Of a DNA stretch of 64,000 nt, positions 1-64,000 are shown piece by piece (the first letter of the stretch is position 1; each line of letters starts with the position of its first letter). The notes below the pieces were generated by a model. It did not search any database and was not told the origin of the DNA. It worked only from the letters and a program-made list of their open reading frames with translations. The stretch comes from Sphaerobacter thermophilus DSM 20745. Lineage in GTDB: Bacteria > Chloroflexota > Chloroflexia > Thermomicrobiales > Thermomicrobiaceae. Where the stretch lies: positions 1,736,001 through 1,800,000 of the forward strand of contig NC_013523.1 in assembly GCF_000024985.1 (NCBI RefSeq), in the 5' to 3' direction. A program made the translations under genes and the position numbers.

Positions 1-3
1 ACC

Positions 4-387
4 ATGAGCAAGCAGATCATCCAGACGGATAAGGCACCGGCAGCGATCGGGCCGTACTCGCAGGCGGTTCGTCTCGGCAATCTCGTCTTCACCGCCGGGC
101 AAATTCCGCTCGACCCGGCGACGGGCAAGCTAGTCGAGGGCGGTATCGAGGAGCAGACCCGGCGCGTGCTGGAGAACCTGAAGGCCATCCTGGCCGAGGC
201 GGGCTCGTCGCTCGACCGCGTCGTCAAGACGACCTGCTTCCTGGCCAACCTGGACGACTTCGCCGCCTTCAACAGCGTCTACGCGACCTACTTCAGCGAG
301 AACCCGCCCGCGCGCAGCACCTTCCAGGTAGCCAAGCTGCCCGCGGGTGCGCTGGTCGAGATCGAGTGCATCGCCGAGTGCGAGTAG
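4..387 (+). CDS. ridA: RidA family reactive imine/enamine deaminase
   Basis: This 127-residue protein fits the small trimeric RidA (YjgF/YER057c/UK114) family, whose members hydrolyse reactive 2-aminoacrylate-type imines made by PLP enzymes. The N-terminal APAAIGPYSQAV segment, the FTAGQIPLDP stretch and the C-terminal PARSTFQVAKLPAGALVEIE stretch are family hallmarks. The conserved Arg in PARST and the Glu near the end form the substrate pocket. Length is typical. Only three bases precede the ATG, so the ribosome site and any upstream operon partner lie outside the window. A hairpin at 409-425 follows the gene. The family assignment is firm; the true substrate is not known from sequence. Confidence 0.93.
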   Translation: MSKQIIQTDKAPAAIGPYSQAVRLGNLVFTAGQIPLDPATGKLVEGGIEEQTRRVLENLKAILAEAGSSLDRVVKTTCFLANLDDFAAFNSVYATYFSENPPARSTFQVAKLPAGALVEIECIAECE

Positions 388-408
388 GCACCCGCCGTGC
401 CGGCCGGA

Positions 409-425
409 GAGGGCTCCGTGCCCTC
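409..425 (+). terminator. Hairpin after ridA, possible terminator
   Basis: GAGGGC-TCCGT-GCCCTC forms a 6-bp stem, and flanking GC-rich sequence could extend it. There is no T tract, so intrinsic termination is only possible, not shown. Confidence 0.35.
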
Positions 426-466
426 CCGCGCCGGCCCCAGACCGCGCTCGTGGGCGGCCAGCATCC

Positions 467-496
467 TTGACACGTCAGCCGACTGGCGACTATAAT
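467..496 (+). promoter_or_regulatory. Consensus sigma70-type promoter of the Leu-Val-Phe tRNA cluster
   Basis: TTGACA (467-472) and TATAAT (491-496) are both perfect consensus hexamers separated by 18 bp. They lie 31 bp before the first tRNA. This is one of the strongest promoters visible in the window. Confidence 0.85.
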
Positions 497-527
497 TCCA
501 TGCGCTTGCCGAGAGGCAGGGGCCCAT

Positions 528-615
528 GCCGAGGTGGCGGAATAGGCAGACGCGCTAGCTTGAGGGGCTAGTGCCCGTTTAGGGCGTGGGGGTTCAAATC
601 CCTTCCTCGGCACCA
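528..615 (+). tRNA. tRNA-Leu (anticodon GAG)
   Basis: The acceptor stem GCCGAGG (528-534) pairs with CCTCGGC (605-611). The anticodon stem CTAGC/GCTAG holds the loop TTGAGGG, giving anticodon GAG. The long variable arm is as expected for a class II tRNA. The CCA end is encoded (613-615). First gene of a three-tRNA cluster. Confidence 0.95.
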
Positions 616-629
616 ACACCGCGAGGTGC

Positions 630-702
630 GGGCGATTAGCTCAGTTGGTAGAGCGCCACGTTTACACCGTGGATGTCAGAGGTTCGAGCCCTCTATCGCC
701 CA
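630..702 (+). tRNA. tRNA-Val (anticodon TAC)
   Basis: Acceptor stem GGGCGAT/ATCGCCC. Anticodon stem CCACG/CGTGG with loop TTTACAC gives anticodon TAC. The discriminator is A at 702 and CCA is not encoded. Confidence 0.95.
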
Positions 703-732
703 CAACTGCGCGGGATGACCCGGCGACAGCCC

Positions 733-805
733 GCCGAGGTAGCTCAGTCGGTAGAGCACGGCACTGAAAATGCCGGTGTCGCCGGTTCGATCCCGGCCCT
801 CGGCA
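733..805 (+). tRNA. tRNA-Phe (anticodon GAA)
   Basis: Acceptor stem GCCGAGG/CCTCGGC. Anticodon stem CGGCA/TGCCG with loop CTGAAAA gives anticodon GAA. The discriminator is A at 805 and CCA is not encoded. Last gene of the cluster, followed by a terminator-like hairpin. Confidence 0.95.
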
Positions 806-817
806 CCGCATGCAGCG

Positions 818-846
818 ACGCCCCGGTGAGATCCACCGGGGCGTTC
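818..846 (+). terminator. Terminator of the tRNA cluster
   Basis: An 11-bp perfect stem (818-828 with 834-844) with a five-base loop begins 13 bases after tRNA-Phe. The downstream T run is weak (GTTCT), so termination strength is uncertain, but position and symmetry fit. Confidence 0.6.
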
Positions 847-950
847 TGCTATCTACCAATTGTTGTCAGTACGGCGGCCCCGCCCCGTAGCCATGCCGCA
901 CCGCCCGGCCTGCCGTGACCGGTGGGAGCCACCGCCGCCGTATGCCCGAT

Positions 951-1199
951 TCACACGCGCCGCCGCGTAATTGCCCGTGCCAGCAGCCCGGTCACCCCGA
1001 GAGCGAGTAGCCACACCGCAATCATGACTCCGACGACGAAGACATGAGCAAACGGCGCGACTTCCCAGAACGAGGACATCACCCAGCCAAGGGCCACCGC
1101 CACGATCATGACCGCTGCTGCCACCAGACCAACCAGCAGCAACAACAGCATGAACAGGCTCGCCCGGTCGGCTCCCGGCTCGTGTCCGTCGTAGCTCAT
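951..1199 (-). CDS. Small two-helix membrane protein, unknown function
   Basis: An 82-residue protein that I do not recognise. After a short polar N-terminus (MSYDGHEPGADR) it has two hydrophobic segments of roughly 20 residues (about 16-42 and 50-74), and it ends in a basic RAITRRR tail, so two transmembrane helices with a cytoplasmic C-terminus are likely. I chose the ATG at 1199 because GGAGGTG sits seven bases upstream; a longer in-frame reading to 1235 has no such site. It lies between the tRNA cluster and acs with no obvious partner. Coding status rests on the ribosome site and hydrophobic pattern only. Confidence 0.55.
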   Translation of the reverse strand: MSYDGHEPGADRASLFMLLLLLVGLVAAAVMIVAVALGWVMSSFWEVAPFAHVFVVGVMIAVWLLALGVTGLLARAITRRRV

Positions 1200-1335
1200 G
1201 GCGACCACCTCCGCATCGGTGACCGCACTCCCCACGCCACGGGCCCGCCGCGCGCACCGAGGCGCCTGATGTTCGTGTCATCCTTCGACCCGCCGGGGGT
1301 CCCGGGCTCCGCCCAGGATGGCTTCAGGCAGGATG

Positions 1336-1369
1336 AAAAAGCGGGGCCGGGCGTGTATGCCCGGCCCCG
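1336..1369 (-). terminator. Rho-independent terminator of acs
   Basis: On the minus strand an 11-bp perfect GC stem (1342-1352 with 1359-1369, six-base loop) is followed, after a C, by five Ts (1336-1340). It lies 35 bases past the acs stop. Confidence 0.85.
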
Positions 1370-1403
1370 TTCGTACGCCGTGCCGTGGAAGCGGCTCGGA
1401 CCG

Positions 1404-3383
1404 TTACTCGCCCGCTGCCTCGCTCGCCGCGTAGCGCTGCTTGATCTCCTCCAGAACGGAGGGATCGGTCAGCGTGGTGGTGTCGCCGAGCACGCGGCCC
1501 TCGGCGATGTCGCGCAGCAGCCGCCGCATGATCTTCGCGCTCCGCGTCTTCGGCAATTCGGCCGTGAAGTAGATCCGGTCCGGTCGTGCGATCGGCCCGA
1601 TCGTCTCGGCCACGTGCTGCCGCAGCTCCCGCGCCAGCTCGTCGGTCGGCTCCACACCTGCGCGCGGGGTGACGAATGCCGCGATCGCCTGCCCCTTGAT
1701 CTCGTGGCTGACGCCGATGACGGCCGCCTCGGCCACCGCCGGGTGGCTCACCAGCGCACTCTCGAGCTCCATCGTCCCCAACCGGTGGCCGGAGACGTTG
1801 AGCACGTCGTCGAGCCGCCCCATAATCCAGAAGTCGCCGTCTTCGTCCTGCTTGGCGCCGTCCCCCGAGACGTAGACCGTCGGCCCGAACTTCGAGAAGT
1901 AGGAATTGACGTAGCGGTCCGGGTCGCCCCAGAGGGTCCGGAACATGGCCGGCCATGGTCGCTTGATGACCAGGTAGCCACCCTGCCCGCGCGGCACCGA
2001 GTTGCCCTGCTCATCGACGATGTCCGGTTCAATCCCCGGGAACCCGCGGGTAGCAGAGCCAGGCGTCAGCGTCGTGAGGCCCGGGAGTGGGGTGATCAGG
2101 ATCATCCCCGTCTCGGTCTGCCACCAGGTATCGACCACCGGGCACCGCCCGCCGCCGATGTGCTCCCGGTACCACACCCAGGCCTCCGGGTTGATCGGCT
2201 CACCGACCGTCCCCAGCAGCCGCAGCGACGACAGGTCGTGCTTGGCCGGGTACTCGGGACCCCAGCGCATGAAGCTCCGGATCGCCGTCGGCGCGGTGTA
2301 GAAGATGTTCACCCCGCGGCGCTCGACGATATCCCAGAAGCGATCCTTGTCCGGCCAGTCGGGCGCCCCCTCATACATCACGCTGGTGGCACCAATGGCC
2401 AGCGGTCCGTAGAGGATGTAGCTGTGCCCGGTAACCCAGCCGATGTCAGCCGTGCAGAAGTAGACGTCCTCGTCCTTCAGGTCGAAGACCCACTTCGTGG
2501 TGAGCGCCACACCCAGCAGGTAACCACCGGTGGTATGCAGCACCCCCTTGGGCTTGCCGGTCGTGCCCGAGGTGTACAGGATGAACAGCGGATGCTCGGA
2601 GTCGAGCGACTCGGGCGGGCAGTAGTTGCCGCTTACCTGGGCCATGGCGTCATGCCACCAGATGTCCCGGCCCTCCCGCATCTGGACCGGGTGCTTGTCG
2701 CGCCCAACACGCTCGACCACAACAACGCGCTCGACCGACGGCGTCTGCTCCAGAGCCTTATCGGCGTTCTCCTTCAGCGGGACGATCCCGCCCCGCCGGT
2801 AGCCGCCGTCAGCCGTGATCAGAACTTTCGCCTCGCAGTCGTTGATCCGGTCTGCGAGCGCATTCGGGCTGAACCCGCCGAAGACCACCGAGTGCGGTGC
2901 GCCGATGCGGGAGCAGGCCAGCATGATGATCGGCAGCTCGGGGATCATCGGCAGGTAGATGGCCACCCGGTCCCCGGTCTGCACGCCCAGGTTCTTGAGC
3001 ATCAGCGCGGCGCGGTTCACCTCGCGATAGAGGTCCTGGTAGGTGAGGATGCGCTCGTCCCCCGGCTCCCCCTCCCAAACGAGGGCAGCCTTGTTCCGGC
3101 GCCAGGTCTTGATGTGGCGGTCGACGCAGTTATAGGAGACGTTGAGCTTCCCGCCGACGAACCACTTGACCCAGGGCGGGTTCCAATCCAGCACCTTTTC
3201 CCAGCGCTGGTCCCAGTCCAACAGCTCTGCCGCCTCAGCCCAGAATCCCTCCGGGTCCTTCCGGGCACGCTCGTAGACCGCGGGGTCGTTGATGTTCGCC
3301 TGAGCGGCGAAGTCTTCCGGGGGCGGGTATCGCCGCGTCTCGGTCAGCAACCCGGTTATGGTGCCCATCGGGTCAGTCGACAT
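1404..3383 (-). CDS. acs: Acetyl-CoA synthetase (AMP-forming)
   Basis: The 659-residue protein activates acetate to acetyl-CoA through acetyl-AMP. The length is standard. The adenylate-forming P-loop [10 protein letters not shown] is at residues 271-280. The DTWWQTETG and [20 protein letters not shown] motifs are present. The C-terminal catalytic lysine lies in TRSAKIMRR (K617). This is the lysine that protein acetyltransferases modify in many bacteria; here the usual Gly before it is Ala. The ATG at 3383 is preceded by GGAAGGAG. The gene diverges from the oxidase operon across a 412-bp region with repeated GTGACA boxes and has its own strong terminator, so it is probably monocistronic. Confidence 0.97.
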
Positions 3384-3636
3384 GACTCACTCCTTCCACG
3401 GTCCACACGCGGGGACTGCCTCATCATCATAGGCGATGCCACGGTGCTACTCTGCCCCAGCGGCGACCTCCATCCCATTCCCAGGGAACCTCTCAGGGGT
3501 ATCTTAATCTATAATCCGCATGCAAGAAAGGCTTCACGCACCGGCGGCGGCGCGTCGCCACTATCGCATGTTTCTCTCGCAGCTCTTACGCGATTCCCAG
3601 ACCGCACGACCGCGCGTGCCACTCTCGGCATCAAGA

Positions 3637-3669
3637 GCGTGACATTGGCGTGACATTGGCGTGTCACGG
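3637..3669 (+). repeat. Three tandem 11-bp units, candidate operator
   Basis: GCGTGACATTG occurs twice back to back (3637-3647, 3648-3658), followed by a related GCGTGTCACGG (3659-3669). The 11-bp period is about one helical turn. The third unit carries TGTCAC, the inverse complement of GTGACA. Another GTGACA overlaps the candidate -35 box at 3693. This fits a transcription factor array, but no factor can be named. Confidence 0.6.
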
Positions 3670-3692
3670 CTTGTGAATGGCATAACAAAATA

Positions 3693-3721
3693 GTGACACC
3701 CCGCGCGGACCCTGGTAGCAT
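3693..3721 (+). promoter_or_regulatory. Candidate promoter of the caa3 oxidase operon
   Basis: GTGACA (3693-3698) and TAGCAT (3716-3721) are spaced by 17 bp, 75 bp before the coxB start. The -35 is five of six to consensus and coincides with one GTGACA box, so a bound regulator would compete with or touch RNA polymerase. Confidence 0.5.
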
Positions 3722-3795
3722 AGAAAGCAATTGGTCGGAGGCGCTGCCCCGAGCGTGTGGGGGTGCTGTGTGCCAGGAGGGGGAGCAGGAGGATC

Positions 3796-4833
3796 ATGAC
3801 GGGTCTCAGGAGAACGGCCCGCTGGGCGCTCTTCGCGGCGCTCACAGTCGCACTCGTCGTCTTCGTCAGTGGCTGCGCTGGCGGCACACCGCAGTCGGCG
3901 AGCGACCCCGCGGCGGACAACGCGAGGAAGATCTGGGATCTGTTCATGCCCATCTTCTGGATGTCCGTCGTCGTGTTCGTCATCGTTCAGGGCATCATCA
4001 TCGTCGCCCTCATCCGATTCCGGCGTCGGCCAAATGATCCGATTCCGCACGCGATGCACGGCAACACCAAGCTCGAGATCGCGTGGACCCTGGCGCCGGC
4101 GCTGATCCTGGCCGCGATCGCGGTCCCGACCATCACCACCATCGCCGACCTGGCTCGCGATCCCGGCGACGAGGCCCTCACGGTGCGGGCGATCGGCCAG
4201 CAGTGGTGGTGGGCCTTTGAGTACCCGGAGAGCGGCGTGGTCACCGCGGATGAGCTCCACGTCCCGGTCGGCCGCCCGATTCGCGTCGAGCTCGAGAGCA
4301 AGGACATCATCCACAGCTTCTGGGTGCCCCGCCTGGCCGGGAAGCAGGACGTTGTCCCCGGGCGGACCAACACCATCCACTTCACTGCGGACGCCGTGGG
4401 TGAGTACTCCGGGCAGTGCGCGGAGTTCTGCGGCGCCCAGCACGCCAACATGAAGTTCAAGGTCATCGTCCAGACCGAGGAAGAGTTCGAAGCCTGGCTT
4501 GAGCAGCAGTTGCAGCCCGCCGTCGAGCCGGAGCCCGGCAGCGTCGAGGCCCAGGGCAAGGAGCTCTTCATGGCCAACTGCCTGGGCTGCCACACGATCC
4601 AGGGCACCGAGGCTCAGGGCAAGGTCGGTCCGGACCTGACGCACTTCGGCAGCCGCAACATGATTGCCGGTGGGGTGGTGCCCTACAGCACCGAGAACCT
4701 GAAGGAGTGGATCCACAACGCACCGTCCGTCAAGCCGGGCCAGCCCGGTCGCCCACTCCAGATGCCGGCCTTCACTCGGCTGAGCGACGAGGAAGTGGAT
4801 GCCCTCGTGGCCTACCTGGAGAGCCTGAAGTGA
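3796..4833 (+). CDS. coxB: Cytochrome c oxidase subunit II with fused cytochrome c (caa3 type)
   Basis: The 345-residue subunit II accepts electrons and passes them to subunit I. A lipoprotein signal ends in VSGC (Cys27). Two membrane helices follow (about 50-75 and 90-115). The periplasmic cupredoxin domain has the CuA ligands His173, Cys208, Cys212, His216 and Met219. The C-terminal extension is a cytochrome c with the haem motif CLGCH (262-266) and a likely axial Met323, which makes this a caa3-type enzyme. I chose the ATG at 3796 because AGGAGG lies just upstream; a longer reading from 3757 would bury the signal peptide. First gene of coxB-A-C-D. Confidence 0.96.
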   Translation: MTGLRRTARWALFAALTVALVVFVSGCAGGTPQSASDPAADNARKIWDLFMPIFWMSVVVFVIVQGIIIVALIRFRRRPNDPIPHAMHGNTKLEIAWTLAPALILAAIAVPTITTIADLARDPGDEALTVRAIGQQWWWAFEYPESGVVTADELHVPVGRPIRVELESKDIIHSFWVPRLAGKQDVVPGRTNTIHFTADAVGEYSGQCAEFCGAQHANMKFKVIVQTEEEFEAWLEQQLQPAVEPEPGSVEAQGKELFMANCLGCHTIQGTEAQGKVGPDLTHFGSRNMIAGGVVPYSTENLKEWIHNAPSVKPGQPGRPLQMPAFTRLSDEEVDALVAYLESLK

Positions 4834-4924
4834 GCTGGGCGGTTGAGCAGAGAGAAGTGCGCGACGAGGTAGCGGAGAGCACTGCGCGGCGACGCGTGCC
4901 GCGTGGGCGAGGGAGAATGTAGGA

Positions 4925-6760
4925 ATGGCGCAGTCAGCGTTCACGCTAGAGCGCACGGCACCGGAGCAGACGGCGCTCTCGCGGCTCTGGGGGTGGCTCA
5001 CCACCGTTGATCACAAGCGGATTGGGAAGCTCTACTTCTTCACTTCGCTCTTCTTCTTGCTGGTCGGCGGCCTGCTGGCGCTGTTGATCCGCACCCAGCT
5101 CGCCGTGCCCAACAATGACTTCCTGAGCCCGGACACCTACAACCAGGTGTTCACGATGCACGGCGTGGTCATGATCTTCCTGGTGGTCATGCCGCTCAAC
5201 TCGGCGTTCTTCAACTACTTCGTGCCGCTGTTGATCGGCGCGCGTGACGTCGCCTTCCCGCGGCTGAACGCCTTCAGCTACTGGGTGTTCCTCTTCGGGT
5301 CCCTGCTCCTCAGCGCGAGCATCATCCTGAAGGTGGCGCCCAACGCCGGGTGGTTCGCCTACGCAAACCTGACCAACACCACCTTCTCCCCGGGCCCCAA
5401 CCTGGACTACTACACGATGGGGCTCCAGATCCTGGGCGTCTCGTCGATCGCCGCGTCGCTCAACTTCGTGGTCACCATCATCAACATGCGGGCACCGGGC
5501 ATGACGATGATGCGCGTGCCCATCTTCGCCTGGATGACGCTCATCACGTCCGTGCTGCTGCTCCTGGCCCTCCCGTCCTTCACCGTCGGCCTGATCGAGC
5601 TGGCCTTCGACCGCTTCTTCGGCACCGTCTTCTTCGAGCCGTCTGCCGGCGGTGACCCGGTCCTGTGGCAGCACCTCTTCTGGATCTTCGGTCACCCGGA
5701 GGTCTACATCCTGATCCTGCCCGCGTTCGGCTACGTCTCCGAGATCCTGCCGACGTTCACCCGCAAGCCGCTCTTCGGCTATCCGTTCATGGTCTACTCG
5801 GCTATCGCGATTGCCATCCTCGGCTTCGGCGTGTGGGCGCACCACATGTTCGCCGTCGGCCTCGGAACGGTGCCCAACGCGGTCTTCAGCACCACGACGA
5901 TGCTGATCGCCATCCCCACCGGCGTGAAGATCTTCAACTGGCTGGGGACGCTTTGGGGCGGCTCGATCCGCATCACCACGCCGCTCCTGTTCGCCATCGG
6001 CTTCCTGGGCATGTTCACCATCGGCGGCATCTCGGGCGTGATGCACGCCTCGGTGCCGATCGACTACTGGCAGACCGACAGCTACTTCGTCGTCGCCCAC
6101 TTCCACTACGTCCTGTTCGGTGGCGCGCTGTTCGCCATCTTCGGGGCCATCTACTACTGGTTCCCCAAGATGTTCGGCCGCATGCTCAATGACAAGCTCG
6201 GCCAGGTTCAGTTCTGGATCACGCTGATCGGCTTCAACCTGACCTTCTTCCCGATGCACCTGCTGGGCGTCGACGGCATGCCGCGCCGCATCTTCACCTA
6301 CTCCAAGGAGATGGGCTGGAACCTGTGGAACATGGTTGAGACCATCGGCGCCTACATGCTCGGCGTGGGTGTCCTGGTGATGGCCTACAACATGTTCACC
6401 TCGCTCCGCTCGGGCGAGCGCGCCCCGGCCGACCCGTGGGACGGCCGCACGCTGGAGTGGTCGATCCCCTCGCCGCCGCCGGTCTACAACTTCGCTGAGG
6501 TGCCGGTGGTTTCCAGCCGCGATGAACTGTGGGAGCGGAAGCTGAAGAACCAGGCAGCGCCGGCCGCCGTCAAGGGCGGTAGCGGTGACGAGGCTGAGGG
6601 CATCCATCTGCCGCCTCCGTCGATCATCCCGCTCGTGTCGGCCCTCGGTTTCGCCATCGCCGGCGCAGCCATGACGTACAAGGTCTGGGTCCTCGTCGGG
6701 GTCGGCCTCGCGATCCTGCTGATCAGCATCATCGCCTGGTCGATCGAGCCCAACGAGTAG
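4925..6760 (+). CDS. coxA: Cytochrome c oxidase subunit I
   Basis: The 611-residue haem-copper core subunit reduces O2 at the haem a3/CuB site and pumps protons. Visible ligands are His79 (haem a, FTMHGV), His257 with Tyr261 in FGHPEVY (the cross-linked His-Tyr pair), His306-His307 (CuB), and His392 and His394 in AHFHYV (haems a3 and a). About twelve helices are evident, plus an extended C-terminus with two more hydrophobic segments near 555-605. The HPEVY motif marks an A-type oxidase. It starts 91 bp after coxB and is followed closely by coxC, so it is cotranscribed. Confidence 0.97.
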   Translation: MAQSAFTLERTAPEQTALSRLWGWLTTVDHKRIGKLYFFTSLFFLLVGGLLALLIRTQLAVPNNDFLSPDTYNQVFTMHGVVMIFLVVMPLNSAFFNYFVPLLIGARDVAFPRLNAFSYWVFLFGSLLLSASIILKVAPNAGWFAYANLTNTTFSPGPNLDYYTMGLQILGVSSIAASLNFVVTIINMRAPGMTMMRVPIFAWMTLITSVLLLLALPSFTVGLIELAFDRFFGTVFFEPSAGGDPVLWQHLFWIFGHPEVYILILPAFGYVSEILPTFTRKPLFGYPFMVYSAIAIAILGFGVWAHHMFAVGLGTVPNAVFSTTTMLIAIPTGVKIFNWLGTLWGGSIRITTPLLFAIGFLGMFTIGGISGVMHASVPIDYWQTDSYFVVAHFHYVLFGGALFAIFGAIYYWFPKMFGRMLNDKLGQVQFWITLIGFNLTFFPMHLLGVDGMPRRIFTYSKEMGWNLWNMVETIGAYMLGVGVLVMAYNMFTSLRSGERAPADPWDGRTLEWSIPSPPPVYNFAEVPVVSSRDELWERKLKNQAAPAAVKGGSGDEAEGIHLPPPSIIPLVSALGFAIAGAAMTYKVWVLVGVGLAILLISIIAWSIEPNE

Positions 6761-6795
6761 CCCGGTGGGCGTGAGTGAGGAAGGGTGAGAGAACG

Positions 6796-7401
6796 TTGAG
6801 TCACGCAAACGCAGCCGCGGCTCACGCGGACGCGCACCGGACATCAACCGGGCTGTCCCACAATAAGCTCTTGATGTGGACCTTCCTGGCGTCGGACTGC
6901 ATGTTCTTCGGCTCCCTCATCATGACCTACATGGTCTACCGGGGCCGGAGCCTCAACGGGCCGTACCCGGACGACGTGTTCAACATCCCGTTCACCTCGG
7001 TGAGCGCGGCGGTGCTGCTCCTCAGCAGCTTGACCATGGTCCTGGCGCTGTCCGCTCTGCAGCGGGGGAAGATCAAGGTCTTCCGGGTCTGGATTCTCGC
7101 CACCGCGTTGCTCGGGCTACTCTTCCTCGGTGGCCAGTACTACGAGTTCACTGAGTTCTCGCATCTCGGCCTCGGGCTCGGCACGAACGTCTTCGGGTCA
7201 TCCTTCTTCGTGCTGACCGGTATCCACGGCACCCACGTGGGCCTCGGCATCATCTGGCTCCTGACGCTCTTCGCCTTCTCCTTCCGGGGGCTGGTGCGTC
7301 AGGACAACGCGGAGAAGGTCGAGATCGCGGGTCTCTACTGGCACTTCGTCGACATCGTCTGGATCGTGATCTTCACCTTCGTCTACCTGCTGCCCTACTA
7401 G
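6796..7401 (+). CDS. coxC: Cytochrome c oxidase subunit III
   Basis: About 201 residues with five hydrophobic helices, the short bacterial form of subunit III. The LLMWTFLASDCMFFGSLI opening, the GIHGTHVGLGIIW stretch and the C-terminal LYWHFVDIVWI motif are typical. The subunit stabilises subunit I and may guide oxygen to it. The start is uncertain. I favour TTG at 6796, giving an SHANAAAAHAD N-terminus with GGAAGGG ten bases upstream; an in-frame GTG at 6775 overlaps that site. It lies 35 bp after coxA and 92 bp before the subunit IV gene. Confidence 0.93.
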   Translation: MSHANAAAAHADAHRTSTGLSHNKLLMWTFLASDCMFFGSLIMTYMVYRGRSLNGPYPDDVFNIPFTSVSAAVLLLSSLTMVLALSALQRGKIKVFRVWILATALLGLLFLGGQYYEFTEFSHLGLGLGTNVFGSSFFVLTGIHGTHVGLGIIWLLTLFAFSFRGLVRQDNAEKVEIAGLYWHFVDIVWIVIFTFVYLLPY

Positions 7402-7493
7402 GGCACTGCGGCGCGGCGGGGCGCACCCCCGCCGCGCAGGCACACCGGTCGGTCCCAGAGCCAGGCCGGTAGTGAAGGGAGAGGCAGAGAGGT

Positions 7494-7802
7494 ATGAGCC
7501 ATCCGGGTGGTGAGTCGTCCGTCGAGCACGCGCACGCGCATCCAGGAGCGATCACGTACATCAAGGTCGCGGCGATCCTGGCGATCCTCACGATCACCGA
7601 GGTCGCGGTCTACTACATCCCAGCCTTGCTGCCGGTCATCACCCCGATCCTGATCGTGCTGTCGATCGGCAAGTTCGTCCTGGTGGTGGCGTTCTACATG
7701 CACCTGAAGTTCGACTCCCGGCTCTTCACCGGCATCTTCGCGTGGGGCATGTTCGTGGCTATCGCAATCGTCCTGGCGATGATAGCCCTCTACGCGTACT
7801 AA
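7494..7802 (+). CDS. coxD: Cytochrome c oxidase subunit IV (prokaryotic type)
   Basis: A 102-residue protein with three transmembrane helices (about 20-40, 45-65 and 75-100), a His-rich N-terminus (VEHAHAHPG) and the FVLVVAFYMHLKFD motif of the prokaryotic subunit IV family. These subunits help assembly or stability of the oxidase. AGGGAGAGG lies upstream of the ATG. It ends the operon: a 232-bp gap with its own candidate promoter separates it from the pyrophosphatase gene. Confidence 0.9.
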   Translation: MSHPGGESSVEHAHAHPGAITYIKVAAILAILTITEVAVYYIPALLPVITPILIVLSIGKFVLVVAFYMHLKFDSRLFTGIFAWGMFVAIAIVLAMIALYAY

Positions 7803-7812
7803 TCACCCCACC

Positions 7813-7841
7813 GTGACGTCGCGAAGCGCGTCGGGTAAACT
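7813..7841 (+). promoter_or_regulatory. Candidate hppA promoter
   Basis: GTGACG (7813-7818) and TAAACT (7836-7841) are 17 bp apart, about 190 bp before the hppA start. The implied long leader contains a GC hairpin (7905-7912 with 7920-7927). Match to consensus is moderate. Confidence 0.4.
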
Positions 7842-7904
7842 CCAACAGTGCGTGCCTGAAGGCCGCGGAATGTGGCTCGGGCAGGCGTGGTGCGTGGAAT
7901 AGCA

Positions 7905-7927
7905 GCGCGGGCCAATCGAGCCCGCGC
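7905..7927 (+). other. Hairpin between coxD and hppA
   Basis: An 8-bp perfect stem GCGCGGGC/GCCCGCGC with a seven-base loop. No T tract follows. It could end the oxidase transcript with help from Rho, or be a structure in the hppA leader. Confidence 0.4.
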
Positions 7928-8034
7928 GTCGCACGTTCGGGCGCCCGTCGGAGTAGGCAGTCAGGCCACGGCAGGCTGCCCTCTATCGGCTATCGAGCGT
8001 CAGTGGTCCTGCGAGTGGGGGGAGTAAGAAGTCT

Positions 8035-10098
8035 GTGGATACCGTGACAATCGCGCTTGCCATCGCGATCGTCGCAGGGGTGGCCGCCATCCTCTACGGC
8101 CTGTTCCTCGTGCAGTGGGTTCTCAGGCAACCGCGCGGCGAGTCGCGCATGATCGACATCGCACAGGCCATCCAGGAGGGTGCCGAAGCCTACATGCGGC
8201 GCCAGTACACGCTCGTCGCGATCGTTGCGGTCGTCATCACGCTGCTGCTCGGCCTGCTGATCAACTGGTCGACCGCGATCGGCTTCGTGGTCGGCGCGAC
8301 TGCATCCGCTGCGGCCGGCTTCATCGGGATGAGCGTGGCCGTTCGGTCGAACGTGCGCACCGCCGAGGCGGCAAAGTCGGGCCTCGCCCCGGCGCTGAAG
8401 GTCGCCTTCCGCGGCGGCACCGTCACGGGCCTCTTCGTCGTCGGCCTCGGCCTCCTCGCCGTCGCGGTCTTCTATGCCATCACGCGTGACGTCGCTCCGC
8501 TGGTCGGCCTGGGCTTCGGCGGCAGCCTCATCTCCGTCTTCGCTCGCATCGGCGGCGGTATCTACACCAAGGCCGCCGACGTCGGGACCGACCTGGTCGG
8601 TAAGGTCGAGGCCGGCATCCCCGAGGACGACCCGCGCAACCCGGGCGTGATCGCCGACAACGTGGGCGACAACGTCGGCGACTGCGCCGGGATGGCCGCC
8701 GACCTGTTCGAGACCTACGCCGTCACCGCGGTCGCCGCCATGCTCCTCGGCCACCTCGTCTTCGACACCGAGACGGCCGTGGTCTACCCGCTGGTTCTCG
8801 GCGCCGCATCGATCTTCACCTCGATCATCGGCACCTTCTTCGTGCGGCTCGGCAACAACGGCTCGATCATGCGCGCGCTCTACCAGGGTGTCGTCGCCGC
8901 CGTGATCCTGGCCGCCGTCGCCTTCTTCCCGCTCACGCTCTGGCTCATGGGCGACAACCCGATCATCAGCGATCAGCCCGTCTCGCTCTTCGGCCTCAGC
9001 TTCAGCCTCTCCGCCACGGCCAAGCTCTTCTTGAGCGCCATCGTCGGCATCATCGTCACCATGGGCGTCGTCATCATCACCGAGTACTACACCTCGGAGC
9101 GCTACGGCCCGGTCAAGCACATCGCCGAGGCATCCGAGACCGGCCACGGCACCAACATCATCGCCGGCCTTGCGGTTTCGATGCGCTCCACCGCGCTCCC
9201 GATCGTCCTCATCTCGGTGGCCATCTACGTCGCCTACCGGCTCACTGCCGTGCCGGGTGACCTGACGGCCGGCCTCTACGGCATCGCCGTCGCGGCCATG
9301 GCCATGCTCTCGATGGCCGGGATCATTGTCGCCATCGACTCCTTCGGCCCGATCACCGACAACGCGGGCGGCATCGCCGAGATGGCCGAACTGCCCGACA
9401 GCGTTCGCGCGGTGACCGACCCGCTCGACGCGGTCGGCAACACCACCAAGGCGGTCACCAAGGCCTACGCCATCGGCTCCGCCGGGCTGGCGGCGCTGGT
9501 GCTGTTCGCCTCTTACTTCCTGGAGATCACGGAGCAGATTACCTTCGATCTCTCCAACCCGAGCGTCCTGATCGGCCTCTTCATCGGCGGCGCCCTCCCC
9601 TACTACTTCGGCGCCATCCTGATGGAGGCCGTGGGCAAGGCCGGCGGTGCGGTGGTCGAGGAAGTCCGGCGGCAGTTCCGTGAGATCGAGGGCCTGCTCG
9701 AAGGCCGCGCCCGGCCCGAGTACGGTCGCGCGGTCGACATCGTGACCCGGCAGGCGCTGCGCGAGATGATGCTCCCGGCGCTCCTGCCGGTCGTGGTCCC
9801 GATCATCATCGGCGTCACCCTTGGCAAGGAGGCGCTGGGCGGCCTGCTGATCGGCTCGATCGTCACCGGGCTGTTCGTGGCCATCTCCATGACCACGGGT
9901 GGTGCGGCCTGGGACAACGCCAAGAAGGCCATCGAGTCCGGCCTCCACGGCGGCAAGGGCAGCTTCGCCCACCAGGCGTCCGTCACCGGCGACACCGTCG
10001 GCGATCCCTACAAGGACACCGCCGGCCCGGCCATCAACCCGATGATCAAGATCGTCAACATCGTCGCCCTGCTGATCGTCGCCTTCATGGGCTGGTAG
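8035..10098 (+). CDS. hppA: Membrane-bound proton-pumping pyrophosphatase (K+-independent type)
   Basis: The 687-residue protein hydrolyses pyrophosphate and moves protons across the membrane. About 15-16 helices are visible. The catalytic loops are intact: the Asp-rich segment [19 protein letters not shown] and the late [20 protein letters not shown] loop. In the GNTTKAVTK motif, Lys472 and Thr475 replace the Ala and Gly of K+-dependent enzymes; lysine at the first site is established to remove K+ dependence. The start is GTG at 8035 behind a GGGGGGAG site. It follows the oxidase operon as a separate unit and ends at a clear hairpin terminator. Confidence 0.96.
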
Positions 10099-10142
10099 TA
10101 CGCAAGCGAGTTCCCGCGCGCTGCGGTGCGCCTGCTCGTCGC

Positions 10143-10167
10143 ACAGGGGCCCGTCGAGGGCCCCTGT
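10143..10167 (+). terminator. Terminator hairpin of hppA
   Basis: A 10-bp perfect stem ACAGGGGCCC/GGGCCCCTGT with loop GTCGA lies 44 bases after the stop. There is no T run, so the strength is uncertain. Confidence 0.55.
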
Positions 10168-10297
10168 CGCTATCCAGAGACAAAAAGGCGCAGGCATCTC
10201 TCCTCGTGCGCTGATACGCGCGTGTGGGCGTGGCTGCCGGGTATTCCAGTGGGTGATCACCGCGCCAGCTGCAGCGAATGCTCGCGCGTTATGAAGT

Positions 10298-11014
10298 TTG
10301 ACGAATTACCGTGCTACACCGGAGCTGCCCGGTTGTTGTCATCCTGAGCGGAGCTGGGGGCGGCGGCCAGCCGAGCTCCTCTTCCCCGCCCGGCGCGGCC
10401 GCTCCTGGTTGGGGACCACCGGACTCATTGTCGTCGCGGTCGCGTACGTCTGCGGCATCGCGGTCCTGGCGGCAATATTCCGGTTCGTTGTCGCCGCCGA
10501 CTTTGCAGCCTCTCCGATAACGCTCGCTGCGGCCGGGCTCATCGCCGCGCTGCTTGCAGTCCTCGCGCTACGCTGGCGGTGGTCCGAAATCGACCTCGCG
10601 CGACCGCGGTCGGCGCTCGATGCCCCGGCGCCGCTGCGCGTCGGTCTTCTCGCCTTCGTGGCCGCTGCCGCCTGGTTCCTCCCGCTCGTGGATCTGCCCG
10701 AGTGGCTGAGAGTGGGGGCGTGGGTATGGGTGCCGATGATGGTTGCGCTATCCGTAGACGCGATCGCTGCGCGGCTGATCGCCCACTGGGCGGCCACGCG
10801 GCGCAACTGGAGCGACGTGCACCGCCTGGCTCTGGCAGTCGGTGCACTGCTCGTGAGCATGTTGTATGGCTTCTTCTACGTGACGTCAGGCAATGCAGTC
10901 GACCAGGCTGGGCAAGCGATCGCGAGCATCGTGGCGCTCACGCTCCTCGCCCGCTTCGCCCGCACGCTGTCCCGGCGAGGCGCCTCCGGCAGTGAATCCA
11001 TCCCTGGTACCTGA
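10298..11014 (+). CDS. Multi-pass membrane protein, unknown function
   Basis: Up to 238 residues that I do not recognise. It has about six hydrophobic helices (near 42-65, 72-92, 110-128, 135-158, 175-195 and 205-222), basic loops, and an Arg-rich tail. The start is doubtful: the longest reading begins at TTG 10298, but the first 35 residues read through a CCTGAGCGGAGC-type sequence common in intergenic repeats and are not hydrophobic, so the true start may lie near 10400. It stands alone between hppA and the convergent transglutaminase operon. Coding is supported by the regular hydrophobic pattern and high third-position GC. Confidence 0.6.
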   Translation: MTNYRATPELPGCCHPERSWGRRPAELLFPARRGRSWLGTTGLIVVAVAYVCGIAVLAAIFRFVVAADFAASPITLAAAGLIAALLAVLALRWRWSEIDLARPRSALDAPAPLRVGLLAFVAAAAWFLPLVDLPEWLRVGAWVWVPMMVALSVDAIAARLIAHWAATRRNWSDVHRLALAVGALLVSMLYGFFYVTSGNAVDQAGQAIASIVALTLLARFARTLSRRGASGSESIPGT

Positions 11015-11034
11015 GGGTCACCCTCAAGTCGCCC

Positions 11035-13677
11035 TCAGTCTTGGCCGTCGACGCCCGTATTCCGCCGGCGCCAGCGCTGCAGCAGTCCGTAGCGAACCAG
11101 GAGCGCGCGCAGTCGCTGCCAGGCCGCGCGAGCCCGGTTCAACTCGTTCTCGGTCGGCGGCCGCTGGCCGTACCGCTCGCGCACATAGAGGTCGGTCAGC
11201 AGCCGGATGTGCGGCCGCGCACCCGGCAGGTGACGAGAGACGACCGCGGCGTACTCGTACGGGGTCATTGACGTGCGCGTCGGCAAGCCGCTCCAGCCTG
11301 CGGCCCGCTGGACCTTGGTAAAGAACCGGGTGGTTGAGGTCATGCCACGCGTGCCGCGCATCCAGTAGAAGGAGAAGACCGTGATCCCCAGCACCACCGC
11401 CAGGACTAGCCCGCGTGCGATCCACTCCGCGCGGGTCGTCTGGTCGGGGGGCGGCGTGACCGCACCGCCCGCCGCTCCGAAGCCCTCGTTCAACTCCATG
11501 AGGATCTGCGCCTCGCGGTCGAGCGGGATGTTGTCGCCCGAGATGGCGCTGCCGTCCGCCGTGGCCGACGGCGTCGGGTCCGGCGTCCCGCGCTGGATCG
11601 CCCGCCGCGCAGACGTCGGCTCGAACGAGATCCAGCCATACTGCGGGAAGTACACCTCGACCCAGGCGTGGGCGTTGCGGTCCCGGTAGAGGTACCCACC
11701 CAGATCAGCGTCGAAGTCAGCCGGGTAGAACCCGACCGCGATCCGCGACGGGATGTCGAGGATACGGAGCATCTCGACCATCGCCGAGGCGTAGTACGTG
11801 CAGTATCCCTGACGCAGCTCGAACAGGAAGTAATCGACCAGATCGCGACCGGCCGGCGGGGTGGGCACGTTCTCGTTGTAGGTCAGGTTCTGACGCAGGT
11901 ACTCCTCGATGGCGTTCGCGATGTCGTACGGGTTGTCCTTGCCCTCCGCGAGCTGCTCAGCCAACTGCCGCGTCCGCTCGGAGTATTCCGGCAGTTGCAG
12001 GTAGCGCTCGGTGATCTCCGCGGGGTAATCCGTCCCGGCCGCCCGCAGGTCATCGGCGGTCGCTTCGCTGACCAGCGAGACGATCTCGTAGGTGTCCCCC
12101 GCCCGAAGGCCGTCCCGTGCGTAGATCGCGTCCACGTCGTCGTAGATCGGTAGCGGTCCGCTGAAGCGCAGCGTGTGGACGCGGTAGTCCTCCGGGTCCG
12201 GCTCGAACCGCACGCGTATCCCGATCCTGCTGAGTTGCTCAACCTGCTCCATGATGGCGCGTTGCTGCGCCGGAATACCGAACCGGCGAGGTCGCTCGGG
12301 GATCGACGGGATCTCCGACGCCTCCGGGGTCGCCTCCGGTGTCGCCGCCAGTGGCTCCTCCCCGTCCGCCGTCTCATCCTCCTCCGGAACCGGGGTCGGA
12401 GTCGGCTCGGGCGGGGTGTAATCGGCCTCTTTCAGTAGCTCTACCAGTGGCCAGAGGACATGTGGAGTGGTCTCCTCAGTGGCCTCCTGGACATCGAGGA
12501 CCTCCCGCTGGTAGGTGTGCCACCCAACCTGCAGCCGCGTCGGGACGCTCGACTGAGCGGCCGCCTCAGTCGAGTAGACTACCGCGCCCCGCGGCTGGTA
12601 CACCTCGATCGTGTACTCCGCCTCGCTGCGCGCGCCGCCGGTAGTGGCCGAGCGCGGGAAGGGTTGGTCAGCTTCGAACTCGAGCAGCGGAGCGTAGGAA
12701 GCCACCCGGGAGTCAAGGTCTGCCTCCCAGACCCGACCGTCGAAGGTGCTGTAGCGGTGCGCGACGAGGTAGGGGGCGCCGTCACCCTTGACCAGTACCA
12801 CGGGCTCATCGCTCAGCCGGAGCGGCCCGCCCAACTCGAAGCGATCCCCAAAGCTCGCGAAGCCGCCGATGCCAACGCCGCCCGGACCTCGCAGTGAGGA
12901 GAACCAGGAGTTGAAGGTTCGCTCCACCTGCCTCCACGGGCCGTTGATCTGCTGCCAACCGGCCTGAATCCGCTCACTCTGCATGGACCACGGCACCAGC
13001 CAACCCGCGCAGATGACCAGCATGGCCAGGTAGCTCCCCACCCACAACCCGCGCCAGGCCAGTGTCTCGGGGTACGGCACGGACAAGCTCCGCCAGGTCA
13101 ACTCGCGTTGGCTGACGGTGAAGCGCATCAGCAGCAGGATAGCGGCAAAGAGGTAGAGGGCCACCAGGCCGTGCGAGACGCGCTGCGAATAGCCCATGTT
13201 CAGCAGGAGGATCACACCGGGAAGCAGGAGCGTCAGCCAGACCCAGCGGGAGCGGAATACGAACCAGACCGAGATGTAGCTGAGGACCCACAACAGCGAG
13301 GCCATGAGCAGGACGAACAGGTACAGGTCGTCCGCTCGCTCACCCTGGCGTACGGCACTGGACCAGAGCTCCCAGCGCTGCCAAAGGTAGGCCAGCTTCT
13401 CCCGGCGGCCGCCGAGCGCGTCGCTCAGGAAGCCGGTCATCTGGTACAGCACGACGACCGAACCCACCGCCAGCGCGATGATGTGTGCGGCCAGAGAGGG
13501 CAGCCGTCGAATGTTGGAGAGCACCAGCCCGACCACCAGCCCGACGAGGGTGATGGTCGAGAGGATCTGCAACCCGTCCGCCCAGTCGGCGAGTTGGACC
13601 GACCATGTGGCGGTGAAGACCACCAGAGCGATCAGCCAGAAGGTGGTCCAGCCTTCGCGAAGCGCCAACCGATGCAT
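11035..13677 (-). CDS. TgpA-like membrane transglutaminase (DUF3488/DUF4129)
   Basis: An 880-residue protein with an N-terminal block of membrane helices (about 1-230), a long extracytoplasmic region, a transglutaminase-like core, one more helix (about 775-795) and a C-terminal cytoplasmic DUF4129-type tail. Core residues are Cys626 (GYCTYY) and His670 (AHAWVEVY); the third triad position is Glu686 (FEPTS), where Asp is usual. A Pro/Glu-rich low-complexity linker lies near 415-450. It is the last gene of a MoxR-DUF58-transglutaminase operon, a common trio of unknown joint function. GGGAG precedes the ATG. The substrate is unknown. Confidence 0.9.
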   Translation of the reverse strand: MHRLALREGWTTFWLIALVVFTATWSVQLADWADGLQILSTITLVGLVVGLVLSNIRRLPSLAAHIIALAVGSVVVLYQMTGFLSDALGGRREKLAYLWQRWELWSSAVRQGERADDLYLFVLLMASLLWVLSYISVWFVFRSRWVWLTLLLPGVILLLNMGYSQRVSHGLVALYLFAAILLLMRFTVSQRELTWRSLSVPYPETLAWRGLWVGSYLAMLVICAGWLVPWSMQSERIQAGWQQINGPWRQVERTFNSWFSSLRGPGGVGIGGFASFGDRFELGGPLRLSDEPVVLVKGDGAPYLVAHRYSTFDGRVWEADLDSRVASYAPLLEFEADQPFPRSATTGGARSEAEYTIEVYQPRGAVVYSTEAAAQSSVPTRLQVGWHTYQREVLDVQEATEETTPHVLWPLVELLKEADYTPPEPTPTPVPEEDETADGEEPLAATPEATPEASEIPSIPERPRRFGIPAQQRAIMEQVEQLSRIGIRVRFEPDPEDYRVHTLRFSGPLPIYDDVDAIYARDGLRAGDTYEIVSLVSEATADDLRAAGTDYPAEITERYLQLPEYSERTRQLAEQLAEGKDNPYDIANAIEEYLRQNLTYNENVPTPPAGRDLVDYFLFELRQGYCTYYASAMVEMLRILDIPSRIAVGFYPADFDADLGGYLYRDRNAHAWVEVYFPQYGWISFEPTSARRAIQRGTPDPTPSATADGSAISGDNIPLDREAQILMELNEGFGAAGGAVTPPPDQTTRAEWIARGLVLAVVLGITVFSFYWMRGTRGMTSTTRFFTKVQRAAGWSGLPTRTSMTPYEYAAVVSRHLPGARPHIRLLTDLYVRERYGQRPPTENELNRARAAWQRLRALLVRYGLLQRWRRRNTGVDGQD

Positions 13678-13716
13678 GTCGCTCCCATCCCGGCAGCCGC
13701 GGGGCGCTCAGCCCGT

Positions 13717-15003
13717 CTACGGCGTTGTCCTAACCGCCCCCATCGTGGCCGCCTGCGTGGCCAGGGCTCGCCCGATGTCGTCTCCGTACTTCAGGAGGTA
13801 GGTGGGGATGCCGATCGCCGCCAGGTCGCTCACGACCATCAGGCTGCTCTCCCCCCCATTGAACGTGCTGCTCTCGATCAGTACTACGACGACACCGACG
13901 CCGCGGGCGCTGAGGTTCATGAGGACCTGCGCCCACTGCTCATCAGTGGAGGGTGTCACAACAATGACGGTGGAGTTCCGGTCGAAGTTCCCACCCTCCG
14001 CCAGCAGCGTCTCCGCCAGCGGCTGCGTCCCGTCGGCCCGAACCACTGCCAGGAACTCCAGAATCTTGACCATCTGCCGCCCGCCCCGATCGGTCGGGAT
14101 GGTCGTCGGCTGGCTGTTGTTGGTGATCAGGCCGACGTTGCGGTTCTGGTCCAGGAAGTGGCGGGCCAGCGATGCCGCGGTCGTCACGGCGTACTCTTCT
14201 GTCGAGTCGAGCCAGAAGGCCAGCGGGAGCTCCTCCCCTCCCCGGCCTGCGGCCCGCGGGTCGAGCGGCGGCAGGTGGTGACCGGCCCGCACATGGTGGC
14301 GCGCTTCCAGGTCGAGCACGATCCAGACGTCCGCCGTCGGGTCGAGCTCGAACTCCTTGACCATCAACTGGCCGGTGCGCGCCGTGGCCGCCCAGGCGAT
14401 GCGGTTGAAGGCGTCCCCGGGCAGGTACTCCCGCACCCCGGCCGCATTCGGCGTGACGAACTGTGTCCGGCGCTGGAGCGAGTTGCCGCCCGGCAACTCC
14501 CCCACCGGGAGCCGAAAGCCGGAGAGGTCGACGGTCGCCGGGTAGACCAGCAACTCATGCACGTAGGGCACCAGCCGCCTCACGGGGAAGAGACCGAACG
14601 GGTCGCCGGACTGCAGTGTGAGCGGGCCAACGCGAAAGCGTCCGCGCCGGGAGCACCACGTCTCGACGCGCCAGCGGGTCGAGTCGCGTGGGCGCAGGTG
14701 CACCACCCGGCTCATCCGGTGGCCAGGCACGTCGGAGTGATCGATCAACTCGACCCAGAGCTTCGCCAGACGGCTCAGGTTCTGGATGCGCAGGCGCTCC
14801 ACCAGCGCCTGGCCTACCTGAGCACGGTCAGCCTGCGTCTCCCGCGTGACGACCAGGCCACGCAGGCTCAGGCGGCTCCAGATGAAGGCCACCACGAACA
14901 AGCCCGCCAGGACGAAGAAGACCTTCTCCAGGACGTCCCAGCGGCTCAGCTCCGCAAGTACCAGGACAACGACGATGAGGACGGCTAGCTTCAGGGCGTT
15001 CAC
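13717..15003 (-). CDS. DUF58 domain protein (vWA-like)
   Basis: The 428-residue protein begins with two closely spaced membrane helices (residues 1-45). It carries the DUF58 signature around the [20 protein letters not shown] and [24 protein letters not shown] stretches and then a von Willebrand A-like fold. DUF58 proteins are the usual partners of MoxR ATPases and may be their substrates or adaptors; this is inferred from recurrent gene pairing. The GTG start overlaps the moxR stop by four bases (GTGA), so translation is coupled. The transglutaminase gene follows after 39 bp. Confidence 0.92.
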
Positions 15004-16016
15004 GCGTTCGTCCCCGTACCCCTCGGGCTACGTGTCCCGCGCCACCCGAGTGTCCGCTCCGCGCTGGGCGACGTGGGCCGTGCCCCCGGTACCGGCAGGC
15101 TCATCAGAATCTCGCGCACCACCATGCGCCCATCGACGTTCTTCATGCGCGCCGACGGGCTGACGATCAGCCGGTGTGCCAGCGTCGGCTCCGCCAGATC
15201 CTTGATGTCATCCGGGATCACGTAGTCCCGGCCGGCCATCGCCGCCCAGGCCCGCGCCGTGTTGTAGAGCGCCAGCGAGCCGCGTGGCCCCGCGCCGAGG
15301 TAGACATCGTCGTGCTCCCGGGTGGCCTCGACGATCGAGACGATGTACTCCTTGAGCGAGTCGTCGACGAAGACCCGCTTCACCATTTCCTGACCGGCGA
15401 GCAACTCATCGACCCCCACCACCTGCTCCAGCAGGTTCAGCGGATGGGTGTAGTGCTGCCGGTTGAGGATCTCGACCTCGCCACGGTGTCCGGGATAGCC
15501 GAGAGAGATGCGGATCAGGAACCGGTCGAGCTGCGCCTCGGGCAGCGGGAACGTCCCCTCGTACTCGATCGGGTTCTCGGTCGCCAGGACGATGAAGGGG
15601 TCGGGCAGCCGGTGAGTTATCCCGTCGACCGTGATCTGCGACTCCTCCATTGCCTCCAGGAGCGCCGACTGCGTCTTCGGAGTGGCTCGGTTAATCTCAT
15701 CGGCCAGGACGATCTGCGCCACCACCGGACCCGGGCGGAACTCGAACTGCCCGGTCCGCTGGTTGAAGATGCTCACCCCGGTGACGTCGCTGGGCAGCAG
15801 GTCCGGCGTGAACTGGATTCGCTTGAAGCTGGAGCCGATGCTGCGCGCGATGGCCTTCGCCAGCACAGTCTTGCCGACGCCGGGCACGTCCTCGATCAGG
15901 ACGTGGCCGCGGCACAGCAGCGCCACGAGCACGAGTTGCACCTCGCGTCGCTTGCCGACGATAACCCGTTCCACGTTGGTGACAATCCGCTCGGAAAGTG
16001 CCTGCACCGGCTCCAT
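15000..16016 (-). CDS. MoxR family AAA+ ATPase
   Basis: The 338-residue AAA+ ATPase belongs to the MoxR class, thought to act as chaperones in maturation of partner complexes. Visible features are the Walker [12 protein letters not shown], the [18 protein letters not shown] segment, the Walker B-like VLADEINRA, the sensor [22 protein letters not shown] and the C-terminal lid. I chose the ATG at 16016, which has GGGAGG about ten bases upstream; an in-frame reading to 16097 adds unrelated residues. First gene of the operon. An extended -10 element on the minus strand near 16211-16219 is a plausible promoter with a leader of about 190 bases. Confidence 0.95.
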
Positions 16017-16412
16017 GATGCCCTCTACCTCCCTTGGCCGGAGAGTGCCGAACGCGAGCGGCCACGTGGAAACGTCACGGCCGCGCCAGCGTGCCATCTC
16101 GCCCGAAACTCTGAACGATAGACCTGTCGAGCGGGAGGCGATTCAAGATCACTACCAGCTCACGAAATCGGGCGGAGCAATTCCAAGACCATCCCAGCAC
16201 GACGCTGTGCATTATATCAATCAGACCCCTGCCAAACCGGGAGCGCCGCCCCGCCTGCGCGGCTGCGCGTATGGGGCATGATCGTCTTGTCAGATACCCC
16301 GCACTCAGGCTCCCGCGTCGTCACTCTTACGCTCAACGCCTGCCACCGGTTCGCGTGCCCGCAGGGGCACACATTCCCGTATACTTGTTGCTTGCGGAGA
16401 GGAGCGGGGTGA
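16017..16412. other. Divergent intergenic region between moxR and polA
   Basis: No gene is evident in this 396-bp gap. It holds an extended -10 for moxR (16211-16219, minus) and a TATACT box for polA (16380-16385, plus) without a clear -35. The rest is GC-rich with no strong repeat. Confidence 0.6.
16211..16219 (-). promoter_or_regulatory. Extended -10 promoter element for moxR
   Basis: On the minus strand TGATATAAT is a perfect -10 hexamer with the TGn extension. No good -35 is seen at 17 bp, as allowed for extended -10 promoters. Confidence 0.5.
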
Positions 16413-19160
16413 ATGAAGTCTGCGCACGATCCTGCAGGGCGAACGATCATGCTTGTGGACGGCCACGGTCTGGCCTACCGGGCCTTCCACGCCCTGCCCG
16501 ACACGCTGGCTACAGCATCCGGTGAGCCGACCAACGCGGTCTTCGGCTTCACCTCGATGCTGCTCGATGCCCTGCGCTCCTATCACCCCGACTACGTCGT
16601 GGTGAGCTTCGACGTCGGGCGAACCTTCCGCCACGACAGGTACGAAGCGTACAAGGCGCACCGCGCCCCGATGCCCGACGATCTGCGGCGGCAGATGGAG
16701 CGGATCCACGAGGTCCTCGCCGCGCTCAATATCCCGGTCTTCACCCGCGAGGGCTACGAGGCAGACGACGTGATCGCCACCCTGGCGAGGCTCGCTGCCG
16801 AGCGGCACATGTCGGTGCTGGTGGTGACCGGCGACAGCGATCTCCTCCAGTTGGCCGACGGCGCGGTCCGCATCATCCTGCCAGGCCGGCAGCGCTTCGG
16901 AGACTACCGCGTCTTTGACCGCGAGGCCGTCATCGAGCGCTACGGCTTCCCGCCGGAGCGCATCCCCGAGTACAAGGCCCTCGTCGGCGACACGTCGGAC
17001 AACATCCCCGGCGTCCCCGGCATCGGCGCCAAGACCGCGACGGCCCTGGTCCAGGCCTACGACAGCCTGGAGGCGATGCGCGAGCACATCGACGAGATCA
17101 AACCGCCCCGCGCCCGCGCGTCGCTGGCCGAGCACTTCGAGCAGGCCCTCCACGGCCGTGAGCTCGCCACCGTCGTCCGCGATATCGACCTCGAACTGGA
17201 CCTCGACACCTGCGTCCTCGGTGACTACGACCGCGACCGGGTCCTGGAGGTCTTCCGCGAGCTTGAGTTTCGCACGCTGGTCAACCGGCTACCCGAGCCG
17301 ACCCGACCGCAGGTGACGACGGCGCCGCCGGCGCCACCCGCCGAGCGCACCATCGTCCGCTTCGACAACCAGCTCGGCGACCTGCTTGAGGAGCTCCGGA
17401 GCGCCCCGGCCATCGCGCTCGATGTTGAGACGACCTCGACCGACCCCATGACCGCACGGCTGGTCGGTATCGCTCTGGCGACCAGCGGGCAGCGCAGCTT
17501 CTACGTGCCGGTCAACCACGCGAACGACGACGAGCAGCTCGACGCGGACGAGGTGCGAGAGGCGCTATCGCCGCTCCTGGCCGATCCCAACACTGTCGTC
17601 TACGCCCACCACGGCAAGTACGATGCGCTCGTGCTGGAGCGGGCCGGTTACCCGCGCCCACGCATCGCCTTCGACACCATGATCGCCGCCTACCTCTTGG
17701 GCGAGAACGCACTCGACCTCAAGTCGCTGGCCTTCAACCGGCTCGGCATGGAGATGACCGAGATCACGACGCTGATCGGCCGCGGCCGGAACCAGCTCAC
17801 CATGGACCTAACGGACGTGCAGGCAGCGGGCGACTACGCCTGCGCAGATGTCGAGGCGACCTACAGGCTGGTCGAGGTCCTCCAGCCCGACCTGGAAGCG
17901 CAGCAGCAGGAGCGCCTGTTCCGTGAGATCGAGATGCCGCTGATCGACGTCCTCATCGACATGGAGAAAGTCGGCATCGCTGTCGACGTTGACCTGCTGC
18001 GCGATCTCTCTCGCCAGCTCACCGGGCAGCTCGCCGAGCTGGAGCGGGAGATCTACGGCCTGGCCAAGCACGAGTTCAACATCAACTCCACCCGCCAGCT
18101 CGCGACTGTGCTCTTCGACGAGCTGGGGCTTCCGGCCGGCCGCCGCACCAAGACGGGCTACTCGGTCAGCCAGGAGGTGCTGGAGAATCTGCGCCACGCC
18201 CACCCCATCGTCGACTGCATCCTGGAGTACCGCCAACTGCTCAAGCTGAAGTCCACCTACGTGGACGCCCTGCCCGAACAGGTGAACCCGGAGACCGGCC
18301 GCATCCACACCTCGTTCAACCAGACCATCGCGGCCACCGGGCGGCTGAGTTCGACTGACCCGAACCTGCAGAACATCCCGGTTCGCACCGAGCTCGGCCG
18401 GTCGGTCCGGCGTGCGTTCATCGCCGACAACCGGCCGGGGTATCGCCCCTTCGACGAGGAGGCCGTGCTCCTGTCGGCCGACTACAGCCAGATCGAGCTG
18501 CGGCTTATGGCGCACCTGAGCGGCGACGAGCGACTCGTCCACGCCTTCCGCGAGGGGCAGGACATCCACGCTGCCACGGCGGCCGATGTCTTCGGCGTCC
18601 CGCTGGAGCAGGTTACCCCCGACATGCGGCGAGTGGCCAAGACGGTGAACTTCGGCATCATGTACGGCATGCAGGCCTACGGGCTGGCGCGCGACACCGG
18701 GATGAGCCGGCAGGATGCCCAGCGCTTCATCGACCGTTACATGGCGCGGCTGCCCGGCGTGCGCGCCTTCCTCGAGCGGACCAAGCGGCAGGCACTGCAG
18801 CAGGGCTACGTCACCAGTATGTTCGGCCGGCGACGCTACACCCCCGACATCGACTCTTCCAACGTGAATCGGCGCCTGGCCGCCGAGCGGATGGCGATCA
18901 ACATGCCGCTGCAAGGCTCCGCGGCCGACATCATGAAGATCGCCATGATCCGGGTGCACGACGAGATGCGTCGCCGCGGCCTGCGCAGCCGCATGCTCCT
19001 GCAGGTGCACGACGAGTTGCTCTTCGAAGTTCCACGCTCCGAGCTCCGGACCATGGCCGACCTGGCAGTCGATGTGATGGAGAAGGTCGTCACGCTCAAC
19101 GTGCCGCTGGTGGTCGAGGTCGCTGCCGGCGCGAACTGGGACGAGCTAGAGCCGCTCTAA
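16413..19160 (+). CDS. polA: DNA polymerase I
   Basis: The 915-residue repair and replication polymerase has three domains. The N-terminal 5'-3' nuclease (about 1-300) carries the YEADDVIATLA, VTGDSDLLQL and GDTSDNIPGVPGIG metal-site motifs. The 3'-5' proofreading domain appears active: Asp337-Glu339, Asp404, and Tyr475 with Asp479; the Asn usually four residues before Asp404 is His400. The polymerase domain has motif A DYSQIELR (Asp690), the RRVAKTVNFGIMYG O-helix and motif C with Asp867 in QVHDELLF. The ATG at 16413 follows GGAGCGGGG. Length matches the full three-domain family. Confidence 0.97.
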   Translation: MKSAHDPAGRTIMLVDGHGLAYRAFHALPDTLATASGEPTNAVFGFTSMLLDALRSYHPDYVVVSFDVGRTFRHDRYEAYKAHRAPMPDDLRRQMERIHEVLAALNIPVFTREGYEADDVIATLARLAAERHMSVLVVTGDSDLLQLADGAVRIILPGRQRFGDYRVFDREAVIERYGFPPERIPEYKALVGDTSDNIPGVPGIGAKTATALVQAYDSLEAMREHIDEIKPPRARASLAEHFEQALHGRELATVVRDIDLELDLDTCVLGDYDRDRVLEVFRELEFRTLVNRLPEPTRPQVTTAPPAPPAERTIVRFDNQLGDLLEELRSAPAIALDVETTSTDPMTARLVGIALATSGQRSFYVPVNHANDDEQLDADEVREALSPLLADPNTVVYAHHGKYDALVLERAGYPRPRIAFDTMIAAYLLGENALDLKSLAFNRLGMEMTEITTLIGRGRNQLTMDLTDVQAAGDYACADVEATYRLVEVLQPDLEAQQQERLFREIEMPLIDVLIDMEKVGIAVDVDLLRDLSRQLTGQLAELEREIYGLAKHEFNINSTRQLATVLFDELGLPAGRRTKTGYSVSQEVLENLRHAHPIVDCILEYRQLLKLKSTYVDALPEQVNPETGRIHTSFNQTIAATGRLSSTDPNLQNIPVRTELGRSVRRAFIADNRPGYRPFDEEAVLLSADYSQIELRLMAHLSGDERLVHAFREGQDIHAATAADVFGVPLEQVTPDMRRVAKTVNFGIMYGMQAYGLARDTGMSRQDAQRFIDRYMARLPGVRAFLERTKRQALQQGYVTSMFGRRRYTPDIDSSNVNRRLAAERMAINMPLQGSAADIMKIAMIRVHDEMRRRGLRSRMLLQVHDELLFEVPRSELRTMADLAVDVMEKVVTLNVPLVVEVAAGANWDELEPL

Positions 19161-19181
19161 CTCAAACTTGGTGACACCATC

Positions 19182-19210
19182 TTGCTCTAGCATCGGATTA
19201 TGGATAGAAT
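19182..19210 (+). promoter_or_regulatory. Candidate promoter of the zinc-ribbon gene
   Basis: TTGCTC (19182-19187) and TAGAAT (19205-19210) are 17 bp apart in an unusually AT-rich stretch 45 bp before the start codon. Confidence 0.5.
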
Positions 19211-19254
19211 TACCGATAGTTTGCTCGTAGTAGGTCAGAGGAGGTCCGAGCGGG

Positions 19255-19506
19255 ATGCCGATCTATGAGTATGCATGTGGGACGTGTGGCCACACCTTCG
19301 AGCGCAAGCAGCGGTTCAGCGACGAGCCGGTGAGCGAGTGCCCGGAATGTGGAGCCCAGGTTCGTCGCGTCCTTCATCCCGCCGGGATCATCTTCAAGGG
19401 CTCAGGCTGGTACATTACTGACAGCCGGAAGTCGAACGGCTCGAGCAGCACCAGTGACAGTGAGAGCACATCGAGCGCGAAGGAGACGAGCGCAGCGGCT
19501 GATTAG
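19255..19506 (+). CDS. FmdB-family zinc-ribbon protein
   Basis: An 83-residue protein starting MPIYEYACGTCGHTFE, the hallmark of the FmdB putative regulator family. Two Cys pairs, CGTC and CPEC, about 20 residues apart would bind one zinc. The conserved FKGSGWYITDS stretch follows, then a low-complexity Ser/Thr/Glu tail. The family is widespread; a regulatory role was proposed from an amidase operon but the general function is unknown. The ATG has GAGGAGGTCC upstream and its own candidate promoter, and a hairpin follows about 90 bp later, so it is probably a single-gene unit. Confidence 0.88.
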   Translation: MPIYEYACGTCGHTFERKQRFSDEPVSECPECGAQVRRVLHPAGIIFKGSGWYITDSRKSNGSSSTSDSESTSSAKETSAAAD

Positions 19507-19593
19507 CAGCCCCGGCGCGACCGCTATGAGCAACGGCCACACCAACCCCTCGTATTCGTATCACAGCGTTCTTTGCTATTGCTCCTGTCGCTA

Positions 19594-19620
19594 GGGGGTA
19601 TCGGCGGAGCCGGTGCCCCC
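19594..19620 (+). terminator. Strong hairpin between the zinc-ribbon gene and cysS
   Basis: A 12-bp stem (19594-19605 with 19609-19620, two G-U pairs) with a GGA triloop. No T run follows. It probably ends the upstream transcript. I looked here for a T-box ahead of cysS and found none. Confidence 0.5.
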
Positions 19621-19804
19621 GTCGCGGCCTACCTCTTGCCTGCTGCTGTCCAACGACGCTGACCCGTCCAGGGTCGAGTCAGTCGGCATGCCGGCGCGTA
19701 CCCGCACGGGCACGCCACCGGGTGCGGCCCAGGACCGCAGGAGGCGACGGCTGTGATTCCGGCGCCCCGCCAGTTCGGCCGCGGCGCCGCAACAGGAGAC
19801 GAGC

Positions 19805-21211
19805 ATGACGCTGAGACTGACCGACACCCGCACCGGAGAGCAGCGCCCGTTCGAGCCGATCGAGCCGGGCGTGGTCCGCATGTATGTCTGCGGCCCCACC
19901 GTCTACGACGATGCGCACATCGGTCACGCGATGTCGGCGATCGTCTTCGACGTGCTCCGGCGCTACCTGGAGTACTCGGGCTACCGGGTCATCCACGCCC
20001 AGAACTTCACCGACGTCGACGACAAGATCATCCAGCGCGCGGCCACGCTCGGGATTGAACCCCGCGAGCTGGCCGAGCGCTTGATCGAGGACTGGCTGCG
20101 CGATACCGCCCGGCTGAACGTCAAGCCCGCTACGATCTACCCCCGCGCGACCCAGGAGATCGACACGATCATCGAGATGATCAAGGGGCTGATCGCGGAG
20201 GGGCACGCTTACGCCGTCGAGGGGGGCGACGTCTTCTTCCGCGTCGACTCCTTCCCGGGCTACGGCAAGCTGTCGCACCGCTCGCTCGACGAGATGATGG
20301 CCGGCGCGCGGATCGAGGTGGATCCCCGCAAGGAAAACCCCATGGACTTCGCGCTCTGGAAGGGTGCCAAACCGGGCGAGCCAGCCTGGGACAGTCCCTG
20401 GGGTCCGGGTCGCCCCGGATGGCACATCGAGTGCAGCGCGATGATCTACCGGCACCTGGGCGACCGGATCGACATCCATGGCGGCGGTGCCGATCTCATC
20501 TTCCCCCACCACGAGAATGAGATCGCCCAGTCCGAGGCATTCACCGACCAGGAGCCGCTGGCGCGCTTCTGGGTCCACAACGGCCTGCTGCAGCTCGGCG
20601 GCGAGAAGATGAGCAAGTCGCTGGGGAACCTCATCACCATCCGCGAGTTGCTGGAACGGGGCGACGGCGAGGCCTTCCGCTTCCTGGTCCTCAGCTCGCA
20701 CTACCGCAGCCCGCTCACCTTCAGCGATGAGGCCATGGACTCGGCCCGCCGCGGCCTGGCGCGCCTGCAGAGCGCCGTGCGCGGCTTCGACCCGGCCACC
20801 GCGCCGGCGACCGCACCGGATCACGCGCTCGCCCGCATAGCGGACGAGACCCGGGCTGAGTTCCGGGCGGCGATGGACGACGACCTCAACACGCCGGTGG
20901 CGCTGTCCCACCTGTTCGAGCTGGCACGCGCCATCAACCGCGAGCGCGACGCCGGTGCGCCTGCCGCCGCCGTGGCCTACGCCCAGAGCGTCCTCAAGGA
21001 GCTTGCCGGCGTCCTCGGGCTGACGCTGGAGACGACCACGCAGCGCACCGACGAGGCGATCGAGCCGTTCGTCGACCTGCTGCTGGAGGTCCGCGCCGAG
21101 CTGCGCAAGCAGCGGCTGTGGGATCTGGCCGACCGCATTCGGGTGCGGCTGGGTGAACTGGGCATCCGCGTCGAGGACACCGCCCAGGGCAGCACCTGGC
21201 GACGGGAGTGA
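19805..21211 (+). CDS. cysS: Cysteinyl-tRNA synthetase
   Basis: The 468-residue class I synthetase charges tRNA-Cys. HIGH is at residues 38-41 in YVCGPTVYDDAHIGH, and KMSKS at 268-272. Zinc ligands are the Cys of YVCGP, the Cys of WHIECSAM and the HHENE segment. The C-terminal DALR-like helical region binds the anticodon stem. Length is typical. GGAGACGAGC precedes the ATG. Its stop overlaps a GTG just before the rlmB start, so the pair is translationally coupled, a common cysS-rlmB arrangement. Confidence 0.97.
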   Translation: MTLRLTDTRTGEQRPFEPIEPGVVRMYVCGPTVYDDAHIGHAMSAIVFDVLRRYLEYSGYRVIHAQNFTDVDDKIIQRAATLGIEPRELAERLIEDWLRDTARLNVKPATIYPRATQEIDTIIEMIKGLIAEGHAYAVEGGDVFFRVDSFPGYGKLSHRSLDEMMAGARIEVDPRKENPMDFALWKGAKPGEPAWDSPWGPGRPGWHIECSAMIYRHLGDRIDIHGGGADLIFPHHENEIAQSEAFTDQEPLARFWVHNGLLQLGGEKMSKSLGNLITIRELLERGDGEAFRFLVLSSHYRSPLTFSDEAMDSARRGLARLQSAVRGFDPATAPATAPDHALARIADETRAEFRAAMDDDLNTPVALSHLFELARAINRERDAGAPAAAVAYAQSVLKELAGVLGLTLETTTQRTDEAIEPFVDLLLEVRAELRKQRLWDLADRIRVRLGELGIRVEDTAQGSTWRRE

Positions 21212-21213
21212 CC

Positions 21214-21972
21214 ATGCGCGAGCGACCGCGTGGGACCGAGCTGCTCTACGGCCGCAACGCCGTCATGGAGGCCCTGCGCGGTCGCCGCTCCCTCCGCCGC
21301 CTGTTCGTCGCCGAAGGTTCGGCCCGGCAGCCACGCGTCGCGGCGATCATCCAGGCGGCCGAAAAGCGCCGACTTCCGGTGAAGCACCTTCCACAGCGCG
21401 ACCTGGCGGAGATGCTGCCGGATGTCAACCACCAGGGCGTCGCCCTGGAGACCGGCCCCTACCCGTACGTCGGGTTCGACGACCTGCTCCGGCAGGCTGA
21501 GGGGCGTCCCATCCTCGCGCTCGACCACATCCAGGATCCGCAAAACCTCGCCACCCTGATGCGAACCGCCGAGGCTGTGGGCGTCGGCGGGTTGCTCCTG
21601 CCGGACCGGCGCGCGGCCGGGGTGACGCCGGCCGTGGTCAATGCCTCGGCCGGGGCAGTCGAGCACCTGCGCGTGGCGCTGGTTGCCAACCTCGGGCGCG
21701 CGCTGGAAGAGTGCCAGGAGGCTGGCTACTGGGTGGTCGCCCTGGAGGCCGGCCCCGAGGCCCAGACCCTCTTCACCGCTGACCTGCCCGAGCCGACCGT
21801 GCTCGTCGTCGGCTCCGAGGGGAAGGGCATGGCTCCCACCCTCCTGCGCCGCGCCGACGTCCAGGTGGCGCTCCCGATGCAGGGCAGAGTCGATTCCCTC
21901 AACGCCGCAGTGGCCGGCTCCATCGCTCTCTACGAGTTGCTGCGCCGCCGCCTGGCTGCCCAGGGCGACTGA
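21214..21972 (+). CDS. rlmB: 23S rRNA (guanosine-2'-O)-methyltransferase RlmB (SpoU/TrmH family)
   Basis: About 252 residues. An N-terminal substrate-binding domain opens with LLYGRNAVMEALRG. The SPOUT domain has motif 1 NLATLMRTAEAVG, motif 2 VLVVGSEGKGM and motif 3 LPMQGRVDSLNAAVAGSIALYE, which form the knotted SAM pocket. RlmB methylates G2251 in the 23S P-loop; other SpoU members modify tRNA, so the exact target is inferred from the N-terminal domain. I prefer the ATG at 21214 with GGGAG seven bases upstream over GTG 21208. It is coupled to cysS. Confidence 0.9.
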   Translation: MRERPRGTELLYGRNAVMEALRGRRSLRRLFVAEGSARQPRVAAIIQAAEKRRLPVKHLPQRDLAEMLPDVNHQGVALETGPYPYVGFDDLLRQAEGRPILALDHIQDPQNLATLMRTAEAVGVGGLLLPDRRAAGVTPAVVNASAGAVEHLRVALVANLGRALEECQEAGYWVVALEAGPEAQTLFTADLPEPTVLVVGSEGKGMAPTLLRRADVQVALPMQGRVDSLNAAVAGSIALYELLRRRLAAQGD

Positions 21973-22059
21973 ACTCCATCGCGGCCGGGCGTGGGAGGCG
22001 TTCCCGGTCCCTCGGCACGGGCAAGCGACCGTCAGAACCGCACGGATGCCGCGCCTACA

Positions 22060-22088
22060 TTGCAATCCGCCCCTACGCTCGGTATCAT
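22060..22088 (+). promoter_or_regulatory. Promoter of rplI
   Basis: TTGCAA (22060-22065) and TATCAT (22083-22088) are spaced by exactly 17 bp. The predicted start near 22095 lies just before the hairpin at 22104-22127. Confidence 0.65.
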
Positions 22089-22103
22089 AATGTTGGAGGG
22101 AGT

Positions 22104-22134
22104 GGTGTTCGTACACGTGCGAACACCTGTTTTT
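22104..22134 (+). terminator. Terminator-type hairpin in the rplI leader
   Basis: GGTGTTCG (22104-22111) pairs with CGAACACC (22120-22127) and a T-rich run TGTTTTT ends at 22134. It could end the cysS-rlmB transcript, or act as an attenuator because the rplI promoter lies only 16 bp upstream. Confidence 0.7.
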
Positions 22135-22135
22135 G

Positions 22136-22164
22136 GCGCCGGTTGTCCCGCTTGTGACCGGCGC
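22136..22164 (+). other. Second hairpin in the rplI leader
   Basis: GCGCCGGT (22136-22143) pairs perfectly with ACCGGCGC (22157-22164) directly after the first hairpin's T run. Together the two form a structured leader of about 140 bases before the L9 start. Confidence 0.5.
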
Positions 22165-22237
22165 GTCTTCGTTGACAGAGTGCCGTGCGGGTCGCGCCGC
22201 GCGCCGCACCGCGACGGCGACAGAGAGGCATCACAGC

Positions 22238-22789
22238 ATGAAGGTCATCCTCCTGCAGGATGTCCCCAAGTTGGGGAGTGCGGGGGCGATTGCAGACGTC
22301 TCCGAAGGGTATGCCCGCAACTATCTGATTCCGCAGGGTCTGGCCGAGATGGCGACCCCAGGCCGCGTCAAGGAAGCCGAGCAGCGTCTGGCCGCCGCGG
22401 CGCGGCGCCTCGAGCGCGAGGAGCGAGCCAAGCAGGCCCTGGCCGACCGCATCGAGGGCACGCGCATTCAGATGCTCGCTCGCGTCGGCGAGCAGGGGCG
22501 GCTCTACGGCTCCATCACCGCGCAGGACATCGCCGAGGTGCTCACCGCTAAGTTCGGTGAGGAGATCGACCGGCGCAAGGTTCTCCTCGAGGAGCCGATC
22601 CGCACCGTTGGGGAGCATCAAGTGACGGTGCACCTCGTCGGTCGCCTGCGGCCCACGGTGACGGTGGTCGTCGCTCCCGAGGGCGGCGAACCGGTTGCGG
22701 CCGGCGACGCCGAGGCGAGCGCTGCCGGCGAGGATGGCGCGGCGAGCGCCCAGGACGAGGCGGCTGGCGAGGAGTCGCCCGAGTCCTAG
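22238..22789 (+). CDS. rplI: 50S ribosomal protein L9
   Basis: The 183-residue protein opens with MKVILLQDVPKLGSAG, the RNA-binding N-domain of L9, followed by the KNYL-type segment (YARNYLIPQGLA), the long central helix rich in Arg and Glu, and the C-domain. The last 35 or so residues are an acidic, Ala/Glu-rich low-complexity extension beyond the usual length of about 150. I chose the ATG at 22238 because it matches the family start and has GAGAGG upstream. The leader has a promoter and two hairpins. dnaB follows 21 bp later, so the two are cotranscribed, as in many bacteria. Confidence 0.96.
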   Translation: MKVILLQDVPKLGSAGAIADVSEGYARNYLIPQGLAEMATPGRVKEAEQRLAAAARRLEREERAKQALADRIEGTRIQMLARVGEQGRLYGSITAQDIAEVLTAKFGEEIDRRKVLLEEPIRTVGEHQVTVHLVGRLRPTVTVVVAPEGGEPVAAGDAEASAAGEDGAASAQDEAAGEESPES

Positions 22790-22810
22790 GGTTGAGCGAG
22801 GAGCGAGGCG

Positions 22811-24154
22811 GTGGCCACGCAGGCGGTCGAGCGACTTCCGCCCCACAACCTGGAGGCAGAGCAATCAGTCCTGGGCAGCCTCCTGATCGACCGCGATGCG
22901 GTGATCAGGGTCGCCTCGTTCCTCAAGCCTGAAGACTTCTTCCGAAGCGCCCACGCGACGATCTTCCAGGCGATCGTCGACCTCTACAACCGCCGCGAGC
23001 CGCCCGACTTCGTCACCGTCGTCGACGAGTTGGAGCGGCGCGAGCGGCTTGAAGAGGTCGGTGGTGTCGCCTACATCACCGAACTCATGAACGCGGTGCC
23101 GACGGCCGTGCACGTCGAGTACTACGGCCGCATCGTTGAGCGCACCGCGACCCTGCGCCGGTTGATCGAGGCCGGGAGTGAGATCGTCCGCATCGGCTAC
23201 GACGAGTCGCTGGACATCGACGAGGCGCTGGAGCGGGCCGAGCAGGCCATTTTCGACGTCTCGCAGCGGCGCAGCACGCGCGACTTCACCCCGATCGCCG
23301 AGATCCTCGAGCACTACTTTGACAAGCTCGATGCCATCCAGCACCAGCGCGGCACCGTCGTCGGCGTGCCGACCGGCTTTGCCGATCTGGACAAGCTGAC
23401 CGGCGGGCTGCAGCGCTCGGATCTCATCATCCTCGCCGCGCGTCCGGCCGTCGGGAAGACCTCGTTCCAGCTCGGCATCGCGCACAACGCGGCCGTGCAG
23501 TACGGCAAGACGGTCGCCATCTTCAGCCTCGAGATGTCGGCTGAGCAGCTCGTCCAGCGCCTCCTCGCGATGGAGACCGGCGTCGACTCTCACCGGCTGC
23601 GCCTGGGGCTGATCAACGACGACGAGTGGGACCAGATCTCCCGCGCGTTCGGCCGGCTGGCGGAGGCCAAGATTTTTATCGACGACACGCCGAGCATCAA
23701 CATCATGGAGCTGCGCAGCAAGGCGCGCCGCCTCATGGCCGAGCACGGCGTCGACCTCATCATCGTCGACTACCTCCAGCTCGCCCAGGGCCGCCGGGCC
23801 GAGAACCGCGTCCAGGAGATCTCCGACATCTCTCGCAGCCTCAAGGGTCTGGCCCGCGAGCTGAACGTCCCGGTGCTGGCCCTCTCCCAGCTCTCGCGCG
23901 CCGTTGAGGCCCGCACCGACCACCGGCCGATGCTCTCGGACCTCCGCGAGAGTGGGTCGATCGAGCAGGATGCAGACATCGTCATGTTCATCTACCGCGA
24001 GGACGTGTACGACCCGGATACTGAGAAGAAGGGCATCGCGGAAATCATCGTCGCCAAGCACCGCAACGGGCCGACCGACACGATCTCGCTCCGCTTCTTC
24101 GATCGCACCGCGCGGTTCGCCGACCTCGAACTCTACCGTGAGCCGTCGTCGTAG
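22811..24154 (+). CDS. dnaB: Replicative DNA helicase DnaB
   Basis: The 447-residue hexameric helicase unwinds the fork 5'-3'. The N-terminal primase-interaction domain starts with [18 protein letters not shown]. The RecA-like domain has Walker [11 protein letters not shown] (Lys216), the [11 protein letters not shown] stretch, Walker [10 protein letters not shown], and the [17 protein letters not shown] and [12 protein letters not shown] motifs. No intein interrupts it. The start is GTG with a GCGAGGAGCGAGGC site. It follows rplI closely and is followed by DnaD-like and DnaC/DnaI-like genes, forming a helicase plus loader set. Confidence 0.97.
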
Positions 24155-24177
24155 CACGACGGGCTGGGAAGGCTCAG

Positions 24178-24912
24178 ATGCACCACGACGCCGGGAACGA
24201 CCCGGACGCCAGGATACCCGTCCCTCGCCAGTTCTTTGAGGAGCTGCTCCCGGCGATGCGCGACATCGCCGAGATCAAGGTGATGCTGACCCTCTATCGG
24301 CTCCTCGCCTCGCCGGACTGGCGTGACGGTGTCGTGCCCGAGAGCGCGCTCTACACAGACGAGCACCTGCTGGAGGGGTTGCGCCTGACCGGGGCGGCGC
24401 TCCTGCCGCTCGACGACATCCGCCGCGGCATCGAGCTCGCGGTCGCACGCGGCGCGCTGCTGCGCTTCCGGGTCGTTGGAGACGACGGCGGGGAAGCCTG
24501 GCTGATGCCGGCAACGCCGGAGAACCGCCTGCGGCTGGGCCTGTTCGAGCAGGGACTCGCGCCGCTGCCCCCTGCCGTCGGCGCCCGCGAGCCGTCTCTG
24601 CGGGTGGAGCGGGAGCGGCCCAACGTGTTCCGGCTCTACGAGCAGAACGTCGGGCTCGTGACCCCCATCATCGCGGACCAGTTGATCGAGGCGCTGGAGC
24701 TCTACCCGGAGCAGTGGATTGAAGACGCCATCCAGGAAGCGGTAAGCTACAATCGGCGACAATGGCGATACATCCAGCGGATCCTGGAGCGCTGGGCCAC
24801 CGAGGGGCGTGGCGATGAAGCGGATCGGCGATCTGGACGTCCTGCGACAGCTTTCGACCCGGAGAGGCACCTCCGCGGTAAACATGCCCCCATCTTCCGG
24901 CGACGACGATAG
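24178..24912 (+). CDS. DnaD-like replication initiation protein
   Basis: A 244-residue protein with an N-terminal winged-helix-like part (about 10-130) and a C-terminal DnaD/DnaB_2-type domain around residues 141-205, from VFRLYEQNVGLVTPII to the diagnostic YIQRILERW (the YxxxIxxxW motif). In Firmicutes DnaD helps remodel the origin and recruit the helicase loader. It starts 23 bp after dnaB, and its last 98 bp overlap the next gene in another frame. Family membership is good; its role as a primosome component is inferred from domain and context. Confidence 0.85.
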   Translation: MHHDAGNDPDARIPVPRQFFEELLPAMRDIAEIKVMLTLYRLLASPDWRDGVVPESALYTDEHLLEGLRLTGAALLPLDDIRRGIELAVARGALLRFRVVGDDGGEAWLMPATPENRLRLGLFEQGLAPLPPAVGAREPSLRVERERPNVFRLYEQNVGLVTPIIADQLIEALELYPEQWIEDAIQEAVSYNRRQWRYIQRILERWATEGRGDEADRRSGRPATAFDPERHLRGKHAPIFRRRR

Positions 24913-25609
24913 CTGCCCCATCTGCAAGGGGGCTGGCTTCCTGCGGGTCGACGCACCAGTGGGCAGTCCCAACTTCGGGCGGCTCATCCCCTGCGAGTGC
25001 AAGATCGCCGAACGTGAGGAGCGGCGGCATCGCGAGATCGCGGAGATGAGCAGCCTGGGCGCGTTCGAGGGGCAGACCTTCGAGACGTTCGATCCGGACG
25101 TGCCGGGCGTCCGTGAGGCCTACGAGGCGGCGCTCGCCTATGCCGAGAACCCGGATGGCTGGCTCTTCCTCCTCGGCGGCTACGGCTGCGGGAAGACCCA
25201 CCTGGCGGCTGCGGTGGCGCACTACGTCATCGCCCACCAGCGCATGCGCGCCCTCTTCCTGGTCGTGCCGGACCTGCTCGACCACCTGCGCGCTACTTTC
25301 GCTCCGGACCAGGGCGCAACCTATGATGCGCGCTTCAACGCTATCCGCACCATCGACCTCCTGGTTCTCGACGACCTCGGAACCGAGCACACGACCCCGT
25401 GGGCCCGCGAGAAGCTGTTCCAGATCATCAACTTCCGCTACAACGAGCGGCGCCCGACCATCATCACCTCCAACCGCAACTTCGACGAGCTCGATCCACG
25501 CGTCGCCTCCCGCCTGAGCGACCCGCGCATCTGCCACGCCGTGCTGATCCCCGCGGGCGACTACCGCGTGCGCCGCGCGAGCGCTCTCCGGCGCTTCCCC
25601 GGCCGGTAA
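24815..25609 (+). CDS. DnaC/DnaI-type helicase loader ATPase
   Basis: About 264 residues. An N-terminal zinc site CPIC (34-37) with CEC (60-62) resembles the DnaI helicase-binding domain. The AAA+ module has Walker A GGYGCGKTH (Lys127), Walker B LLVLDDLGTEH, the sensor ITSNRNFDEL and a box VII-like ASRLSDPRICH arginine region. It would load DnaB onto single-stranded DNA. I prefer the ATG at 24815, which has GAGGGG at proper spacing, over GTG 24809. It overlaps the 3' end of the DnaD-like gene. IstB transposition proteins are related, but no transposase is nearby. Confidence 0.9.
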   Translation: MKRIGDLDVLRQLSTRRGTSAVNMPPSSGDDDSCPICKGAGFLRVDAPVGSPNFGRLIPCECKIAEREERRHREIAEMSSLGAFEGQTFETFDPDVPGVREAYEAALAYAENPDGWLFLLGGYGCGKTHLAAAVAHYVIAHQRMRALFLVVPDLLDHLRATFAPDQGATYDARFNAIRTIDLLVLDDLGTEHTTPWAREKLFQIINFRYNERRPTIITSNRNFDELDPRVASRLSDPRICHAVLIPAGDYRVRRASALRRFPGR

Positions 25610-25745
25610 GGGGGCACCGGGCACGCAGTCCCAGACCACTTCCGCACCTTTGTACTATCCAGCGGCGCGGCCTGCGCTCGTATACTGCCAATGTGCCGGG
25701 TTTCCTCGGCGCCCGATACCGTTGGGAGAAAGGACCCCGGGTACC

Positions 25746-27899
25746 GTGGAGCACTTCGACGAGCCCGCCCCGACGAGGTCCGTGTCGGGCGACTCCGAGC
25801 GATTGCGCGCGAACATCGAGCACGCCGCAGCGCTCATCGCCGACGGCCGTGAAGACGACGCCATCCCCTTGCTCCGGGCCGCTATCGAGGCCGGATACCC
25901 GGGCGCCGACGCGCGCGTGCTGCTCGGTGAGGTCCTGCTCCGCCATGGAGACACGGACGGACGGACGCTGCTCCAGGTCGCGACGATCGACGCCACCTGG
26001 GGAGCCCGTGCCCAGGCCGCGCTGCGGGCCGCTGACGGACACGCGGAAGAGCGAGCGGCCGTGGAGGCACCCTCACGGAAGCGGCCGCGCCGTGGGGCGC
26101 GGCTCGACCCGCTGACGATCGGCCCCTTCCCTCACACGAACCGCCTTCCACCGGCTGCCGCCCGTGTGATGGCCGAAGCAGATGCGGACGTGGCACGAGG
26201 GCGCCTTGAGAGCGCGCTCGATCTGACCGTCTACGCCGAGACGCTCGCCCCGGACGATCTCTCCATCTTCGTACGCCACGCCGAACTCCTCGTCGCCACA
26301 CAGCGCCAGGCCAAAGCGCTGGCGCTGGCCGCCACGATCCGCAGGCTCGCGGCGCTGCGCAGCGAGACCGAGCATGACCTGGCCCTTGCGCGCGTGGTCG
26401 CGCACGCCGCTCCCACGCTGGACAACGTCCTGGCTCTGGCACGAGCCGCGCTGGCCGCCGGCGACGCGTCGCTCAGCGACACCTACGTACCGGCTGCCAC
26501 CGCCGCCCTGTTGGAGGCCGGAGACGCAGCGGGTGCGCTCGATCTCGCCCGCGAGTGGCACGCCCAGGCGCCCGGTAGCTCGGTCGCCCGCCTCACCTAC
26601 GTCCGTGAACTGCTCCGCTCCGGCCAGGTGGCCGAGGCAGCCGATCTGACCCAAGATGTGGGACACGACCCGGCCTCATTTGTGGCTGCGCTGGCCGTCG
26701 CCGCCGCGACAGGTGCGAAGACGCAGTGGTCCCTCATCGCGCGGCTGGCTCGGGACGCTGCCGCCGGGCGCGTGGACCGGATCGAGGCCCAGCGCCTGTA
26801 GAGCGACGTGGCAGCGGTGTTGCCGGAGGGCACGGCCATGCCCGTGCTGCGCGCGCTGCTCGCGCTGGCCGTGGGTGACTCGCGCGAGGTCACCGCCCGG
26901 CTCGCGGGCTTCCGGCCGGCCGACCGCGTCAGTGCCTTCGTTGCGGCGGTGTGCTCGCTCCGCGCCCTGGGTCCGGACGCTGACTCCGCAACCGTGCTCC
27001 CGCCACTCCGGGCTGCCTTCGACCTGGCGGCGCACCCCGACGTCGCGGCCTTCGTGTCGGAGAATCCCCTCTTCGATCCTCCAGCGACGGCGGCATCTCT
27101 CGGTGAGAGCCTCGCCAACCTGCTCGTCGAGCGTGGTGAGTTCCAGGAGGCCCTCGCTGTCTACGAGCGACTCATGGGGCAGTACCCGGACACCCATCGG
27201 TACGCCCGTGCCCACGCCGAACTGGTGGGCCGCGCCGGCGAGACGGCCGAAGCCCTCGCAAAGCTCGATGCGTTGCGCGAGCAGGAGGAGGCCGCCGGGC
27301 GGCACGCCGAGGCGGAAAAAACCCTCGAGACGATGGTGCGCATCGCTCCGAGCCACCTCCCGCTGCGCGAGCGGCTGGTCGATATCCATCTCAAGCGCGG
27401 CCGGCTGGCAGAAGCCCTCCGCGAACTCTTCACCCTTGCGCAGTTGCTGGAGCGGCACGGCCGCGTCGCGGAGGCGATCGCTCACCTGCGCCGCGCCGCC
27501 GAGATCGCCACCCTCATGGGCGACTGGGAGAAGGTCGAGCCGATCTACGGCTACATGATCCGCCTGGCGCCCGAAGACATCGGGCTGCGGCACGCCGCCG
27601 CCGCCACCTTCGTCCAGCACGGGCGCATCGCGGAGGCCACGGCACAGCTCCAGGAGGTCTTTCGCATCGCGAGAACCCAGGAGGACTACGACGAAGCCAT
27701 CGCTGCGCTCCACCAGATCATCGCCCTCGATCCGACGGATCTGACGCCATACCACCGGCTCGGCGAGATCCTCGCCGCCGTCGGTGAGTACGGGCAGGCC
27801 GAGCGAGTCTACGGGCGCCTCGCCCAACTCGCGCCTGACGACCCGGCGATCAAGGCAAAGCAGGCCGCGCTGGCCGCCCTCGCCAAGAGACAACTATGA
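25746..27899 (+). pseudogene. TPR-repeat protein gene interrupted by an in-frame TAG
   Basis: One continuous reading frame of 718 codons is broken by a single TAG at 26799-26801 (codon 352). Both halves look like one helical-repeat protein. The first has repeated Ala/Leu-rich helix pairs; the second has clear TPR-like units (for example ALAVYERLMGQYPDTHRYARAHAELVGRAG and AERVYGRLAQLAPDDPAIKAKQAAL). The next in-frame GTG is only six bases after the stop and has no ribosome site, which argues against two real genes. CAG to TAG is the simplest explanation. It may be a true nonsense mutation, a sequencing error or a readthrough site. The GTG start at 25746 is approximate. It may be an assembly scaffold, but no function is known. 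Confidence 0.7.
26799..26801 (+). other. In-frame amber codon in the TPR gene
   Basis: TAG in the context CAGCGCCTG-TAG-AGCGACGTG. The reading frame is open on both sides for more than 350 codons. Confidence 0.85.
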
Positions 27900-27952
27900 A
27901 CAACACGTGCGCCGCCGCGGGCCGCGCCCCGTCAGGATCCGCCATGGCGCCG

Positions 27953-27961
27953 TGGTACAAT
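27953..27961 (+). promoter_or_regulatory. Extended -10 element for cdaA
   Basis: TGGTACAAT is a TGn-extended -10, 43 bp before the preferred cdaA start. No -35 at standard spacing is convincing. Confidence 0.45.
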
Positions 27962-28003
27962 CCAATCAGCTAGCTGGGCAAGTCCGTCGTCAGGGTGCCG
28001 CTC

Positions 28004-28909
28004 ATGCCCGAACTCCCGTGGATCTTTACTCGCCTCGACTTCCGGGCCATCATCGACATCTTCGCCGTGGCCCTGATCTTCTTCGGCGTGCTCTGGGTAG
28101 CCCAGGGCACACGCGCCACGCAGTTGATCCGCGGGTTGCTGATCCTGATCGTCGTGGTCGTCGGTGTCGCCAACATCTTCAACCTGACAGCACTGAAATG
28201 GCTGCTCGACAAGGCACTCCCGGCGCTCATCATCTCCGTGCCGGTCGTCTTCCAGCCGGAGCTACGCCGGGCACTGGAGCAGCTCGGTCACACCGGCTCC
28301 TGGTTGCGACCACCCTTCACGGCCGCCGCTGAGACCGACCTGGAGAGCACCGTCGAGGAGATCTCGCGTGCCGCCGTCCAGTTATCGCGCCACCGCTACG
28401 GTGCCCTCATCGTGATCGAACGTGAGACCGGGCTGCAGGACTATGTCGACCGCGGCGTGCCACTCGACGCCACGCTAACTCGGCAGCTCCTGATCAACAT
28501 CTTCTACCCCAACTCGCCCCTGCACGACGGCGCGGTCATCGTACGCAACGACCGGATCCTCGCGGCGAGTTGCGTGCTGCCGCTCAGCGACAACGTTGCC
28601 ACCGGCGGTCAGCTCGGGACGCGCCACCGCGCCGCCATGGGCATCACCGAGGAGTCCGACGCCATCGCCGTCGTCGTCTCAGAGGAGACGGGCCAGATCG
28701 CGGTTGCACACAACGGGCGGCTCTACCGAAATCTGGACCCGGAGCGGCTGCGGAAGGTCCTGCGTACGCTGCTGCGGCTTGACCGCCCCGAGCGCACCAT
28801 CCGCCGGCGCGTGCGGCTGAACGGGCCACCACCGCCCGCCGACGGCCTGGGCGATAACCGGGAGCGAGCGCCTGAAGATGGAGCGAGGACTGCAACCCGT
28901 GCTGACTAG
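28004..28909 (+). CDS. cdaA: Diadenylate cyclase CdaA (DisA_N domain)
   Basis: The 301-residue membrane enzyme joins two ATP into cyclic di-AMP. Three N-terminal helices (about 13-85) precede the DisA_N catalytic domain with DGA at 175-177 (SPLHDGAVIV) and RHR at 207-209 (LGTRHRAAMG). c-di-AMP controls potassium and osmolyte balance and wall homeostasis in many bacteria. I prefer the ATG at 28004 with AGGGTG upstream; GTG 27995 is possible. The 3' end overlaps the ybbR-like gene by 32 bp, matching the conserved cdaA-cdaR pair. The usual third member glmM is not here. Confidence 0.95.
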   Translation: MPELPWIFTRLDFRAIIDIFAVALIFFGVLWVAQGTRATQLIRGLLILIVVVVGVANIFNLTALKWLLDKALPALIISVPVVFQPELRRALEQLGHTGSWLRPPFTAAAETDLESTVEEISRAAVQLSRHRYGALIVIERETGLQDYVDRGVPLDATLTRQLLINIFYPNSPLHDGAVIVRNDRILAASCVLPLSDNVATGGQLGTRHRAAMGITEESDAIAVVVSEETGQIAVAHNGRLYRNLDPERLRKVLRTLLRLDRPERTIRRRVRLNGPPPPADGLGDNRERAPEDGARTATRAD

Positions 28910-29303
28910 GCTGCGCCAGTTCCTCGACACCGGGAACCTCTTCCGGTTCATCCTGGCGCTCATCCTCGCCTTCGCGCTGTGGGCCTGGGTGACCAGCGAG
29001 CAGGACCCGGAGATCAGCAAGGTTCTGCCCGCCGTGCCGGTGGTTGCCACCGACGTGCCCGACGGCTTCACGGTCATCGGCACTCTCGGCACGGTTGAGA
29101 TACGCCTGCAAGGCCCGCGCAGTCGCATCAACGCGCTGGAAGAGGGCGCCGTCCGGGCCACTGTCGACCTCGGCGACATCGAGGAGCCGGGACTCTACCA
29201 GGAACGAGTCTCGGTCGACGTGCCGTCCGGCGTGCGCGTCCGCAGCGTGCAGCCCTCCCAGATCACCGTCCAGCTCGAGCGCGCCACCGGCTCAGGCTCC
29301 TGA
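28878..29303 (+). CDS. CdaR-like protein with a single YbbR domain
   Basis: The 141-residue protein has one N-terminal membrane anchor (FRFILALILAFALWAWVTSEQ, about 23-42) and one YbbR repeat (about 50-138, from PVVATDVPDGFTVIGTL to PSQITVQLE). The Bacillus CdaR regulator of CdaA carries several YbbR repeats, so this is a short version. It overlaps cdaA by 32 bp, which supports coordinate synthesis and a direct interaction at the membrane. The regulatory role is inferred from the pairing. Confidence 0.85.
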   Translation: MERGLQPVLTRLRQFLDTGNLFRFILALILAFALWAWVTSEQDPEISKVLPAVPVVATDVPDGFTVIGTLGTVEIRLQGPRSRINALEEGAVRATVDLGDIEEPGLYQERVSVDVPSGVRVRSVQPSQITVQLERATGSGS

Positions 29304-29403
29304 TCCCCACTCCCGGCACGAACCTGCGTGTCAATGCAACGACTGAGCCTTCCCAGGAGGGCCGGCGTCGGCCGGTGCAGCCCCCGTCCACCCATAACTA
29401 ACT

Positions 29404-29444
29404 CTCCTCTCCCAACGTTGGGAAAGGGGTCGGGGGTGAGGGCC
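29404..29444 (+). repeat. REP-like palindromic repeat, copy 1
   Basis: A palindrome (CTCTCCCAACGTTGGGAAAGGGG) is followed by TCGGGGGTGAGGGCC. A related copy lies in the opposite orientation at 57058-57100. The 265-bp gap between the cdaR-like gene and the ANTAR regulator holds this element and no recognisable gene. Confidence 0.65.
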
Positions 29445-29568
29445 GCCCCCCAGGAAGCAGCTTCGTGCGCCAGCCGCGCTCCTGGTTTGGGCACGCGGCC
29501 CAAGCGGCAGCCTACCGGCGTTACGTTGAAAAGCACCAATGATGAGTTGCGGGTGAGCTCGGCGTAGT

Positions 29569-30171
29569 CTAAGAGGACCGGGTCTCGACCTGGTGCGTGA
29601 GGAGGATGGCCTCGGCGACCTCCCGCATCGACTTGCGGTTGTCCATGCTTGTGCGCCGCATGCGGTTGAAGGCTTCCGCCTCCTTGAGGCCGTGGACCTC
29701 CATCAGGATGCCCTTCGCGCGCTCGATCAGCTTGCGCGTCTCCAGCGCGTCCTTGAGCTGCTCCACCTCATTCTCCAGCCCCTGAAGGTCGTGGAAACGC
29801 GCGAGGGCCAGTTCGATGACCGGCATCAACTCGCTCTCGCGGAAGGGCTTGACCAGGTACCCGGAGACTCCTGCTCGCTTCGCACGCTCGATGAGATTCT
29901 GCTCGCTGTAGGCGGTGAGGAGCACGACCGGCGCGATGCGGCTCTGGGTCAGCCGTTCGGCCGCTTCGATGCCGTCCATGTCTGGCATCTTGATGTCGAG
30001 GACGACGAGGTCCGGATGGAGCTTCTGGGCGAGCTCGATGGCCGTCCGCCCATCGGCGGCCTCGCCGACGACATCGTAGCCGAGGTGCGTCAGCATCTCG
30101 CGCAGATCCATCCGGATGATGGATTCATCGTCGGCGATGATGATTCGCGCCCTGCGCGACGCGCTCTCCAT
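29569..30171 (-). CDS. ANTAR-domain response regulator (antiterminator)
   Basis: A 200-residue protein with an N-terminal receiver domain ([18 protein letters not shown]; phospho-acceptor Asp59 in [12 protein letters not shown]; Lys in YLVKPF), a short coiled coil (about 125-145) and a C-terminal ANTAR domain ([31 protein letters not shown]). ANTAR regulators bind dual-hexaloop RNA to prevent termination. I chose the ATG at 30171 preceded by GGAGAGTGGGG. No kinase gene is adjacent and I saw no obvious ANTAR target RNA in the window. Confidence 0.93.
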
Positions 30172-30253
30172 ATCCCCACTCTCCGCTCGTCTGACTGGGG
30201 AGTCCCACGCCGGGGTGCGGAGGCGACGCACTCGCCCGGATATTCAAGATGTT

Positions 30254-30330
<77 letters not shown>

Positions 30331-30375
30331 AAACTACGCGCAGTATAGCACAGATGGGCCCCTCCTCACAAAGGG

Positions 30376-30414
30376 AGCGGCCCACACCGCGGACGTATCC
30401 ACGGGTGGGCCGCT
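30376..30414 (-). terminator. Terminator-like hairpin after rplL
   Basis: A 10-bp perfect stem (30376-30385 with 30405-30414) with a 19-base loop lies 33 bases past the rplL stop. It is followed on the minus strand by CCCTTTG, a weak T run. It would end the ribosomal protein transcript before tRNA-Pro. Confidence 0.55.
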
Positions 30415-30446
30415 GTGGCTCGCATGGCGAGTGCCAGCGAAGGTCG

Positions 30447-30845
30447 TTACTTGACCTCCACCTTGGCGCCGGCCTCCTCGAGCTTGGCCTTGGCCGCCTC
30501 GGCCTCCTCCTTGGACACGCCCTCTTTGACGGCCTTCGGCGCGGCCTCGACCAGATCCTTCGCCTCCTTGAGGCCCAGGTTGGTCAGCTCGCGGACCGCC
30601 TTGATGACCTGGATCTTGTTCGGGCCGACATCAGCCAGCACCACGTCGAACTGCGTCTTCTCCTCGGCCTCGGCCGCCGCGGCATCCCCACCCGCAGCGC
30701 CCGGCGCCGCCGCCACCGCGACCGGCGCAGCAGCGGTCACGCCGAAGCGCTCCTCGAGCGCCTTGACGAGCTGGGACAGCTCCAGCACCGTCATCTGCTC
30801 GATGGTGCTGATCAGTTCTTCCATCTTCTCCTGGCCCACAGCCAT
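30447..30845 (-). CDS. rplL: 50S ribosomal protein L7/L12
   Basis: The 132-residue stalk protein has the N-terminal dimerisation helix ([23 protein letters not shown]), an Ala/Gly/Pro-rich hinge (about 38-62) and the C-terminal factor-binding domain ([25 protein letters not shown] and [14 protein letters not shown]). It recruits GTPase factors to the ribosome as part of the L10(L12)n stalk. The ATG at 30845 has AGGAGG seven bases upstream; a 14-codon upstream extension lacks a site. It follows rplJ after 54 bp. No rpoB follows. Confidence 0.97.
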
Positions 30846-30899
30846 GTCTGGTCCTCCTATCTTGCCTGTACCGTCGACTGCTTGCACGCTATGCCGTTA

Positions 30900-31436
30900 C
30901 TACGCCGCCGACGCCTCGCTGCCACCCAACTGCTCGGCACGTGCCTGGAGCACGTACTGCAGCGAGCGGATCGTGCCAGCCAGCACGCCCACCAGGCCGT
31001 ACAGCGGCGACTGCAGCCCTCCGACGACCTTGCCGAGCAGCACCTCCCGTGGCGGGAGCGTCGCCAGGCGCTCGACCTCGGCAGCCGGAATGACCTGCCC
31101 CTCCAGCACCGCGCCCTTGATCTGGAGGATGCGGGACGTCCGCACGAAGTCGTTGATGATCTTCGCCGGCTGCACAGGGTCGTCCATCGCGACCACCAGG
31201 GCAGTCGGCCCTTCCAGGAGCGGGTGCAGCTCCTGCAGCCCCACACGCTCCGCCGCGATCGCGGTCAGCGTGTTCTTGACGACGCGGATGTTCGATTGAT
31301 GCGGCCGCAGTTGCGCCCGCAGGCCCTGCATGTCCGCCACGTTCAGACCGCGATAGTCGGTCAGGATCGAGAGCGTCGCGCTGGAGAGCAACTGGCTGAT
31401 CTCTTCGACCTCTTGCACCTTCTTGGGGGTAGGCAC
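30900..31436 (-). CDS. rplJ: 50S ribosomal protein L10
   Basis: A 178-residue L10, with the N-terminal rRNA-binding domain (LTDYRGLNVADMQGLRAQLR and IRVVKNTLTAIAAERVG) and the C-terminal helix that binds L12 dimers. I chose the GTG at 31436 because GAGGAGG sits eight bases upstream; an in-frame ATG at 31490 would place the start inside the leader. L10-L12 typically represses its own mRNA, and a terminator-like hairpin stands in this leader. Confidence 0.95.
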   Translation of the reverse strand: MPTPKKVQEVEEISQLLSSATLSILTDYRGLNVADMQGLRAQLRPHQSNIRVVKNTLTAIAAERVGLQELHPLLEGPTALVVAMDDPVQPAKIINDFVRTSRILQIKGAVLEGQVIPAAEVERLATLPPREVLLGKVVGGLQSPLYGLVGVLAGTIRSLQYVLQARAEQLGGSEASAA

Positions 31437-31663
31437 CGTCTTCACCTCCTCTCCGTCCCGTTTTGTGTGTTCAGTGTCCCGACCAAACAAGAACCCCGCG
31501 CCGTGAGGCGCGGGGCGGAATCACCAGGCACAGCGCGGGACAGCCCGCGTCGGTGGTCACTTCCCGCGCGCCTCGGCTGGATGATTAAGTGCTCACGCAC
31601 CCCAGCGGTCTTCGGCGCACGTCGGCTATCCGATTGGTGTCCGGCGGCCGGGCCGCGTAGCGG
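31437..31663 (-). promoter_or_regulatory. Candidate L10 leader / attenuator region
   Basis: The 227-bp gap between rplA and rplJ is GC-rich and structured. A 9-bp perfect hairpin (31494-31502 with 31507-31515, GTGA loop on the plus strand) is followed on the minus strand by TTCTTGTTT. That is an intrinsic terminator about 60 bases before rplJ. An L10-L12 binding leader is expected at this place from established knowledge; I did not fold the full consensus. Confidence 0.55.
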
Positions 31664-32389
31664 CTAGGCGGCGAAGTTCGACGCCTCCTCCGTTGCCTTC
31701 GCAACGTCGACCGGGACGCCGGGGCCCATTGTACTCGTCAGCGTGATCGAGCGGCAATACGTGCCCTTGACGGCCGCCGGCTTCGCCCGCATCACGGCGT
31801 CCACCAGGGCGTAGAGGTTCTCGACCAACTGCTGGTCCTCGAAGCTCTCCTTGCCGATCACGGCGTGGATCAGCCCCGTGCGGTCGTTGCGGAACTCAAC
31901 CCGGCCGCGCTTCAGCTCCTGGATGACCGCCGGCAGATCCTCCGCTGACCGCACGACCGTACCGGAGCGCGGGTTGGGCATCAGGCCGCGCCGGCCGAGG
32001 ATGCGACCCAGGCCACCGACCTTGCCCATCTGGTCCGCCATGGCGATCGTCGCGTCGAATTCGAGCCAGCCGTCCTGGATCTTCTTGACCAGATCGTCAC
32101 TGCCCACGTAATCGGCGCCGGCCTCCTGCGCGATGCGCACCGCCTCACCGGCGGCGAAGACCAGCACGCGCGGCTCCTTCCCCGTACCATGGGGCAGGAC
32201 GACGGTGCTGCGCACGTTCTGATCCGCCTGGCGCGGATCGATGCCGAGCCGGAAGTGGGCTTCGATTGTCTCATCGAAGTCGGCGAAGGCCGTCTTCTTG
32301 ACCAGGGCGACGGCTTCTGCCGGCGTATAGAGACGGCCACGCTCGATCAGCTTGGCTGCCTCGAGATACTTCTTCCCTCGCTTGGGCAT
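31664..32389 (-). CDS. rplA: 50S ribosomal protein L1
   Basis: The 241-residue L1 starts MPKRGKKYLEAAKLIERG and carries the signature segments FDETIEAHFRLGIDPRQADQNVRSTVVLPHGTGK, GRILGRRGLMPNPRSGTVV and GPGVPVDV near the end. It forms the L1 stalk that moves E-site tRNA, and often represses the L11-L1 operon by binding its mRNA. It follows rplK by 74 bp. Length and domain order are standard. Confidence 0.97.
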   Translation of the reverse strand: MPKRGKKYLEAAKLIERGRLYTPAEAVALVKKTAFADFDETIEAHFRLGIDPRQADQNVRSTVVLPHGTGKEPRVLVFAAGEAVRIAQEAGADYVGSDDLVKKIQDGWLEFDATIAMADQMGKVGGLGRILGRRGLMPNPRSGTVVRSAEDLPAVIQELKRGRVEFRNDRTGLIHAVIGKESFEDQQLVENLYALVDAVMRAKPAAVKGTYCRSITLTSTMGPGVPVDVAKATEEASNFAA

Positions 32390-32463
32390 TCTTGTGCTCC
32401 TCGTGGTCCTGGCGGGGCGCTGGCCCCTCCCACACCTGCGACATCCCAGCCGGAACGACCGGG

Positions 32464-32889
32464 CTAGTCGACGACCTCGATCCCCATGCTCCGCGCGGAG
32501 CCCTCGATCTGCTTCATCGCGCCTTCGAGGTCAACCGCGTTGAGGTCGGGCATCTTGATCTCGGCGATCTCGCGGATCTGGTCCCGCGTGACCCGGCCCA
32601 CCTTGTTGCGGATCACGTCACCGGAACCCTTTTCGATCCCCGCAGCCCGGCGCAGCAGGTCAGCAGCCGGCGGCGTCTTGGTGACGAAGGTGAACGAGCG
32701 GTCCTCGTAGACCGTGATCACCACGGGGATGATCTGCCCGGCCAGATGGGCGGTGCGCTCGTTGTACTCCTTGCAGAAGTTCATGATGGCCACGCCGTGC
32801 TGACCGAGGGCCGGGCCGATCGGGGGAGCCGGGGTCGCCTTCCCGGCCGGAATCTGCAACTTGATGTACGCGCGGACCTTCTTAGCCAC
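32464..32889 (-). CDS. rplK: 50S ribosomal protein L11
   Basis: The 141-residue L11 has the N-terminal domain ([29 protein letters not shown]) that contacts EF-G and stringent factor, and the C-terminal rRNA-binding domain ([24 protein letters not shown], then [10 protein letters not shown]). The start is GTG, preceded by GGGAGGATTG. It is first in the rplKA pair after nusG. A GC hairpin in the 93-bp gap (about 32949-32970) could partly end the secE-nusG transcript. Confidence 0.97.
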
Positions 32890-32982
32890 GGTACGTCAAT
32901 CCTCCCTGGTGGTCCGAACGGGGATCAACCCCTCCCACATGCACAACCCGCCGGCACCGGCCGGCGGGTCTATCCGCTAACC

Positions 32983-33585
32983 CTACGCTTCGCGCTCGAC
33001 CTGAAGGAAGTCCAGCGTCACCGGGGTCTCGCGCCCGAAGAACGACACGAGCACCCGAACCTTACCCTTCTCCTGGTCGATCTCATCCACAGTGCCGCGG
33101 AAGTCGCTGAACGGCCCGTCGATGATGCGGACCACATCGCCAACCGCCAGCGACACCTTGACCCGAGGCGCCTCTGCCTCCATGCCGCGCATGATGGCCT
33201 GGACCTCGTCCTCGCCCAGCGGCGTCGGCTTGTTGCCCATGCCGACGAAGCCGGTGACACCGGGGGTGTTGCGGACGACGTACCAGGAATCGTCGTCCAT
33301 GATCATCCGGACCAGCACGTAGCCGGGGAAGACCTTGCGCTGCACACTATGGCGCTGGCCGGAGCGGATCTCGACCTCTTCCTGAGTCGGCACGACGACC
33401 TCGAAGATCTTGTCGGCCATGTCCATGGTCTCGATCCGGTGGAGCAGGTTCTGGCGGACCTTGTTCTCGTAACCCGAGTACGTGTGCACCACGTACCATT
33501 GGCCCCGCTGCTCGCCGGCCCCCTCGGCCATGGCTTCCTCTTCGCGCCGCCGCGCCAGGCGCGCGCGAAGCGTTCGTGCCGTCAT
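32983..33585 (-). CDS. nusG: Transcription termination/antitermination factor NusG
   Basis: A 200-residue protein with a basic N-terminal extension, the NGN domain from WYVVHTYSGYENKVRQNL (about 29-140) and the KOW domain at the end (VGDVVRIIDGPFSDFRGTVDEIDQEKGKVRVLVSFFGRETPVTLDF). NusG binds RNA polymerase and links it to Rho or the ribosome. The ATG has AGGAGGTCGC upstream. It follows secE after ten bases, the conserved secE-nusG pair. Confidence 0.97.
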   Translation of the reverse strand: MTARTLRARLARRREEEAMAEGAGEQRGQWYVVHTYSGYENKVRQNLLHRIETMDMADKIFEVVVPTQEEVEIRSGQRHSVQRKVFPGYVLVRMIMDDDSWYVVRNTPGVTGFVGMGNKPTPLGEDEVQAIMRGMEAEAPRVKVSLAVGDVVRIIDGPFSDFRGTVDEIDQEKGKVRVLVSFFGRETPVTLDFLQVEREA

Positions 33586-33595
33586 TTGCGACCTC

Positions 33596-33823
33596 CTAGA
33601 AGATGCTCCAGAGTCGAACGAAGGCCGCGTCCACCCCGCCTAGCAGCAACCCGAGGACGACCGAGATCGCAATGACGACCAGGGTCAGGTTTCGGGTCGT
33701 CTCGCGGTCGGGCCAGGTGATCTTCTTCATCTCGGCCACGGTGTCACGCGCGACCCGCTGCAGCGCTGCGACCCGGGCTCGCGGCTGCGGTTCATTCGCT
33801 CGCGTTCGTGTCCTCGTCGCCAT
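33596..33823 (-). CDS. secE: Preprotein translocase subunit SecE
   Basis: The 75-residue single-helix SecE stabilises the SecYEG channel. After a basic N-terminus it has the conserved amphipathic VARDTVAEMKKITWPDRETT motif and one membrane helix (LTLVVIAISVVLGLLLGGVDAAFV). The ATG at 33823 has GAGGAAGG upstream; a longer reading to 34003 crosses the tRNA-Trp side and is unlikely. It lies between tRNA-Trp and nusG, as in many genomes. Confidence 0.95.
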   Translation of the reverse strand: MATRTRTRANEPQPRARVAALQRVARDTVAEMKKITWPDRETTRNLTLVVIAISVVLGLLLGGVDAAFVRLWSIF

Positions 33824-33976
33824 GCATCCTTCCTCATGAGAGCCGCGCTGCTGCCCGGACGAGACGAGCCCGCACGCTGATGGCAGACAAAAGGGCGGAG
33901 CCCATCGGCTCTGCCCCACTACGACTCCCCACTGGGCACTCGCAGCGCGTCGGCTTCTCCCCGATGGGGGAAGCGG

Positions 33977-34049
<73 letters not shown>

Positions 34050-34080
34050 GTGCTGCGTGCCGCGCCTGAGCGCGCGGCGC

Positions 34081-34251
34081 TTAGCGCGTCTCGCGGTGCA
34101 ACCGAACGCACCGACAACGTGGGCAGAACTTTTTCAGCTCAAGCCGCCCGGGATCGTTCCGCCGATTCTTCTGCGTCGTGTAGTTCCGCTCTCGGCACTC
34201 GGTGCACTCGAGCGTGATGACGTGCCGGTCGGCCTTCGCCTTCTTGGCCAT
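34081..34251 (-). CDS. rpmG: 50S ribosomal protein L33 (zinc-binding form)
   Basis: The 56-residue protein starts [19 protein letters not shown] and ends RLHRETR. Two Cys pairs, C16/C19 (CTEC) and C43/C46 (CPRC), make it the zinc-containing type of L33 rather than the Cys-less paralogue. The [24 protein letters not shown] stretch is diagnostic. It sits in the classic place between tuf and tRNA-Trp/secE. This form needs zinc, so growth under zinc limitation could require a paralogue elsewhere. Confidence 0.95.
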
Positions 34252-34278
34252 GATACCACATCCCCGTGCTGGATGCGA

Positions 34279-34305
34279 GGGCCCGCCAGCTCACCCGGCG
34301 GGCCC
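34279..34305 (-). other. Hairpin between tuf and rpmG
   Basis: A 9-bp perfect stem GGGCCCGCC/GGCGGGCCC with a nine-base loop. There is no T run on the minus-strand side, so it may be an mRNA processing or partial termination element that lets tuf be expressed above rpmG. Confidence 0.4.
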
Positions 34306-34320
34306 CCGCCACACCGTCAG

Positions 34321-35520
<1,200 letters not shown>

Positions 35521-35698
35521 GGCTTCTTGTAACCTCCGCGTACGAGGCGGCCCGCATCAGGCGCGTACAACAACGCGGGTCGAGCGCTTCCGCTCCCCGC
35601 TAACGCCTTACCCGATCCAGGCCGACTTGCCGATGCTCACACGTCATACACCTGAGATCCAACGCGCACCCGCGGAGCGACGCGGGCCCCATAATGGG

Positions 35699-35725
35699 GA
35701 AAAGGCCCATCACGCATGACGGGCC
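35699..35725 (-). terminator. Terminator between tRNA-Tyr and tuf
   Basis: On the minus strand a 9-bp stem (35717-35725 with 35704-35712, one G-U pair, four-base loop) is followed directly by TTTT (35700-35703). It would end or attenuate the tRNA transcript before tuf. Confidence 0.65.
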
Positions 35726-35728
35726 AGG

Positions 35729-35810
35729 TGGGGAGGGAGGGATTCGAACCCCCGAAGCATTACGCACCTGGTTTACAGCCAGGCCCCTTTGGCCGCTCGG
35801 GAACCTCCCC
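35729..35810 (-). tRNA. tRNA-Tyr (anticodon GTA)
   Basis: Acceptor GGGGAGG/CCTCCCC, anticodon stem CCTGG/CCAGG with loop CTGTAAA gives GTA. It has the long variable arm of a bacterial class II tRNA-Tyr. The discriminator is A; CCA is not encoded. Confidence 0.94.
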
Positions 35811-35813
35811 ATA

Positions 35814-35889
35814 TGGAGCCGACGGTGGGACTCGAACCCGCAACCGGCTGTTTACAAAACAGCTGCTCTGCCAATTGAGCTACGTCGGC
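35814..35889 (-). tRNA. tRNA-Thr (anticodon TGT)
   Basis: Acceptor GCCGACG/CGTCGGC, anticodon stem GCTGT/ACAGC with loop TTTGTAA gives TGT. CCA is encoded at 35814-35816. First product of the tRNA-tuf transcription unit. Confidence 0.94.
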
Positions 35890-35935
35890 TTGAGCGTTGT
35901 CGGCGCGGCGCTCCGTCGGGCCAACCGAGTAAGAA

Positions 35936-35964
35936 AGTATAGTGATTTGCCCCGTGTCTGTCAA
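35936..35964 (-). promoter_or_regulatory. Strong promoter of the tRNA-Thr/Tyr-tuf unit
   Basis: On the minus strand TTGACA (35964-35959) and TATACT (35941-35936) are 17 bp apart, 47 bp before tRNA-Thr. The -35 is perfect and the -10 is five of six. Confidence 0.85.
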
Positions 35965-36020
35965 ACTTCTCACAAGCCCAGGCCGCCACACCGGGGCAGC
36001 CGGGAACGGCCCGCCGGCGA

Positions 36021-36049
36021 TTGACGCCGCCGCCACTCGGTGCCATACT
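36021..36049 (+). promoter_or_regulatory. Promoter of the valS T-box leader
   Basis: TTGACG (36021-36026) and CATACT (36044-36049) are 17 bp apart. The transcript would begin just before the T-box stem I region. It is divergent from the tRNA-tuf promoter. Confidence 0.6.
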
Positions 36050-36059
36050 GTGTCACAAA

Positions 36060-36329
36060 CAAGTATAGCGCGCCGGTGACCGGGAGGAGTAGGCCGCGCG
36101 CTCGCCGCCAGGGAGACGGGGTCACTGACTGCAAGCCCCGTTCGGTGGAGAGTGGCCGAAGTCGCCCGCGAGGCCGGCGGTCGAAGCGGTGGACCTTCCG
36201 CCGCCGGTAGGCCGCCGCGGGTACGCCCGTTATCGCGTCAGAGCGCGGCTGCACCCCTCTGGTGCAGCCGAAGCAAGGTGGTACCGCGGCAGAGCCGTCC
36301 TTGACGTCGAGGACGGCGCTTTTGTTTTG
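36060..36329 (+). promoter_or_regulatory. T-box riboswitch controlling valS
   Basis: The leader before valS shows a full T-box layout. A stem I region starts with ACCGGGAGGAGTAG (about 36078-36091). A 10-bp stem III hairpin lies at 36246-36255 with 36261-36270. The T-box AAGGTGGTACCGCGG is at 36275-36289. A terminator stem GCCGTCCT/AGGACGGC (36294-36301 with 36310-36317) is followed by CTTTTGTTTT. CGTCCTT of the terminator can pair instead with AAGG of the T-box, which gives the antiterminator. Uncharged tRNA-Val would favour readthrough. I could not place the GUN specifier codon by eye. Confidence 0.88.
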
Positions 36330-36416
36330 TGAGCGTCCGAGCGTCCGGTCCGCGCCCGCCACGGCGTGCCGGGTGCCCAGTGCGAGTTCAGCGACGAACG
36401 CGCGGAGGTGAGATCG

Positions 36417-39101
36417 ATGGCCCGAGCGACGCAGCGCGGCGAGTTGGCAAAGGCCTATGCCCCCCAGGAGGTCGAAGCCCACTGGTACGACTGGTGGGAC
36501 GATCGCGGCTACTTCACTCCCCGCATCGAGCCAGGGCGCAAGCCGTTCGTAATCATCATGCCGCCCCCCAACGTCACCGGCGAGCTGCACATGGGCCACG
36601 CCCTCTTCGTCACGGTCGAGGATATCCTCACCCGCTGGCACCGCATGCTGGGCGAGCCGACGCTCTGGCTACCGGGCGCCGACCACGCCGGGATCGCCGG
36701 GCAGTGGGTCGTTGAGAAGGAGATCGCCAAGGAGGGCCTCTCGCGCCACGACCTCGGCCGTGAGAAGTTCCTTGAGCGCGTTTGGGACTGGATGGACCGC
36801 TACCGGGGGCGCATCCGCGAGCAGTTGCGCATCCTGGGCGCCTCCTGCGACTGGACCCGCTTCCGCTTCACCATGGACCCCGGCCCCTCACGCGCGGTCC
36901 GCACGGCCTTCAAGCACCTCTACGACAAGGGCCTCATCTACCGCGGTGAGCGCATGATCAACTGGTGCCCGCGCTGCATGACCGCGCTCTCTGACCTCGA
37001 GGTGAACCACGTCGAGATCCAATCGCATATCTGGACCATCCGCTACCCGATCGAGGGGACCGATCAATTCATTGAGGTGGCCACGACCCGGCCCGAGACA
37101 ATGCTCGGCGACACGGGTGTCGCAGTTCACCCGAATGACGAGCGCTACGCCGGGCTCATCGGCAAGACCGTTCGCCTGCCCCTGATGAACCGGCTGATCC
37201 CGATCGTCGCCGACGAGGCGGTCGATCCCGAATTCGGCAGCGGCGCGGTCAAGGTCACGCCGGGTCACGACCCGGTTGACTTCGAGATCGGCCGCCGCCA
37301 CAACCTGCCCGCGATCAACATCCTCAACAAGGACGGCACCCTCAACGAAAACGCGGGCGAGTTCGTCGGGCAGACCACCCAGGAGGCACGGCGCAATGTC
37401 GTCGCCCGGCTCCAAGAGGAGGGCTACCTCGTCCGCGTCGAGGAGCACGCCCACTCGGTGGGCCACTGCGACCGCTGCGACACCGTCGTCGAGCCGATCA
37501 TCAGCCTGCAGTGGTGGCTGCGGATGGAGCCGCTGGCCAAGCCGGCGATCCAGGTGGCGCGAGACGAGACGGTGCGTTTCATCCCCGAGCGCTTCAAGGG
37601 GATCTACCTCCACTGGATGGAGAACGTCCACGACTGGTGTCTCTCCCGCCAGCTCTGGTGGGGTCACCGCATCCCGGTCTGGTACTGCGATGCCTGCGGC
37701 GAGGTGACTGTCACCGCCGAGGAGTCGATCGACCGCTGCGAACACTGCGGGAGCACCGACATCCACCAGGACCCGGACGTGCTCGACACCTGGTTCAGCT
37801 CCGGGCTCTGGCCCTTCAGCACGCTCGGCTGGCCGGATGACACCGAGGATCTGCGCTACTTCTACCCCGGCACCGTGATGGAGACGGGCTACGACATCAT
37901 CTTCCTCTGGGTGGCGCGCATGATCTTCCTCGGCCTGGAGTTCATGGGCGAGGTGCCCTTTACCCACGTCTACTTCCACGGCACGGTGCGGGACGAAGCC
38001 GGGCAGCGCATGAGCAAGACAAAGGGCAACGTCCTTGACCCGACCGAGATCACCGCACGCTATGGCAGCGACGCGCTGCGCTTCGCGCTGATCACGGCCG
38101 GTGCCCCCGGCGCGGACCTGAAGCTGAGCGTGCAGCGCGTTGAGGCGGCCCGGAACTTCGCCAATAAGATCTGGAACGCGACGCGCTACGTCCTGCGGGC
38201 CATCGACGGCCACGAGATCGCCACCGGCCCGGACGGTGCTCCACTCCGGCCCCAGGCGGAGCACCTGGGTCTGGCCGATCGCTGGATGCTCAGCCGCCTG
38301 GAGGCCGTCACCGCCGAGGTGACCGACCTGCTCCATGCCTTCCAGCTCGGTGAGGCGGGCCGGCGGCTCTACGAGTTCCTCTGGTCGGAGTACTGCGACT
38401 GGTATATCGAGTCGAGCAAGCCCGTCCTCCAGGGCAACGACGCGGTGGCCAAGGCCGCTACCCGCCAGACCCTCGTCTACGTCCTGGAGCGATCACTGCG
38501 TCTGCTGCACCCGATCATGCCGTTCGTGACCGAGGAGCTGTGGCAGCACCTGCCGCATGCAGGTGACAGCATCATGGTCGCTCCCTGGCCGGAAGCGGAC
38601 ACGGCGGCGATCGACAAGCAGGCGGTGGCCGAGTACGAGTTCCTGATCGAGGCGGTGCGCAGCATCCGGAACGCCCGCGCTGAGACCGGGGTCGAACCGG
38701 CTCGCTGGATCTCCGCCATCATCCAGCCCGGCTCCCACCTGGCGACCTTCGAAGAGGGTGACGCCGCCTTCCGCTTCCTCGCCCGCATCGCAGCCGATCG
38801 GCTCGAGTTCATCCCCGCCGATGCGGAGGCGCCCGAGCAGGTGGTCACCTTGGTGGTGGACGACGCCGTCATCTACCTGCCGCTGGCCGGCATGGTCGAC
38901 CTCGATGCCGAGCGGCAGCGTCTGCGCGGCGAGATCGAGCAGGTGGAAGAGGAGATTGCCCGCGCCGGGTCGCTGCTGGCCAACGAGAACTTCGTCCAGC
39001 GCGCGCCCGCCGAGGTGGTGGACCGCCACCGCCAGCGCCTCACCGACCTGCAGGAGCGGCTGGCCCTCCTCCAGAGCCGGCTGGCCGACCTCGGAGAGTG
39101 A
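36417..39101 (+). CDS. valS: Valyl-tRNA synthetase
   Basis: The 894-residue class I synthetase charges tRNA-Val. HIGH appears as HMGH in PPPNVTGELHMGHAL, and the KMSKS loop as RMSKTKGN (531 onward). The CP1 editing domain (about 190-330) has the TTRPETMLGDTGVAVHP stretch. Zinc-type CDRC and CDAC...CEHC pairs are seen near 350 and 425-445. A C-terminal coiled coil (from about 830) is the ValRS tRNA arm. I chose the ATG at 36417 with GGAGGTGA upstream. A T-box leader controls it. The next gene overlaps by four bases. Confidence 0.97.
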   Translation: MARATQRGELAKAYAPQEVEAHWYDWWDDRGYFTPRIEPGRKPFVIIMPPPNVTGELHMGHALFVTVEDILTRWHRMLGEPTLWLPGADHAGIAGQWVVEKEIAKEGLSRHDLGREKFLERVWDWMDRYRGRIREQLRILGASCDWTRFRFTMDPGPSRAVRTAFKHLYDKGLIYRGERMINWCPRCMTALSDLEVNHVEIQSHIWTIRYPIEGTDQFIEVATTRPETMLGDTGVAVHPNDERYAGLIGKTVRLPLMNRLIPIVADEAVDPEFGSGAVKVTPGHDPVDFEIGRRHNLPAINILNKDGTLNENAGEFVGQTTQEARRNVVARLQEEGYLVRVEEHAHSVGHCDRCDTVVEPIISLQWWLRMEPLAKPAIQVARDETVRFIPERFKGIYLHWMENVHDWCLSRQLWWGHRIPVWYCDACGEVTVTAEESIDRCEHCGSTDIHQDPDVLDTWFSSGLWPFSTLGWPDDTEDLRYFYPGTVMETGYDIIFLWVARMIFLGLEFMGEVPFTHVYFHGTVRDEAGQRMSKTKGNVLDPTEITARYGSDALRFALITAGAPGADLKLSVQRVEAARNFANKIWNATRYVLRAIDGHEIATGPDGAPLRPQAEHLGLADRWMLSRLEAVTAEVTDLLHAFQLGEAGRRLYEFLWSEYCDWYIESSKPVLQGNDAVAKAATRQTLVYVLERSLRLLHPIMPFVTEELWQHLPHAGDSIMVAPWPEADTAAIDKQAVAEYEFLIEAVRSIRNARAETGVEPARWISAIIQPGSHLATFEEGDAAFRFLARIAADRLEFIPADAEAPEQVVTLVVDDAVIYLPLAGMVDLDAERQRLRGEIEQVEEEIARAGSLLANENFVQRAPAEVVDRHRQRLTDLQERLALLQSRLADLGE

Positions 39102-39724
39102 CCAGCACGCGGAACCAGGCGCCCGCGCTCGTGCCTGACCCGGCCCGGGCGCTGGGCGCCTCGTTCTACGAACGCCCGGTCGTCGACGTCGCTCGCGACC
39201 TGCTGGGCTGCCTGCTCGTGTCGCAGCACGACGGCATCACGACGGCAGGGCTGATCGTCGAGACTGAGGCATACGCCGGACCGGACGACCCGGCCTCCCA
39301 CGCGGCGTTCCGCCGCAACGGCACGGTAACCGCCATGTGGGGACCGCCCGGCCGCGCCTATGTCTACCTGGCCTACGGCGTCTACCCGTGCTTCAACGTG
39401 GTCACCGGGCCGGAGGGCGAGGCCGCCGCCGTCTTGATCCGCGCCATCGCCCCCGTCGCCGGCATCGAGCACATGGCCGCCCGGCGCGGCGGCGCTGATG
39501 GCCCGCGCCTGGCCAGCGGACCCGGCCGGCTGGCGGTCGCGCTCGGCATCACCCTCGCCGACAACGGCCGGGCGCTCGACGGCCCGCCGCTCTGGATCCA
39601 ACCCGGCGCCCCGCCGGACTGCATCGCCGCCGGGCCTCGGATCGGCGTCCGCCGCGGCGACCAGCGCCCCTGGCGCTTCGGCATCGCCGGGCATCCCCTT
39701 CTCTCCCGGCCGTTCCCACCATGA
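39098..39724 (+). CDS. 3-methyladenine DNA glycosylase (AAG/MPG family)
   Basis: The 208-residue protein belongs to the alkyladenine glycosylase family that removes alkylated or deaminated purines in base excision repair. Signature stretches are FYERPVVDVARDLLG, the catalytic-site segment IVETEAYAGPDDPASHA with the active Glu, WGPPGRAYVYLAYGVYPCFNVVTG, and SGPGRLAVALGI. The GTG start overlaps the valS stop (GTGA), so it is coupled to valS although the functions are unrelated. A 10-bp hairpin follows at 39821-39848. Confidence 0.93.
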   Translation: MTSTRNQAPALVPDPARALGASFYERPVVDVARDLLGCLLVSQHDGITTAGLIVETEAYAGPDDPASHAAFRRNGTVTAMWGPPGRAYVYLAYGVYPCFNVVTGPEGEAAAVLIRAIAPVAGIEHMAARRGGADGPRLASGPGRLAVALGITLADNGRALDGPPLWIQPGAPPDCIAAGPRIGVRRGDQRPWRFGIAGHPLLSRPFPP

Positions 39725-39820
39725 CCATCGGGAACACCGGCATCGTGCCGGCTCCCGCCGCGCGCAACGGGAGGTCTTGAGACAGGCGTCTCGCGCTCCC
39801 CCGGGGCACGACACACACAT

Positions 39821-39848
39821 GTGGGCGAGCGCCAGACCGCTCGCCCAC
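39821..39848 (+). terminator. Hairpin after the glycosylase gene
   Basis: A 10-bp perfect stem GTGGGCGAGC/GCTCGCCCAC with an eight-base loop. No T run follows, so termination is likely but not certain. Confidence 0.5.
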
Positions 39849-39919
39849 ACGCACCCAATCGATTGGGGCCGCCTGTTGATCCCAAGTATACCGCCCCGGG
39901 GCAGTACCCCGCGCGCCGC

Positions 39920-39928
39920 TGCTATACT
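39920..39928 (+). promoter_or_regulatory. Extended -10 element for mutL
   Basis: TGCTATACT, a TGn-extended -10, lies 17 bp before the mutL ATG. No -35 with good spacing is evident. Confidence 0.45.
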
Positions 39929-39945
39929 CCGGGCGAGGGAGACCG

Positions 39946-41703
39946 ATGCCGATCCGTTTGCTCGACGAGGACACGATTGGAAAGATCGCCGCCGGGGAGG
40001 TCATCGAGCGGCCCGCCTCGGTGGTCAAGGAACTGGTCGAAAACGCGCTCGACGCCGGGGCGCGGAGCGTGCGCGTCGAGATCCGGGCCGGCGGCCGAGA
40101 ACTGATCCGCGTCAGCGACGACGGCCACGGCATCCCCGCTGAGGAACTGCCGCTCGCGATCCAGCGGCACGCGACCTCCAAGGTAACCCGCTTCGACGAC
40201 CTCGCCCGTCTCACGTCTTATGGATTCCGCGGCGAGGCGTTAGCCAGCATCGCCGCCGTCGCCGAGCTGCGCATCGTCAGCCGTCCGCCGGACAGCCCGC
40301 ACGCCGCCTCCCTGGTCAGCCGGAACGGGCGGGTCGAACCGCCCACCACCGTGCCGGCCGCCCCGGGCACGACCGTGACCGTGCGCGATCTGTTCGCCCA
40401 CGTCCCCGCCCGGCGCGCCTTCCTGCGCCAGGATCACACCGAGGCGGCCTACGTCCAGCGTGTCGTCCAGGCGTGTGCCCTGGCCGCGCCCGAAGTCCGC
40501 TTCGAGCTCGTCAGCGACGGTCGCACCGTGCTGGCAACCGACGGCTCCGGCGACCTTGGCAACACCATCGTCGGCGTCTTCGGGCCGGACATCGCCGCGG
40601 AGATGGTGCCGATCGTCCCCCCTGCGGACGACGAGCACGACCCGGAGCGCCCCGCGGTCACCGTGAGCGGCTATGTCGGACTCCCGACCCTGACCCGCGG
40701 CAACCGGCAGCACATCATCCTGCTCGTCAACCGCCGTTGGATCGAGAGCCGCTCGCTCACATTCGCCCTGGAGCAGGCGTACCACTCGCTGATTATGGTC
40801 GGCCGCTTCCCGGTCGCGGTGCTCCACATCACGGTCGCGCCCGAGCGCCTCGACGTCAACGTGCACCCCACCAAGCGCGAGGTGCGCTTCTCCGACGAGC
40901 GGCTGGTCTTCGCCGCCATCCAGCGGGCCGTGCGCGGCACCCTCACCCAGCACACTCCGGCGCAGACCATCCCGTCGTTCACCACCACACCCCTGTCGGC
41001 GCCGACAGTGCAGCGCCGCCTGGCACTCAGCCACCCGGACCGGTTCCGGCCAACGCCTCCGCCACCACCCGAGGACACACCCGGCGACGACCAGGAGGCG
41101 GGCATGACCGTGGTCCCCGATCCCGGCTCGGCCGTCCCGGTGCTGCGGGTACTCGGCCAGGTCGGAGCTACCTACATCATCGCCGAGGGCCCGGACGGCA
41201 TGTACCTGATCGACCAGCACGCCGCCCACGAGCGGGTCCTCTTCGAACAACTCTGGCAGCAATTCGAGCGCGCCAAGCCCGACATCCAGACCCTGCTCGA
41301 GCCGCTGGTGATCGAGCTGTCACCCGTGCAACTCGAGACGGCCGAGCGCTGCCGCGAGGAGATGGCTCAGATCGGCTTCCACATCGAGCCGTTCGGCGGG
41401 TCCGCTGTCGCGGTCCGCGCGGTACCCGCCATCGCCGCTCGCCGCGACCCGCGCGCGGTCCTGCTCGGCATTCTCGACGAGATGGCCGCCGGGGGGCGTG
41501 GGACCACCCTCCTCGAATCGTTGACAATCAGCACCGCCTGCCACTCGGCCATCCGTGCCGGGCAGACACTCTCCCTACCGGAAATGCGTGAGCTGATCGC
41601 CCAGCTCGAGCGTTGCACCGCCCCACGGGCCTGCGGCCACGGCCGCCCCACTATGCTCCACCTCAGCCAGGAAGAACTCGAGCGCCAGTTCGAGCGCCGG
41701 TAG
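39946..41703 (+). CDS. mutL: DNA mismatch repair protein MutL (endonuclease type)
   Basis: The 585-residue protein has an N-terminal GHKL ATPase domain (ELVENALDAGA, the GFRGEALASIAAV lid, then TTVTVRDLFAHVPAR) and a Pro-rich linker (about 340-385). The C-terminal domain carries DQHAAHERVLFE (423-434), an exact match to the DQHA(X)2E(X)4E nuclease motif, plus ACHSAIRAG and CGHGRPTMLHL near the end. It is therefore predicted to nick DNA itself, as in bacteria without MutH. The ATG follows GGCGAGGGAG. MutS is not in the window. Confidence 0.95.
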   Translation: MPIRLLDEDTIGKIAAGEVIERPASVVKELVENALDAGARSVRVEIRAGGRELIRVSDDGHGIPAEELPLAIQRHATSKVTRFDDLARLTSYGFRGEALASIAAVAELRIVSRPPDSPHAASLVSRNGRVEPPTTVPAAPGTTVTVRDLFAHVPARRAFLRQDHTEAAYVQRVVQACALAAPEVRFELVSDGRTVLATDGSGDLGNTIVGVFGPDIAAEMVPIVPPADDEHDPERPAVTVSGYVGLPTLTRGNRQHIILLVNRRWIESRSLTFALEQAYHSLIMVGRFPVAVLHITVAPERLDVNVHPTKREVRFSDERLVFAAIQRAVRGTLTQHTPAQTIPSFTTTPLSAPTVQRRLALSHPDRFRPTPPPPPEDTPGDDQEAGMTVVPDPGSAVPVLRVLGQVGATYIIAEGPDGMYLIDQHAAHERVLFEQLWQQFERAKPDIQTLLEPLVIELSPVQLETAERCREEMAQIGFHIEPFGGSAVAVRAVPAIAARRDPRAVLLGILDEMAAGGRGTTLLESLTISTACHSAIRAGQTLSLPEMRELIAQLERCTAPRACGHGRPTMLHLSQEELERQFERR

Positions 41704-41745
41704 GGGTACGGGTGCCGTCTCGCGAGTCCATCGCGGTGCCTCGCG

Positions 41746-41770
41746 CCCGGGGGTGAACCCCCGGGCTCAC
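41746..41770 (+). repeat. Palindromic repeat, copy 1 (CCCGGGGG-TGAA-CCCCCGGG)
   Basis: An 8-bp perfect stem with a TGAA loop followed by CTCAC. A second copy lies at 41908-41930. The form resembles dispersed REP-type elements of Chloroflexota. Confidence 0.65.
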
Positions 41771-41773
41771 AAC

Positions 41774-41793
41774 GAAAAACCCGCTAGAGCGGG
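41774..41793 (-). terminator. Terminator on the minus strand
   Basis: On the minus strand a CCCGC-TCTA-GCGGG hairpin (41789-41793 with 41780-41784) is followed by GGTTTTTCG-like sequence (five Ts at 41774-41778). It would end the response regulator transcript, although it lies about 360 bp past that stop. Confidence 0.6.
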
Positions 41794-41907
41794 CTGAGGA
41801 TGGGTTTGGCGTGCGGCTGCCAGTGCCGCCGTTGTGGTATGGCGCGGGATAATGTCGTCACATGGCCAGAGCCGGTTGTGTCAGGATCTCCGCGCCGTGG
41901 CCAATGA

Positions 41908-41930
41908 CCGGGGGTGAACCCCCGGGCACA
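41908..41930 (+). repeat. Palindromic repeat, copy 2
   Basis: CCGGGGG-TGAA-CCCCCGG followed by GCACA, nearly identical to the copy at 41746 and in the same orientation, 162 bp away. Confidence 0.65.
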
Positions 41931-42153
41931 AACCGCGACGCGGGGATCCTCACGCCACCCGCCCCGGGCCCTGACTACGACGCGAAGAACCTCGCAATAC
42001 CCGGCCCTGGGCGCGGACGGTGGACCTGATTGCGTCACCAGCTAACCGGCCACCCACGCCGTGGCGCGACGCATCGCCCCCGACCTCCCGCCAGCACCTA
42101 TCCGAGAGGATCCGGACGCGAGGGGCGACACATGACGCATGACATATGACGCA

Positions 42154-42858
42154 TCACTTCTGGTTGGTTGGGTCAGGTTCGTCGCTCAGCTTGATCCAGC
42201 CGTGGCGGAGAGCGTAGATGACCGCCTGGGTGCGGTCGTTCACCGCCAGCTTGCGCAGGATCGACGTGATGTGGTTCTTCACGGTCTGGTCACTGATATT
42301 GAGCAGGCGGGCGATCTCCTTGTTGCTGTTGCCCCGGGCAACGCAGTCAAGGATCTCCACCTCACGCGGCGTCAGCGGAGAGAAGACACCGCTGGAGACC
42401 TCGTCGATCTGCGCCAGTTCACGGAACTGATCGAGTACCCGCGAGGCGACGAATGGGCGCGACAGCACGTTCTCGTTGATGAGGTATTCCCCGCGCGCCA
42501 CCCGGCGAATCACGGTGACCAGTTCGGCCGGGTCAATGTCCTTCGTGCAGTAGGCTGAGGCGCCGACACGGATCGAGCTGAACAGTTGCTCATCGTCCTC
42601 GTGCATCGTCAGCACGACGATGGCTGCCTGAGGGTGCCGCCGCTTCAGCACCCGGCACAGTTCCAGCCCGCTCATCCCCGGGAGGTTCAGGTCGAGCAGC
42701 ACGACGTTCGGTGACAGCATGTCGGCCGCTCGCATGGCTTCCTGGGCATCCGATGCTTCCCCGACGACCCGAATGTCGCGCTCTTCTTCGAGGCTCCACC
42801 GGATGCCACGCCGAAAGAGGGGATGATCGTCGACGATCAGGACCTCAATCCGGTTCAC
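42154..42858 (-). CDS. NarL/LuxR-type response regulator (DegU-like)
   Basis: The 234-residue regulator has a receiver domain (IVDDHPLFRRGI; phospho-acceptor Asp56 in LLDLNLPGMSG) and a C-terminal LuxR-type helix-turn-helix (SPLTPREVEILDCVARGNSNKEIARLLNISDQTVKNHITSILRKL). I chose the GTG at 42858, preceded by AAAGGAGAG. It overlaps the end of the upstream DegS-like kinase gene by 14 bp, so the two form a pair like degS-degU. Targets are unknown. Because the kinase frame is interrupted, this regulator may lack its normal phosphate donor. Confidence 0.93.
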   Translation of the reverse strand: MNRIEVLIVDDHPLFRRGIRWSLEEERDIRVVGEASDAQEAMRAADMLSPNVVLLDLNLPGMSGLELCRVLKRRHPQAAIVVLTMHEDDEQLFSSIRVGASAYCTKDIDPAELVTVIRRVARGEYLINENVLSRPFVASRVLDQFRELAQIDEVSSGVFSPLTPREVEILDCVARGNSNKEIARLLNISDQTVKNHITSILRKLAVNDRTQAVIYALRHGWIKLSDEPDPTNQK

Positions 42859-43957
42859 GTCGCGCTCTCTCCTTTGGCTTGTAGGTCGGCACCGCACGCG
42901 CCTCATTCGCGACCGCGTCCGCTGGCTGCAGTGTGATCGGGACCACGAGTGTAACCTCGGTCCCCTGCCCGGGCCGACTCCGCACATTGACCCGGCCACC
43001 CACGACTGCGGCCCGCTCCTGCATACCTGCAAGACCAAAGCCGCTCGACGATGTTGGCGCCACCGCCGACGGGCGGAAGCCCTGGCCGTTGTCGCGGACG
43101 CGCACGGTCAGCTCCCCGTCACTCGCCCCGATAGTAACCGACACACGGCTGGCACGGGCATGACGATGTACATTCTGCAGGGCCTCCTGGATAACACGGA
43201 AGGCGGTCAACTCCTGCTCAGGGGTCAGCCGGGGTAGTTGCGGCGGAAGGGACAAATCGACCTCCGGCGGGAGGAAGCTTCGATACGTCTCGATGTAGTG
43301 TTCCACAGTCGCTACGAGGCCGCGCTGCGACAACATCGTCGGCCGGAGATCGAAGATGAATCGCCGGATCTCCGTCAGGCCTTCCCGCATCGCCGACTTG
43401 ATCCGCTCGATCTCCGCCAGGGGCTGGCTCATGTCGGACGAGCCTGTCGCACGGAAGGTGCGCTCGACAAACTCCAGGCCGATGATGGCGTTCGCCAGCA
43501 CCTGGGCCGGGCCGTCGTGAACCTCCCGCGCCAGCCGCTACCGCTCCACCTCCTGCGCCCGGATCATCGCTTGCCGGATCGCGAGCTGCTGGGCATCGTC
43601 CCGGCCGAGCAGCGTCTCATCGGCGCGGAACTGCTGGCGGCTCGATGCCAGCAGGCCCAGAAAATCGGTGAGCTGGCGATAGAGAACCGCTGCTCGCATG
43701 TACTCTTGGGCGACGAAATCCTCGTGCTGGCGCAGCTCCGCCGTGCTCGGCGGGCGCTGTGCCGACTCGACTCCCAGGCGGCGTTCCAGCTCGCGCTCTT
43801 CAATCGCGGCCTGAACCTCCGCTCGCTCCCGCTCCAGGTCCGCTAGAATGGAGCGCAGTTCACTCGCGAGCGATTCCAGACGCGACTCGCATGCGCCGAT
43901 ACCTTCGTCCATTGCCTGTTTGATCGCGCTCAGTAAATCGGGGAGCCGCCCGGACAC
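42845..43957 (-). pseudogene. DegS-like sensor histidine kinase interrupted by an in-frame TAG
   Basis: A 371-codon frame with a cytoplasmic N-terminal coiled-coil sensor region resembling DegS (LERERAEVQAAIEERELERR and VLYRQLTDFLGLL), then the dimerisation/phosphoacceptor box, and a HATPase domain (VIQEALQNVHRHARA; VRDNGQGF; GFGLAGMQERAA). A TAG at 43540-43538 (codon 140) falls between AQEVER and RLAREVHDGPAQVLAN. It is seven codons before the phospho-accepting His147. Homologues usually have Gln or Lys there, so CAG to TAG is the simplest change. An internal restart would lose the histidine. No membrane helix is seen. The GTG start at 43957 is approximate. Confidence 0.8.
43538..43540 (-). 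other. In-frame amber codon in the kinase gene
   Basis: On the minus strand the codons read GAG-CGG-TAG-CGG-CTG-GCG. The frame and protein similarity to HisKA_3 kinases continue across it without a shift. Confidence 0.88.
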
Positions 43958-44059
43958 TCGTCTCGCCCCGTCCTTCCAGAACCGAAACTTTCCCCTCAGC
44001 GGCGCCTCGCGGTGAAAAGGCCAACCTTGATGGGAACACAACTCACCAATAGCGAAACC

Positions 44060-44087
44060 AGTATAGCACGAGGCTAGCGGATGACAA
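44060..44087 (-). promoter_or_regulatory. Promoter of the DegS/DegU-like pair
   Basis: On the minus strand TTGTCA (44087-44082) and TATACT (44065-44060) are 16 bp apart, with a TGC extension on the -10. It lies about 100 bp before the kinase start, so the interrupted gene still has an intact-looking promoter. Confidence 0.6.
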
Positions 44088-44136
44088 GATATCTTAGTAC
44101 GTACGCCTGTACGAACACTGCGCGAGGAGGAACGGA

Positions 44137-44802
44137 ATGGCAACGATTGGGCTGGTAACCATCGGGCAGGCGCCCCGCGAGGACATCGAAGCCACCATGT
44201 TCCCCGGCGGCCCGCCCGTCCCTTGCCAGCACGCCGGCGCACTCGACGGGCTCGATCCGAACGCCATCGCCGCCCTCGCCCCGCGCGACGGGGAGATCCC
44301 GCTCGTCACCCGCCTTCGCGACGGGCAGGAGGTGGTCGTCGCCAAGGAGAGCGTGCTACCCCTCCTCGCGGGCGCGGTCAAGCGCGTCGTTGCGGACGGC
44401 GCGCGGGTCGTGGTCGTTCTATGTACCGGCGAGTTCCCCGGTCTGACCGCCCCGGTGCCCCTGGTCTTTCCGGACCGCGTGCTGCGCGGCACGGTCGATG
44501 CGCTCCTCCCCGATGGCATCCTGGGCGTCCTCATGCCCCACCCCGGACAGGGCCCTTTGATGGAGCGGAAGTGGGCCGCACCCGGTCGCTCCCTGCGCTG
44601 CGCCGCCGCGTCGCCCTACACCGGTGCGGCCGAATTGGGCGTCCGCGCGGAAGAACTGCGCTCCGCCGGAGCGCAGCTCATCGTGATGGACTGCATGGGC
44701 TACACCGCCGAGATGAAGCAGGCCGTCGCAACGGCCGGCGTCCCCACTATCCTCGCCAACCGCCTCGTCGGACGGGTGGTCGAGGAGATCGTGACCGCGT
44801 GA
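44137..44802 (+). CDS. AroM family protein
   Basis: A 221-residue protein matching the AroM family, named from an E. coli gene next to aroL but without a proven biochemical function. The opening IGLVTIGQAPREDIEATMF, the VVVVLCTGEFPGL stretch and the VMDCMGYTAEMKQAV segment are characteristic. The conserved Cys residues in CTGEF and DCMGY recall Asp/Glu racemase-like folds, which suggests a related enzyme; that is inference. AGGAGG precedes the ATG. It diverges from the kinase gene and converges with the DUF4388 gene. Confidence 0.85.
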   Translation: MATIGLVTIGQAPREDIEATMFPGGPPVPCQHAGALDGLDPNAIAALAPRDGEIPLVTRLRDGQEVVVAKESVLPLLAGAVKRVVADGARVVVVLCTGEFPGLTAPVPLVFPDRVLRGTVDALLPDGILGVLMPHPGQGPLMERKWAAPGRSLRCAAASPYTGAAELGVRAEELRSAGAQLIVMDCMGYTAEMKQAVATAGVPTILANRLVGRVVEEIVTA

Positions 44803-44809
44803 GCGCCTG

Positions 44810-45517
44810 TCAGTTAGCCCCCGTCCCCGGCGTGTGGATCGGCAGGACCGGCTCGATCCAACCCTCGCGGCTCAGACGGCGTATCCGCTCGATCGTCGCC
44901 AACACGGAGAGGCCCGCCGCTGCCGCCAAATCGTCGATCGAGCGCGGGCGCGTCAGCAGCGTGAGGATCACGTCGTCCCCGGCCCCGGTCCCGGGCGTCC
45001 CCGCGCGCTGCCAGACCGACTCGGGCCCGGCGCCGGCGTACTCTGCCCGGCGCAGCTCCTCTTGCCAGCGAGCCGCGTTCAAAATCACCTGCTGCGGCAC
45101 CAGGTCCAGCCGCAGCGGCGCCACCTGGGGAATCACGGCGACCGTGGCAATGAATTCGCCCTGCGTCAGGTCGAACAGCGGGTAGATCAGCGTCTCCACC
45201 TGGCGCTCGACGAACTGGTCCCAGACGGCTGGGGTGACCAGCGCACGGGCGATCAGACTAAGCCCGACGTTGCTCTCATCCTTTTTGAGAAGATCCAACT
45301 GCTCCCGGACCTCGGGCGCGAGCCACTCGATACGGCGCAACTCGGCGATCAGGTTCCAGTGGCTGGCCCCGGCGCCGCTGATGTGCCCCCGATCGAAGTA
45401 GAGCACGTAGGTGTGCTGGCCGTCGCGGACCTCGAGCGACCCCGTCTTGGCCGAGATCTGGAAGAGTTGGAGGATGTCGACGACGCTGAAGTCGCTCAGG
45501 CTACCACGCACGTCCAT
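44810..45517 (-). CDS. DUF4388 domain protein
   Basis: A 235-residue protein whose N-terminus (MDVRGSLSDFSVVDILQLFQISAKTGSLEVRDGQHTYVLYFDRGHISGA) is the DUF4388/PATAN-type module, often found with GTPases, kinases and gliding or two-component systems. The middle is helical (about 60-130). The C-terminus (about 185-230, LLTRPRSIDDLAAAAGLSVLATIERIRRLSREGWIE) looks like a winged-helix fold. A signalling adaptor or regulator is plausible. I chose the ATG at 45517 since it begins the domain. It follows the glycosyltransferase gene by 45 bp on the same strand. Confidence 0.8.
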   Translation of the reverse strand: MDVRGSLSDFSVVDILQLFQISAKTGSLEVRDGQHTYVLYFDRGHISGAGASHWNLIAELRRIEWLAPEVREQLDLLKKDESNVGLSLIARALVTPAVWDQFVERQVETLIYPLFDLTQGEFIATVAVIPQVAPLRLDLVPQQVILNAARWQEELRRAEYAGAGPESVWQRAGTPGTGAGDDVILTLLTRPRSIDDLAAAAGLSVLATIERIRRLSREGWIEPVLPIHTPGTGAN

Positions 45518-45562
45518 CCCCGTCCGCTCGCCGGGCCCGCACCCCCGCGGCACCACGGCGCG

Positions 45563-46393
45563 CTAGCGTCCGTAGCGTCCCCGGAAGTCGTTCCAGCGCA
45601 CCCGCACCACGTCCCGCACCATCAGCAGGCTGTCGATCCCAGGCCGCACCTTGCTGCCGTCGACGTGCCGCCAGGTAACCGGCAACTCGGCCACCCGGAA
45701 CCCCCGCTTGCGCGCCAGAAACAGCAACTCGACATCGAACCCGGTCACCAGCGGCCCGCGCACCGGCGCGGCACCGTTCCGGTAGAGCCAGGCACTGCCA
45801 AAGACCTCACGCGCCGCCGCGCCGGAGAACCCCTTGAAGCCGCACTGCGTGTCCTTGATCCCGGGCACCGCCAGGAGCTGCACCAAGTAGTTGTAGAGGC
45901 GCCCCATCACGTGCCGGTAGAACGGCTCACCGATCCGGCGCGCCCCCGCCCCCTCACGGGTGCCGATGACGACATCCCACCCGGATTGGATCAGCCGGCG
46001 CACGTCCGCCACGTACTCGATCGGCGTTGAGAGGTCGGCGTCCGTGAAGACCACGATCTCCCCCCGCGCCGCGCGCACCCCGGCATGCACCGCGGCCGCC
46101 TTCCCCCGGTGGGGCAGGCGCAGGTGACGCACACGCGGGTCGGCCGCCGCCGCGGCGGCTGCGATGTCCGGCGTCGCGTCCTCGCTGCCGTCGTCGGCCA
46201 CGATCAACTCCCAGGAGTACGGTTGCGCGCCGAGATATGAGATCGCCGCCGCCAGCGTCTTGGGGAGCCGGGATGCCTCGTTGTAGGCGGGCACCACGAC
46301 GCTCACCTCAACGCTCTGCTCGGCGACGGCCGCCGCCTCGGGCCGCGGCTGTGGAGCCTGCCCGTGGTCCTGGTCCGCGTACCCGTGATCCAT
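45563..46393 (-). CDS. Glycosyltransferase family 2 (dolichyl/polyprenyl-phosphate sugar synthase-like)
   Basis: A 276-residue GT-A enzyme. The nucleotide-sugar domain has [28 protein letters not shown] and the metal-binding TDADLS (Asp118 and Asp120). The [10 protein letters not shown] and [26 protein letters not shown] segments match the Alg5/DPG-synthase-like subgroup that moves a sugar from a nucleotide to a polyprenyl phosphate. There are no C-terminal membrane helices. The ATG at 46393 has GGAGGCGC upstream. The sugar and acceptor cannot be told from sequence. Confidence 0.88.
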
Positions 46394-46531
46394 GCGCCTC
46401 CGCATTCGTGCCTAACTCGAGACGATTGTACCAACTCGCCGGGCCGCGCCGGGTCCGCACGCATCCAACGAAAGTCCCGACCACTGCCCGGCACCGGCCC
46501 TCAACGGTGGCTCCCATCCTCTGGACGGCCT

Positions 46532-46540
46532 TGCTACAAT
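46532..46540 (+). promoter_or_regulatory. Extended -10 element for uvrA
   Basis: TGCTACAAT, a TGn-extended -10, lies 57 bp before the uvrA ATG. I saw no LexA-type box that I could support. Confidence 0.45.
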
Positions 46541-46597
46541 AGTCGGGTGCGATCGTTTGTTCGCATTTTCGGGGGTAGGGGTAGGCACGGTATCGGC

Positions 46598-49492
46598 ATG
46601 GCGAGCGAGAAGATCGTCGTCCGCGGGGCGCGGGAGCACAACCTCAAGAACATCGACGTCGAGATCCCGAGAGATCGGCTCGTCGTCATCACCGGCCTCT
46701 CCGGCTCCGGCAAGTCGAGCCTCGCCTTCGATACGATCTATGCCGAGGGCCAGCGTCGTTATGTTGAATCCCTCTCGGCGTACGCGCGCCAGTTCCTCGG
46801 CTTGATGGAGAAGCCGGACGTCGATCTCATCGAGGGACTCTCCCCCGCCATCTCGATCGACCAGAAGAGCGCCTCGCGCAACCCGCGCTCGACCGTCGGC
46901 ACCGTCACCGAGATCTACGACCACCTGCGCCTGCTCTACGCCCGCATCGGCCACCCTCACTGCCCCAACTGCGGCCGGGAGATCACCCAGCAGTCGGTGC
47001 AGCAAATGGCCGATACGATCCAGGCGCTGCCCGACGGCACCCGGCTCATGATCCTGGCGCCGCTGGTCAAGGACCGCAAAGGCGAGCACCAGGGCGTGCT
47101 CGACGAGGTCCGCCGCGCCGGCTTCGCCCGCGTGCGCGTCAACGGTGAGATCCGCGACGTCGACGAGGAGATCAAGCTTGAGCGCTACAAGCAGCACACC
47201 ATCGAGGTCGTGGTCGACCGCCTCATCGTCCGCCACGATGACGAGGAGGAGGAGCACGCCCTCCGCATCCGCTTGATCGACTCGCTGGAGACGGCGTTGC
47301 GGCTCGGCGGCGGCACCGCGATCGCGGACATCGTCGGCGGCGAGGAGATGCTCTTCTCCGAGCGCTTCGCCTGTCCACACTGCGGCATCAGCTTCGGCGA
47401 ACTCGAACCGCGGAGCTTCTCCTTCAACAGCCCTCATGGCGCCTGCCCCGACTGCGACGGGCTGGGTGTGCGCATGGAGTTCGACCCGGAACTGATCGTT
47501 CCCGATCCGGATCGCTCCCTGGCCGATGGCGCCATCGCGCCCTGGGCCCGCACCGGGCGGGACAGCACCGCATGGTACGAGGCGCTCCTGGCGGCCCTCG
47601 CTGCCAAGCACGGCTTCTCGCTCGACACCCCGTTCCGCGACCTGCCCGAGGCGATTCGGCAGGTCATCCTGTACGGCGGCAAGCGCGAGCGTGTACGTGT
47701 GGAGTATCGCGCCCGCAGCGGGCGGACCCGCGCCTATGAGGTGGACTACGAAGGGGTGATCCCCCACCTGCGGCGGCGCTACCAGAGCACGTCGTCCGAC
47801 TACGTGCGCGCCGAGATCGAGCAGTACATGGCCGCCCACCCCTGCCCCACCTGCGGCGGGGCGCGACTCAAGCCCGAGAGCCGCGCGGTGACCATCGCCG
47901 GGCGATCGATCGTCGACGTCACCCGCCTCTCGATCGTCGACGCTCTCCGCTTCTTCGAGGATCTCGCCGACGAGGATCGCCCCGAGCCACTGCTGACGCC
48001 CCGGGAGCGGATTATCGCTCGCCAGATCCTCAAGGAGGTCCGCGAGCGGCTCGGCTTCCTGGTGGACGTCGGGCTCGACTACCTGACGCTCGACCGGGCT
48101 GCGGCGACGCTCTCCGGAGGCGAGGCACAGCGGATCCGCCTCGCGACCCAGATCGGCAGCCGCCTGATGGGCGTGCTGTACATCCTGGACGAGCCGAGTA
48201 TCGGCCTGCACCACCGTGACAACGCGCGGCTGATCCGCACCCTGTTGACCCTGCGCGACCTGGGCAACACCCTGATCGTCGTCGAGCACGACGAGGAAAC
48301 GATCCGGACTGCTGACTGGATCATCGACGTTGGGCCCGGCGCGGGAGAGCACGGCGGCCGGATCGTCGCGGCCGGGACGCTCGACGACATCGTGGCCAGC
48401 CCGGAGTCGATCACCGGCCAGTTCCTGAGCGGAGCCCGGCAGATCCCGGTGCCGCGGGAGCGGCGGCCCGGCAACGGGAAGTACCTCCAGATCCGCGGCG
48501 CGCGTGAGAACAACCTGAAGAACGTCGATGTCGATATCCCGCTCGGCACCTTCATCTGCGTCACTGGCGTCTCCGGCTCCGGCAAGAGCACGCTCATCGT
48601 CGACACCCTCTACCGCCGCCTGGCTCAGGTGCTGCACCGAGCCAAGGACCGGCCGGGCCGCCACGACGCGATCCTCGGCATCGAGCACCTGGACAAGGTC
48701 ATCGACATCGACCAGAGCCCGATCGGACGCACGCCGCGCTCCAACCCGGCGACCTATACCGGAGCCTTCACGCCGATCCGGGAACTCTTCGCCTCGTTGC
48801 CCGAGGCGCGGGCCCGGGGCTACAAGCCCGGCCGCTTCTCCTTCAACGTCAAGGGCGGCCGCTGCGAGGCGTGCCAGGGCGAGGGCATCATCGCCATCGA
48901 GATGCAGTTCCTGCCTGACATCTACGTCCCCTGCGAGGTGTGCCACGGCCGCCGCTACAACAAGGAGGCGCTGGAGATCACCTACCGGGGCAAGAGCATC
49001 GCCGACGTGCTGGACATGACGGTCGAGGAGGCCCTGGCCTTCTTCGAGAACATCCCGGCCATCCGCAACAAACTCCAGACGCTCTACGACGTGGGCTTGG
49101 GGTATATCCGGCTCGGCCAGCCGGCCACGACCCTCTCCGGCGGCGAGGCCCAGCGCATCAAGCTGAGCGCCGAACTCAGCCGGCGCGCCACCGGCCGCAC
49201 TCTCTACATCCTGGACGAGCCGACCACCGGCCTGCACTTCGCCGACATCGAGCGGCTGCTCGGCGTCCTCCAGCGACTGACCGACGCCGGCAACACCGTG
49301 CTCGTCATCGAGCACAACCTCGACGTCATCAAGTCGGCCGACTGGATCATCGACCTCGGCCCCGAGGGCGGTGACGGCGGGGGCGAGGTCGTCGCGGCCG
49401 GCACGCCCGAGCAGGTCGCCGCCGTCGAGCGCTCCTACACCGGCCAGGCCCTCCGCACCGTGCTCCCTGAGCTGGCCACCGCGGCGGACTGA
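46598..49492 (+). CDS. uvrA: Excinuclease ABC subunit A
   Basis: The 964-residue damage-recognition ATPase of nucleotide excision repair. It has two ABC modules: Walker [10 protein letters not shown] (Lys39) and GVSGSGKST (Lys663), with LSGGEAQRI signatures in each half and ILDEP Walker B motifs. Zinc modules are CPHC...CPDC near 255-285 and CEAC...CEVC near 755-785. The UvrB-binding region lies about 115-250. I chose the ATG at 46598, the normal family start, over the much longer open frame upstream. No uvrB or uvrC is in the window. Confidence 0.97.
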
Positions 49493-49727
49493 CGGCGACG
49501 GTCGCCGCCGCACCCCTTCTGCCTGCGCGCACGCACGCAGCAGAGACATCCCCTTTGCTTGCGCCCACTGATTGCTGCGAGCCCATCATCTCCTCTTGAC
49601 GCACTACTGTCGTGTCCACGATAATCCGCGCAATCCATCATTTGCCTGGAGCGCTATCCACTTGCGCTACCACTATTTCCCCCGCCTACGTGGTTGGGAT
49701 GCACCTACACGTGAAGGAGGAGTCTTG

Positions 49728-51461
49728 GTGGACGCGCGTGAGCCCTTGGATCTCAGGACCATTGCTAAACGACAGTCGTCGCGCCGCACCTTCCTCGTCA
49801 GGGCAACGCTCGGCCTGTCCGGCCTTGCGGTGGTACCGCTCCTGGCCGCCTGCGGCGGTGGCAGCACCGAGGAGAGCCCCGCCACCGAGCCGGCTGGGGA
49901 CCAGACGGGCGGTTCGACTCAGGCGAGCCCCGGAACCGGCTCGTCCGAATCGGGCAACGAGGGTGAGCCCGTCTACGGCGGAACCCTGATTACCCTTGGT
50001 CATACCGACGTACCCGGACTCAGCCCCGAGGACGCCGGCCCCACCGTCGAGTGGTCGCTCGTCACCCAGATTCACAATGGGTTGCTCGAGATCGATGAGA
50101 ACTACGAGCTCGAATCGGTGCTGGCCGAGCGCCATGAGGTAACAGAGGACGGGCTTACCTACACCTTCACGCTCCGCCAGGGCGTGAAGTTCCACGACGG
50201 CGAGGAGTTCAACGCGGACGACGTGGTCTACTCCTATGAGTGGTACCGCAACCCGGAGAACGCCTCGATTGAGCAGCAATCGTTCGCGGGCGTCGAATCG
50301 GTCGAGGCAACCGATCCCTACACCGTTGTGGTGCGAATGAGCGAGCCCAACGCCGCCTTCCTGATCCGTGGGGCGACGGCGTTCATCATCCCGGAGCACT
50401 ACCACAGCCAGGTGGGGCAGGACCAGTATCGCACCGCGCCGATCGGCACCGGGGCCTTCAAGCTCAAGGAGTGGCGCGCGGCCGAGTATACGGTGCTCGA
50501 GGCGTTCGAAGACCACTTCCGCGGGCGCCCCTACCTCGACGAGTACCGGCTGAACGTGGTACCCGAGCCGTCCGTGCGTGCAATCGCGCTCGAGACCGGC
50601 GAGGCACATTCCTCGGTCTGGCAGCTCGCGGTCGAGGATAACCAGCGGCTCGAGGCGACCGGCGAGTTCACGGTCTTCAAGGCGCCCAGCGTGAGCGTCA
50701 ACCACTTCCCGCTCAACCACAACCTCCCGCAGCTCGCCGAGAAAGAGGTCCGCCAGGCGATGATGTACGCCATCGACCGGCAGGCGGTGATCGATGATGT
50801 GTTCAACGGCGAGGCCGTGATTGCGACGTCTAATCTCGCGCCGGTGCTTGAGTTCTGGTACAACCCGGACGTCAAAGAATATCCCTACGACCCCGACGAG
50901 GCACGGCGGATCCTCGATGAGGCCGGCTGGACGGTCGGCAGCGACGGCATCCGTGAGAAAAACGGCGTCAAGCTGTCGTTCACCTGCGGGGTGATCACCG
51001 GGGACCAGGCGCGGCGGCCGGAGGCCGAGCTCGTCCAGCAGTACCTCCGCGAGGTCGGGATCGACATGCAGATCCGGGAGGTACCCGACGCCAGTGGCAG
51101 CATGCGGAGGGGTGAGCTCGACGCGGCGGTCTTCAACTGGACCTACGGCGGATCCGGTGGCGAGCCCGATCCGTCCGATACGCTCCGGTCGGACGGCTTC
51201 AACAACTTCTCCCAATACCAGAGCGAGCGCATGGATGAGCTGATCGACCAAGGGCTCCGCGAGGTTGACCCGGAGCGGCGCCGCGAGATCTACAACGAGA
51301 TCCAGGCGCTCGTCGCCGAGGATGTGCCCTTCCTCTACATGATGTACTGGCAGTGGTACACGCTGTACAGCAAGCAGGTTAAGGGGTTGCCGGAGTCCGC
51401 CCTGAGTCCGACCCAGACGTATCGGAAGGCGTACCAGTTCTGGCTCGACCCGAACGCGTAA
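49728..51461 (+). CDS. Peptide/nickel-type ABC transporter substrate-binding lipoprotein (Tat signal)
   Basis: A 577-residue family 5 binding protein. The N-terminus has a twin-arginine motif SSRRTFL (Arg19-Arg20), a hydrophobic stretch and a lipobox LLAAC (Cys42), so it is probably exported folded and lipid-anchored. A Ser/Glu/Gly linker (about 43-80) follows, then the SBP_bac_5 domain with the FTLRQGVKFHDGEEFNADDVVYS signature. The start is GTG 49728 with AAGGAGG upstream; TTG 49725 is equally near. Two permease genes follow, so it feeds that transporter. Ligand unknown: peptide, sugar and metal binders share this fold. Confidence 0.92.
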   Translation: MDAREPLDLRTIAKRQSSRRTFLVRATLGLSGLAVVPLLAACGGGSTEESPATEPAGDQTGGSTQASPGTGSSESGNEGEPVYGGTLITLGHTDVPGLSPEDAGPTVEWSLVTQIHNGLLEIDENYELESVLAERHEVTEDGLTYTFTLRQGVKFHDGEEFNADDVVYSYEWYRNPENASIEQQSFAGVESVEATDPYTVVVRMSEPNAAFLIRGATAFIIPEHYHSQVGQDQYRTAPIGTGAFKLKEWRAAEYTVLEAFEDHFRGRPYLDEYRLNVVPEPSVRAIALETGEAHSSVWQLAVEDNQRLEATGEFTVFKAPSVSVNHFPLNHNLPQLAEKEVRQAMMYAIDRQAVIDDVFNGEAVIATSNLAPVLEFWYNPDVKEYPYDPDEARRILDEAGWTVGSDGIREKNGVKLSFTCGVITGDQARRPEAELVQQYLREVGIDMQIREVPDASGSMRRGELDAAVFNWTYGGSGGEPDPSDTLRSDGFNNFSQYQSERMDELIDQGLREVDPERRREIYNEIQALVAEDVPFLYMMYWQWYTLYSKQVKGLPESALSPTQTYRKAYQFWLDPNA

Positions 51462-51655
51462 CCTCCGGCGCGCCGAAGATGCGGCAGAGCGCGCATCCGC
51501 GGCTGTCGTACGCGCGGATGCGCGCTCCCACCGAGAACGCCTCCTTCCGGCGCCCGGCACAGGGCCAGGGCAGGCCGGCGGGCATGGCGTGGGACGTCAC
51601 GGGCCGGACCGAGTTCGGCACCGTTCCGCACGATCAAAGGGGGCGAGTCTAGCCC

Positions 51656-52585
51656 ATGCTGAGATATATCGTGGTCCGCCTCGCGCAGGGGGCGCTCGCC
51701 ATCTTTCTGGTGAGCGTCGTCACCTTCGGTCTCATGCACCTTGCCCCTGGCGACCCGGTGAGCCTCTTCGTCGGTGAGGCTCAGGTCACCCAGGAGCAGG
51801 TCGACATGCTGCGCCGCAAGTGGGGACTGGACCAACCGGTTTACCAGCAGTACCTGCGGTGGCTCGGCAACCTGCTGCGGGGCGACTTCGGCGAATCGCT
51901 CATCGTTCGGCCAGGCGCATCGGTCGCGGACATCATCAAGGAGGCAGCCCCGCTGACGATCAAGCTCAACCTGCTCGCGCTGTTCTTCTCCGTCGCCCTG
52001 GCCATCCCGGCGGGAATCGTCGCCGGACTCAAGCGCAACTCGCTTTTCGACTACGTGAGCGTCGTAGCGTCGACGCTGGGGGTCGCCCTTCCGAACTTCT
52101 GGGTTGCCCTTGTCTCGATCATCATCTTCGGCAGCATGCTCGGCTGGCTACCCACCTACGGCTTGAGCTCGTGGACCGGCTACATCTTGCCGGTAGCGGT
52201 CCTGGCCCTGGACCAGACCGCTGTTCTGACGCGGCTCATGCGAGGCGCAACCCAGGAGGTGTTGGGTCAGGAGTACGTCACCACCGCGCGGGCGAAAGGA
52301 CTCGGCCAGGCCGCACTCCTCTCCCGCCACGTCGTCCGCAACGCCTTGCTGCCGATCGTCACGGTGATCGGTTACCGGATCGCGTTCCTTCTGAGCGGCA
52401 CGATCGTGATTGAGACGGTCTTCGCCTTGCCCGGAATCGGCCGAGTCTTCATCAACTCGGTCTACCGGTTCGACTACCAGGTCGTCCAAGCCGTCGTGCT
52501 GCTCCTGGCGATCGTCGTGGTGCTAGGCAACCTCCTGACGGACCTCGTGTACACCTACGTCGACCCACGCATCCGCATCCGCTAG
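51656..52585 (+). CDS. ABC transporter permease, DppB/OppB type
   Basis: The 309-residue inner-membrane permease has six helices and the family features: the N-terminal RYIVVRLAQGALAIFLVSVVTFGLMHLAPGDP and the EAA-loop region DQTAVLTRLMRGATQEVLGQEYVTTARAKGLGQ, which contacts the ATPase. It follows the binding protein by 194 bp and precedes the second permease by 28 bp. AAAGGGGGCG lies upstream of the ATG. Confidence 0.95.
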   Translation: MLRYIVVRLAQGALAIFLVSVVTFGLMHLAPGDPVSLFVGEAQVTQEQVDMLRRKWGLDQPVYQQYLRWLGNLLRGDFGESLIVRPGASVADIIKEAAPLTIKLNLLALFFSVALAIPAGIVAGLKRNSLFDYVSVVASTLGVALPNFWVALVSIIIFGSMLGWLPTYGLSSWTGYILPVAVLALDQTAVLTRLMRGATQEVLGQEYVTTARAKGLGQAALLSRHVVRNALLPIVTVIGYRIAFLLSGTIVIETVFALPGIGRVFINSVYRFDYQVVQAVVLLLAIVVVLGNLLTDLVYTYVDPRIRIR

Positions 52586-52613
52586 TCTGGAGATCACACG
52601 ACAGGAAACGAGC

Positions 52614-53519
52614 ATGCAGTCGACCCACGAGCAGTCAGCAGCCGCCGTCGACAAACTGTCGGGCAACGCTCGCCCGCAACGGTCCGAGTTCTCGCGGATC
52701 TGGCGCCGCTTCAGGCGCCACCGCCTGGGACTGGCAGGACTGACGTTCATCGGCCTGCTGGTCGTGACAGCGCTGCTCGCCGATCTTCTCGCGCCCTACT
52801 CGCCCATCCAGTCCGTGAGCGGTATGCGCGGCGTCGGTCCGTCCTGGTCACACCCCCTCGGCTTTGACCACATCGGCAGGGACATCCTCAGCCGCATCAT
52901 TTTCGGCACCCGCATCGCCCTCATCGTGGGAATCGGCGCCACGGGGATCGCGGTGACCATCGGAGTTCTGGTCGGCGCCACCGCGGGCTACTTCGGCGGC
53001 TGGGTGGACAATCTGCTCTCCCGAGCAGTGGACACGCTGATGGCGTTCCCGACGCTCGTCCTGCTGATCGCCCTCACTGCCGTCGTCGGGCCGAGCCTCC
53101 GGACCGTGGTGATCGTAATCGGAGCCACCGTGTGGGCGCAGTACGCCCGCGTCGTCCGCGCCGACACTATGAGCCTCCGTGAGCGCGACTTCACGCTGGC
53201 CGCGCGTGTGGCAGGAGCCACCAATGCACGGATCATCTTCCGGCACCTCGTGCCCAACGTCCTCGGTCCGGTGATCGTCCTGGCCAGCCTGGCGGTTGGA
53301 GGGATCATCATCTACGAGTCGACACTGTCGTTCCTTGGCCTCGGCATTCAGCCCCCAGAACCCTCCTGGGGCGGGATGCTGGCCGACGGCCGTGCCTACA
53401 TCGTGCACTACCCCCACATCGCCATCGCTCCCGGGGTGATGATTACCTTGACCGTCCTTGCCTTCAATCTGCTCGGCGATGGCCTGCGCGACGCGCTTGA
53501 CCCGCGCACGCGCGACTGA
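52614..53519 (+). CDS. ABC transporter permease, DppC/OppC type
   Basis: The 301-residue partner permease. A polar N-terminus with FRRHRLGLAGLTFIGLLVVTALLADLLAPYSP leads into the six-helix domain. The EAA loop (RADTMSLRERDFTLAARVAGATNARIIFRHLVPNVLGP) and the FLGLGIQPPEPSWGGMLADGR segment are diagnostic. It pairs with the upstream DppB-type subunit. The expected DppD/DppF ATPase genes do not follow; a CapA-like gene does, 30 bp later. The ATPase must be encoded elsewhere if the transporter works. Confidence 0.95.
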   Translation: MQSTHEQSAAAVDKLSGNARPQRSEFSRIWRRFRRHRLGLAGLTFIGLLVVTALLADLLAPYSPIQSVSGMRGVGPSWSHPLGFDHIGRDILSRIIFGTRIALIVGIGATGIAVTIGVLVGATAGYFGGWVDNLLSRAVDTLMAFPTLVLLIALTAVVGPSLRTVVIVIGATVWAQYARVVRADTMSLRERDFTLAARVAGATNARIIFRHLVPNVLGPVIVLASLAVGGIIIYESTLSFLGLGIQPPEPSWGGMLADGRAYIVHYPHIAIAPGVMITLTVLAFNLLGDGLRDALDPRTRD

Positions 53520-53549
53520 TGGCCACGAAGGGGATGAGGGAGGTCCGCC

Positions 53550-54866
53550 GTGACAGATCACCAGCCGTTGCGGCTCGCCCTGACCGGAGACAGCATCATT
53601 ACGCGCCGGTTCGCGGCCCCGCCCGGTAGCCCGTTCGACCAGCTCCGGCAGATCATCCGTGAGGCCGACGTCGCCTTCACCAACCTGGAGGTGGTCCCGA
53701 ACGACTTCCAGGGGTACCCGGCCTACGAAAGCGGCGGCTCGCACCTGGGCGCGCCGTCCTGGGTCATCGACGAACTCGTCGATATGGGCTTCGACCTTTT
53801 CGCCACGGCGACGAACCACTCGCTCAACTACAGCATCGCCGGGCTGCTCGCGCTCATCGACATCCTGGAGCGCAAGGGCGTCGCCTACGCCGGGATCGGC
53901 CGCAACCTCGCCGAGGCACGCATGCCCGTGTACCTCGACTCACCCAGGGGCAGCATCGCGATGATCTCCTGTGCCTCCACCTTCGCCCCAGGGCAGGAAG
54001 CATCCGAGCAGCGGCCCGACATGCTGGGTCGTCCCGGACTCAACCCCCTCCGCTACGAGACCATTTACGACGTGCTCCCTGACCAACTCGAGACGCTGCG
54101 GCGGATCGCGGAGGAGTTGGGCCTCGAGCGCCAGCGGCTGGAGCGCATCCAACTCGGCTTCGCCTTCCCGCCCGACTCGCCAGACATCTTCCCCTTCCTC
54201 GACACCAACTTTCGCGCGGCCGACCGCGTTGCGGTGCACACGACTCCGAAGGCCAAGGATCTCGACGCCATCGCCACCTGGGTCCGCGAGGCGCGCGCCC
54301 GCGCCGACTTCGTCCTGGTCAGCCTGCACGCACACGAGCAGGGCAGCGACCGCGAGGAACCTGCCGCCTTCATCCGCACCTTCGCCCATCGCATGATCGA
54401 CGAGGGCGCGGATGTCGTCGTGGGCCACGGTCCGCACCTGCTACGCGGCATGGAGTGCTATCGGGGCAAGCCGATCTTCTACAGCCTCGGCAACTTCTTC
54501 GGCCAGAACGAGCTAACGCTGAAAATCCCGTCCGACTCCTACGAACGCTTCCGCATCGATCCGAGCCGGACCCCCAGCGAGATGTATCGCATCCGCCACG
54601 ACGACGACCGCAAGGGCTTCCCGGCAGACTCCCGCTACTGGGAAACCGTCGTACCCATCTGCCACCTCGCGGAGGGACGCGTCACCAAGATCGAAATCGT
54701 CCCCGTCTCGCTTGGACACGGTGAGCCGAGTCATCGCCGAGGAAAACCACGACTCGCGACCGGCGCACATGCGGAGGCCATCCTGAAGCGCTTTGCCGCC
54801 CTGTCGGAGCCGTACGGCACCCGAATCGACCTTGACGGCGAGCGCGCCTTCGTCCGGATTGACTAG
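53550..54866 (+). CDS. CapA-like metallophosphatase-fold protein (PGA_cap)
   Basis: A 438-residue protein of the CapA/PgsA family. The opening RLALTGDSIITRRF, the DVAFTNLEVVPN stretch, FDLFATATNHSLNYS, the FVLVSLHAHEQGS and DVVVGHGPHLLRGME segments and FYSLGNFF are the family's metal-site motifs. Members take part in poly-gamma-glutamate capsules or act as hydrolases. I see no signal peptide or membrane helix, unlike capsule CapA, so a cytoplasmic enzyme is more likely. GGGAGGTCC precedes the GTG start. It follows the permeases in one likely operon, perhaps acting on the imported compound. Confidence 0.85.
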   Translation: MTDHQPLRLALTGDSIITRRFAAPPGSPFDQLRQIIREADVAFTNLEVVPNDFQGYPAYESGGSHLGAPSWVIDELVDMGFDLFATATNHSLNYSIAGLLALIDILERKGVAYAGIGRNLAEARMPVYLDSPRGSIAMISCASTFAPGQEASEQRPDMLGRPGLNPLRYETIYDVLPDQLETLRRIAEELGLERQRLERIQLGFAFPPDSPDIFPFLDTNFRAADRVAVHTTPKAKDLDAIATWVREARARADFVLVSLHAHEQGSDREEPAAFIRTFAHRMIDEGADVVVGHGPHLLRGMECYRGKPIFYSLGNFFGQNELTLKIPSDSYERFRIDPSRTPSEMYRIRHDDDRKGFPADSRYWETVVPICHLAEGRVTKIEIVPVSLGHGEPSHRRGKPRLATGAHAEAILKRFAALSEPYGTRIDLDGERAFVRID

Positions 54867-54990
54867 CCTGGCTGGTCACAGCGCTACCCCGCCGCGGGTC
54901 ACGGGCTGCCAGGCCCGACGGGTGGTCAACCAGGTCACAAACAGGTCGACTCGGGGCGCGCATCCCAACCCTGCTGCGCGCCCCGTCGCG

Positions 54991-55019
54991 TTGTGTATAG
55001 GTTTGTCACTTGCTATAGT
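54991..55019 (+). promoter_or_regulatory. Promoter of the HNH gene
   Basis: TTGTGT (54991-54996) and TATAGT (55014-55019) are 17 bp apart, 55 bp before the HNH start. Confidence 0.6.
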
Positions 55020-55074
55020 TGAGTCGGCTTAGCGTCTCCCGAAGCGGATTCATACGGACGAACAGAGGCGCCCC

Positions 55075-55662
55075 TTGGATGACCAACAGGTAACTCAGCA
55101 CACCAACGGGAACCACCTGAACGGGCACCACCCGGTCCTGGTCCTGAACCACAACTACGAGCCGCTCAACGTTTGCAACCTGCGCCGCGCGATCGTCCTC
55201 GTCCTCAGCGGCAAGGCCGAGGTACTCGAGGCGTACGATGTCACCGTGGCCTCGGCACGCCAGCGATTCGACGCGCCCTCGGTGATCCGCCTCGCCTACC
55301 TGATCCGCAGGCCACGCCCGCGCGTCAAGCTCTGCCGGCGCGAGATCTTCATCCGCGACGACTACACCTGCCAGTACTGCGGCACGCGGACCCACGACCT
55401 GACCATCGACCACGTCGTGCCGCGATCCCGCGGTGGCGGCCATACCTGGTCCAACCTCGTCAGCGCCTGCCGCGTCTGCAACCACCGCAAGGGCGGGAAG
55501 ACGCTCGCCGAGGCGCGCTTGACGCTGCGCCGCGAGCCGTTCGAGCCGCGCCCGGGCCGCTACTACACCATCCAGCGGGCGCTCAACTCCCGCGTCAATC
55601 CCGACTGGTTGCCGTTCATCCCTGGCTACGAGCCGTTGAAAAGTGCCAGCAGTAGTGGCTGA
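55075..55662 (+). CDS. HNH endonuclease family protein
   Basis: The 195-residue protein has an N-terminal domain ([31 protein letters not shown]) common to a conserved bacterial HNH family, then a zinc-bound HNH motif: [25 protein letters not shown] and [10 protein letters not shown], with the catalytic His in DHVV. Members of this type are widespread single-copy chromosomal genes, likely with a DNA-processing role rather than being mobile. The start is TTG at 55075, with AGAGGCG upstream. A 10-bp palindromic hairpin (55695-55716) follows. Confidence 0.88.
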
Positions 55663-55694
55663 GCGGGGCGAGCCCATGCTGCCGTCGCCCGCTC

Positions 55695-55716
55695 CGGCCC
55701 TACGTGCGTAGGGCCG
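55695..55716 (+). terminator. Hairpin between the HNH gene and serS
   Basis: CGGCCCTACG and CGTAGGGCCG form a palindrome (55695-55716) followed by TCCGTTTGTC. A weak intrinsic terminator or a serS leader element; no T-box motif is seen. Confidence 0.5.
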
Positions 55717-55754
55717 TCCGTTTGTCAGCCGACCGCTGTGGTGGAGGGACGACC

Positions 55755-57038
55755 ATGATTGACCTGCGGTTGATCCGCGAGCAGCCCGATCTCGTGCGCG
55801 AGGCGCTCGCCAAGCTCAACACCGAAGCACCTATCGACGAGATCCTCGAGCTGGACGAACGTCGCCGGGCGCTCCTGGCGGAGGTCGAGGAACTCAAGGC
55901 CCGCCGCAACGCCGGGTCGAAAGAGATCAGCCGGCTTGCCCCTGGACCGGAGCGCGACGCCCGCATCGCGGAGATGCGCGGCCTCGGGGACAAGATCCAG
56001 GAACTCGACGCACAGGTGGCCGAGACGGACGCCGCGCTCAGAGACCTCCTGCTCCAGGTGCCGAACCTGCCCGACCCCGACGTGCCGGTCGGGCCGGACG
56101 AATCGGCCAATGTGGTCGTCCGCCACTGGGGCGAGCCGCGCGACTTCCCCTACCCCGTCCGCCCGCACTGGGAGATCGGCGAGGAACTGGGCCTGATCGA
56201 TTTCGAGCGCGGGGTCAAGGTGTCCGGCTCGCGCTTCTACTTCTTCCGCGGGGACATGGCGCGCCTCCAACGGGCGCTGGCTACCTGGATGATCGACCTG
56301 CACGTCCGCGAGCACGGATACACCGAACTGTACGCCCCGGTCCTCGTCCGCCCCGACGCCCTAATCGGCACCGGCAACCTGCCCAAGTTCGGCGACGCCC
56401 TCTACCGCGACGACGAGTCGGACCTGTGGCTGATCCCGACCGCCGAGGTACCGGTGACGAACCTCTACGCCGACGAGATCCTGGATGCCGACGCGCTCCC
56501 GATCTACCACGTCGCCCAGACGCCCTGCTTCCGCCGGGAGCAGCTCTCGGCCGGGCGCGACGTGCGTGGGATCAAGCGCGTCCACCAGTTCGAGAAGGTC
56601 GAGATGGTCAAGTTCGTCGCGCCCGAGACGTCGGACGACGAACTGAACTCGCTGGTCGCGAACGCTGAGGAAGTCCTCCAGCGGCTCAACATCCCCTACC
56701 GCGTCGTGCAGATGTGCACCGGCGACCTCTCGTTCACGGCCGCCAAGAAGTTCGACCTGGAGGCATGGGCACCCGGTAGCCAGGACTGGCTGGAGGTGTC
56801 GTCCTGCTCGAACTTCCGGGACTTCCAGGCGCGCCGGGCCAACATCCGCTACCGGCCAGCCGACGGCGCACGGCCCCAGTTCGTCCACACCCTGAACGGC
56901 TCGGGGCTCGCCCTCCCGCGCACCCTGATCGCCATCATGGAGAACTACCAGCGCGAGGACGGCACGATCGAGATCCCGGAGGTCCTGCGCCCCTACATGG
57001 GTGGCCAGGAAGTCATCGGCCGCCAGCCGGTCTTCTGA
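55755..57038 (+). CDS. serS: Seryl-tRNA synthetase
   Basis: The 427-residue class II synthetase charges tRNA-Ser and tRNA-Sec. The N-terminal antiparallel coiled coil (about 27-100) grips the long variable arm. The catalytic core has motif 1 near [20 protein letters not shown], motif 2 [28 protein letters not shown] and motif 3 [20 protein letters not shown] chose the ATG at 55755 with GGAGGG upstream, matching the family start [12 protein letters not shown]. Two tRNA-Ser genes lie about 210 bp downstream on the same strand. Confidence 0.97.
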
Positions 57039-57057
57039 CCGGCTGGCGCGCCCGCCC

Positions 57058-57100
57058 GGCCCTCACCGCCGGCCCCTCTCCCAAGGTTGGGAGAGGGGGG
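57058..57100 (-). repeat. REP-like palindromic repeat, copy 2
   Basis: CCCCTCTCCCAA-GG-TTGGGAGAGGGG (57073-57098) is a perfect palindrome. With the flanking CCGGCGGTGAGGG on the minus strand it matches the copy at 29404-29444. It could also serve as the serS terminator. Confidence 0.65.
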
Positions 57101-57246
57101 CCGAACCGGGGCAGCACCGGTTCCGCGCCGATTGAAGGCATCCGGTAACTCTGCTATACTGACATGCCGACAGCGGCAACGCGTGGCCCCACGATCCCGG
57201 TCTACCCGCCCACGGCTGCCGTCGAAGCTGGTCGGCCGGGTGCCGC

Positions 57247-57329
57247 GGAGAGGTGGCCGAGTGGTTTAAGGCGGCTGTCTTGAAAACAGTTGACCGAAAG
57301 GTCCGGGGGTTCGAATCCCTCCCTCTCCG
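57247..57329 (+). tRNA. tRNA-Ser (anticodon TGA)
   Basis: Acceptor GGAGAGG/CCTCTCC, anticodon stem GCTGT/ACAGT with loop CTTGAAA gives TGA. Long variable arm, discriminator G. CCA is not encoded. Confidence 0.94.
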
Positions 57330-57346
57330 CCGACAAACGAATACCG

Positions 57347-57436
57347 GGGAAGGTGCCAGAGTGGTCGAATGGGGCCGCCTGCTAAGCGGTTGAGGGCGAA
57401 TTAAGTCCTCCCAGGGTTCGAATCCCTGCCTTCCCG
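57347..57436 (+). tRNA. tRNA-Ser (anticodon GCT)
   Basis: Acceptor GGGAAGG/CCTTCCC, anticodon stem CCGC/GCGG region with loop CTGCTAA gives GCT. Long variable arm, discriminator G. It lies 17 bp after the first tRNA-Ser and is probably cotranscribed. Confidence 0.93.
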
Positions 57437-57448
57437 CCCACGAAACAG

Positions 57449-57486
57449 GAGCGCCTGGGCTGTACAGTCCAGGCGCTCTCGCTTTG
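57449..57486 (+). terminator. Terminator of the tRNA-Ser pair
   Basis: A long hairpin, GAGCGCCTGG (57449-57458) with CCAGGCGCTC (57469-57478) plus inner pairs, followed by TCGCTTT. It begins 13 bases after the second tRNA. Confidence 0.75.
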
Positions 57487-58093
57487 GAGGGCGGCGGTCC
57501 GAGCCGCCGCTTTGGTATCGCGCGGCGTCAGCCGCACCCGGGTTGGTACCGCGCCGACGTAGGGATGCACGATGGGTGGTGCGACGGACCCCGCGCGGTG
57601 ATCCCGTTCCGGGGCGGGTGCTGCGACGGATCCCGCATCCCGGCCCGTGCCCGGGGCTAAAGCCGCCGGGCTGAATAGTGGGTAAGCCCACTGAAGGGGC
57701 TACAATGGCCACACCGGGGCGGTGGTGATCCGGCTTCCCATCGGGCGCCATCTTCCCAACCCCTTCAGTGGGCTTCGCTTCGTAGCCCGGCGGCTTTAGC
57801 CCCGGGCACCCGTCGCGGTGCGGGACCCGTCTCGCCACCCGTCGCGGATCCGGTCTGTGGCCGCCCGAGCCGACTGATGCGGGCGGGAGACGGAGCGGCC
57901 GGCATGCCGGGTTATGTCGTCAACCTCCATGACCCCAGGGCCGTGACCATGCCTCAGGGCCCCTCGCACCACGCGCCCCGGACACATGCCGCGGCCCGGA
58001 ACCGCGTCACGCAGTCTGAAGGTCCTGAGCAGGACATGCCGGTCAATCGGATCGGCAGCACAATTCTGCTGACCTCCCCATGACCACCCCGTG
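57487..58093. other. Gene-free repeat-rich region
   Basis: No credible gene lies in these 600 bp. They hold the large imperfect inverted repeat (57600-57850), short direct repeats of TGCGACGGA-CCCGC (near 57580 and 57620), and unremarkable sequence up to the convergent membrane protein gene. Confidence 0.65.
57600..57850. repeat. Imperfect long inverted repeat, BIME- or MITE-like
   Basis: The left arm (core 57648-57700) carries GTGCCCGGGGCTAAAGCC, then GCCGGGCT and, after a divergent bit, AAGCCCACTGAAGGGG. The right arm (core 57760-57810) is its reverse complement: CCCCTTCAGTGGGCTT, then AGCCCGGCGGCTTTAGCC and CCGGGCAC. About 60 bp separate the cores. Weaker similarity (GCGGGA-CCGTC) extends outward on both sides. 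No transposase is present and no target duplication was clear. Confidence 0.75.
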
Positions 58094-58504
58094 CTACCGT
58101 GCGTACTCGCGAGCACGGATCCAGAGGGCGACCAACCCCACTTCCGCCAGGCCCAGGAGGAAGTACAAGACTTGGAGGTTGCGCGTGATGCCGGGGATTG
58201 AGCCGACGATGAGCACCTCCGCGATGATCCAGCCCATCATGATGGCGCCCACCAGCGCCGAAAGCTGGGGTGCGCCATCATGGCGTCGGAGGACGGCGAT
58301 GAGCCCGGCGAGTTGGCTCCCACCTACGACGACGCCCAGGATAAGGCCGGGGATCGTGTAACTCGTGAAGGGACTGCCCGTGAGCCACTCGGTGGGATAT
58401 TCGATGCCACCGCCGAGCAGCCCGACCGCTCCGGCTGCCGCGCTGACGGATCCGACGACCTGCAACGCGATGAGCCCGATACGCACCCCTCGTGGTGACG
58501 TCAC
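58094..58504 (-). CDS. Four-helix membrane protein, unknown function
   Basis: A 136-residue protein that I do not recognise. Four hydrophobic segments (about 6-30, 42-64, 75-97 and 104-128) and a basic C-terminus (WIRAREYAR) point to an integral membrane protein with both ends cytoplasmic. I chose GTG at 58504, preceded by GGGAGGTGCG, over the longer frame to 58555. It stands alone and diverges from the SIS gene. Similar small membrane proteins are common, so function cannot be guessed. Confidence 0.65.
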   Translation of the reverse strand: MTSPRGVRIGLIALQVVGSVSAAAGAVGLLGGGIEYPTEWLTGSPFTSYTIPGLILGVVVGGSQLAGLIAVLRRHDGAPQLSALVGAIMMGWIIAEVLIVGSIPGITRNLQVLYFLLGLAEVGLVALWIRAREYAR

Positions 58505-58783
58505 GTCGCACCTCCCATCGTGAGTCACCTGCGGCACACGTTCGATACTCCGCACCCACAGCGTGCGCGCTCCTCGCTGGCGAGGGCATCAGTGTCTGCC
58601 ACCAAGGCGCTACAGTCTTGTGCCAGGCTGCTTGGTGCCCGACGCCGGCCGTGCAGGCGATTGGATGGTACGCGCTGGCCGTTCGTATGGTAGCGTGGCG
58701 CGCGTGCGACGTTGAACGATCGCCAGGGAGGGCATGGGCGCCTGCGCCCACCGTGCCACCGGCTCGCTGATGGGGAGGTATCA

Positions 58784-59851
58784 ATGAGCGCGCCGACGAC
58801 CGACTCGATGATGTACCAGACCATGCACCGCCAGCCGGACGATCTGCGGCGGCTGCTTGATACCGGCTGGGAGCCGGCGCAGGATGCCGCGGAGCGAATC
58901 GCCGGTGCACGCCGCGTCTTCCTGGTCGGCATCGGCACCAGCTACCACGCGGCCCAGGTCGGGGCCTGGCTGCTCGCGGCAGCCGGCAGCGATGCCCGTG
59001 CCGTCCTGTCCTTCGATTTCGCCCGGTACCCGGTGCAGTTCGGCCTCCAATCGGACGACGCCGTGATCGTGATGGCGCATACGGGCGTGAAGCGCTTCTC
59101 GTCGGAGGCCCTGGAAGCCGCGGTCGCGTTGGGAGCCACCGTCTTGTCGGTCGGCAGCCTGACTGCCGAGCACCCCGGCTCGCAGCTCGTGCTGCGCACC
59201 GTCGAGCGGGAGAAGTCGGCCGCCTACACGTCGTCGCACCTCTGCGCGATGACCGTGCTGGCGCAGGTCGCCACCTGCCTCGGAGACAAGCGCGGCGCGA
59301 CCGCCACCGCGGACTTCCGCACCGCGCTGGAGGCGCTGCCGGATCAAGTGGCCGGCGTGCTGGCGCGTGAGGATGAGGTGCTGCCGGTGGCCCGCGAGGC
59401 GACGACCCGCCGGGTCTACGCGGCCGGAGCCGGGCCAAATGCGGTGAGCGCCACCGAGGCGGTCATCAAGGTGCGCGAGGCCGCGTACGGCTGGATCGAC
59501 GGGCTGCCGCTGGAGCAGTTCGTGCACGGACCGATGGTGGCGGTCAATGCGGATGATCTGGTCGTGCTCATCAACGTGCCCGGTGCGGCGCAAGAGCGCG
59601 TCCGCGAGGTGGCGGCGGTGCTGGCGGCCGTGGGCGCGCGGCTGTGGCTGGTCGGCGAAGGCGTGGAAGCCGTGCCGGACGCCACCGTCTTCGAACTCCC
59701 GGCAGTCCCGGAGATGATCTCGCCGCTCCTGACGGTCGTGCCAATGCAGATGCTCGCCTACCAGATGGCCGTCGTGAAGGGCGTCAACCCGGACACCTTC
59801 CGCCGGGATAATCCCACCTACGCCGCCGCCTTCGGGCTGATGAAGCTGTGA
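58784..59851 (+). CDS. SIS-domain sugar isomerase-like protein (GlmS C-domain/AgaS type)
   Basis: The 355-residue protein has two SIS domains, as in the isomerase half of glucosamine-6-phosphate synthase. The first has RVFLVGIGTSYHAAQVGAWLL and VIVMAHTGVKRFSSEALEAA. The second has RVYAAGAGPNAVSATEAVIKVREAAYGWIDGLPLEQFVHGPMVAV, with the typical E-x-x-HGP site. There is no N-terminal glutaminase domain, so it resembles deglycating or amino-sugar isomerase enzymes (AgaS/FrlB-like). GGGGAGGT precedes the ATG. An MFS transporter gene follows 34 bp later, so the substrate may be a transported sugar derivative. Confidence 0.87.
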   Translation: MSAPTTDSMMYQTMHRQPDDLRRLLDTGWEPAQDAAERIAGARRVFLVGIGTSYHAAQVGAWLLAAAGSDARAVLSFDFARYPVQFGLQSDDAVIVMAHTGVKRFSSEALEAAVALGATVLSVGSLTAEHPGSQLVLRTVEREKSAAYTSSHLCAMTVLAQVATCLGDKRGATATADFRTALEALPDQVAGVLAREDEVLPVAREATTRRVYAAGAGPNAVSATEAVIKVREAAYGWIDGLPLEQFVHGPMVAVNADDLVVLINVPGAAQERVREVAAVLAAVGARLWLVGEGVEAVPDATVFELPAVPEMISPLLTVVPMQMLAYQMAVVKGVNPDTFRRDNPTYAAAFGLMKL

Positions 59852-59885
59852 CGGCGTCGGACGCGTCGGGAGCAGGGAGGAGCGG

Positions 59886-61151
59886 ATGGGAGCTCGACTG
59901 CGAGCGCGCCTGCCACCGCGTTGGGTGGTCGCGGTGTCCCTCGCGGTCGCCGCGTCGATCCTGGGCGACTCCCTGCTCTACGCCGTCCTACCGGTCGTCT
60001 GGGACGACCTCGGCCTCGCGGTTGCGTCAGTCGGAGTTCTGCTGAGCGTCAACCGCTGGGTGCGGCTGGTCTCGAATTCCATCGCAGGCTGGGTCGTGAC
60101 GCGCACCGGCGTCCGCGGCCCGTTCGTGGCCTCACTGTTCGTCGCCGCGCTCACCACCGCGGCCTACGCCTCCGGCCTCGGCTTCATCGTTCTCCTCATC
60201 GCGCGCGCCGTGTGGGGGGTCTGCTGGTCTTTCCTACGCCTCGGTGGTTACCTGGCGGCCCTGGAAGCTGCGCGCGACGGCAATCGCGGCTACTACCTGG
60301 GCTTCTTCAACGGCGTGGTGCGGTTCGGGAGCTTCGTTGCCGTGCTCACGGGCGGGCTCCTGACCGACCTGCTGGGGTTCGAGACGACGGTATTCATTTT
60401 CACCGCGATCAGCATCGTCGGCGCCGTCGCCGTCCTGCGCGAGCGGCCGCCCTCACCCCAGCGACCCAGCCAGGTGACGGTGCGGATCCCAAGCGATCAG
60501 CCAGCGACCGACCGCGAGTCCATGCCCCGGATCGCCCGGCTCCGCTTCCGCGTCGTCTCCGTCGCAGTCTTCCTGCATGGCGTGGCCATCAGCGGGTTGG
60601 TGACCGCCACGCTTGGCCTGTGGCTGTTGCGGTCCTACGGCGAGACCACCCCGGTGCTCGGCATCGCCCTCGGGGTAGCCACCGTCACCGGCGTCTTGCT
60701 GTCAGCGCGCTTCCTTGGGGACTTCCTGTGGGGGCCGGTCGTCGGTCACCTCTCGGACCGCTGGGGACCGGTCCGCGTCACACTCGTGGCCGGGGCGGTT
60801 GAGGTCGCGACACTGGCAATGCTGGCGTTGCCCGTTTCGCTCGCCTGGACCGCCGTCACCGCCATCACCCTGTTCCTCGCCTCGACTGCCCTCCAGGTGT
60901 CGCTCGATGCGACCGTCGGCGGACTGGCCCCGGAGGCCCAGCGCGCCCGGTTGCTCGGGTGGTACAGCACCTGGCTCGACCTCGGCGCCGCGACGGGGCC
61001 GCTGCTGGGCTACGCCATCGCGGGTGGGGCGCAGCTCCAGTGGTTGTACCTCGCGGTAGCCGTGTCGCTCGCGGTGGTCGGCGTGGTGTACGTGGCCGTC
61101 TTCACGCGGGAAGGCAAGGGCGACCTCGCCGGAGCCAGTCCGGCCCGGTGA
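59886..61151 (+). CDS. MFS transporter
   Basis: The 421-residue major facilitator protein has about twelve helices in two halves with a polar central loop (about 185-215). The loop after helix 2 (SNSIAGWVVTRTGVRGP) and the GDFLWGPVVGHLSDRWGPVRVT loop correspond to the conserved motif A positions in each half. GGAGGAGCGG lies just before the ATG. It follows the SIS gene by 34 bp and is probably cotranscribed. Direction and substrate are unknown; export of a drug or metabolite and uptake of a sugar derivative are both possible. Confidence 0.88.
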   Translation: MGARLRARLPPRWVVAVSLAVAASILGDSLLYAVLPVVWDDLGLAVASVGVLLSVNRWVRLVSNSIAGWVVTRTGVRGPFVASLFVAALTTAAYASGLGFIVLLIARAVWGVCWSFLRLGGYLAALEAARDGNRGYYLGFFNGVVRFGSFVAVLTGGLLTDLLGFETTVFIFTAISIVGAVAVLRERPPSPQRPSQVTVRIPSDQPATDRESMPRIARLRFRVVSVAVFLHGVAISGLVTATLGLWLLRSYGETTPVLGIALGVATVTGVLLSARFLGDFLWGPVVGHLSDRWGPVRVTLVAGAVEVATLAMLALPVSLAWTAVTAITLFLASTALQVSLDATVGGLAPEAQRARLLGWYSTWLDLGAATGPLLGYAIAGGAQLQWLYLAVAVSLAVVGVVYVAVFTREGKGDLAGASPAR

Positions 61152-61178
61152 ATGACGAGCGGTCTATGCCAGGGGAGT

Positions 61179-62418
<1,240 letters not shown>

Positions 62419-62424
62419 GGTCGC

Positions 62425-62451
62425 TTAGCACTCGCAAGCGTCGAGTGCTAA
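62425..62451. promoter_or_regulatory. CIRCE operator (HrcA binding site)
   Basis: TTAGCACTC-N9-GAGTGCTAA, a perfect match to the CIRCE inverted repeat. It lies between divergent dnaJ and the phosphoribosyltransferase gene and could act on either. Confidence 0.93.
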
Positions 62452-62544
62452 GGAACGGACACGGATCCTCGCGCGGAGCCGTGGTATTCTTCGCGGAAAC
62501 GGGCGCGGGGTGGCGCGCAGGGGTCTGACCGGCGGGAGGCAACG

Positions 62545-63012
62545 GTGGAGATCGGGGTCGAGCGGCGCATTCTCTCCTGGCAGGAGATCGCGGACCTGGT
62601 GCAGGTGCTGGCTGAGAAGCTTCCGACGGACTACGACGCGCTCCTGGCGATCACCCGTGGCGGCATGATCCCGGCCTGCCTCCTCTCCGAGCAGATGGAC
62701 ATGCGGAACATCATGGTCGCCGCCGTGCAGTTCTACACCACCGTGGGCGAAACCCTGGACGAACCGCGCTTTTTCCAGTTCCCCCACGCCGAACTGCTCA
62801 AGGGCCAGCGCATCCTGGTGGTCGACGACGTGTGGGACAGCGGCCGAACCGTCGTCGCCGTCCGCGACCGCATCCGCGCCGCCGGCGGGCACCCGGAGGT
62901 GGCCGTGCTCCACTTCAAGCCGACCCGCTCGCACTTCCCGGGCGACGCCCCCGACTACTTTGCCGCTGAAACCGACGAGTGGATCGTCTACCCCTGGGAG
63001 CCGGAGGAATAG
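62545..63012 (+). CDS. Phosphoribosyltransferase family protein
   Basis: The 155-residue type I PRTase has the PRPP loop ILVVDDVWDSGRT (90-102), the TRGGMIPACLLSEQM P-loop-like segment (38-51) and a short hood. Length and the C-terminal DYFAAETDEWIVYPWEPEE resemble the xanthine/hypoxanthine-guanine PRTase group (Gpt-like, archaeal HPT), so a purine salvage role is likely. Other members are regulatory. The start is GTG with GGGAGGC upstream. The divergent dnaJ and the CIRCE site lie in the 244-bp upstream gap, so heat-shock control is possible. Confidence 0.87.
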   Translation: MEIGVERRILSWQEIADLVQVLAEKLPTDYDALLAITRGGMIPACLLSEQMDMRNIMVAAVQFYTTVGETLDEPRFFQFPHAELLKGQRILVVDDVWDSGRTVVAVRDRIRAAGGHPEVAVLHFKPTRSHFPGDAPDYFAAETDEWIVYPWEPEE

Positions 63013-63042
63013 GGCGGACGGCACTCACGACGCGCGCGTCGA

Positions 63043-63741
63043 TCATCCGGACCGGGCAGCGTCACCACCGGCGCGGAGCCACCCTGCCCCGTCAAGCCAC
63101 GGGAGCACCGCATCGAGCGAGGTGAGGATCGCATCAGCCCGGTCGAGCCCGGGCAGGTCGGCCGTCATCGCGTTCGGCACCGCGAGACACCGCATGCCCG
63201 CTTCCTTGGCCGCGGCCACGCCGTTGGGTGCGTCTTCCAGCGCCACGCACGCCGCGGGCGGGAGCCCCAACCCCGCGGCGGCCGCCAGGTAGATGTCCGG
63301 CGCCGGCTTCCCGGCGGAGACTTGCTCGCCGGTAACTTCAAACGCGAACGCGCCCTCCAGCTCCAGTGCGGCCAGAGCGACGTCGACGTAGCGCCGGTGG
63401 CCGGAGGTCGCCAGCGCCAGCGGCACACCCCGCGCCTGAAGCGCCGCCACCAGCTCTCGCGCCCCGGGCATCGGGTGGAGCCGGCCTGGCAGCGCCGCGA
63501 AGAAGTGCGCGTCCCGCCGTGCCATGACCTCCTCGACGGTCAGGGGCAGGCCCAGCCGATCGCGCACCAGCCGGGCACTGTCCATCAGGCGCAGCCCGAA
63601 CATCTCCGCCAGCAGCGCGTCGTCGAGGGTGTGGCCCAGTTCAGCCAGGAAGGCTTCCCAGGCGGCGATCTGCACCGGCTCACTATCGACCAGCAGGCCG
63701 TCGAGGTCGAAGACGACGGCTCGAACCTGTGCTCCGCTCAT
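63043..63741 (-). CDS. HAD superfamily hydrolase (beta-phosphoglucomutase-like)
   Basis: The 232-residue HAD subfamily IA phosphatase has motif I FDLDGLLVDSE (Asp12 and Asp14), a helical cap with the MFGLRLMDSARLV stretch, motif II ALATSGH, a lysine in SAGKPAPDIYL (motif III) and ALEDAPNGVAAAKEAG (motif IV). It resembles phosphoglucomutase-type and general sugar-phosphate phosphatases; the exact substrate is not evident. Its ATG overlaps the upstream ADP-ribosylglycohydrolase stop by four bases (ATGA), so the two are coupled. Confidence 0.92.
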   Translation of the reverse strand: MSGAQVRAVVFDLDGLLVDSEPVQIAAWEAFLAELGHTLDDALLAEMFGLRLMDSARLVRDRLGLPLTVEEVMARRDAHFFAALPGRLHPMPGARELVAALQARGVPLALATSGHRRYVDVALAALELEGAFAFEVTGEQVSAGKPAPDIYLAAAAGLGLPPAACVALEDAPNGVAAAKEAGMRCLAVPNAMTADLPGLDRADAILTSLDAVLPWLDGAGWLRAGGDAARSG

Positions 63742-64000
63742 AGGCCGCGGTGGATCTGGAAGAAGCGTCCGGCGCGGAGCTGCGCCGCCCGATAGAGGCT
63801 CGGCCCGGCCACCAGGATGTATGCCCGGCCGGCCAGGCCTTCGACGAAGGGTTCCGGAATCGCGGTCGCACCGAGGTGGACCCCGGCCAGCGCCCCGGTC
63901 ATCGCGCCGATCGTCGCTGTATCACCGCCCGCGTTGATCGCGGTGAGTACCGCCGCGGCGAAGTCGTCGGGGTGGACGACGAAGGCGTAGAGCGCCGCCG
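63738..64000 (-). CDS. ADP-ribosylglycohydrolase family protein (partial, C-terminal part)
   Basis: Only the last 86 or so codons are in the window; the 5' end lies beyond 64000. The visible part reads ALYAFVVHPDDFAAAVLTAIN, then AGGDTATIGAMTGALAGVHLG, which is the metal-binding Asp motif of the DraG/ARH family, and ends RFFQIHRGL. The family removes ADP-ribose from proteins or related molecules; some bacterial members act on other ADP-ribosyl compounds. It is translationally coupled to the HAD phosphatase gene. Confidence 0.85.
   Translation of the reverse strand, partial: AALYAFVVHPDDFAAAVLTAINAGGDTATIGAMTGALAGVHLGATAIPEPFVEGLAGRAYILVAGPSLYRAAQLRAGRFFQIHRGL

Follow-up and report, generated by a model that had tools for sequence, protein, structure and literature searches.

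The kinase and regulator genes

The window, a 64,000-nucleotide stretch of the Sphaerobacter thermophilus DSM 20745 genome (NC_013523.1, positions 1,736,001 to 1,800,000), carries on its minus strand the genes of a two-component system. The kinase occupies a single unshifted frame (42845-43957) that begins with GTG, contains 369 sense codons plus an internal TAG and terminates with TGA. The internal TAG lies at 43540-43538, which is codon 140, seven codons ahead of the phospho-acceptor histidine, His147, and RLAREVHDGPAQ comes after the stop. This arrangement is as an earlier note on this DNA had described it. The features of the locus are listed below in window coordinates.

44060-44087, minus: promoter-like TTGTCA-16-TATACT ahead of the operon, with an extended -10 (kept in both Sphaerobacter relatives)
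42845-43957, minus: interrupted frame of a soluble HisKA_3/HATPase_c sensor kinase (sequence, profile search, gap-free HOG56 alignment)
43541-43957, minus: N-terminal piece of 139 residues if translation stops at the TAG (no Pfam family)
43538-43540, minus: premature TAG, codon 140 (sequence; sense codon in 89 of 89 homologues)
43337-43546, minus: HisKA_3 domain interrupted by the stop, residues 138-207 (profile search)
43517-43519, minus: CAC codon of the phospho-acceptor His147 (sequence; H-box alignment)
43499-43501, minus: GTG, the first usual start codon after the stop (product without His147)
42935-43213, minus: HATPase_c ATP-binding domain, residues 249-341 (profile search)
42867-42875, minus: AAAGGAGAG, the regulator's own Shine-Dalgarno-like site (read from the sequence)
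42154-42858, minus: intact NarL/LuxR-type response regulator with a GTG start (sequence, profile search; dN/dS 0.008)

When read through the stop, the frame matches both HisKA_3 (PF07730; E ~2e-13), in a domain that spans the TAG, and HATPase_c (PF02518; E 6.4e-18 to 1.5e-17), and it contains the H-box HDGPAQ. The H-box and ATPase domain claimed in the earlier note are thus both in frame. Under the standard code, the TAG interrupts what would be a single continuous protein with both domains, and neither translated piece as a whole holds the HisKA_3 domain together with the H-box histidine. A restart at the GTG at 43501 yields 218 amino acids without His147, in agreement with the earlier prediction that an internal restart would lose this residue. 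The "full DegS-like N-region" previously assigned to the protein was not found, as neither Pfam nor NCBIfam contains a family that matches the first 139 residues. Additionally, the kinase does not match Pfam DegS (PF05384) at E 0.1, and the description "DegS-like" holds for the overall build only. No named equivalog was matched above its cut-off; the nearest solved structures include DesK.

Coding-potential scores are high directly up to the stop and directly after it. Because of this codon potential on either side, and because the frame aligns without gaps and at 95% amino acid identity to the uninterrupted orthologue of Sphaerobacter sp. HOG56, the frame is beyond what chance would produce.

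The regulator start overlaps the end of the kinase by 14 bases. Its Shine-Dalgarno-like site is located 8 bases before the GTG, with identical bases in HOG56, and the regulator protein is 99.6% identical to its HOG56 counterpart. The kinase and the same regulator are adjacent in all 25 homologue loci checked. With this pairing, the low regulator dN/dS and the conserved promoter-like site, the expectation that promoter and downstream regulator are intact was borne out. Just upstream of the promoter-like site, between it and a divergent aroM-like gene, the three Sphaerobacter genomes share an identical block, CGTACAGGCGTACGTAC (window ~44090-44113), which is possibly an operator. Elsewhere in the window, a dispersed intergenic repeat at ~41730-42030 consists of ~60-120-base units in both orientations, with 91 matches on both S. 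thermophilus replicons and many in the two congeners. A second dispersed repeat at ~57480-57940 is roughly 200-360 bases long and has at least 8 further copies in the HOG56-like genome.

Kinase homologues and the age of the stop

At codon 140, the HOG56 orthologue has CAG and the orthologue of isolate Bu17 (73% identity) has CAC, while most Thermomicrobia have CGN in this column. The homologue alignment that the earlier note had called for contains no stop at this codon in any of the 89 homologues aligned. The in-frame stop is therefore absent from both congeners, HOG56 and Bu17, and from the orthologues at large, as is characteristic of a recent nonsense pseudogene. The change had been described as a clean CAG to TAG substitution. 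This is consistent with the CAG of HOG56; however, the base adjoining the stop has also changed silently, the window reading CGG-TAG where the relatives read CGA-CAG or CGA-CAC. The alignment of the window and HOG56 kinase genes extends over 1110 bases with zero gaps, which rejects a frameshift or an assembly join. Replacement by a close paralogue was likewise rejected: the S. thermophilus genome contains eight further HisKA_3-type matches, all at most 39% identical to the kinase, and the best of these other kinases reach 36-39%.

The search of the kinase's own genome also identified a paralogue of separate interest (G000:C1:897445-898536; L041:1498-2589, minus), a DegS-domain protein that matches Pfam DegS (PF05384) at 4e-8 and HisKA_3 at 6e-12. 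Its H-box reads RVVDGPAQ, with valine in place of the phospho-acceptor histidine, and its ATP-binding motifs are degenerate. Orthologues that are 40-95% identical occur at 15 further loci (L195-L209) in 15 genomes of Thermomicrobia and relatives. None of these 15 loci encodes histidine at the phospho-acceptor position, where V, L, A, T, I or E is found instead. Judged by these residues, the paralogue and its orthologues are a conserved pseudo-histidine-kinase family, which may merit more attention than the interrupted kinase itself.

To date the stop, substitutions in the kinase gene were compared with HOG56. The overall dN/dS is 0.10, with values of 0.05 before the stop and 0.15 after it. With Bu17 as the outgroup, the S. 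thermophilus lineage has accumulated 31 silent and 6 amino acid changes besides the stop, versus 19 silent and 8 amino acid changes in the HOG56 lineage (Fisher p 0.23). There is no excess of amino acid changes in the window lineage, and an old pseudogene was rejected since nonsynonymous change is not in excess. A Poisson estimate, simple and using rough assumed parameters, allows neutral drift to have lasted for no more than a few percent of the branch. Because the alignment is gap-free, dN/dS is 0.10 and amino acid changes are not in excess, the stop is either very recent, erroneous or tolerated. The low dN/dS is equally compatible with a sequencing error or with functional readthrough.

In-frame stops and TAG usage in the genome

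Approximately four genes with substitution-type in-frame stops, the kinase included, were found in 464 kb. Scaled to the whole genome, this corresponds to ~34 (30-40) such genes, in agreement with the 40 pseudogenes counted in the 3,993,764-bp genome of the S. thermophilus type strain (PMC3035262). In the same window, a TPR-repeat protein gene (25746-27893, plus) has an in-frame TAG at 26799, codon 352; its HOG56 orthologue is uninterrupted, reads CTC at the corresponding codon and remains in frame when aligned. An Ig-like-repeat surface protein gene (L191, 15065, minus) and a methyltransferase gene (L187, 4477, minus) likely contain an in-frame TAG and TAA, respectively, as assessed by coding potential and domain content and not by an orthologue. 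Two other candidates were rejected. The in-frame stop at 51650 lies in an upstream extension of a frame before its true start, and the supposed interrupted gene at 15808 of L182 is two adjacent ribosomal-protein genes.

The features that would indicate UAG recoding or suppression (a CUA tRNA, loss of RF1 and avoidance of TAG) were not found. RF1 is present with a score above cut-off, and no CUA anticodon occurs among the 49 tRNA genes (ARAGORN anticodons, read at the loci of all 49 tRNA matches). No stop is more frequent than TAG in the 464-kb sample, where it accounts for 138 of 270 or 128 of 280 stops by two criteria (46-51%). A C directly after TAG is also an ordinary context, seen at 49 of 128 TAG stops (38%). 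The RF1, tRNA set and stop usage reject general TAG recoding, and the analysis serves as a worked example showing that S. thermophilus does not recode TAG. Additionally, the same stop does not recur in several species, as conserved readthrough would have it, since HOG56 and Bu17 lack it.

Under the codon usage of the genome, and assuming a transition/transversion weight of 3, 69% of the nonsense changes reachable in one step are expected to yield TAG, with CAG to TAG the likeliest individual change (26% expected). The second in-frame TAG in the window had at first hinted at a systematic excess of TAG interruptions, which was rejected given this 69% expectation and the one TAA case in the sample. 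The stop is statistically unremarkable, with nothing unusual about it.

Explanations for the stop and comparison with known systems

The best explanation for a stop with intact copies in relatives, an intact regulator and low substitution elsewhere in the frame is that the type-strain lineage recently underwent an ordinary nonsense mutation, which truncates the kinase and leaves the intact regulator without its cognate kinase. From the sequence comparisons, we consider this highly probable. A formerly intact NarL-type soluble histidine kinase would have gained a Gln140 to TAG change in the S. thermophilus type-strain lineage, and translation would now end after 139 residues, ahead of the H-box. 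No protein with both the phospho-acceptor histidine and the ATP-binding domain would then be made at a normal level. The co-transcribed regulator has retained a ribosome site of its own and is very strongly constrained; its production probably continues, but it would lack its cognate phosphate donor. We infer from this arrangement the loss of kinase activity, continued expression of the regulator and the absence of another donor. Of the three readings offered by the earlier note, the dead sensor with an orphaned regulator is thus clearly favoured, whereas RF1, the tRNAs and stop usage are at odds with general readthrough or recoding.

A sequencing or consensus error at 43540, where T is read, is unlikely; in that case the living strain would have an intact kinase. 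The remainder of the frame does appear functional, and a relative carries CAG at the same place. However, the type-strain genome is finished, from 7.4x Sanger and 28.5x 454 coverage with Illumina polishing, at a stated error rate of less than 1 in 100,000 (PMC3035262). This rate allows at most ~40 wrong bases, of which perhaps one or two would make a stop, compared to the 30-40 genes with in-frame stops extrapolated above. Moreover, 454 errors are mostly indels, while the TAG is a substitution. Accordingly, where the event had been called recent or an error, the substitution data support its recency and the quality of the genome makes error improbable.

Low-level, perhaps regulated, readthrough of the TAG could instead supply a little full-length kinase, with selection keeping the downstream part; we regard this as very unlikely. 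The part after the stop is still constrained (dN/dS 0.15), and genes of low dN/dS with in-frame stops have been described as widespread in bacteria (PMC7918605). That study makes the case that bacteria tolerate many in-frame stops, and it counted only stops common to at least two genomes. The TAG of the kinase is private, missing from both congeners, and so falls outside this counting criterion; for the same reason the strongest kind of evidence for readthrough is missing. RF1 is present, a suppressor tRNA was not found among the 49 tRNAs, TAG is the major stop, and a following C is common at normal TAG stops. A mutation too recent to have decayed also yields an identical dN/dS. By extension, a leaky stop beside the active site might have retuned a highly conserved two-component system, with readthrough providing a little of a kinase that is still needed under selection; we regard this as very unlikely too.

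Least probable of all is that an N-terminal stub and a restarted C-terminal ATPase fragment are now both useful products of the gene: an AGGAGG Shine-Dalgarno-like stretch at 43554-43549 and the GTG at 43501 would permit the 218-residue fragment, but the usual restart drops half of the dimerisation/H-box helix along with His147, the sole start that keeps the histidine is a CTG at 43534 that is badly spaced (14 bases from AGGAGG), and the same Shine-Dalgarno-like bases occur in intact relatives, where they encode QEV.

If the recent nonsense mutation is real, the type strain would have a two-component system with no kinase of its own and a regulator that is near-invariant across the genus, and signalling studies on the type strain would not represent its relatives. 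Otherwise, the kinase is one among a few dozen ordinary pseudogenes.

The window kinase resembles the NarL-family kinases (the DesK, LiaS, NarQ and DegS class) in its HisKA_3 and HATPase_c domains, its H-box and the NarL/LuxR-type response regulator that comes next. Unlike these kinases, it matches no equivalog above cut-off, has no N-terminal Pfam sensor domain and has a stop before the histidine. The collinear kinase and regulator are shared with the operons of other Thermomicrobia (HOG56, Bu17, Thermalbibacter longus and others), whose kinases are 43-95% and regulators 67-99.6% identical to those of the window; however, all of these operons have a sense codon at position 140. Lastly, the kinase is like recent single-nonsense bacterial pseudogenes, including the 40 of PMC3035262, in having one substitution, no indels and constraint that has not yet relaxed, and is distinctive among them only in that its stop lies just before the active-site histidine.
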